Shown here: positions 1-34,007 of the stretch, piece by piece
How the letters are laid out: each line of letters starts with the position of its first letter
Position numbering within the stretch: position 1 is the first letter of the stretch
Source: Acidobacteriota bacterium
GTDB taxonomy: Bacteria > Actinomycetota > Acidimicrobiia > Acidimicrobiales > RAAP-2
Direction: 5' to 3'
Assembly (NCBI GenBank): GCA_019352095.1
Contig: JABBNY010000004.1
Location: 1-34,007, forward strand
DNA length: 34,007 nucleotides
Translations under genes and position numbers: made by a program
The notes under the pieces: model-generated
What the model was told of the DNA's origin: nothing
What the model saw: only the letters and a program-made list of their open reading frames with translations
The model's database searches: none

Positions 1-903
1 GAGCGACGCAATGCCCGGCCCGTAGGCTTCGACGAATTTTCCAACGACACCGTGGCGTCGTAGCAGTTCGGTGATGGTGAGCACCACGTCGGTTGCGGTG
101 ACACCCTCGCGCGTTGCTCCCGAGAGGCGCAGGCCCACGACCGGGGGGATCAACATCGACGTGGGCTGTCCGAGCATGCCAGCCTCTGCCTCGATGCCAC
201 CTACGCCCCAACCGAGTACACCCAGACCGTTGACCATCGTGGTGTGCGAGTCGGTGCCGACAACCGTGTCCATGTACGCAACGCCGTCGAGGTCAAAGAC
301 CACGCGCGCCAGGTGCTCCAGGTTCACCTGGTGGCAGATGCCCATGCCCGGGGGTACGACCCGGAACTGCTTGAACGAGCTCTGGGCCCACTTCAAGAAC
401 GTGTAGCGCTCGACGTTGCGCTGGTACTCAATGGCGACGTTCTGCTCGAAGCTCTCGGGTGTGCCGGTGCGCTCGAGGATGACCGAGTGGTCGATGACCA
501 GCTCGACCGGCACTAGTGGGTTGATCTTCTCGGGGTCACCGCCGAGCGCGATGATGGCGTCGCGCATCGAGGCGAGGTCCACCACCGCCGGTACGCCCGT
601 GAGGTCTTGCATGAGCACTCGCGCGGGCGTGAAGGCGATCTCTTTCGCGTCGTCGCCCGCCGCTTCGCCGTGCCGGGTGGGTGTCTCGCTCCAGCGCGCG
701 AGGGCCTCGATGTCCGCGGCGCGAACCTTGTCGCCGTCTTCGTGACGAAGCAGATTCTCGAGCAGAACCTTGATTGAGTACGGAAGGGTGTCCACACCGA
801 GCTCACGCAGCGCGGGTGCTTTGAGCGAGAAGTAGGAGAGCGATTTTGCGCCGACGCTCAGAGTGTCCTTGGATCCGAATGAGTTAAGTGAGGGAGAGGT
901 CAT
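1..903 (-). CDS. acnA: Aconitate hydratase A, N-terminal part (gene runs off the left edge)
   Basis: Manual minus-strand translation from ATG at 903: [57 protein letters not shown]...[22 protein letters not shown]...[32 protein letters not shown], typical of AcnA/IRP-type aconitase. Open to the window edge; the ORF track did not list this frame. Confidence 0.96.
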
Positions 904-983
904 GACTCCATTCTGCCTCGTCGGCGCGGACCTCGTTGCAGGACCACCCACTCGCCGTGGAGCCTAGGTGCGAGACTGTGGAT

Positions 984-2702
984 ATGAACTCGACCTACGA
1001 CGTACTCCTTGATCGGCTCCAGGTCGCCTTCGAGCGAATAGCGCCGGGAAGTGACCCGGTGCTTCGTCACTCTGACCGCGGTGACTATCAGGCCAACGGC
1101 GTGATGGGCGTCGCGAAACGACTGGGTCGCCCCCCGCGTGAAGTCGCTGAAGAGCTGGTCAGCGCGCTTGAGATTGCAGATATTGCCGAGGTTGAGATCG
1201 CGGGACCGGGATTCCTCAATCTGACCCTGACCACGCACTTTCTCGAGCGTCAACTGCGCCAGGTCCTGCAAGACCCCCGCATGGGCGTCGCCAGTACTGC
1301 ACACCCGAAGAAGGTGGTCATTGACTACTCGGCGCCCAACGTCGCCAAAGAGATGCACGTTGGTCATCTGCGCTCCACGGTGATTGGTGACGCGTTGGCC
1401 CGGATGTACCGCTTCGCCGGACACCAGGTGATCGCCCGCAACCACGTAGGTGACTGGGGCACCAATTTTGGGATGTTGATCGAACATCTGATCGACCTGG
1501 GCGAGCACGCCGCAATGGCGTCGCTCTCCATTGGCGATCTGGATTCGTTCTACCGTGCCGCGCGTGCGAAGTTCGACTCGGACGACGAGTTCAAAGAGCG
1601 CAGCCGGACCCGTGTGGTGTCCTTGCAAGCGGGTGACCCCGAGACGCGACGGCTGTGGGCGATCCTGGTCGATGAGTCGGTGGCGTACTTCGCCGAGGTG
1701 TACGCCAAACTCGACGTCACCCTCGCTCCCGAGGACGTCGTCGGTGAGTCGTATTACAACGACATGCTGAGCGATGTCGTGGCCGACCTCGACCGGGCCG
1801 GTCTGCTCGTCGACAGCGGGGGCGCACTGTGCGTGTTCCCTCCGGGCTTCACCAACCGCGACGGTGACCCGATGCCCGTCATGGTCCAAAAGAGCGATGA
1901 GGGATACGGCTACGCGACGACCGACCTCGCCGCGGTACGTGACCGGGTGCGCACGCTCGGCGCCGACGAGATTCTGTACGTGGTGGGAGCCCCCCAGGGT
2001 CAGCACCTCGAGATGATCTATGCGGTGGCGCGGATGGCGGGGTGGCTACCCGACTCGGTGCGCGTTGAGCACGTGGCCTTTGGCAACGTGCTCGGTCCCG
2101 ACCGCAAGATGTTCAAGTCGCGCAGTGGTGAGACGGTGAAGTTGGTGGGGCTGCTCGACGAGGCGATCGAGCGCGCGGACGTGGCGCTCGCGTCGCGTCA
2201 AAGTGACCTGTCCCAGGCTGAACGCCAACACCTGGCGACCCAGATCGCCCGGGCCGCGGTCAAGTACGCCGACCTTTCCACCGAACGCCAACGGGACTAC
2301 ATCTTCGACCTCGATCGAATGATCGCCTTCGAGGGCGACACCGGTCCGTATCTGCAGTACGCGCACGCGCGGCTGCGTTCGATCTTTCGTCGCCTGGGCA
2401 CCCTCTGGGAGCCGACCGACGTGCATTTCGCCCTGGCCTCGGCGCCAGAGCGTGACGTGGCGCTCGGGGTGCTGGCCTTCCCCGAGGCATTCGCCAGTGC
2501 ATTGGCGGGCCTCCAGCCCCATCGCTTATGCGTGTATCTCTTCGATCTGGCGCAGCGTTTCACCACGTTCTACGAGGCGTGTCCGGTCTTGAGCGTCGAG
2601 CCACCCCTACGTGACGAACGGCTGGCGCTCTGTGAGGTAACGGCACGAACCCTCAGCCTCGGTCTTTCGCTGCTCGGCATCGAGGCGCCCGACCGGATGT
2701 AG
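984..2702 (+). CDS. argS: Arginyl-tRNA synthetase
   Basis: ORF 936..2702; likely start is the internal ATG at 984 (MNSTYDVLLDRLQ). HIGH-type motif in SAPNVAKEMHVGHLRSTVIGD, KMSKS-like KMFKSRSG, and DALRYADLST-like C-terminal region. Confidence 0.96.
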   Translation: MNSTYDVLLDRLQVAFERIAPGSDPVLRHSDRGDYQANGVMGVAKRLGRPPREVAEELVSALEIADIAEVEIAGPGFLNLTLTTHFLERQLRQVLQDPRMGVASTAHPKKVVIDYSAPNVAKEMHVGHLRSTVIGDALARMYRFAGHQVIARNHVGDWGTNFGMLIEHLIDLGEHAAMASLSIGDLDSFYRAARAKFDSDDEFKERSRTRVVSLQAGDPETRRLWAILVDESVAYFAEVYAKLDVTLAPEDVVGESYYNDMLSDVVADLDRAGLLVDSGGALCVFPPGFTNRDGDPMPVMVQKSDEGYGYATTDLAAVRDRVRTLGADEILYVVGAPQGQHLEMIYAVARMAGWLPDSVRVEHVAFGNVLGPDRKMFKSRSGETVKLVGLLDEAIERADVALASRQSDLSQAERQHLATQIARAAVKYADLSTERQRDYIFDLDRMIAFEGDTGPYLQYAHARLRSIFRRLGTLWEPTDVHFALASAPERDVALGVLAFPEAFASALAGLQPHRLCVYLFDLAQRFTTFYEACPVLSVEPPLRDERLALCEVTARTLSLGLSLLGIEAPDRM

Positions 2703-2780
2703 CCACGTCGCCGTCGTGGCGCTGTCTTCTGTAGAGTACGAAACGAGGCGCGACGCGTCCGTCAAGTATTGGGGGGAAGT

Positions 2781-3932
2781 ATGGAAGTCAAAGCCGCGAT
2801 CGTCACTGAGTTGCACGGACCCTGGCACACCGAGCTCATCGAGATTGACGAGCCGCACGCCAACGAAGTGAAGGTGAAGATGGCATTCGCCGGGATGTGC
2901 CATTCCGACGAGCATCTACGCACCGGCGACATGTCCCAAGACCCCGCGGTGCTCGAGTTCCTCTCGGGACGCAACACCATGTTCCCGCTCATCGGCGGCC
3001 ACGAAGGGTCGGGGGTCGTGGAATCAGTGGGTCCCAACGTGACATCGCTCAAGCCCGGCGATCACGTCGCAGTGTCGTTCGTGCCGTCGTGTGGAAAGTG
3101 TGAGTACTGCGCATCTGGTCGTCAGTACATCTGCGACCTGGGCGCGTCAACGTTGGCGGGTCCCATGATCTCAGACCAGACGTGGCGTCACCACTGGGGC
3201 GAAGAGAACCTCAACCGCATGGCGCAGCTGGGCACGTTCTCCGATTACATCGTGGTGCACGAGGCGTCATTGGTGCGCATTGAGCCGTGGTACGACCTGC
3301 GCGCCGCGGCGCTGATCTCGTGTGGGATCTCGACCGGTTTCGGCTCCGCGGTCAATCGAGGTGGCGTCAAGCCCGGTGACACGGTCGCCGTCATTGGATG
3401 TGGTGGCGTTGGTTCAGGTGCGATCCAGGGTGCGGTGCACGCGGGTGCACGAGCGGTTATCGCCATTGACACGAATCAATCGAAGGTTGACCGGGCACTC
3501 AAGATCGGTGCGACCCACGGGTGCGCGACGACGCTCGATGCGGCGTTCACGATCCTGCCCGAACTGACCATGGGCAAGAACTGTGACGTCACGATAATCA
3601 CGACCGGGGTCTTGACGAGTGAACTCGTCGAGCAAGCTCGAGCGATCACGGCCAAGGGTGGTGTCATCGTCGCTACGTCGATCGCGCCGTACAATCAACA
3701 AAGCGTGGAACTCAACATGTTCTTGTTGTCGATGTTCAACCAGGAGCTTCGTGGCACCGTCTTTGGCTCGGAGAGCCCTCGCGTGCAGGTGCCTCGATTG
3801 TTGCGTCTGCACCACGAGGGCAAACTGGTCATCGACGACCTGATCACCAAGGAGTACACGATCGATCAGGTCCAGAACGGTTACGACGACCTCGCCTCGG
3901 GCGACAACATTCGCGGCGTCGTTCGTTTTTAG
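2781..3932 (+). CDS. NDMA-dependent (mycofactocin-associated) Zn-dependent alcohol dehydrogenase
   Basis: MEVKAAIVTELHGPWHTELIEIDEPHANEVKVKMAFAGMCHSDEHLRTG...GGHEGSGVVESVGPNV..., structural-Zn CGKCEYC...C cluster, Rossmann GCGGVGSG. Matches the NDMA-dependent ADH family and sits next to the MFT genes. ATG at 2781 follows a G-rich RBS (ggggggaagt). Confidence 0.9.
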   Translation: MEVKAAIVTELHGPWHTELIEIDEPHANEVKVKMAFAGMCHSDEHLRTGDMSQDPAVLEFLSGRNTMFPLIGGHEGSGVVESVGPNVTSLKPGDHVAVSFVPSCGKCEYCASGRQYICDLGASTLAGPMISDQTWRHHWGEENLNRMAQLGTFSDYIVVHEASLVRIEPWYDLRAAALISCGISTGFGSAVNRGGVKPGDTVAVIGCGGVGSGAIQGAVHAGARAVIAIDTNQSKVDRALKIGATHGCATTLDAAFTILPELTMGKNCDVTIITTGVLTSELVEQARAITAKGGVIVATSIAPYNQQSVELNMFLLSMFNQELRGTVFGSESPRVQVPRLLRLHHEGKLVIDDLITKEYTIDQVQNGYDDLASGDNIRGVVRF

Positions 3933-5374
3933 GGCGCGAGGCGGCCCTGGCCCGCGAAGAAGTCGCGCAGGCGAAGTGACGAAGGAATCACGCGTGGTGT
4001 GAGCGCCTGGAGCGATCGATGTTCGATGGCTCCCTTGGTGACTCCTACGCAGTACGCAGCGTCGTCGAGTATCCCCAGTGCAATGTCCGACGGGCGGGGT
4101 CGCTGGTGGCGAAAGCGCCACGCCGTGCCCAGCGCGCAGATCACGAGTGCGGGCCCTCGCGCGCGGGATTTCACTGCGAGCAACAAGAGCAGCGGGCCGA
4201 AGTTTCGAACGAGCGAACGCGCGAACGCGCCTCCCCCCGTCAACATGGCGCGCCCCACGATCTCGTTGGCGACTGCGTCGGGTTGGTCGCTCTCAGAAAC
4301 GCGTGATCTGATCTGTCGACGTACGACACTCGCAATCCGTGCCGCGATCATCGGGCGACCCGCGCTGAGCGATACCCAGGTGGCGAGTGACCATACGTCG
4401 AATCGAACGGGGGCGAGTCGCTCACCGTGACGCTCGGCGAGCGCACCCGCGGACGATCCGTAGCTCACGCGCTGGGCGAACCATGTTCGCCAGTTCGTTC
4501 GCGCGCGATGCTGCACGCACACCGCGGCGTGATAGCGCACGAGCCATCCCCGGTCGTGCAATCGCCACACCAGGTCGACGTCCTCACCGAGTCGGAGGGC
4601 TTCGTCGAAGCCGTCACCAAAGGCCACTCGTCGCACCATGAGACAGGCACTCGGCACGAAGTTGACGTCGCCACCGGGCATAACGAGGTCTTCGTGGGGA
4701 CCGAGGTCCAAGGGACTGTAGCGCTCTTCGAACCGATCACGGAGGGTTGCTCCCTTGGCGCCCACGACCCTTGGCGCGCACGCCCCGATCAGCGGGTCCT
4801 GGAACTGTGCACTCAGACGTTGCAGGACCCCTCGCGCGTCATCGATTTCGACGTCGGCGTCGACGAAGCACACCAGGGGACGCGACGTCGCGCGAGCGCC
4901 GGCATTGCGCGCGCCGCCTGGCCCGAGATTGACGTCGAGTCGGATGAGGCTCACGCCGAAGTTGTCGGCGATCTCGTTGAGCAAGAGCGGGTCACGTGAT
5001 GCATCGTCGACGACCGTGACGTGAAGACCACGCAACTGGGTGAGCAACGCTCGCAGTGTGGCGATATTGTCGCGCACCGGGATGATCACGTCAATGTCGT
5101 CGATCACGAGTGGTCCGTGCAGCACCGGACGCACGATGCCGCGCTGGACGAGCGTACGGGCAAAACGTTCCTCTCCCACCCGCACGTGGCCCCCTTCCTG
5201 CCAGCGCTTCACGACCTCGGCCGACCCGCCCGCCAGTCGTAACACTCGCCACGGCGACCCGCCGATGATGAAGTCCCGGTCGACGATTTTCGAGTTGTCC
5301 TGCATGACCACTGGCGTGCCACTCGCCACCGGTGCGTCGAGGGGATCAGGCGCGAGGATCGAGAGTTCGCTCAT
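3929..5374 (-). CDS. mftF: Mycofactocin glycosyltransferase MftF (GT2 family)
   Basis: ORF 3929..5665 in the track; likely start MSELSILAPDPLD at 5374. GT2 core VIIPVRDNIATLRALLTQL...VVDDASRDP...NLGPGGARNAGARATSRPLVCFVDADVEID, hydrophobic C-terminal half, adjacent to mftA. Confidence 0.9.
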   Translation of the reverse strand: MSELSILAPDPLDAPVASGTPVVMQDNSKIVDRDFIIGGSPWRVLRLAGGSAEVVKRWQEGGHVRVGEERFARTLVQRGIVRPVLHGPLVIDDIDVIIPVRDNIATLRALLTQLRGLHVTVVDDASRDPLLLNEIADNFGVSLIRLDVNLGPGGARNAGARATSRPLVCFVDADVEIDDARGVLQRLSAQFQDPLIGACAPRVVGAKGATLRDRFEERYSPLDLGPHEDLVMPGGDVNFVPSACLMVRRVAFGDGFDEALRLGEDVDLVWRLHDRGWLVRYHAAVCVQHRARTNWRTWFAQRVSYGSSAGALAERHGERLAPVRFDVWSLATWVSLSAGRPMIAARIASVVRRQIRSRVSESDQPDAVANEIVGRAMLTGGGAFARSLVRNFGPLLLLLAVKSRARGPALVICALGTAWRFRHQRPRPSDIALGILDDAAYCVGVTKGAIEHRSLQALTPRVIPSSLRLRDFFAGQGRLAP

Positions 5375-5449
5375 GGGCCAGTTTCTCACGGCGTGTCGGC
5401 GCGTGCGTTCGCAACGAGACAGAATGGGAGGAGACAATGAGGAGGGTAC

Positions 5450-5557
5450 GTGTCGACAGAAACGCTCATAGCGGATGAAGAGGTGGCGCAGATTGGCGAG
5501 AGCGAGGAATTGCTCGTCGAGGAGGTCTCCATCGACGGACTCTGCGGGGTCTACTAA
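5450..5557 (+). CDS. mftA: Mycofactocin precursor peptide MftA (35 aa)
   Basis: Manual translation from GTG 5450: VSTETLIADEEVAQIGESEELLVEEVSIDGLCGVY*. C-terminal IDGxCGVY is the MftA hallmark (Val-Tyr is the modified dipeptide). SD-like ggaggg just upstream; mftB begins 3 nt after the stop. Below the length cut-off of the ORF track. Confidence 0.95.
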   Translation: MSTETLIADEEVAQIGESEELLVEEVSIDGLCGVY

Positions 5558-5560
5558 ATC

Positions 5561-5842
5561 GTGACGTTGTCGACGACGGACGTTTTTGACGCATCGGCGT
5601 CGTGGCAGCTCAGCGAGCAAGTTTCGTTGCGCGACGAAGCCTTCGGTGCACTGGCGTACCACCACGGCAATCGCCGTCTCGTCTTTTTGAAGTCACCTGA
5701 ACTCGTCGCCATTGTTCGCGGCTTGTCGCAGTTCTCGAGTGCCCACGAGGCGATTGACGCCTTCGTCGAGCCGTCTCGTCACGAGCGCTACGTCGCAGCT
5801 CTCTCCTCACTTTTCGCGTCAGAGTTGCTCAGTGGGCGCTGA
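5561..5842 (+). CDS. mftB: Mycofactocin precursor-binding protein MftB (RRE-type chaperone)
   Basis: 93 aa, GTG start, directly between mftA and mftC: DASASWQLSEQVSLRDEAFGALAYHHGNRRLVFLKSPELVAIVRGL..., PqqD/RRE-like. Confidence 0.92.
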   Translation: MTLSTTDVFDASASWQLSEQVSLRDEAFGALAYHHGNRRLVFLKSPELVAIVRGLSQFSSAHEAIDAFVEPSRHERYVAALSSLFASELLSGR

Positions 5843-6959
5843 CACGACGCTTCGCGATCGCTTCGAGCACGGTCTGGCCGCGCCGATCTGTCTCACGTGG
5901 GAGCTCACCTACGCGTGCAATCTTGCGTGCACGCACTGCCTCTCGTCCTCGGGTCGACGTGATCCGCTCGAGCTCTCGACGAACGAAGCCAAGGCGCTGA
6001 TCGACGAGATCGCGGCGATGCAGATCTTCTACATCAACATTGGTGGTGGCGAGCCGATGATCCGACGAGATTTCTTTGAACTCGTCGAACATGCAGTGAA
6101 TCAGAAGGTTGGCGTCAAATTCTCTACAAACGGCACTCGCATCGACGCGGCTGCCGCTCGACGTCTTGCGGCGATTGACTATCTCGACATACAGATCTCG
6201 ATCGACGGTGCCGATGCCGAGACGAGTGACCGGATTCGCGGCGCGGGCAGTTACGCCCAGGCCCGTAGGGCCATGGATCATCTGAAGGACGCGAATTTCG
6301 GCGAGTTCAAGATCTCGGTCGTGATGACCCGCGACAACATCGAACAACTCGATGAGTTCCAAGCGCTCGCGGCACACTACGGTGCCCAGTTGCGCCTGAC
6401 ACGTCTTCGTCCGTCGGGTCGTGGCGTTGAGGTCTGGGAGTCTTTGCACCCTACGCGCGAGCAGAACCGTCGGCTCTACGAATGGTTGCTCGAGCACCCC
6501 CAGGTTTTGACGGGGGATTCGTTCTTTCATCTTTCGGCGCTCGGCGATCCTCTCGATGGGCTTAACTTGTGTGGCGCAGGTCGCGTGGTGTGTTTGATCG
6601 ACCCGATTGGCGAGGTGTACGCCTGTCCGTTCGTCATCCACGATGAGTTCAAGGCCGGCAACGTACGTGAGTCGGGCTTCGGTCGCGTGTGGCGCGAAAG
6701 TCCGCTGTTCAAGTCACTGCGTGAGCCTGGTAACCCGGGTGCGTGCGTGTCGTGTGGTTCCTACGACGCCTGTCGAGGAGGCTGCATGGCGGCAAAATTC
6801 TTCACCGGGCTCGAGCTCAGTGACCCGGACCCCGAGTGCGTCTTTGGCCACGGCGAAACCGCGCTTGATGCGCGTCGCATGGTCCTTCGCCCGACCCCTT
6901 CGCCCGACCATTCCAAGAGTGTTGCGGTGAGGTTGGGATCTCGGAAGTCTCTCGTCTAG
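5832..6959 (+). CDS. mftC: Mycofactocin radical SAM maturase MftC
   Basis: CNLACTHC radical-SAM motif, IGGGEPMIRRDF, and SPASM-like C-terminal Cys motifs (ACVSCGSYDACRGGC). Track ORF starts at 5712, but GTG 5832 in frame, overlapping the mftB end by 11 nt, gives the expected N-terminus. Confidence 0.95.
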   Translation: MGADTTLRDRFEHGLAAPICLTWELTYACNLACTHCLSSSGRRDPLELSTNEAKALIDEIAAMQIFYINIGGGEPMIRRDFFELVEHAVNQKVGVKFSTNGTRIDAAAARRLAAIDYLDIQISIDGADAETSDRIRGAGSYAQARRAMDHLKDANFGEFKISVVMTRDNIEQLDEFQALAAHYGAQLRLTRLRPSGRGVEVWESLHPTREQNRRLYEWLLEHPQVLTGDSFFHLSALGDPLDGLNLCGAGRVVCLIDPIGEVYACPFVIHDEFKAGNVRESGFGRVWRESPLFKSLREPGNPGACVSCGSYDACRGGCMAAKFFTGLELSDPDPECVFGHGETALDARRMVLRPTPSPDHSKSVAVRLGSRKSLV

Positions 6960-7206
6960 CGCACTTGATGTCGCCGGACGTGGTCCCTTGGGGACTGGCC
7001 ATGGTGTGACTCGGCGGCCGTGCCACAACGCACAGCATTCGTCGATGCCCTGGAAGCACTCGGTCCTGCGCGCTCGACGCACTTGGGGGCGAAGACGCGC
7101 CGTGGGATCGCTGGCAACCGGCTGATCGGGATTGGCATCGTCAAGTTCTGACCTGAAATATCGAATCGTCCTCCTGTAGTGTCGCAATGAGTCTTCTGGG
7201 GGGCCT

Positions 7207-8379
7207 ATGGCGAGCAAGTGGTTTGAGACAGTGGCCGTGGCGCAGCGACGCGCGAAAAAGCGCCTGCCCCGGTCGGTGTATGGAGCACTGATTGCGGGTT
7301 CCGAGAAGGGTCTCTCATCGAGTGACAACCTGAATTCCTTTGATCAATTGGGCTTCGCACCGCACATCGCGGGCCTCACCAAGGCTCGCGAGCTTTCGAC
7401 CACCGTGATGGGTCAATCGATGTCGATGCCGGTGATCATCTCGCCTACCGGTGTCCAGGCGGTGCACCCCGAAGGTGAAGTCGCGGTCGCTCGGGCCGCG
7501 GCGAACCGTGGCGTAGCAATGGGGCTCAGCTCGTTCGCGAGTCGTTCCCTTGAAGACGTGTGCGCCGAGCACAACCAGGTCCTGTTCCAGATGTACTGGT
7601 CGGGCTCTCGCGATGTGATGGTCCAGCGACTCGAGCGCGCCAAGGCGGCCGGCGCCAAGGGGATCATCCTCACTCTCGATTGGACGTTTTCAAACGGGCG
7701 CGATTGGGGCAGTCCGTGGATACCCGAAAAGATCAATCTACGGAACGCCTTGAAGTTGTCACCCGAGGCGTTGACCCGACCAGCGTGGTTGTGGTCGTTC
7801 ATGCGCTCGGGCCATCTGCCGGACCTCACGACGCCCAACATGGCACCCGTTGGTACCGCGGCACCGACGTTCTTCGGCGCTTACTACGAGTGGATGCAGA
7901 GTGAACTGCCAAGTTGGGACGACGTAGCCTGGCTGCGTTCGCAGTGGGACGGCCCGTTCATGGTGAAGGGCGTGAGCCGCATCGACGATGCGCGGCGCGT
8001 CGTCGATCTCGGCGCAACCGCATTGTCGGTGTCCAATCACGGGGGAAACAATCTCGACGGTACGCCCGCACCCATTCGATCCGTCTCAGCGATCGTCGAC
8101 GCGGTCGGTGACCAGATCGAAGTGGTGCTCGACGGAGGCGTGCGCCGCGGAAGCGACGTCGTCAAGGCCCTCGCCCTCGGGGCACGGGCGGTGATGATTG
8201 GTCGCGCGTATCTGTGGGGACTCGCCGCCAACGGCCAAGCGGGCGTCGAGAACGTTCTCGACATCGTGCGTGGCGGAATGGAAGCGACGCTGCTCGGACT
8301 GGGTAAATCCAGCGTGCACGACCTCGATCGCAACGACGTGGTGGCACCACCTGACTTCTTTCGAAAGTTGGGCGGATGA
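7207..8379 (+). CDS. mftD: Pre-mycofactocin synthase MftD (FMN-dependent alpha-hydroxyacid dehydrogenase family)
   Basis: MASKWFETVAVAQRRAKKRLPRSVYGALIAGSEKGLSSSDN...SNHGGNNLDGTPAPI...DGGVRRGSDVVKALALGARAVMIGRAYLWGLAANGQAG; lactate-dehydrogenase-like family, MftD position in the locus. Confidence 0.94.
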   Translation: MASKWFETVAVAQRRAKKRLPRSVYGALIAGSEKGLSSSDNLNSFDQLGFAPHIAGLTKARELSTTVMGQSMSMPVIISPTGVQAVHPEGEVAVARAAANRGVAMGLSSFASRSLEDVCAEHNQVLFQMYWSGSRDVMVQRLERAKAAGAKGIILTLDWTFSNGRDWGSPWIPEKINLRNALKLSPEALTRPAWLWSFMRSGHLPDLTTPNMAPVGTAAPTFFGAYYEWMQSELPSWDDVAWLRSQWDGPFMVKGVSRIDDARRVVDLGATALSVSNHGGNNLDGTPAPIRSVSAIVDAVGDQIEVVLDGGVRRGSDVVKALALGARAVMIGRAYLWGLAANGQAGVENVLDIVRGGMEATLLGLGKSSVHDLDRNDVVAPPDFFRKLGG

Positions 8380-9161
8380 AGCGCGTCGCCATTGTCACGG
8401 GCGCGGCGCGCGGTATAGGAGCTGCGACCGTCGACGCACTGGTCAACGATGACTACCAGATCGTGGCCGTTGACCGATGTCGCGACATACCAGAGGTCCC
8501 CTACGCCTTGGCCACGCCCGCAGACCTCGACGCGGTCGTAGCCCGCCACGGCGACGCCGTCCTAGGGCTCGTGGGAGACGTACGAAGTGCGAGCGACATG
8601 GCGCTCGCCGTGGAGACCGCGACTCGTCACTTCGGTCGTCTCGACGCGGTCGTGGCGTGCGCGGGAGTCATCGCCGCCGCCGGGCCGTCGTGGGAGATCA
8701 CCGATGCCGCCTGGGACGCGGTCTGGTCGGTCAACGTGCTGGGCACCCGACGTCTCTTACAAGCGGCGACGCCGACACTCATCTCGAACGGTCCCGATGC
8801 GCACAGCCGCATGGTCGCCGTGGCGTCCGCGGCGGGCAGCTCGGGTCTCTATCACCTTGCCGCGTATTCAGCCGCGAAGCACGCGGTGGTTGGCTTGGTG
8901 CGCGGGGTCGCGATGGACTTGGCCGAACACGGGATCACCGTGAATGCGGTGAGCCCCGGTTCGACCCGGACCGCCATTCTTCAGGCCTCCGCACAGGTCT
9001 ACGAACTCGAGAGTGAAGAGGACTTTGCAAAACATCAACCAATCGGACGCTTGATCGAGCCAAGTGAGGTGGCTGCCGCAATCGCGTGGCTGTGCTCGCC
9101 CGCGGCCTCGGCGATCACTGGTGCGGACGTGGCCGTTGATGGGGGCATGACCGTCTCGTAG
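8376..9161 (+). CDS. Mycofactocin-coupled SDR-family oxidoreductase
   Basis: TGAARGIGAATV nucleotide-binding motif with an insertion typical of MFT-coupled SDRs, catalytic S..YSAAKHAVVG, C-terminal ITGADVAVDGGMTVS. Start codon overlaps the mftD stop (ATGA). Confidence 0.88.
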   Translation: MKRVAIVTGAARGIGAATVDALVNDDYQIVAVDRCRDIPEVPYALATPADLDAVVARHGDAVLGLVGDVRSASDMALAVETATRHFGRLDAVVACAGVIAAAGPSWEITDAAWDAVWSVNVLGTRRLLQAATPTLISNGPDAHSRMVAVASAAGSSGLYHLAAYSAAKHAVVGLVRGVAMDLAEHGITVNAVSPGSTRTAILQASAQVYELESEEDFAKHQPIGRLIEPSEVAAAIAWLCSPAASAITGADVAVDGGMTVS

Positions 9162-9186
9162 GGCTGGGCGGGTGTTTGTCGAGCAC

Positions 9187-9207
9187 CGAGTCGCTTCGGC
9201 GGACTCG
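9187..9207 (+). terminator. Hairpin 26 nt past the SDR stop (CGAGTCGC-TTCG-GCgGACTCG), possible terminator of the MFT operon
   Basis: Self-complementary arms CGAGTC/GACTCG plus GC/GC around a UUCG tetraloop with one bulged G. No clear U-tract. Confidence 0.4.
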
Positions 9208-9589
9208 TGGCGTGTCGCTACGTCGCATGAGAGAGAAGAGGGGTTCAAATTGAACGAACCTCACGAGCCCGCACTCGTTGTACTACAGGGGTGCGTGCAC
9301 GTGGCCCAGTGACCGATACTTTCGCCGCTCGACCGTTGCGAACTCGAAGTCGGTTCGATCACGGTCATTGTCCCTCGAGGAGATCGAGAACCGAAGCGTC
9401 CTCGCTGGACTGAGGAGTCTGCCAGCTCCGCACTCATCACTCGTCGAGCGCCTCACCCCTTGCCGCATGAATTCCATGGTCTCGTCACTGCCGCGCGAAG
9501 ATCCAAGCAACCGGCACTAGAGCCCCTCTGTTGTTCATAGCCGTGATCAGTATTTTTAAATTATTAGAAAAAACTCAGGATTTCAACTC

Positions 9590-9633
9590 TCAAGTGACTC
9601 TATATACCCTATGGGGTATATAGAGTCACTTGA
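9590..9633. promoter_or_regulatory. Perfect 20-bp inverted repeat with CsoR/CstR-like core abutting the MMPL start codon
   Basis: tcaagtgactctatataccc-tatg-gggtatatagagtcacttga; arms 9590-9609 and 9614-9633, 20/20 complementary; core ATACCC-TATG-GGGTAT. Confidence 0.85.
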
Positions 9634-11801
9634 TGACTTTTCTCAAAGCCCCTACACCCGTACCCGAAAACATGGTCTACGACGACCCCGAACCAAATCC
9701 GGGTCCGCTCGGCAAGCTCGGCATGTGGTCGGTGAGCCACCGAAGGACGGTGTTCCTGGCCTGGATGGTTGTGGTCATCGTTCTCGGTATCTTCGCCCCC
9801 AATGTCGAAAAGGCCCTGAGCGGGGCAGGTTGGCAAGCCAACGGCACCCAGTCCGTCGCGGTACGGAACTTGGCCCAAGCCGACTTCCAGGGTCAGGCCA
9901 GTTCTTCGATTGAGGTCGTCATCAAGTCGACCCAGTCACTCAGCTCGGCGTCGGGTCAGGCGACCCTGCACCGAGTTGAGGTATTACTGAAGAAGGACCC
10001 CCGGATCAGCAAGGTCATCGCCCCCGTGCGCGGAGTGACGTTGAGTGCCAACGGCAAGACGGGTATCGTGCTCGCCGGTGCTGGCGCCGATCCGAACACG
10101 ATGGTGCGTGCGGCCGACGACCTGAAAGGTCCGCTCGCCAAGCTCGGTTCTTCGGGCACTACCGTCACCGCGACGGGCGCCTCGGTGCTGTGGTCGGACT
10201 TCAATACCGCTAACCGCACGGCCATGATGAAGTCAGAGATGTTCTCCTGGCCGGTGACCCTGGCAATCCTCGTGCTGGCCTTCGGGTCACTCGTTGCGGC
10301 GGGCTTGCCGTTGCTGTTGACCATGGCGGGACTGCTCAGCGCGGCCGGCATGCTCGACTTGTTGACCAAATTAACGCCCATCTCGATCTGGGCCATGAAC
10401 TTCGCGTTGATGTTCGCGCTGGCCCTCGGCATTGACTACGCGCTGTTCATTGTGGTCCGATTCCGTGGCGCGCACTTCGGTCGTCACCGTGACGTTCGAC
10501 ATTCAGTTGCTGAAACAATGGACTCCGCTGGCAAGGCTGTGCTGTTCTCGGGCATCACGGTACTGATCTCACTCTCGAGTGTGATGGTCGTGCCGTCGCC
10601 CGCATTTCAGTCCATGGCCGGAGGCATCATGCTGGCGGTGACGTTCGTACTCGCGGCGTCTCTCACGCTGTTGCCCGCCGTGCTCGGAAAACTCGGTGAC
10701 CGCGTCGACGCGCTCTCCCTGCCCTGGGTTCACGCCGGTGAGCACCGTTCGAAGCGTTTCGCCGCGTGGGGTGAACTCTTGTGGCGTCGACCGTTGGTCT
10801 TTGGTTCGTTGGCGCTGGTTGCTCTGCTGGCCCTCGCGATTCCAGTCATTGGACTTAAAACGGCCATGCCCTCGATCAAGGTGGTTCCCGCCACTGACGC
10901 GTCGCGCATGGGGTACGAGCAGGTCCAAAGGGCGTTCGGTATCGGCGCTCCTGGTCAACTCCAGATCATCGTGCCGGCCACCGAGTCGAGTGCCGCTCGT
11001 CAAGTACTCCAGCACGACAAGGGCGTCGCTGGGGTCATGCCGACCCAGTTCTCGACGAACGGCACCCACCTCGCACTTCTCGAGGTCGTGCCTACGGTTG
11101 ACCCGTCGAACCCCGCACTCGGCGTGACCATTGCGCGTCTACGCGTGGAACTGCCCTCGGGCAGTCTGGTCGGTGGCGCACCGGCGGAGAACTACGACCT
11201 GCAAAGGGCCCTGGCGGCAAAGACACCGGTCGTCATCGGCATGGTCCTGCTGCTCGGCTTCTTGCTGCTCGTCGTCGCGCTACGAGCTCTGCTGATCGCG
11301 GCGATCGGCGTCGTGACGAGTCTGCTCGCGACGGGGGGAGCCTTTGGGGTAGCGCGACTGGTGTTCCAGAACGGTGACGGCCACACGCTGCTCGGTTTTG
11401 TACCGCAGGGTTTCCTTGACGCGTGGGGGCCAGTGTTCTTTTTCGCCATGATCTTTGCGATCTCGATGGATTACACGGTGTTCCTGCTCTCGAGTGCCAA
11501 GGAGCACTATGAGGTATCCGGCGACGCCAAGGACGCCATGGTCAATGGCGTGGCGCACTCGGGTCGAGTCATCTTCTCGGCCGCCGCGGTGATGATCGCG
11601 GTGTTCTTCACCTTTGCGCTCTCGGGCCCGCTGCCCCCAAAGGAAATGGGCATCATTCTCGGCGTTGCGGTCTTTCTCGATGCATTCTTGGTCCGATTGG
11701 TTTTGGTACCGGTGCTGTTACGCCTGACTGGCAACGCCGCTTGGTGGCTACCGAGGTGGTTGGACAGGATCCTGCCGCGAGTGAGTTTCGCGCACGGTTG
11801 A
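9633..11801 (+). CDS. MMPL/RND-family membrane transporter
   Basis: ~722 aa with duplicated polytopic halves, FALALGIDYALFIVVRFR and FAISMDYTVFLLSSAKEHYE (MMPL GxxxDY motifs). ATG at 9633 (TTG at 9630 is the track start). Confidence 0.92.
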   Translation: MTFLKAPTPVPENMVYDDPEPNPGPLGKLGMWSVSHRRTVFLAWMVVVIVLGIFAPNVEKALSGAGWQANGTQSVAVRNLAQADFQGQASSSIEVVIKSTQSLSSASGQATLHRVEVLLKKDPRISKVIAPVRGVTLSANGKTGIVLAGAGADPNTMVRAADDLKGPLAKLGSSGTTVTATGASVLWSDFNTANRTAMMKSEMFSWPVTLAILVLAFGSLVAAGLPLLLTMAGLLSAAGMLDLLTKLTPISIWAMNFALMFALALGIDYALFIVVRFRGAHFGRHRDVRHSVAETMDSAGKAVLFSGITVLISLSSVMVVPSPAFQSMAGGIMLAVTFVLAASLTLLPAVLGKLGDRVDALSLPWVHAGEHRSKRFAAWGELLWRRPLVFGSLALVALLALAIPVIGLKTAMPSIKVVPATDASRMGYEQVQRAFGIGAPGQLQIIVPATESSAARQVLQHDKGVAGVMPTQFSTNGTHLALLEVVPTVDPSNPALGVTIARLRVELPSGSLVGGAPAENYDLQRALAAKTPVVIGMVLLLGFLLLVVALRALLIAAIGVVTSLLATGGAFGVARLVFQNGDGHTLLGFVPQGFLDAWGPVFFFAMIFAISMDYTVFLLSSAKEHYEVSGDAKDAMVNGVAHSGRVIFSAAAVMIAVFFTFALSGPLPPKEMGIILGVAVFLDAFLVRLVLVPVLLRLTGNAAWWLPRWLDRILPRVSFAHG

Positions 11802-11812
11802 TCGGGATTCGA

Positions 11813-11851
11813 GCGGACCTCCTTGGGCAGGTGACACCCGAGGGGGTCCGC
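11813..11851 (+). terminator. Strong hairpin 3' of the MMPL gene (15-bp stem with two G-U pairs, 9-nt loop)
   Basis: gcggacctccttggg (11813-11827) / cccgagggggtccgc (11837-11851). Confidence 0.55.
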
Positions 11852-11871
11852 AAGAATGATGCTGGCCTAGT

Positions 11872-11915
11872 GGTGTTCCCTCTGATATTGAGGCGCAAGT
11901 GCCAGAGGGAACACC
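11872..11915. terminator. Second perfect hairpin between convergent MMPL and methyltransferase genes (13-bp arms)
   Basis: ggtgttccctctg (11872-11884) / cagagggaacacc (11903-11915), 18-nt loop, lying between two convergent CDSs. Confidence 0.55.
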
Positions 11916-11943
11916 TCCGTCAGGCCGGGCAGCGAAGTGGTTT

Positions 11944-12651
11944 CTAGACTCGTGTGCCAACGCCGAACTGGAAATAGTCCTTGGTTTCGTGCACGCTGAC
12001 CTCGAGTCCGGCGTGGCGGCACTTCTCTTCGAGCACAGGCCCATCCCAGAAGTTCTTGTAGATACTGAACTCTCGACCGTCGTCGAGACGGCGGGTCATT
12101 ATTTCTTGATCGTCGAAAGGAAGGACGTGATCTGACGCGGTGCTCGTTGGTTCTCTACGAGCGTCGAGGAAGAACACCGCGCCGCCGAGGGTGAGCATCG
12201 TCGCGACCCTTGAGAGAAATTCATCAATGCGACGCGTTGGAATATGGCTGAGCCAGAAGCAAAAGACGACTGCATCGAATTCCTCGGTCGGGAGCCACTC
12301 GAACAGGTCGGCCTCAACGAAGGTCACCTTGCCCGCGCGCGCACCGAGTCGCTCGCGATTCAGCGCGATCATCTCGCTTGAGGCGTCGACTGCCGTGAGG
12401 TGAGCGACTCGATCACAGAGTGCCTCGGTCCAAATTCCGGTGCCCGGCGCCAACTCGAGCACGTTCTTGTCGTCGAGTGGGAGGCTGCTCAGGACGTCGC
12501 GGACTTCTTCTATCTGCGCAAACCAGCGCTGAGTAGCGTCTTCACCTCGGTCGTAGCGTCCAAGGCGCAAGAACCAATCGTCATACTCGTTCGCGCGCGC
12601 TCGGTAGTACAGGATCTGCCCTTCCAGCACGCTGGCTTCGTCGTCAGTCAT
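11944..12651 (-). CDS. Class I SAM-dependent methyltransferase
   Basis: MTDDEASVLEGQILYYRARANEYDDWFLRLGRYD...VLELAPGTGIWTEALCDRVAHLTAVDASSEMIALNRERL...FDAVVFCFWLSHIP. Track ORF extends upstream to 12798; internal ATG at 12651 preferred. Confidence 0.85.
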   Translation of the reverse strand: MTDDEASVLEGQILYYRARANEYDDWFLRLGRYDRGEDATQRWFAQIEEVRDVLSSLPLDDKNVLELAPGTGIWTEALCDRVAHLTAVDASSEMIALNRERLGARAGKVTFVEADLFEWLPTEEFDAVVFCFWLSHIPTRRIDEFLSRVATMLTLGGAVFFLDARREPTSTASDHVLPFDDQEIMTRRLDDGREFSIYKNFWDGPVLEEKCRHAGLEVSVHETKDYFQFGVGTRV

Positions 12652-12926
12652 GCTCGCCACCGTACCTGAAGCCGGGTCAAAGACTCTTCTGTGGCGCGCA
12701 CGACATGCGGACTGCTGGTGATGGCGAGCTGTAACACAGAACGGGTCGTGTCCTTGGAGGGAGGTGACTGTCGAGCGGCTCTTCAGTGGCATTCCCAAGA
12801 GTGCTGGGTGGGCGTTGTTTCACCGGGCACGAAATCGCTCGAGATTCCTGATGGAGCTGCGTTTGCGGGTTGCAGGCGTTCGTCACACGTTTGAGCACAA
12901 ACGACTTGCGGACCCGCCGAGTTAGT

Positions 12927-12944
12927 GATACCCTAGGGGGTATC
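12927..12944. promoter_or_regulatory. CsoR/CstR-type operator-like palindrome upstream of the SQR-like gene
   Basis: gataccc-tagg-gggtatc, symmetrical GATACCC/GGGTATC, ~60 nt upstream of ATG 13004. Confidence 0.7.
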
Positions 12945-13003
12945 CAAAAAGGGGTCGTCGAGATGACGTGAGTACCCGTACTTGGAAGAGAAAGAGGTTT
13001 GCG

Positions 13004-14458
13004 ATGGCACGAGTAGTGGTCTTGGGGGCAGGCATCTCTGGTCACACCGCGGCGCTGCACCTTCGCCGACTGCTCTCCAAAGAGCACGAGGTCGTCGTCG
13101 TGTCTCCTAATTCGAAGTGGAACTGGATTCCATCGAACATCTGGGTGGGCGTCGGCAAGATGAGCACCAAACAGGTCACCTTTCCCTTGGCACCGATCTA
13201 CAAGCGCAAGGGGATCGTGTTCCACCAGGCCCTGGGCATCGAGCTTCACCCGGAGGGCACTGCAGATGGGTCGCACCCCTACGTTCGAGTGCGCTACACG
13301 GACCCCACACGGGTTGGTGAAGAGGCCAACCTCGAGTACGACTACTTGATCAACGCCACTGGTCCAAAGTTGAACTTCGCCGCCACGCCTGGTCTCGGCC
13401 CTGACGCCAACACCGTCTCGGTGTGCACGGCGGGCCATGCGGTTGAGGCCTCCAAGGCACTCGACGAGGTCATTGAGAAGATGAAGAAGGGCGAACGCCA
13501 GAAGCTCGTCGTCGGCGTCGGCCACGGTACGTGTACCTGTGAAGGTGCGGCCTTTGAGTACACGTTTAACGTCGAGCACGAACTTCGCGCCGCGGGCGTG
13601 CGCGATATGGCGGACCTGACGTACCTGACCAACGAATACGAGTTGGGAGATTTCGGTGTCGGCGGTATGACCTTCAGCCAAGGCGGGCTCGAGACGAGCA
13701 GCAAACTCTGGACCGAGTCGCTCTTTCGCGAACGCGGGGTGAAGGCCGTCCTGCAGTCCCACGTGGAGAAGGTTGAGCCGGGTGAGATTCACTACGAACA
13801 ACTCGACGGTTCCAAGAACACGCTGTCGTTCGATTTCGCAATGTTGCTCCCACCATTTCGTGGTGCTGACATGAAGGCCTTCAACAACGCCGGCGAGGAC
13901 ATCACCGCGGACGTCTTCGCACCCAACGGGTTCATGCGTGTTGACGCTGACTACACCGCCAAGCCCTACGACGAGTGGCGCGCCGCTGACTGGCCGCACA
14001 CCTACGAGAGCGCGCACTATGCGAACGTCTTCGGGGTGGGCATCGCCTTCGCGCCGCCTCACCCGATCTCGCGGCCGCGCACGAGTCCCAACGGCACCGT
14101 GATCTCCCCGGCGCCACCGCGCACGGGCATGCCCTCTGGCGTGATGGGCAAGACCGTGGCGTTGACCATTGTCTCGCGCATCAAGTTGGGTACGACGACA
14201 GCGTCGCACCGCGCCTCGATGGCCGATATGGGCGCATCGTGCGTGGCGTCGGCCGGCACCGGGCTCTTGCACGGTTCGGCCGCGGCGATGACGATGTACC
14301 CGATTGTGCCCGATTTCGAGAAGTACCCCACGGGCCGCAGCCAGAAGGACACCTTCGGTGAAATCGGTTTGGCCGGGCACTGGATCAAGTTCATGTTGCA
14401 TTTCTTGTTCATCTACAAGGCCAAGGCTCGCCCCTTTTGGCACTTGATCCCCGAATAG
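13004..14458 (+). CDS. Sulfide:quinone oxidoreductase-like FAD flavoprotein
   Basis: ARVVVLGAGISGHTAALHLRRLL (FAD-binding), YDYLINATGPKL, Cys-containing GTCTCEGAAFEY and GASCVASAGTGL, C-terminal amphipathic/hydrophobic GHWIKFMLHFLFIYKAKARPFWHLIPE. SD agaaagagg precedes ATG 13004. Confidence 0.82.
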   Translation: MARVVVLGAGISGHTAALHLRRLLSKEHEVVVVSPNSKWNWIPSNIWVGVGKMSTKQVTFPLAPIYKRKGIVFHQALGIELHPEGTADGSHPYVRVRYTDPTRVGEEANLEYDYLINATGPKLNFAATPGLGPDANTVSVCTAGHAVEASKALDEVIEKMKKGERQKLVVGVGHGTCTCEGAAFEYTFNVEHELRAAGVRDMADLTYLTNEYELGDFGVGGMTFSQGGLETSSKLWTESLFRERGVKAVLQSHVEKVEPGEIHYEQLDGSKNTLSFDFAMLLPPFRGADMKAFNNAGEDITADVFAPNGFMRVDADYTAKPYDEWRAADWPHTYESAHYANVFGVGIAFAPPHPISRPRTSPNGTVISPAPPRTGMPSGVMGKTVALTIVSRIKLGTTTASHRASMADMGASCVASAGTGLLHGSAAAMTMYPIVPDFEKYPTGRSQKDTFGEIGLAGHWIKFMLHFLFIYKAKARPFWHLIPE

Positions 14459-14483
14459 TCAGCCCGAGCAGAAAGGACATCAC

Positions 14484-14630
14484 ATGGACAACGCCGAAGC
14501 CAGTATCGCCAGCGCTCCGCTCCCGACTCTCGCGACCTCGCGCCGTCGTAACAACCTGTTTTTTCAGTTGTGGCGGTTCATCGCACTCAACGTTCGCATG
14601 GCCTCAATGATCTTGAAGGGTGATCACTGA
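14484..14630 (+). CDS. 48-aa putative membrane-associated peptide encoded directly after the SQR-like gene
   Basis: Manual translation: MDNAEASIASAPLPTLATSRRRNNLFFQLWRFIALNVRMASMILKGDH*; SD-like gaaagga upstream of ATG; located between SQR-like and CstR-like genes. Not in the ORF track. Confidence 0.65.
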   Translation: MDNAEASIASAPLPTLATSRRRNNLFFQLWRFIALNVRMASMILKGDH

Positions 14631-14642
14631 TGGCATCGTGCG

Positions 14643-14662
14643 CTACACCCCGGGGGGTACCT
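14643..14662. promoter_or_regulatory. CsoR/CstR-type operator-like site upstream of the CstR-like gene (autoregulation candidate)
   Basis: ctacaccccggggggtacct, related to the TACCC..GGGTA cores at 9604-9619 and 12927-12944 but less symmetrical; ~30-50 nt upstream of ATG 14693. Confidence 0.55.
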
Positions 14663-14692
14663 AGCATTATTGGACCCGACGAAAGGCAACCA

Positions 14693-14980
14693 ATGAACGA
14701 TGCAACCACCACCCACGCCCTCAACGACGAGCAGCAACTCAACGCCATCGTGAAACGCGTGAAGCGCGCCCACGGACAAATGGGTGCAGTCGTACGAATG
14801 CTCGAAGAGGGCCGCTCCTGCGAGGAAGTCGTCACCCAGATGGCCGCAGTCAGTAAGGCCATCAACACAGCGGCATTCACATTGATCTCATCGAGTCTGA
14901 AGGAATGCATCTCAGACCCGACGTCTAACAGTGACGAAGTCACACAGAAGCTACAGAAGCTCTTCTTGAGCCTGGCGTAA
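14693..14980 (+). CDS. CsoR/RcnR/CstR-family (DUF156) transcriptional repressor, CstR (persulfide-sensor)-like
   Basis: LNAIVKRVKRAHGQMGAVVRMLEEGRSCEEVVTQMAAVSKAINTAAFTLISSSLKECI. Two Cys 29 residues apart as in the family, but Ser at the position of the CsoR Cu-ligand His. Start taken at 14693 so the operator-like site lies upstream. Confidence 0.88.
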   Translation: MNDATTTHALNDEQQLNAIVKRVKRAHGQMGAVVRMLEEGRSCEEVVTQMAAVSKAINTAAFTLISSSLKECISDPTSNSDEVTQKLQKLFLSLA

Positions 14981-14988
14981 GGAGAAGT

Positions 14989-16644
14989 ATGAAAGTCATC
15001 ATTATTGAGGGCGTAGCGGGGGGCATGTCTACCGCAACTCGACTTCGACGTCTGATGGATGATGCGGAGATTGTCGTCTACGAAAAGAGCGGCTTCGTGT
15101 CGTACGCGAACTGCGGTCTGCCCTACTTCGTGGGTGGCGTGATCCAAGACGAGGCGTCATTGCTCTTGCAGACGCCGACGTCGCTCTACGAGCGGTTTCG
15201 AATCGACGTCCGCGTGAATCACGAGGTGACGTCGATCAACGCCGAAGAACGCACGGTGACGGTGATCGACCACACGACGGGTCACGGCGAGACAACGGGG
15301 TATGACGTCCTGGTCTTGAGCCCTGGTGCGTCCGCGGTGGTGCCACCGATTGAGGGTATCGAGCGGGCGATGGCGCTGCGCACGGTCGAAGACGTCGAGA
15401 AGATCGTCGCGGTTACGGATGAGAACCCCGCGAACGCGGTTGTGATCGGGGGCGGCTTCATTGGCGTGGAGATCGCCGAGAACTTGGTGCACCGCGGTAT
15501 TTCGACCAGCGTCGTCGAAGCCTCGGGACAAGTCCTCGCACCACTCGACCTCGAAATGGCGGAGCTGGTCGCGGACGAAATGCGCCGAAAGGGCGTGTCA
15601 CTCTTTTTGAACGAGTCGGTAGTGCGCATTGACGAACGGGGTGTTGAACTCTCCTCGGGTGACTTTGTCGCGGGTGATCTCGTGATCGTCGCTATTGGCG
15701 TGCGCCCCGAGACCGGCCTGGCCCGGGGTGCGGGACTCGCCATTGGCGAGCGCGGCGGTATCGCCGTCGACGAATTCAATCGCACGAGTGTTGCCAACAT
15801 CTACGCGATCGGTGACGCAGCAGAAAAGCGTGACGCGCTCGACTCGAGCGCGACACTGGTGCCGCTCGCCAACATCGCAAATCGACAGGGCCGCGTCGTG
15901 GCGGACCACATCGCGGGACTCGAAGTGCGACCCCTCGCTACCATCGGGACCGCAATTGTGAAGGTGTTCGACCTCACGATCGCCGCGACCGGCTGGAACG
16001 AAAAGCGTCTGCGCGCGATGGGCCACTCGCCACTCATCATCCACACGCACCCCTCGTCGCACGCGGGCTATTTCCCCGGCGCGAAGCAGATGGCACTCAA
16101 GTTACTGATCAATCGTTCGACCGGCGCCATCTACGGCGCCCAGGGTGTTGGTACCGAGGGCGTCGACAAGCGCATCGACGTGCTCGCGACCGCCATACGA
16201 GCCGGCATCACCGCCCCCGAGTTGGCTGACCTCGAGCTGGCGTACGCGCCGCCCTTTGGATCGGCGAAGGACCCGGTGAACATGCTCGGCTACATCGCCG
16301 AGAACCTGCTGAGCGGACTTGAAGAGAACGTCCAATGGTACGAACTCGACGAATACCGCGCCGAAGGCGTCGCCATGATTGATGTGCGCTCGGTGAGCGA
16401 GTTCGCTCGCGGTTCAATACCGGGCGCTTTGAATATCCCCTTGGACGAGTTGCGGGTTCGATTCGACGAGATCCTGACACGCGACGTCATCGTCAATTGT
16501 CAAGTGGGCCAGCGCGGTCACGTGGCCACCCAACTTCTCAACCAGAACGGCTTCAAGGCAAAGAATCTCGACGGTGGTTATCTGACCTGGAGCAAGTCTC
16601 CCGCGTCACGCCCACTCGAGCTCGCTGGCGCAAGCCACGACTGA
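14989..16644 (+). CDS. CoA-disulfide reductase / NAD(P)H persulfide reductase with fused C-terminal rhodanese domain
   Basis: VIIIEGVAGGMSTATRLRRL...SYANCGLPYFVGG (redox Cys), second nucleotide-binding VVIGGGFIGVEIAENL, then rhodanese domain MIDVRSVSEFARGSIPGALNIPLDELR...DVIVNCQVGQRGHVATQLL...NLDGGYLTW. Confidence 0.9.
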   Translation: MKVIIIEGVAGGMSTATRLRRLMDDAEIVVYEKSGFVSYANCGLPYFVGGVIQDEASLLLQTPTSLYERFRIDVRVNHEVTSINAEERTVTVIDHTTGHGETTGYDVLVLSPGASAVVPPIEGIERAMALRTVEDVEKIVAVTDENPANAVVIGGGFIGVEIAENLVHRGISTSVVEASGQVLAPLDLEMAELVADEMRRKGVSLFLNESVVRIDERGVELSSGDFVAGDLVIVAIGVRPETGLARGAGLAIGERGGIAVDEFNRTSVANIYAIGDAAEKRDALDSSATLVPLANIANRQGRVVADHIAGLEVRPLATIGTAIVKVFDLTIAATGWNEKRLRAMGHSPLIIHTHPSSHAGYFPGAKQMALKLLINRSTGAIYGAQGVGTEGVDKRIDVLATAIRAGITAPELADLELAYAPPFGSAKDPVNMLGYIAENLLSGLEENVQWYELDEYRAEGVAMIDVRSVSEFARGSIPGALNIPLDELRVRFDEILTRDVIVNCQVGQRGHVATQLLNQNGFKAKNLDGGYLTWSKSPASRPLELAGASHD

Positions 16645-16674
16645 TCCAACCAAACAAAGAGAAAGGCAGTAACC

Positions 16675-16854
16675 ATGTGCAGTAGAGCAACATGCAAGAA
16701 GTGCGGCAAGCCGACCTGGCGAGGCTGTGGTAACCACATCGAGCAGGCCCTTGCAGGCGTGCCGAAGAACCAGCGTTGCACCTGTGCGTCGAATCCTCCC
16801 GCCGAGAGTGCCGACAGCGGCGGCGGCTTCTTCGCACGGATGCGCGGCCGTTAA
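16675..16854 (+). CDS. Small (59 aa) Cys-rich, Zn-ribbon-like protein
   Basis: Manual translation: MCSRATCKKCGKPTWRGCGNHIEQALAGVPKNQRCTCASNPPAESADSGGGFFARMRGR*. SD gaaagg upstream; stop 2 nt before the next ATG. Not in the ORF track in this frame. Confidence 0.8.
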   Translation: MCSRATCKKCGKPTWRGCGNHIEQALAGVPKNQRCTCASNPPAESADSGGGFFARMRGR

Positions 16855-16856
16855 CC

Positions 16857-17642
16857 ATGGCTTCGCACGTAGAGCAGTGGTCTCAGGCACTGAAGGAATG
16901 GGCACTCCCGAGCGAGATTGAGAACAGCGCCGAGGAGAGCCCGTGGATTCATCCACCTCAGATGTTCACGGTGCCAGAGCACATTGCATCTACGCCCTCG
17001 CACGATCGCGCCCGTGAGGTGCTTCGAGCGGGTGACACGGTTCTTGACGTGGGGTGCGGAGGGGGTATCGCGGCATTCGCGTTGACCCCTCCGGCCACGT
17101 CAGTGATCGGTGTCGATCATCAACCAGAGATGCTCGCCATGTTCGAGCGCAATGCGACGATGCGTCACCTGGAGGTCCAGACCTTCGAAGGGTTCTGGCC
17201 CGCAGTTGCCCACGACGTCCCTCGAGGTGATGTCGTGACCGCTCACCACGTGGCCTACAACGTCAGTGACATCGAACCATTTATTCGCGCCCTCGACAAC
17301 CACGCTCGTGCGCGCGTGGTACTCGAGATACCCGACCACCATCCGCTCTCGGACATGTCCGAAGCGTGGCGACATTTTTGGGATCTGGAGCGCCCGAGCA
17401 ATCCAACATCCCAGGACCTCTACGAGGTGCTGCTCGAGCTAGGACTCGACGCCCACCTCGAACACTGGACAGGTGAACTGCGGCGTGAGCTCGACCCAGA
17501 GCTCGCGGCCCACTTCCTTCGAATTCGACTCTGCCTGCCCGCGTCACGACTCGGCGAGGTCCGCGAGTTCCTCGACGCACAACCACCTCACTCGGGTCGT
17601 GCCCTCTCCACGTTGTGGTGGGACACCGTGTCAACGAAGTAG
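16857..17642 (+). CDS. Class I SAM-dependent methyltransferase
   Basis: VLDVGCGGGIAAFALTPPATSVIGVDHQPEMLAMFERNA...; ATG 16857 (track ORF starts upstream at 16776, overlapping the Cys-rich ORF). Confidence 0.85.
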   Translation: MASHVEQWSQALKEWALPSEIENSAEESPWIHPPQMFTVPEHIASTPSHDRAREVLRAGDTVLDVGCGGGIAAFALTPPATSVIGVDHQPEMLAMFERNATMRHLEVQTFEGFWPAVAHDVPRGDVVTAHHVAYNVSDIEPFIRALDNHARARVVLEIPDHHPLSDMSEAWRHFWDLERPSNPTSQDLYEVLLELGLDAHLEHWTGELRRELDPELAAHFLRIRLCLPASRLGEVREFLDAQPPHSGRALSTLWWDTVSTK

Positions 17643-17700
17643 TGACCTAAGACCCCATTTCTTGCGGGTTGTCGTCGCACCTGATTTCTAAGGTGAGTTT

Positions 17701-19098
17701 ATGAACTCACTAGTCGCTGGCATTTCAACCTTGTCACTCGCGCGTTGGCAGTTCGCGGTGACGACGGTGTTTCACTTCTTGTTCGTTCCACTCACCATCG
17801 GCCTCGGCTTGTTGGTGGCTGTTCTGCAGACCGCGGCGTATAGGACCAAGGACTTGGCCTACGACCGCATGACCAAATTCTTCGGGAAACTCTTTCTCGT
17901 CAACTTCGCCATCGGGGTGGTCACCGGTATCGTTCAGGAATTCCAGTTCGGCATGGACTGGTCGCGCTACTCAGTGTTCGTAGGCAACATCTTTGGAGCG
18001 CCTCTCGCGATCGAGGGGCTGCTGGCATTCTTCATGGAGTCCACCTTCCTCGGGATTTGGATCTTCGGCCGAGGTCGCGTGAGTGCGCGCATCCACCTCT
18101 TGTCGATCTGGCTGGCCAGTCTGGGCACGATCCTGTCGGCCGCATTCATCGTGGCGGCGAACTCCTGGATGCAACACCCGGTTGGCTACACCATCGATCC
18201 GAAGACCCACCAGGCGGTCATGACGAACTTCTGGGCCGTGATGACCAATTCGACGTTCATCGCGGCCTACGGTCACGTGCTGGCGTCCGCATTCCTCACG
18301 GGGGCGGTCTTCATGCTCGCTATCGCAGCGTGGCACCTGCGCAAAGGGCACGACCTCGCGGGTTTCGCGAAGGCGGCTCGCATCGCGATCGTGGTGACCG
18401 TGCTGGCGGCGGTAGCGACGATGTTCCTTGGCGACACTCAGGCGAAGCAGATGACGAAGCAGCAGCCCATGAAGATGGCCGCCGCCGAGGCGCTCTACAA
18501 CACGTCGACCGGCGCGAGTTTCTCACTGCTCACCATTGGTGATCTCTCGGGCAACGCGCTCTTCCAGATTCGCCTGCCGCACCTCTTGAGCGTGCTGGCC
18601 ACCAACTCATGGAACGGAAAGGTCGAGGGAATCAATCAACTGCAAAAGCAGTACGAGCAGCAGTACGGCCCGGGCAGTTACGTGCCGATGATATGGCTCA
18701 CGTATTGGTCGTTTCGCATCATGGTCGGGTTGGGCATCTTGCTCTTTGCCCTCGGTGGTGTTGCCCTCTGGCTGGTACGCAAGCGTCGTCTTGAGAAGTC
18801 GCCACGATTCTTGCGCTTCGCGACCTGGATGGTGCTGGCGCCGTTCCTCGCCAATAGTTTCGGCTGGATCTTCACCGAAATCGGTCGCCAGCCGTGGGTG
18901 GTGTACGGACTCTTGAAGACGTCGAACGCCACGTCACCCATCGCACCGGGCTACGTCGCAACGAGTCTCATTGGCTTCACGGCGATCTACTCGTTGCTCG
19001 CCGTCGTGGAGATCGGACTGATGCTTCGCATCGCCAAAGTTCCGCCGGCCATTGAAACACCCGAGGAAGCCGAACGCGCTCCTGAGCTCATCTACTAG
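17701..19098 (+). CDS. cydA: Cytochrome bd ubiquinol oxidase subunit I
   Basis: LARWQFAVTTVFHFLFVPLTIGLGLLVA...GIVQEFQFGMDWSRYSVFVGNIFGAPLAIEGLLAFFMESTFLGIWIFG...ANSWMQHPVGY. Confidence 0.97.
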   Translation: MNSLVAGISTLSLARWQFAVTTVFHFLFVPLTIGLGLLVAVLQTAAYRTKDLAYDRMTKFFGKLFLVNFAIGVVTGIVQEFQFGMDWSRYSVFVGNIFGAPLAIEGLLAFFMESTFLGIWIFGRGRVSARIHLLSIWLASLGTILSAAFIVAANSWMQHPVGYTIDPKTHQAVMTNFWAVMTNSTFIAAYGHVLASAFLTGAVFMLAIAAWHLRKGHDLAGFAKAARIAIVVTVLAAVATMFLGDTQAKQMTKQQPMKMAAAEALYNTSTGASFSLLTIGDLSGNALFQIRLPHLLSVLATNSWNGKVEGINQLQKQYEQQYGPGSYVPMIWLTYWSFRIMVGLGILLFALGGVALWLVRKRRLEKSPRFLRFATWMVLAPFLANSFGWIFTEIGRQPWVVYGLLKTSNATSPIAPGYVATSLIGFTAIYSLLAVVEIGLMLRIAKVPPAIETPEEAERAPELIY

Positions 19099-19109
19099 GA
19101 GGACCGGAC

Positions 19110-20174
19110 ATGCTCGCCATCCAACAACTTTCGCCCAGTGGCCTTGATCAATTGTGGTTCTATCTGATCGGCGTGCTCTGGCTCGGGTACTTCTTCCTCG
19201 AGGGATTCGATTTCGGAGTCGGGACGCTGTTGCCCTTCGTGTCACGCGACGATATTGATCGTCGCGTGGTGATCAACACCATTGGTCCAGTGTGGGACGG
19301 CAACGAAGTGTGGTTGCTGACCGCGGGCGGCGCCACGTTCGCGGCCTTCCCGCAGTGGTACGCGACGGTGTTCAGTGGTTTTTACCTCGCGCTGTTTCTG
19401 ATCTTGGCCGCTCTCATCTTTCGAGGTATGGCCTTTGAGTTCCGCCACCGCAGCGACGACCCGGGCTGGATTCGCTGGTGGGATCGGGCGCTCTTTTGGG
19501 GCTCGGCGTTGCCGGCACTGCTCTGGGGTGTGGCCTTCGCGGATTTCGTTCACGGGGTGCCGATTGGGGCGAACTACGTATGGACCGGGACCTTCTTCGA
19601 TCTGGTGAAGCCCTACGCCCTGCTCGGAGGGCTGAGCACACTGCTGCTCTTCACGCTCCATGGAGCGACGTATCTCGGTCTTAAATCCGACGGTGACGTG
19701 CGCGTTCGCGCGCAGGCCATGGCGACGCGACTCGCCCCGTTGACGTTCGTGGTCGTGACGGCTTTTCTCGCGTGGACGTACCAGACTGCTCACACGAACC
19801 ATCAAGTGGGCCTCGTGCCACCGCTCCTTCCCATCATTGGTCTGCTCGCGCTCGCCGCGGTGGGCTGGCTGGCGCGAGACCTTCTCGAGGGCTGGGCGTT
19901 CATTGCGACCGCCGTCGTCATCGTCGCGTTCTTTGCAACCTTGCTCTTGAACCTTTACCCGAACGTGCTCGTCTCATCGATCGGGCCGAACTACAACCTC
20001 ACGATCGCCGCGGCGGCGTCACATCGGTACACACTCGAGGTGATGAGTTGGGTGGCGTTGGCTTTCACGCCGTTCGTGCTGCTCTACCAGAGTTGGACGT
20101 ATTGGATCTTCAAGAAGCGCGTGAGCCGCCCGGGCGCTGAACCGGTGACTGAATCCAGTACCACGCGCACGTGA
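19110..20174 (+). CDS. cydB: Cytochrome bd ubiquinol oxidase subunit II
   Basis: LIGVLWLGYFFLEGFDFGVGTLLPFVSRDDIDRRVVINTIGPVWDGNEVWLLTAGGATFAAFPQWYAT. Confidence 0.97.
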   Translation: MLAIQQLSPSGLDQLWFYLIGVLWLGYFFLEGFDFGVGTLLPFVSRDDIDRRVVINTIGPVWDGNEVWLLTAGGATFAAFPQWYATVFSGFYLALFLILAALIFRGMAFEFRHRSDDPGWIRWWDRALFWGSALPALLWGVAFADFVHGVPIGANYVWTGTFFDLVKPYALLGGLSTLLLFTLHGATYLGLKSDGDVRVRAQAMATRLAPLTFVVVTAFLAWTYQTAHTNHQVGLVPPLLPIIGLLALAAVGWLARDLLEGWAFIATAVVIVAFFATLLLNLYPNVLVSSIGPNYNLTIAAAASHRYTLEVMSWVALAFTPFVLLYQSWTYWIFKKRVSRPGAEPVTESSTTRT

Positions 20175-21790
20175 GTGCGCGCGCGACGGAACGACCCTCG
20201 GCGCTCTTAGGACGGCTACGTCGAAGTTCACCCTTCGTGACGAGGGCGCTCGTGCTCTCGGTCGCTCTCGGCCTCGTGAGCACCGCGGCCATTATTGGCC
20301 AGGCCGTCGCGCTGGCCACGATGCTTGGAGCACTCTTTGCGAGGTCGAACGCGGGCCTCGCACACGAGGCCGGGTTGTTCATTCTCTCGAGCCTCGTGCG
20401 GGTTCTCGCGGTGGCCTTGGGCACACCGATGACCCAACGAATCGCGGCGCCGTTGAGACGTGACCTTCGTGGGCGCGCGTTAGAGCGCGTGCTCGACGCG
20501 GGGCCACTGCGAAGTGTTGACGCCACTGTCCAGTTGTGTACCCGCGGTATCGACGCGATCGAGTCGTACGTGTCGACCTACGTTCCCTCACTGGTGCTCG
20601 CGACGCTCGCACCGATGGTGCTCGTGGGGTGGTTGGCCCTGCACGACGTGCTGAGCGGCGTCATCGTGCTCGTCAGCGTGCTGCTGCTCCCGGTGTTCAT
20701 GGTGCTGCTCGGCCTCGAAGCCAAGGAGAAGATGGAGCAACGCTGGCGCGAGCAGCAGTCGCTGGCGGGTTACTTCGGCGACGTGGTGCGCGGTATGACG
20801 GTGCTCAAGTCGTTCAACCGTTCACAGGATGCGGTGGCGAACCTGGACGAAGTCGGCGCGGCGCTGCAACGTACCACCATGGGGACGCTGCGGGTCGCCT
20901 TTCTGTCGAGCTTCGCTCTCGAGTTGCTGTCCTCGCTCGCGACGGCGCTCGTGGCCCTCGTACTGGGTCTTCGTCTGCTCAACGGTTCGCTGAACTTGAC
21001 GACGGCGCTCGTGGTGCTGTTGTTGACGCCCGAAGTCTTCTTGCCGCTTCGACGTTCATCGGCGCAGTTCCACGCGTCGGCGAGTGGGATCGCCGCGGCC
21101 ACAGAGTTACTCGACTACCTCGAGCCTGTGGCGCGCCCTGGGTCGAACCCCGCGCCAACGCAGCCGCCGTCACTGGAGCTGCGTGACGTCACGCTCGTGA
21201 AGTCTTCGCGCTACCAGGTTGGTGGGAGCGCCGTGAGCGCGTACGTGCCCGCACGAAGTCTCGTGAGCGTTACCGGCCCCTCGGGTTCTGGCAAGTCCAC
21301 GCTGCTTCGCGCGCTGTGTGGTCTGGGTGAAGCGGGCGGTGGTGAGATCCTCGTGGACGGCGCACCCCTGGCCTCGATTGAGCGAAGGGCGTGGCAGCGA
21401 CGCGTTGCGTGGATGCCCCAGGATCCGACGTTGCCCGGCGACACGGTGCGAGATGCGGTGACCATGGGTGAGCGCTCGATTGACGACCAGCACATTCGAC
21501 GGGCCATGGCCGAGGTCGATCTTGACCTCGATCTCGATCGAGCGCTTGGCGAAGGTTCGCTGGAACTCTCGGCCGGCCAGCGACGTCGACTCGCACTGGT
21601 GCGCTGTCTCGTGCGCGATCCGCTGGTGTTGGTGTTGGACGAGCCGCTGGCCCACCTCGACTCCGAGTCCGCCGCCCTGGTGGAGGCGGCAATCGACCGA
21701 CTGACCATGACTCGGGTGGTGGCCACGCACCGCCCACTGCACGCGAATCAGACGATCACGCTTACATCGTTCCAGGTGACCAGTGCGTAA
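20171..21790 (+). CDS. cydD: Thiol reductant ABC exporter subunit CydD
   Basis: ABC transmembrane plus NBD (GPSGSGKSTLL, LSAGQRRRLALVRCLVRDPLVLVLDEP); overlaps the cydB stop. Confidence 0.93.
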   Translation: MSARATERPSALLGRLRRSSPFVTRALVLSVALGLVSTAAIIGQAVALATMLGALFARSNAGLAHEAGLFILSSLVRVLAVALGTPMTQRIAAPLRRDLRGRALERVLDAGPLRSVDATVQLCTRGIDAIESYVSTYVPSLVLATLAPMVLVGWLALHDVLSGVIVLVSVLLLPVFMVLLGLEAKEKMEQRWREQQSLAGYFGDVVRGMTVLKSFNRSQDAVANLDEVGAALQRTTMGTLRVAFLSSFALELLSSLATALVALVLGLRLLNGSLNLTTALVVLLLTPEVFLPLRRSSAQFHASASGIAAATELLDYLEPVARPGSNPAPTQPPSLELRDVTLVKSSRYQVGGSAVSAYVPARSLVSVTGPSGSGKSTLLRALCGLGEAGGGEILVDGAPLASIERRAWQRRVAWMPQDPTLPGDTVRDAVTMGERSIDDQHIRRAMAEVDLDLDLDRALGEGSLELSAGQRRRLALVRCLVRDPLVLVLDEPLAHLDSESAALVEAAIDRLTMTRVVATHRPLHANQTITLTSFQVTSA

Positions 21791-23444
21791 GGGGCTCGTC
21801 GCCGACGCCCTGGTGCGAGAGGGTCCGTCGGTGCGTCGCGCTCTCTATGCGGGCCTCCTCGTCGGGCTCGCGACCGTTGGCCTCGCGGGAACCTCCGCGT
21901 GGCTCATAGTTCGATCCGCCCAGCGTCCGGCCGTGCTCTCACTGAGCGTGCCGATGGGTCTGGTGCAGTTGTTCGCACTGGCCAAGGCCGCTGGTCGCTA
22001 CGTCGAGCGAACCCAGACTCATCGCGCCGCGCTCGGGGTGATGGGTCACGTCCGCGCCTCAGTGGCGCGCTTGCTCGAACCCCTCATTCCCGCGGGCCTC
22101 GGCCCACGCAGCTCTGAGGTCGTTGACGTGGTACTCGGTGACGTCGAGCGCGTCCAGGACCTTCTCACTGCGGTCGCCGGGCCTCTGATAACGAGCGCGC
22201 TCGCCGGTCTCGCCACAGTGGTCGTGGTGGGCTTCATCGTTCCCTCGGCGGCGCTGGTGCTACTCGCCGGTCTCGTCGTGAGCGTCCTCGCGCTGCCGTG
22301 GATGGCGTCGCAGTGGGGGGAGCGTGGTGAGAACGAGATCGAAGCGGTGCGCGCTGATATGACGTCACTCATCGATCGCGCCGCTCAGAGCGGTGACGAG
22401 TACGTGATGGCGGGTGCCTCGGAGATGCTCGCGCACGAATTGAGCGCGCTCGAGGACCGTCTGGACCGCGCACTCGCGCGCCGTAGTGCACTGAAGGGAG
22501 CGATCAACGCCCTTTCGACGTTGGTGGCCGCCGGAACCTCCGTGGGCGTCGTGGCGCTCACGGCCGTCGCGCGCCGAGAAGGTGTAGTGGGGGTCGCCCT
22601 CGTTGCGGTCCCCGCACTTCTGAGCGGGGCCATCCTCGAGTTGGTGGGTGCCACGGCACCGTCGATCGTTGGCCTCAATGGTGATCGCGCGGCGCTCGAG
22701 CGGCTCGAGCGACTGCGTTCGTTTCGAGCGCCCGTCACCGAACCAGGTGCGTCGGTGTCCCTCGACCCTCGCGACCGCGAGGTCGTGGCGAGCGGGGTGA
22801 ACCAACGCTTTGGTGAGGTGACCGTCCTCTCAGACGTCAGTGCTCGCATCGGCGCTGGGGACTTCGTGGTGCTCGCGGGTCCGAGCGGGGGAGGAAAGTC
22901 GACGCTCGTGCGACTCTTCGCCAAGTTCCTCGATCCAGATGCGGGGTCCCTCTCGCTCGGCGTGAGTGACTATGCGGCACTCTCGTCGCACCAGGTGCGT
23001 GAGCGCGTTGGTTTTGTCGACGATGCGCCGCACGTGTTCGCGACTTCGCTCGCGGGTAATCTGCGAGTCGCCAAACCCACCGCGACCGATGACGAGATCG
23101 TGAGTGCTCTCGCGCGCGCGGGGTTGCGATCACTCGTCGAGAGTATGCCCGAGGGCCTTGACACGCCACTGGGGGGTGCGACGACCGGTTTGTCGGGCGG
23201 TGAGCAACGACGACTCGGCGTGGCGCGTGAACTGCTGGTTGATCGACCAGTCGCCATCTTCGATGAACCGACCGAAGGACTGGACGAGGCGTCGGCCGCT
23301 GCGGTCATGGCGTCACTTCGACACCACTACGCCGCGGGGTCGGTGGTGGTGATCTCGCATCACGAATCTGATCGAGCCGCCGCCACACGCGTGTGGCAAC
23401 TGAGCGACGCGACGCTGAGTGAACGCGCTGAAGTGCCATTGTGA
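21783..23444 (+). CDS. cydC: Thiol reductant ABC exporter subunit CydC
   Basis: ABC transmembrane plus NBD (GPSGGGKSTLVRLFAK, LSGGEQRRLGVARELLVDRPVAIFDEPTEGLD); overlaps the cydD end. Confidence 0.93.
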   Translation: MRKGLVADALVREGPSVRRALYAGLLVGLATVGLAGTSAWLIVRSAQRPAVLSLSVPMGLVQLFALAKAAGRYVERTQTHRAALGVMGHVRASVARLLEPLIPAGLGPRSSEVVDVVLGDVERVQDLLTAVAGPLITSALAGLATVVVVGFIVPSAALVLLAGLVVSVLALPWMASQWGERGENEIEAVRADMTSLIDRAAQSGDEYVMAGASEMLAHELSALEDRLDRALARRSALKGAINALSTLVAAGTSVGVVALTAVARREGVVGVALVAVPALLSGAILELVGATAPSIVGLNGDRAALERLERLRSFRAPVTEPGASVSLDPRDREVVASGVNQRFGEVTVLSDVSARIGAGDFVVLAGPSGGGKSTLVRLFAKFLDPDAGSLSLGVSDYAALSSHQVRERVGFVDDAPHVFATSLAGNLRVAKPTATDDEIVSALARAGLRSLVESMPEGLDTPLGGATTGLSGGEQRRLGVARELLVDRPVAIFDEPTEGLDEASAAAVMASLRHHYAAGSVVVISHHESDRAAATRVWQLSDATLSERAEVPL

Positions 23445-23464
23445 TGGACGCCACGGCGAACGTG

Positions 23465-23600
23465 CGCTAAGGTCACAGTGCCTCGCGGCAGCGAAGTTGG
23501 TGTGATTCCAACGCTGTCCCGCAACTGTAAGTGGCCTTCGTGAGAAGCCCGCAAAGCCAGGTCGCCTTCCGCGAGGAGATGTGAAGACAGCTCTCGAGGT
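23465..23600 (+). ncRNA. Cobalamin (AdoCbl) riboswitch aptamer
   Basis: Conserved core ...gcagcgaagttggtgtgattccaacgctgtCCCGCAACTGTaag...gagaagcccgcaaaGCCAGgtcgcc; closing stem cctcgcgg (23481-23488)/ccgcgagg (23569-23576); followed by B12 transport and salvage genes. Outer boundaries approximate. Confidence 0.95.
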
Positions 23601-23615
23601 AAGGGGCGGTCGTTC

Positions 23616-23666
23616 GGATATCTCTCCGTCGTCCAAATCTGACTCGACGGACACAAGGAGATATCC
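23616..23666 (+). promoter_or_regulatory. RBS-sequestering hairpin (riboswitch expression platform) ending at the btuF start codon
   Basis: ggatatctc-tccgtcg (23616-23631) pairs with cgacgga (23645-23651) and gagatatcc (23658-23666); the SD aaggag (23655-23660) lies across the bulge and 3' strand; ATG at 23667. Confidence 0.75.
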
Positions 23667-24587
23667 ATGAAGAAATCCCTCCGGTTCGTCGTTGCACTGA
23701 TAATCAGTGCACTGGCGTTTCCACTAAGCAGTGTCGCCGCAGCGTCCGCATCGACAGCGCCACAGTGCATTGTCTCGCTGTCGCCGAGCGCTACCGAGAC
23801 GCTTTACGCCATTGGCGCGGGCGCCCAGGTGCAGGCCGTCGACCAGGATTCGAACTTCCCCGCCCAGGCCAAGCGCCTCGCGGCGCTGCACAAGATCAAC
23901 CCTCTGAGCCCGAGCGTCGAGGCCGTGCTCGGCATCTGCGCAGTGACGCCAACGCACCCTTCGAGCAAACCGGACCTGGTGGTGATCTCCTACAACGCGA
24001 ACTCGATCCAACAGCAGCTCACCGCCCAAGGTGTCAAGGTCGTCATGCAGGACGCGCCGACATCCGTGAGCGGCGCGCTCGCCCAGATTCGCCAGCTGGG
24101 CCAACTCACGGGTCACGCCGCCCGCGCTGACGCCCTGGCGGCATCGATGCAGCGTCGCATCCGCGCCGACATCGCGTCGGTGCCCGCACATCCGTCGAAG
24201 AAGATCTCGGTCTATTACGAGATCTCGGCCAACCCGTACTACTCGCTCACCAGTTCGACCTTCGTGGGCACGCTGCTCAAGTCCGTTGGACTTGTGAACA
24301 TCGCCGACGCCGACGCCACGACCGCTGACGCGGGGTACCCCCAACTGAACGCCGAGTACATCGCGAGCTCGAACCCCACGTTGATCTTTCTCTCGGGTGA
24401 CGCCACGGTCGCCAGTGTCCCAGCGCGCCCTGGGTTCTCCAGGATCAGTGCCGTCGTGCACCACAACGTGGTTGGCTTGAGCGCGGACATCGCTTCTCGA
24501 TGGGGACCACGACTCACGGTGCTGATGAATGAGATCACGTCGTCGGTCAAGCGGGTTCTGAACGAGAAGAATCTCTGGACCAAATAG
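23667..24587 (+). CDS. btuF: Cobalamin ABC transporter substrate-binding protein
   Basis: Signal peptide MKKSLRFVVALIISALAFPLSSVAAASA, then CIVSLSPSATETLYAIGAGAQVQAVDQDSNFPAQAK, LVVISYNANSIQQQLTAQGVKVV; downstream of the B12 riboswitch. Confidence 0.92.
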   Translation: MKKSLRFVVALIISALAFPLSSVAAASASTAPQCIVSLSPSATETLYAIGAGAQVQAVDQDSNFPAQAKRLAALHKINPLSPSVEAVLGICAVTPTHPSSKPDLVVISYNANSIQQQLTAQGVKVVMQDAPTSVSGALAQIRQLGQLTGHAARADALAASMQRRIRADIASVPAHPSKKISVYYEISANPYYSLTSSTFVGTLLKSVGLVNIADADATTADAGYPQLNAEYIASSNPTLIFLSGDATVASVPARPGFSRISAVVHHNVVGLSADIASRWGPRLTVLMNEITSSVKRVLNEKNLWTK

Positions 24588-25630
24588 TGCTGAGCGCCCA
24601 ACCGCCGACCACTCGTCGTGTCGCGACGGTGACACTGCTCTGCGTGGTGGCCCTGATTGGTGCGATCGTCGCGGGCTTGGGTGTCGGCCCGACCTCAATC
24701 TCGACGACCCGCATCATCGGTGCGCTTGCGAGCGGTCTCGGTTTGGGCCACAGCACCCTGACGCCGCTGCAGGCGACGATTGTGTGGCAGTTGCGCGCGC
24801 CTCGTCTCGTCCTCGGGCTCGTCACCGGCGCGATGTTGTCGGTCGCGGGCGGCGCTTACCAGGGTGTGTTCCGTAACCCTCTGGCGGATCCGTATCTCTT
24901 GGGCGTTGCCTCAGGGGCGGGGCTGGGCGCGACGTTCGCGATCGTGTACGTGGGTCACGGCCTCACGACGCCGTCGTGGACGCCGGTGCTCGCCTTCGCC
25001 GGTGCGACGATCGCGGTACTTCTCACCTGGGGACTCGGGGGTCGCGGGTTGCGAGCCACCGCATCCACACTGATCCTCGCGGGTGTCGCCATTTCCGCGC
25101 TCCTCACGAGTCTGCAGACCTTCTTTCAACAGCAGTCCTCGATCGACTCGATCGCCCGGGTCTACATATGGCTCTTGGGCTCGCTCGCGACGGCGAGTTG
25201 GTCATCGGTGTGGATGGTCCTGCCGTACGCGATTGTGTGCGTGATCATCTGTGTTGCGGCGGGTGGGGCGCTCGACGTGATGAGCGTGGGCGACGAAGAG
25301 GCACGGACACTCGGACTACCGGTTCGAAAGGTGCGCCTCGTGGTCGTGGCCGCCTCGTCGCTCGGCACCGCGGCGGTGGTGTCGGCGGTCGGACTCATAG
25401 GCTTTGTCGGAATCATCGTGCCGCACATCCTTCGCCTCCTCGTTGGCACGTCATACCGCAGGATTCTCCCGCTGAGCGTGCTCTTCGGCGCGGCTTTCCT
25501 GGTTCTCGCCGACACCGTCGCGCGCACGATCATGGCGCCGACGGAACTTCCGATTGGCGTGGTGACGGCGATCCTTGGCGCACCGGCCTTTGCGCTGATC
25601 TTGATCTTTCGAAGGCAGCTCACGACATGA
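24587..25630 (+). CDS. btuC: Cobalamin ABC transporter permease (FecCD family)
   Basis: LRAPRLVLGLVTGAMLSVAGGAYQGVFRNPLADPYLLGVASGAGLGA...; GTG start overlapping the btuF stop. Confidence 0.92.
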   Translation: MLSAQPPTTRRVATVTLLCVVALIGAIVAGLGVGPTSISTTRIIGALASGLGLGHSTLTPLQATIVWQLRAPRLVLGLVTGAMLSVAGGAYQGVFRNPLADPYLLGVASGAGLGATFAIVYVGHGLTTPSWTPVLAFAGATIAVLLTWGLGGRGLRATASTLILAGVAISALLTSLQTFFQQQSSIDSIARVYIWLLGSLATASWSSVWMVLPYAIVCVIICVAAGGALDVMSVGDEEARTLGLPVRKVRLVVVAASSLGTAAVVSAVGLIGFVGIIVPHILRLLVGTSYRRILPLSVLFGAAFLVLADTVARTIMAPTELPIGVVTAILGAPAFALILIFRRQLTT

Positions 25631-26409
25631 ACGCCGTTGAAATCAATGAGCTGAGCGTGCGCGCCGACGCGCGAGAGTTGGTGGCGGACGTGACGCTGCA
25701 CGTTGAGGCGGGGACGTGGCTCACGGTGATCGGGCCCAACGGCGCAGGTAAGACGTCGTTGGTCGAGTCGGTTGTGGGCCTTCGGAGAATTGCGCACGGT
25801 TCGATCTCGATATCGGGACAACCGCTCGCATCTTTGAACGAGCGTGAGCGGGCCAAGCTCGTGGCCCTCGTCCCCCAACGTCCTTCAGTCCCCAACGGTA
25901 TGAACGTGCGCGATTACGTCGCCCTGGGGCGCACCGCGTATCACGGACTGCTGCGCGCGCCTAGTGCCGGCGATCGTGCGATCGTCGAGTCGGTCTTGGA
26001 ACGTTTGTCACTCCAGGACTTCTGTGAACGAGACGTCGCGACGCTCTCGGGAGGCGAGCGTCAGCGCATGGTGCTCGCTCGTGCGCTCGCCCAGTCGACA
26101 ATGGTGATCGTTCTCGATGAACCAACGACCGGTCTCGACCTTCATCATCAGATGGATCTGCTCGAACTACTGCGACGAGAAGTCAACGATTGTGGACTGA
26201 CAATCGTGGCGACGCTGCACGATCTCACCCTCGCGGGTCAGTTCGCTGATCGTCTCGTCTTGCTCGAGGCGGGCAAGGTGATCCTCGATGGGCCGGCGCA
26301 CGACGTCATCCGACGCGAGGAACTCAGCCGTTGCTATCAGATGGACCTTCGCGTTATCGACATTGACGGTGCTGATGTGATCGTCCCCGTTCGCGGTGTC
26401 AGTGAATGA
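25627..26409 (+). CDS. btuD: Cobalamin ABC transporter ATP-binding protein
   Basis: MNAVEINELSVRADARELVADV...GPNGAGKTSLVESVVG...LSGGERQRMVLARALAQSTMVIVLDEPTTGLD. ATG 25627 overlaps the btuC stop; the track ORF's long N-terminal extension (from 24976) is the btuC shadow frame. Confidence 0.92.
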   Translation: MNAVEINELSVRADARELVADVTLHVEAGTWLTVIGPNGAGKTSLVESVVGLRRIAHGSISISGQPLASLNERERAKLVALVPQRPSVPNGMNVRDYVALGRTAYHGLLRAPSAGDRAIVESVLERLSLQDFCERDVATLSGGERQRMVLARALAQSTMVIVLDEPTTGLDLHHQMDLLELLRREVNDCGLTIVATLHDLTLAGQFADRLVLLEAGKVILDGPAHDVIRREELSRCYQMDLRVIDIDGADVIVPVRGVSE

Positions 26410-27014
26410 CCGAGCAGTCAAAAGGAGACCCCACGGTGACCGAGCGTGTCCAACCCCCCAAGGAGGTTCCGACCAAGATCCTTACCTCAACGACGAGAGC
26501 GCCGTCGCTGATCATTGTCAATACCGGCAACGGTAAGGGTAAGTCCACGGCGGCGTTCGGCATGGTGATGCGCGCCGTTGCTCGCGGGTGGAAGGTCGGC
26601 GTGATCCAGTTCATCAAATCCGGCAAATGGCAGGTTGGCGAAGAGAAGGTCTGCCGGGACCTCGGCGTGTCGTGGATGAAAGGCGGCGATGGATTCACCT
26701 GGGAGTCAGACGACATCGACCGCACTCGAGAGATCGCAGTGGCGTCGTGGGCCCTGGCTCGTGCGAGTATCGAGGGCGGTGCGTTCGACGTCATCGTGCT
26801 GGACGAGCTTACGTATTTGATGACGTGGGGTTGGATCGACACCGGTGAGGTAGTCACGTGCTTGCGCGCGCGCCCTCAGCACGTGACCGTCATAGTGACC
26901 GGTCGAGATGCGCCGCAGGCTGTGATCGATGTCGCCGACACCGTCACTGAGATGCGCAACATTCGTCATGCGTTCGATCAAGGCGTGCGAGCGCGGCGGG
27001 GTATTGATTTCTGA
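26406..27014 (+). CDS. cobO: Cob(I)yrinic acid a,c-diamide adenosyltransferase (BtuR/CobO family)
   Basis: LIIVNTGNGKGKSTAAFGMVMRAVARGWKVGVIQFIKSGKWQVGEE...FDVIVLDELTYLMTWGWID. Confidence 0.95.
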   Translation: MTEQSKGDPTVTERVQPPKEVPTKILTSTTRAPSLIIVNTGNGKGKSTAAFGMVMRAVARGWKVGVIQFIKSGKWQVGEEKVCRDLGVSWMKGGDGFTWESDDIDRTREIAVASWALARASIEGGAFDVIVLDELTYLMTWGWIDTGEVVTCLRARPQHVTVIVTGRDAPQAVIDVADTVTEMRNIRHAFDQGVRARRGIDF

Positions 27015-27538
27015 TGGGCGTGACGTTGATCGTTGGTGGAGCGCGAAGCGGAAAATCCTCCAAGGCGCTCGAACTCGCCCGACGCCATGGCGATCACGTG
27101 AGTTTCATCGCCACGGGCCAGGCGCGCGACGCGGAGATGGCTGCGCGCATCGACCGACACCGTCGCGAGCGACCCGAAGCGTGGAACACGATTGAGGCAC
27201 CGATCGAGGTGGTGAGTGCGCTGGCGCGCGTGACGTCCGGAGACTGCCTCATCATTGACTGTATGACGCTGTGGGTGTCGAACTGTCTCGAGGTGATGTC
27301 CGTCACGGATATTGAACAGCGCGCGGTCGATCTCGCCACAGCGGCCGCGCGACGCGACGGGTTGACCATAGTGGTCAGCAACGAAGTGGGATCGGGCGTG
27401 GTGCCCGTCAACCGGCTCGCGCGCACCTACGTCGACCTCATGGGTCGCGTCAATGCGATCTGGAGCGAAGTTGCGGCGACCATGCTGGTCATGGTCGCCG
27501 GTCGTGCCCTCGAGTTCCCGGCCCCCACGGTGAAGTAG
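27014..27538 (+). CDS. cobU: Adenosylcobinamide kinase / adenosylcobinamide-phosphate guanylyltransferase
   Basis: MGVTLIVGGARSGKSSKALELARR...FIATGQARDAEMAARIDRHRRERPEAWNTIEAP...VVSNEVGSGVVPVNRLARTYVDLMGRVN. Confidence 0.95.
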   Translation: MGVTLIVGGARSGKSSKALELARRHGDHVSFIATGQARDAEMAARIDRHRRERPEAWNTIEAPIEVVSALARVTSGDCLIIDCMTLWVSNCLEVMSVTDIEQRAVDLATAAARRDGLTIVVSNEVGSGVVPVNRLARTYVDLMGRVNAIWSEVAATMLVMVAGRALEFPAPTVK

Positions 27539-27545
27539 TGCGCTC

Positions 27546-28334
27546 ATGAGTACCCCAGCCTCTTCCCTAGGCGCGTTTTCACGGCGGGAGTTCCGCACTC
27601 TCGTGGCGAGTGTGAGTTTTCTCACCAGAGTGCCCGTTCGTGCGCGTGCGACGAACGACGGTGACGATCTCGTGAGGTCAATGGCGTGGTTCCCGTTCGT
27701 GGGGCTTTTGGTCGGTACCGCCGTCGGCGCCGTAGCGCAGTTGCTCGCGCTCGTCGTCACTCCCGTTCTCGGATCGGTACTCGCGGTGATTGTGGGCGTG
27801 CTGCTCACTGGAGCGTTGCACGTCGACGCCCTGGCGGATACATGTGACGCACTTGGCGCGCGATCTCGTGAGAGAGCGCTCGAAGTCATGCGCGAGTCAA
27901 CGCTGGGCACTTATGGCGTCGTCGCGATCGTCCTTGACCTACTCGTGCGCGTTGGCGCCCTCGACATCTTGGTCGAGCACCATGCCGCAATGGCCTACGC
28001 GGCTCTCGCGGGGGTGCTCTCACGATTGGCGCCGGTGGTGCTCGCGGGGTCACTCGAGTACGCCCGCATCGGTCCGGGTGTCGGTCGAGCCTTTACACGA
28101 GTGCCACGGCATCGGGTGCTGATCGCGCTCGCGTTCGCTCTCGGCCTCGCGCTGATCCTCAAAGGGGTGCGAGGCGCCTTGGTGCTGGTGGTGGTTCTCG
28201 TGCTCTGTGGTGTGTCCGGGGCGTTCTACCGGCGCTGGCTCGGTGGCGTCACGGGTGACACGTTGGGTGCGACGTGCGAGATAAGCGAAGTACTCGTGCT
28301 CGTGATGGGCGTCGCATTCGTGGGGCACACGTGA
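27546..28334 (+). CDS. cobS: Adenosylcobinamide-GDP ribazoletransferase
   Basis: VSFLTRVPVRA...MAWFPFVGLLVG...GALHVDALADTCDALGARSRERALEVMRESTLGTYGVVAIVLDLLVRV. Confidence 0.94.
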   Translation: MSTPASSLGAFSRREFRTLVASVSFLTRVPVRARATNDGDDLVRSMAWFPFVGLLVGTAVGAVAQLLALVVTPVLGSVLAVIVGVLLTGALHVDALADTCDALGARSRERALEVMRESTLGTYGVVAIVLDLLVRVGALDILVEHHAAMAYAALAGVLSRLAPVVLAGSLEYARIGPGVGRAFTRVPRHRVLIALAFALGLALILKGVRGALVLVVVLVLCGVSGAFYRRWLGGVTGDTLGATCEISEVLVLVMGVAFVGHT

Positions 28335-28999
28335 GTCGCCCGACCCGTCTGGTCCTCGTTCGCCACACCGAGACCGCCGTGGAGGCCGATGGCCGTTGTT
28401 ATGGTCGAACGGACATTGAACTCTCGAACGACGGCATGTCGCACGCGCATCGTATTGCCGAGGTACTGCAGGCCGCTCCCGTCGCGGCGACGTACGCGAG
28501 TCCTCTGAGGCGATCACGACAACTGGCCGAACTCATTGCGCGAACACACGACCATGGTGTGCGGATCGACCCTCGCCTCCAAGAGATCGACTTCGGCGAC
28601 TTCGAGGGCCGTCGCTACAGCGACATTGAACGCGAGGCGCCAGCTGCGTACGCGACATGGATGGCGGTACCGACGTCACTTCGGTTCCCTAATGGTGAGG
28701 ACTTCGCCGACCTGAGGAACAGGGTTAGCGAGTGTGCGACCCAGATCGTAGATCGGCACGAGGGTGAGACAGTGGTCATTGTCAGTCACGCGGGCGCCAT
28801 TCGGGCGCTGCTCGTCCACGTACTCTCCATGCCTGACGCCAGCGCGTTTCGATTGGCGCAGCGTTATGGCTCGATCAACGTGATCGAGTTCGGCGATGGT
28901 TGGCCCATTCTTCGCGTGATGAATGCGGTCGTCGGACCGGGCATTGAGCGCGCAACCGCGCGCGCCATCATCGGAGTCGATGAGTGGGGTCAACGGTGA
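28331..28999 (+). CDS. cobC: Histidine phosphatase, probable alpha-ribazole phosphatase
   Basis: RLVLVRHTETAVEADGRCYGRTDIELSNDG...LQEIDFGDFEGRRYSDIE...VVIVSHAGAIRALL; within the cobalamin operon. GTG 28331 overlaps the cobS stop. Confidence 0.85.
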   Translation: MSRPTRLVLVRHTETAVEADGRCYGRTDIELSNDGMSHAHRIAEVLQAAPVAATYASPLRRSRQLAELIARTHDHGVRIDPRLQEIDFGDFEGRRYSDIEREAPAAYATWMAVPTSLRFPNGEDFADLRNRVSECATQIVDRHEGETVVIVSHAGAIRALLVHVLSMPDASAFRLAQRYGSINVIEFGDGWPILRVMNAVVGPGIERATARAIIGVDEWGQR

Positions 29000-30825
29000 A
29001 CACGCGCAACGAGCGACCGATCGTGCCCGAAGGTTTTGACGGATCACGCGCGACTCATCGTCGCGAACACCCCGACGACTGGCGCTTTTCCGATGTTGAA
29101 CGCCAGGCGGTGTGGCGAGCAATCGAAGAACGTCGCGACATTCGCAAGTTTCGACCCGACTCGATTCCTGATGAACTCTTGTCACGACTCTTAGGAGCCG
29201 CACACGCAGCACCGTCGGTCGGGCTCAGTCAACCGTGGCGATTCATTGTGGTGCGTGACGAGGCGACGCGAAGTGTGATGCAGGCCGCGGCGCAACGAGA
29301 GCGTATGAACCAGTCGAGGTACTTCAGCGGTCGTTCGACGCAGTTCCTCGACCTCAAGATCGAAGGGATTCGTGAGGCGCCCGTCAGTATCTGCGTGTGC
29401 TGTGACCGAGGGGATCCCGATGTGGAGGTGCTGGGCCGCCACACCGTTCGTGATGCTGATATCTACAGCACGTGTCTGGCGATCGAGAACTTCTGGTTGG
29501 CCGCACGCGCCGAGGGTGTCGGTGTGGGGTGGGTGTCGTTCTACGAGCCTGCTGAGCTCAGTGAACTCCTTTCCCTGCCAGCGAACGTGGTACCCATTGC
29601 GTGGCTGTGTGTGGGTTACCCCGACGAACGACCGTCTCGACCGGGTCTTGAGTCCAATGGCTGGGATCGTCGCAGTGCCGTGGGGCAGGTGATCTTCTCC
29701 GAGCGTTGGGGTCACGTCGAACGGGACGATTCAGAAGCACCCGTCGGCGTGAAGATGGCGTTGCAATCAAATGTCGCGCCGTGGTGCGCGCAACTACTAG
29801 AGCGGGTGCGACCCGGTGAGGTCGCCGCAGGGATTACGGTGCGCGACGTCGAGGACGAATTGGTGAAGCCGCTCGGCAGCCTCGGGGTCCTGGAAGGTGT
29901 GGTTCAACAATGGGCGGTGGCGACCGGCGCCCCACCGCCGCGTGACATGAAGCCCGCCATTCTCGTCTTCGCGGGCGACCATGGCGTGAGCACGCATCAG
30001 GTGAGTCTCTTCGAGTCCCGCGTGAGCAGCCAGATAGCGGTCGCAGCCGCGAGAGGGGCCACCGCCATAGGGGTCTTGGCGCGTTCGCACGATGCCGCAT
30101 TGTCGGTAGTCGACGTCGGTCTCAGTGGCGAGCGCGCCCCGGGCGTGATCGACAGACGGGTCGCGTGCGCGACGTCGGACATATCACGTGGCGCCGCGAT
30201 GACCCACGATGAACTTCGCCGAGCGGTTCAGACCGGCTACGTCGAAGCGAGAGCGATGGTTCGTGACTGCGACGTACTTATCGTGGGGGAGATTGGCATT
30301 GGTAACACCACGGTCGCGGCAGCGTTGCTAGCGGCATTGACACGAAGTTCGGCCCGCGACGTGTGCGGTCGTGGCACCGGGCTCGATGCCCAGGGCCTCG
30401 ATCGCAAGCGCGCCATTGTCGAAGAGGCGCTTCGCATCAATACCCCCGACGCTGGCGACGCACTTGAATGTCTTCGCCGTGTTGGGGGTTTCGAGTTCGC
30501 GGCGCTCGTGGGTGCCATGTTCGCCGCCGGTGAAGCACGTCGACCAATTCTGCTCGACGGATTCGCGACGGGTGTCGCCGCCCTGGCGGCGTGCCGCCTC
30601 CAACCTGCGTTGCGCGACTACCTCATCGCTGGTCATCGTTCTGCGGAGCTCGCACACGCCAGGGTGCTCGACGAGTTGGGTCTGGAACCCCTCTTGGACT
30701 TGCGGTTGCGACTCGGCGAGGCGAGCGGTGCGGCCTTGGCCTTTCCACTCGTGAAGCTCGCGGCCACGCTGCACGCTGAGATGGAAAGTTTCGACGATGC
30801 GCGCGTGGACAAAGCGCGCACGTGA
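28996..30825 (+). CDS. Fused BluB (5,6-dimethylbenzimidazole synthase) - CobT (nicotinate-nucleotide:DMB phosphoribosyltransferase)
   Basis: N-terminal BluB nitroreductase-like domain (FSDVERQAVWRAIEERRDIRKFRPDSIPDELLSRLLGAAHAAPSVGLSQPWRFIVVRD...MNQSRYFSGRSTQFLDLKIEGIREAPVSICVCCD), C-terminal CobT (LVKPLGSLGVLEGVVQQWA...AILVFAGDHGVSTHQVSLFESRVSSQIA...GEIGIGNTTVAAALLAALT...ALECLRRVGGFEFAALVGA), no stop between. GTG 28996 overlaps the cobC TGA. Confidence 0.92.
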   Translation: MNTRNERPIVPEGFDGSRATHRREHPDDWRFSDVERQAVWRAIEERRDIRKFRPDSIPDELLSRLLGAAHAAPSVGLSQPWRFIVVRDEATRSVMQAAAQRERMNQSRYFSGRSTQFLDLKIEGIREAPVSICVCCDRGDPDVEVLGRHTVRDADIYSTCLAIENFWLAARAEGVGVGWVSFYEPAELSELLSLPANVVPIAWLCVGYPDERPSRPGLESNGWDRRSAVGQVIFSERWGHVERDDSEAPVGVKMALQSNVAPWCAQLLERVRPGEVAAGITVRDVEDELVKPLGSLGVLEGVVQQWAVATGAPPPRDMKPAILVFAGDHGVSTHQVSLFESRVSSQIAVAAARGATAIGVLARSHDAALSVVDVGLSGERAPGVIDRRVACATSDISRGAAMTHDELRRAVQTGYVEARAMVRDCDVLIVGEIGIGNTTVAAALLAALTRSSARDVCGRGTGLDAQGLDRKRAIVEEALRINTPDAGDALECLRRVGGFEFAALVGAMFAAGEARRPILLDGFATGVAALAACRLQPALRDYLIAGHRSAELAHARVLDELGLEPLLDLRLRLGEASGAALAFPLVKLAATLHAEMESFDDARVDKART

Positions 30826-31185
30826 GGACAGTGCTGTCTCTCGTGGTCGTGGGGCGTTCGACATCGGCCGGCAAGAATCTGCTGGTGACCGGACTCGCAC
30901 GATGGTTCGCTCGTCACGGGTGAACGTAGCGCCGGTCAAGGCCCTCACTATGTTTAATAACGCGCGTGGTGCAAGGTGGCGAGCAAGGCGCCGCTGGTGT
31001 GGGGTCATGACGCCGTGTTGACGACGACCGTGCATGGAGTGTTTGAGGACCAAGACGTCATCGAGGTGTTCTGCGCCGTACGCCCTCAGTCCGTACTCGA
31101 CACCACGTTCGACGCATTCGCTGACGCTATAGAAGAGCACCTCGACACGCAACTGCTTCGTTCGATGGTCGAGCTGAGACCCTAG
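30822..31185 (+). pseudogene. cobQ: Degraded remnant of cobQ (adenosylcobyric acid synthase), frameshifted and internally deleted
   Basis: GTG overlapping the CobT stop opens VRTVLSLVVVGRSTSAGKNLLVTGLARWFARHG* (P-loop region); another frame continues VNVAPVKALTMFNNAR (cf. CobQ VAPFKAQNMSNNAR) and a third VVQGGEQGA (cf. VVDGGEIG); then a jump to LVWGHDAVLTTTVHGVFE...EEHLDTQLLRSMVEL, matching the CobQ C-terminus (VWGTYLHGLFE...). Total ~360 nt versus ~1.5 kb for an intact gene. Confidence 0.85.
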
Positions 31186-31317
31186 AGCACGTGCGACCCA
31201 CGTCGGGGCTTACTCTCGGGTACCTCACGGCGCGGCGTTCGACGCTTCGTGTGCAGGTGCGGGAGAGGCCGGGGTGACCTTTCCCATAGACTTAGTAAAA
31301 GCAGCGAAGGGAAAACC

Positions 31318-32736
31318 GTGCGACGCACGCGAATCGTAGCCACTATCGGGCCGGCCTCGGATAGTGATGAAGTTCTATTGAAGCTCGTCGATGCAGGCGT
31401 TGACGTGTTTCGTCTCTCGTTTGCCCACGGCGACATTCCATCGGGTATCGAGCGCCTTCGCCGCGTTCGCGCGCTGGTGCCGCACCTGGGCATCATGGTC
31501 GACATCCCCGGCCCCAAGATTCGCGCCGGTTCATTCGGCACGTCCCCGGTCGCGTTGACGATTGGGAGCACGATTGAGCTGTTTGAGGCTTTTGGAGAGG
31601 CCTCCACTGCCGAGCGCATCGCCATCGAGCGCCACGACATCCTGGCGCAATTGAAGCCGGGCGATCGTATTCACATCGGTGATGGCGGCGTCTCGCTCCA
31701 GGTGACGTCCTCGGGTAAGCACACCAAGACCGTCGTTACCTCGGGTGGTGCGGTGATGGGCAAGCCCGGTCTTTCGCTACCGACGTCGATCTTGAACGAC
31801 CGACTACCCACCGAAGAGGATCGAGCGCGCCTCGAGGCACTTCGCACCGAGGAGTTCGAGATCCTCGCGGTCTCGTTCGTGCGCTCGGCGTTCGACATGG
31901 TGTCGGTACGTACGGTGTTGTCTCGCGACGACGTCATGATGATGGCGAAGATCGAGACCGGCGAGGGTGTCGAGAATCTCGACGAGATCATTGCGGTCTC
32001 TGACGCGATCATGGTCGCTCGAGGCGACCTCGGTGTTCGCATGCCCATCGAAGAAGTGCCCCACCTGCAGAAGCTGATCGTGCGACACGGCATTCGTTAC
32101 GCCCGACCCGTGGTGGTCGCGACTCAGATGCTCGAATCCATGACGCACTCCCAGGTGCCAACGCGCGCCGAGGTCACTGACGTCGCCAACGCCGTCCTCG
32201 ACGGCGCCAGCGCCGTCATGTTGAGTGGTGAAACCGCGATTGGCGACGATCCTGTCGGGACCGTGAGGACGATGGACCGCATCGTGACCCGCGCCGAAGA
32301 GTCGTTCGATTACGCGAAGTGGGGCTCATCGCTCGGCGTGCAGCAGATCGTCGGCACCGGCACCCAATCCACGCGCATCACCGCCGCGATCACGGGAGCC
32401 GCGTGGCGAGCGGCGATGGAAGAAAAGGCAGTCGCGATTGTCGCGTGTACTCGTTCGGGTATGACCGCACGCGCGATCTCGCGTTTTCGTCCGCCGATGC
32501 CCATCATCGCCATCACGCCCAGTGAGTCAACGGCGCGCCAACTCACCAGCTCGTGGGGCGTGCAAGATGTCTTCATGTCACCCTCGACCGATATTGACGA
32601 ACTCTGCGACTTCGCGGTTGAGCAGGTGGTGAAGGCGGGGATTGCCCAATCTGGCGACCCGATCGTGATCATGGCCGGTTCCCAGTCTGGTGGTACCGCC
32701 GTCACCGACACCGTTCGAATGGTGATTGTTCCTTGA
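31318..32736 (+). CDS. pyk: Pyruvate kinase
   Basis: RRTRIVATIGPASDSDEVLLKLVDAGVDVFRLSFAHGD...DIPGPKIRAGSF...MMAKIETGEGVENLDEIIAVSDAIMVARGDLGVRMPIEEVPHLQKLIV...VATQMLESMTHSQVPTRAEVTDVANAVLDGASAVMLSGETAIGDDP. GTG 31318 preferred over the track start (31249). Confidence 0.93.
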   Translation: MRRTRIVATIGPASDSDEVLLKLVDAGVDVFRLSFAHGDIPSGIERLRRVRALVPHLGIMVDIPGPKIRAGSFGTSPVALTIGSTIELFEAFGEASTAERIAIERHDILAQLKPGDRIHIGDGGVSLQVTSSGKHTKTVVTSGGAVMGKPGLSLPTSILNDRLPTEEDRARLEALRTEEFEILAVSFVRSAFDMVSVRTVLSRDDVMMMAKIETGEGVENLDEIIAVSDAIMVARGDLGVRMPIEEVPHLQKLIVRHGIRYARPVVVATQMLESMTHSQVPTRAEVTDVANAVLDGASAVMLSGETAIGDDPVGTVRTMDRIVTRAEESFDYAKWGSSLGVQQIVGTGTQSTRITAAITGAAWRAAMEEKAVAIVACTRSGMTARAISRFRPPMPIIAITPSESTARQLTSSWGVQDVFMSPSTDIDELCDFAVEQVVKAGIAQSGDPIVIMAGSQSGGTAVTDTVRMVIVP

Positions 32737-32906
32737 GCATCCTGGCGGGTTAGTGACAGAAATCGTTGATCAGCACTTTCGCAACCACTTTTTGGGTTCA
32801 TTCCCAGTCTGAGGATCTGGTTGTCCCAGCTCGAAGTAGTTCTATGTACCCCACTCTTCTCACGGAAGTCCTATCGCGTGGTTCCAGATACGCCGAGGAG
32901 CACCCT

Positions 32907-33650
32907 TCAGACGCGCCGCCGGCGGGGCTCACGGCTTCCATCCTTGATTGCGCTGACGATGTCAAAGTCCAGCGACGGATACCGAGTGTGCGCCAAAAGT
33001 TCGTCGATTCCGATCTCCTCGCCGGGAAAGGCACACGACACCATCCCCGCAACGCTCAGCGCCGCATTCAAGACTGAATCAATCGCGTAGCCAGGCTCCA
33101 TCGTCGGACTGGTCAACGCAAAGAGCGCAGTGCATTGTCGATTCATGGCGGCATTGATGATTGTGAGGCCGAGCCGCAGTTGGCGCACTCCGGCTTCTCC
33201 AATTACTGCGGCGAGCTCGGGTCGGCGCAACTGAGCGGAGATGGAGACGAGTACTTGTTGCGCCACGTCGGTGGCAAGATTTCGGTCGCCTTCCTCGTCA
33301 TCAATCAGCCACTGCGCTACCGCAAAGTTGCCGTCTAATTCCTCGAACGCCGAAGCGAACTCGGTGAGCAACGCCACGGCGAACATCACGGGTCCGGCGA
33401 ACTGATACACGGGCGTGAGCCTCGATTGCTGGGCGCTGAGTCGCTGCAGCAGGAGTATGTCGCCCGAGTCGGATTGATTCATAACACGCAGCCGTTCGCG
33501 AGCAATCTCAAAACTCCTGCGAAGTTCGTTCTCAGATACCACATCGACTTGGTCGTCGGGGCTGTCCTCTTGGCACAGTGCCCTCGTCGAACTGCGTCGC
33601 CACGGGTCAGGTCCATTACCACCAAGCCCGGTGGATTCTTCGTTCCCCAT
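32907..33650 (-). CDS. Hypothetical protein (247 aa), no family recognised
   Basis: Full-length minus-strand ORF with SD aaggag upstream of ATG 33650; non-repetitive composition (EARERLRVMNQSDSGDILLLQRLSAQQSRLTPVYQFAGPVMFAVALLTEF...), soluble and helical-looking. Confidence 0.65.
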   Translation of the reverse strand: MGNEESTGLGGNGPDPWRRSSTRALCQEDSPDDQVDVVSENELRRSFEIARERLRVMNQSDSGDILLLQRLSAQQSRLTPVYQFAGPVMFAVALLTEFASAFEELDGNFAVAQWLIDDEEGDRNLATDVAQQVLVSISAQLRRPELAAVIGEAGVRQLRLGLTIINAAMNRQCTALFALTSPTMEPGYAIDSVLNAALSVAGMVSCAFPGEEIGIDELLAHTRYPSLDFDIVSAIKDGSREPRRRRV

Positions 33651-34007
33651 GGTTGCTCCTTGTCTCTTCTTACTCGCTACCTAGCCCCATCTGTCCCACT
33701 TCAGCTCACGATGGACATCGTCAATTCATCGCGCCAATGTGCCGGCACGTGACGGTCAGCGTTGGGAGTTGACTGGACTGACCCTCTTGCAGAGCGGGTC
33801 GTTGCGAGTGACCGGTTGGTGTTCGAGTGAGACTCTCGGTGGCGCGGCTCGTGCGAAGTGGCTCCATTGAAGAGGTGCTGAGGAAACCGAGAGATAATAG
33901 GAGGCGGAGGAAACAGCCCCCTCTTCGATAACGGCCACGTTTGCTGGGGATTAGTGGATATTTTACTGGGTTCCCATGATCAAAAATATGTGGGGATTTT
34001 GTCGGCG

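Follow-up and report, generated by a model that had tools for sequence, protein, structure and literature searches.

A conserved small gene downstream of sulfide:quinone oxidoreductase in Acidimicrobiales: a candidate dedicated partner of one clade of the enzyme

The window, i.e., the whole stretch of 34,007 nucleotides analysed here, comes from an assembly of 2.87 Mb in 308 contigs, the close relatives of which are labelled Acidimicrobiaceae or Acidimicrobiales. A small gene is situated between the genes for a flavoprotein similar to sulfide:quinone oxidoreductase (SQR) and a repressor. The following features were recognized:

9604-9618, predicted CsoR/CstR-type operator palindrome ahead of an MmpL-like gene
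12927..12944, no strand assigned, predicted CsoR/CstR-type operator palindrome GATACCCTAGGGGGTATC upstream of SQR
13004..14458, plus strand, SQR-like flavoprotein of 484 aa with Pyr_redox_2; ATG at 13004 is the best reading of the start
14471..14477, plus strand, SD-like GAAAGGA ahead of the small gene
14484..14630, plus strand, small putative SQR-partner gene of 48 aa; core R22, Q28, R31, F32, N36, K/R38, M39
14644..14661, no strand assigned, second predicted CsoR/CstR-type operator, ahead of the repressor gene
14693..14980, plus strand, CsoR-family repressor, CstR-like (PF02583, E 3.5e-21); Cys43-x28-Cys72, Ser at the usual His position
14989..16644, plus strand, predicted CoA-disulfide/persulfide reductase with a rhodanese domain (CoADR-rhodanese; TIGR03385 and PF00581)

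The earlier note on this DNA had proposed an unannotated gene for a 48-aa peptide of no named family at 14484-14630 on the plus strand, starting 25 nt after the SQR-like stop and preceded by an SD-like gaaagga. Coordinates and length agree exactly with the sequence, the TAG stop of the SQR-like gene occupies 14456-14458, and GAAAGGA is found at 14471-14477. An SD-like motif was present upstream of 73 of the 85 small-gene homologues, as opposed to 16% of the control positions within SQR genes. Homologues were detected in 28 other genomes of the window's genus with E values of 1e-25 to 1e-7. The dN/dS comparison proposed earlier gave 0.032/0.656 and 0.037/0.705 against the two nearest relatives, i.e., about 0.05, which indicates purifying selection. 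Judged from the sequence, the ORF is a real gene under selection on its amino acids, far beyond chance. Neither the window peptide nor its profile matched Pfam, NCBIfam models, or PDB chains, where just isolated single-member matches with E values of 0.04-0.32 were obtained; the peptide thus indeed has no named family there. The word "unannotated" does not always hold outside the window's lineage, where four plasmid records carry the gene as "hypothetical protein". In open-access full text, to which the search was confined with subscription papers outside it, a small gene beside sqr was nowhere described.

The partner flavoprotein resembles SQRs of types I-VI (Aquifex 3HYW, A. ferrooxidans 3T31) in its fold, in three catalytic-type cysteines, and in a C-terminal helix. 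The closest PDB sequences were the SQRs of Aquifex and A. ferrooxidans (phmmer E 2e-35 to 3hyv), and the best Foldseek matches of its model were to A. ferrooxidans SQR, with a TM score of 0.85 by target length. Cys141, Cys179, and Cys413 were invariant in the 77-row alignment; the first two align with the cysteines in SICT and SCFG of Aquifex/A. ferrooxidans and the third with that in AICIA. Sequence, fold, and the three cysteines together assign the partner to predicted sulfide:quinone oxidoreductases. According to PMC9666304, most SQRs possess two C-terminal amphipathic helices, and this domain hosts quinone and membrane binding. In the predicted models of the window SQR, the last cysteine strand is followed by a single helix (456-473) instead of two. 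This does not exclude SQR identity, since type VI SQR is also described with one C-terminal helix (PMC9666304).

The 80 proteins most similar to the window SQR (67-97% identity) were taken from GTDB genomes; their loci span Acidimicrobiaceae, Nanopelagicales, Actinotalea, Kineosporia, Mycobacterium, and others. In all 80 of these actinobacterial loci, an ORF homologous to the small gene and about 44-65 codons long was located directly 3' of SQR, at a spacing of 1 to 127 nt and in all three frames. The peptide-type SQR was carried by 31 of 101 relatives, and the peptide was present in all 30 assessable ones; in G024, left out as non-assessable, a contig end cuts the SQR just where the peptide would stand. 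The adjoining peptide was clear in 29 of the 31 genomes and divergent in G075 (PTRFTVFLRTFLPWQVWRFVRVNLKMM, single-sequence E 0.016). No significant peptide match was obtained in the SQR-less genomes among the 101 relatives (best E 0.028). In 298 phylum-wide genomes, both of the two peptide-type SQRs were accompanied by the peptide, and none of the seven genomes with other SQR-like proteins (34-39% identical) contained it.

Four plasmid-borne SQRs, 54-58% identical to that of the window, were found in Thiodictyon, Sulfurovum, Marivivens, and Chondrinema; these copies represent Gammaproteobacteria, Alphaproteobacteria, Campylobacterota, and Bacteroidota. All four are immediately followed by a "hypothetical protein" of 52-53 aa, which shares with the window peptide the motif P-x-P-T...R-x5-Q-x2-R-F-x3-N-x-[KR]-M. 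The profile matched the four plasmid peptides with E values of 2e-17 to 5e-21, the same four being rows of that profile. When the Sulfurovum peptide was compared by tblastn with 72,556 plasmids, the same four were recovered together with one irrelevant match at E 6. The coordinates of G634 are identical to those of G339, which puts G391 in the window's own phylum; the other phyla are therefore represented by plasmid records only.

In the maximum-likelihood tree, the peptide-bearing SQRs formed one clade (support 100/99) and the seven peptide-less ones another; the G763 row was long-branched. In G763 (L122 / L125), a 44%-identical SQR is directly followed by a strongly diverged or degenerate small ORF (NLFVQLYRLVVLSIKFMKL) without the PxPT module, possibly an early or degenerate form. 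A paralogue of the peptide without an adjoining SQR (APLPTGRTRRRRASVPLQGVRFGLINLRMARL, L126 1435-1635, G391:C3) is located behind an NhaA-like antiporter gene and is the sole exception to the SQR linkage.

Other neighbours are less constant. A relative of the CsoR-family repressor lies near SQR in 44 of the 80 loci and CoADR-rhodanese in 38, with the peptide in all 80: the peptide gene tracks SQR and not its other neighbours. Conservation next to SQR-like genes in relatives, on which the earlier note had made its proposal depend, is complete wherever it can be assessed and covers four phyla. At the level of genomes, the partnership of peptide and SQR is strongly supported, and the peptide is very probably an obligate partner of the enzyme. 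The earlier idea of an accessory subunit is borne out in its genomic part; physical association with SQR and a role as anchor, quinone-site helper, or regulator are conjectural.

The repressor of the window has a CsoR-family fold, a cysteine pair, and no metal-ligand His, and can be assigned by its sequence to the CstR pattern. Of the 44 neighbouring repressors, 43 have C-x28-C, with Ser, Asn, or Gly in place of His at the fourth position ahead of the second Cys; C-x28-C without that His is the dithiol signature of CstR proteins that sense reactive sulfur. ATACCC-N3-GGGGTA palindromes precede SQR in 55 of 77 loci. The three palindromes of the window, at 9604-9618, 12928-12942, and 14645-14659 ahead of the MmpL-like, SQR, and repressor genes, respectively, are predicted to mark a local reactive-sulfur regulon. 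CstR has been described together with CoA-persulfide reductase (PMC9405070). Operators and CstR-type repressors together suggest reactive sulfur as the probable inducer of the SQR-peptide pair.

Placed as it is in the window, between the SQR and repressor genes, the small gene could also be a leader peptide or a translational-coupling element that acts on the repressor or CoADR gene after it. Selection, however, acts strongly on the amino acids rather than on the bases, and the gene is kept in every one of the 80 loci, though the repressor and CoADR-rhodanese are near in only about half of them. The spacing to SQR, variable and in any frame, speaks against a leader for the downstream gene as well. 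Where the repressor is not a neighbour, the peptide still accompanies SQR, which makes a role purely in transcription or translation tied to the repressor less likely. We consider such an element very improbable.

From a variable N-terminus, the peptide continues with A-P-L-P-T and a basic stretch (R20-R22) into a helix that spans approximately residues 24 to 45. R22, Q28, R31, and F32 were invariant in 85 peptide sequences, and N36 was conserved in 94%. Conservation of the helix is one-sided (conservation moment p 0.0009-0.0033), and its hydrophobic moment is weakly significant (p 0.05-0.23). A transmembrane span is unlikely because of the charged or polar residues at positions 28, 31, 36, and 38; a helix at the membrane interface or docked on a protein would fit the peptide better. 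Cysteine is absent in 79 of the 85 peptides, so the peptide is not a sulfur carrier, and no heme motif was found in it. With its amphipathic helix and net charge of +1 to +10, the product could also be a cationic peptide that acts alone on membranes or as a toxin, with no relation to the function of SQR. That it occurs strictly together with one SQR clade and is absent elsewhere makes this reading the least credible, close to negligible.

As AlphaFold2 input, we used loci with the small gene in frame with SQR and read the stop as Gln, which yields a linker of 10 or 15 residues. This read-through fusion was a modelling device and implies no actual read-through. Confidence for the peptide was moderate, with block means of 61-65 in run 1 and 57-75 in run 2, against 44-46 and 30 for the linker; in both runs, the peptide was modelled, likewise at moderate confidence, as three short helices. 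Peptide distances tracked SQR distances (r 0.81). When the rest of SQR was partialled out, peptide divergence had its highest partial correlation, 0.38, with SQR residues 446-484, closely followed by residues 217-264 (0.33). Gaussian residue covariation on 85 SQR-peptide pairs showed no concentration on the SQR C-terminus; the top pairs were scattered and dominated by V37. Because covariation gave nothing focused and the rival stretch 217-264 is close, docking at the C-terminus is put forward here as a working proposal.

The single predicted C-terminal helix of the window SQR, compared with two in most SQRs (PMC9666304), could point to gene splitting, in which the peptide, essentially one 20-residue helix, replaces in trans the second of the two C-terminal amphipathic helices found in ordinary SQRs. 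The peptide, however, could not be related by sequence to solved SQR chains: its profile showed no similarity to SQR C-terminal helices in the PDB, including the second helix of solved SQRs, up to E 10. A fused form occurs in 0 of 85 loci, and some peptide-less SQR-like proteins likewise end soon after the first helix, so that lack of a second helix is also found where there is no peptide. Splitting would, moreover, leave the additional N-terminal PxPT/R module unexplained, and we regard it as improbable.

The reading we modestly favour overall is that of a dedicated, obligate small subunit which docks on the C-terminal membrane/quinone domain of SQR as an interface helix supplied in trans. 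The part of this reading that concerns the interface helix is tentative, a little short of an even chance, and we infer both docking site and biochemical role. The small subunit and SQR would probably be made from one transcript, induced by reactive sulfur via the CstR-like repressor. The conserved face (Q28, R31, F32, N36, M39, M42/I43) would pack on SQR, most likely on its C-terminal domain with the quinone channel and the membrane-binding surface, with the cationic residues and the opposite, variable and hydrophobic side at the lipid interface. In this way, the peptide may provide in trans an amphipathic interface helix that aids the lone C-terminal helix of SQR in keeping the enzyme at the membrane and shaping quinone access.

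Small proteins often modulate membrane enzymes, and the peptide might instead be an assembly or activity regulator that binds SQR transiently, for FAD loading, folding, proteolytic protection, or inhibition, and is not a stoichiometric subunit at the membrane interface. The same genomic evidence fits such a regulator, the small gene directly follows that of the enzyme in the operon, and a conserved helix face suits any SQR-binding role. On the other hand, complete retention with SQR across phyla exceeds what is usual for a dispensable regulator, and the core residues are near-invariant along the whole helix. Regulation is thus possible but rather unlikely in our estimate. Returning to the subunit, we give about even chances to the broader proposal that this SQR clade is an unrecognized two-subunit class, in which a helical protein of ~50 aa is stoichiometric and required for membrane docking or quinone access. 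The small protein would have been conserved from a time before Actinomycetota, Pseudomonadota, Campylobacterota, and Bacteroidota diverged, or would have spread between them with SQR.

Flavoproteins with a separately encoded partner are known. The flavoprotein of flavocytochrome c sulfide dehydrogenase (FccAB) is related to the SQR of the window (1fcd was among the Foldseek matches). It works with a second, separately encoded subunit, FccA, a cytochrome c that serves as electron acceptor. The companion peptide, having no heme motif and mostly no Cys, cannot carry electrons or sulfane sulfur in the way of FccA. YjlC-YjlD of B. subtilis (model 9a63, also among the Foldseek matches) is a flavoprotein of the tDBDF superfamily modelled with a partner protein, and serves as a precedent only. 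YjlD is NDH-2 and YjlC its operon neighbour; YjlC is larger than the window peptide. For the SQRs in the consulted part of PMC9666304, no small subunit with a gene of its own is presented, whereas those of the window clade always have the companion gene, which encodes 47-65 aa. In CstR-regulated cst-like operons of E. faecalis, a dithiol CsoR-family repressor and CoADR-rhodanese stand beside sulfide-handling genes, as in the window; unlike the window locus, the operon as described in the consulted part of PMC9405070 does not include a small peptide.

SQR is customarily regarded as a single-gene enzyme. If a widespread clade does need an overlooked second subunit, work on these SQRs has so far been incomplete in heterologous expression, kinetic typing, and genome annotation, and the membrane/quinone end of the reaction would gain a new component that is directly testable. 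The peptide likewise illustrates clearly how a microprotein family is missed when it is smaller than family models usually are.

Actinomycetota-type SQR-peptide pairs were also present on contigs L056 (REEB88, labelled Acidobacteria) and L099 (BP9.bin99, labelled Proteobacteria). REEB88 (G011) belongs to the window's genus according to GTDB, and the draw from the phylum of BP9.bin99 (G391) yielded a genome of the window's genus; the organism labels of both therefore look wrong.
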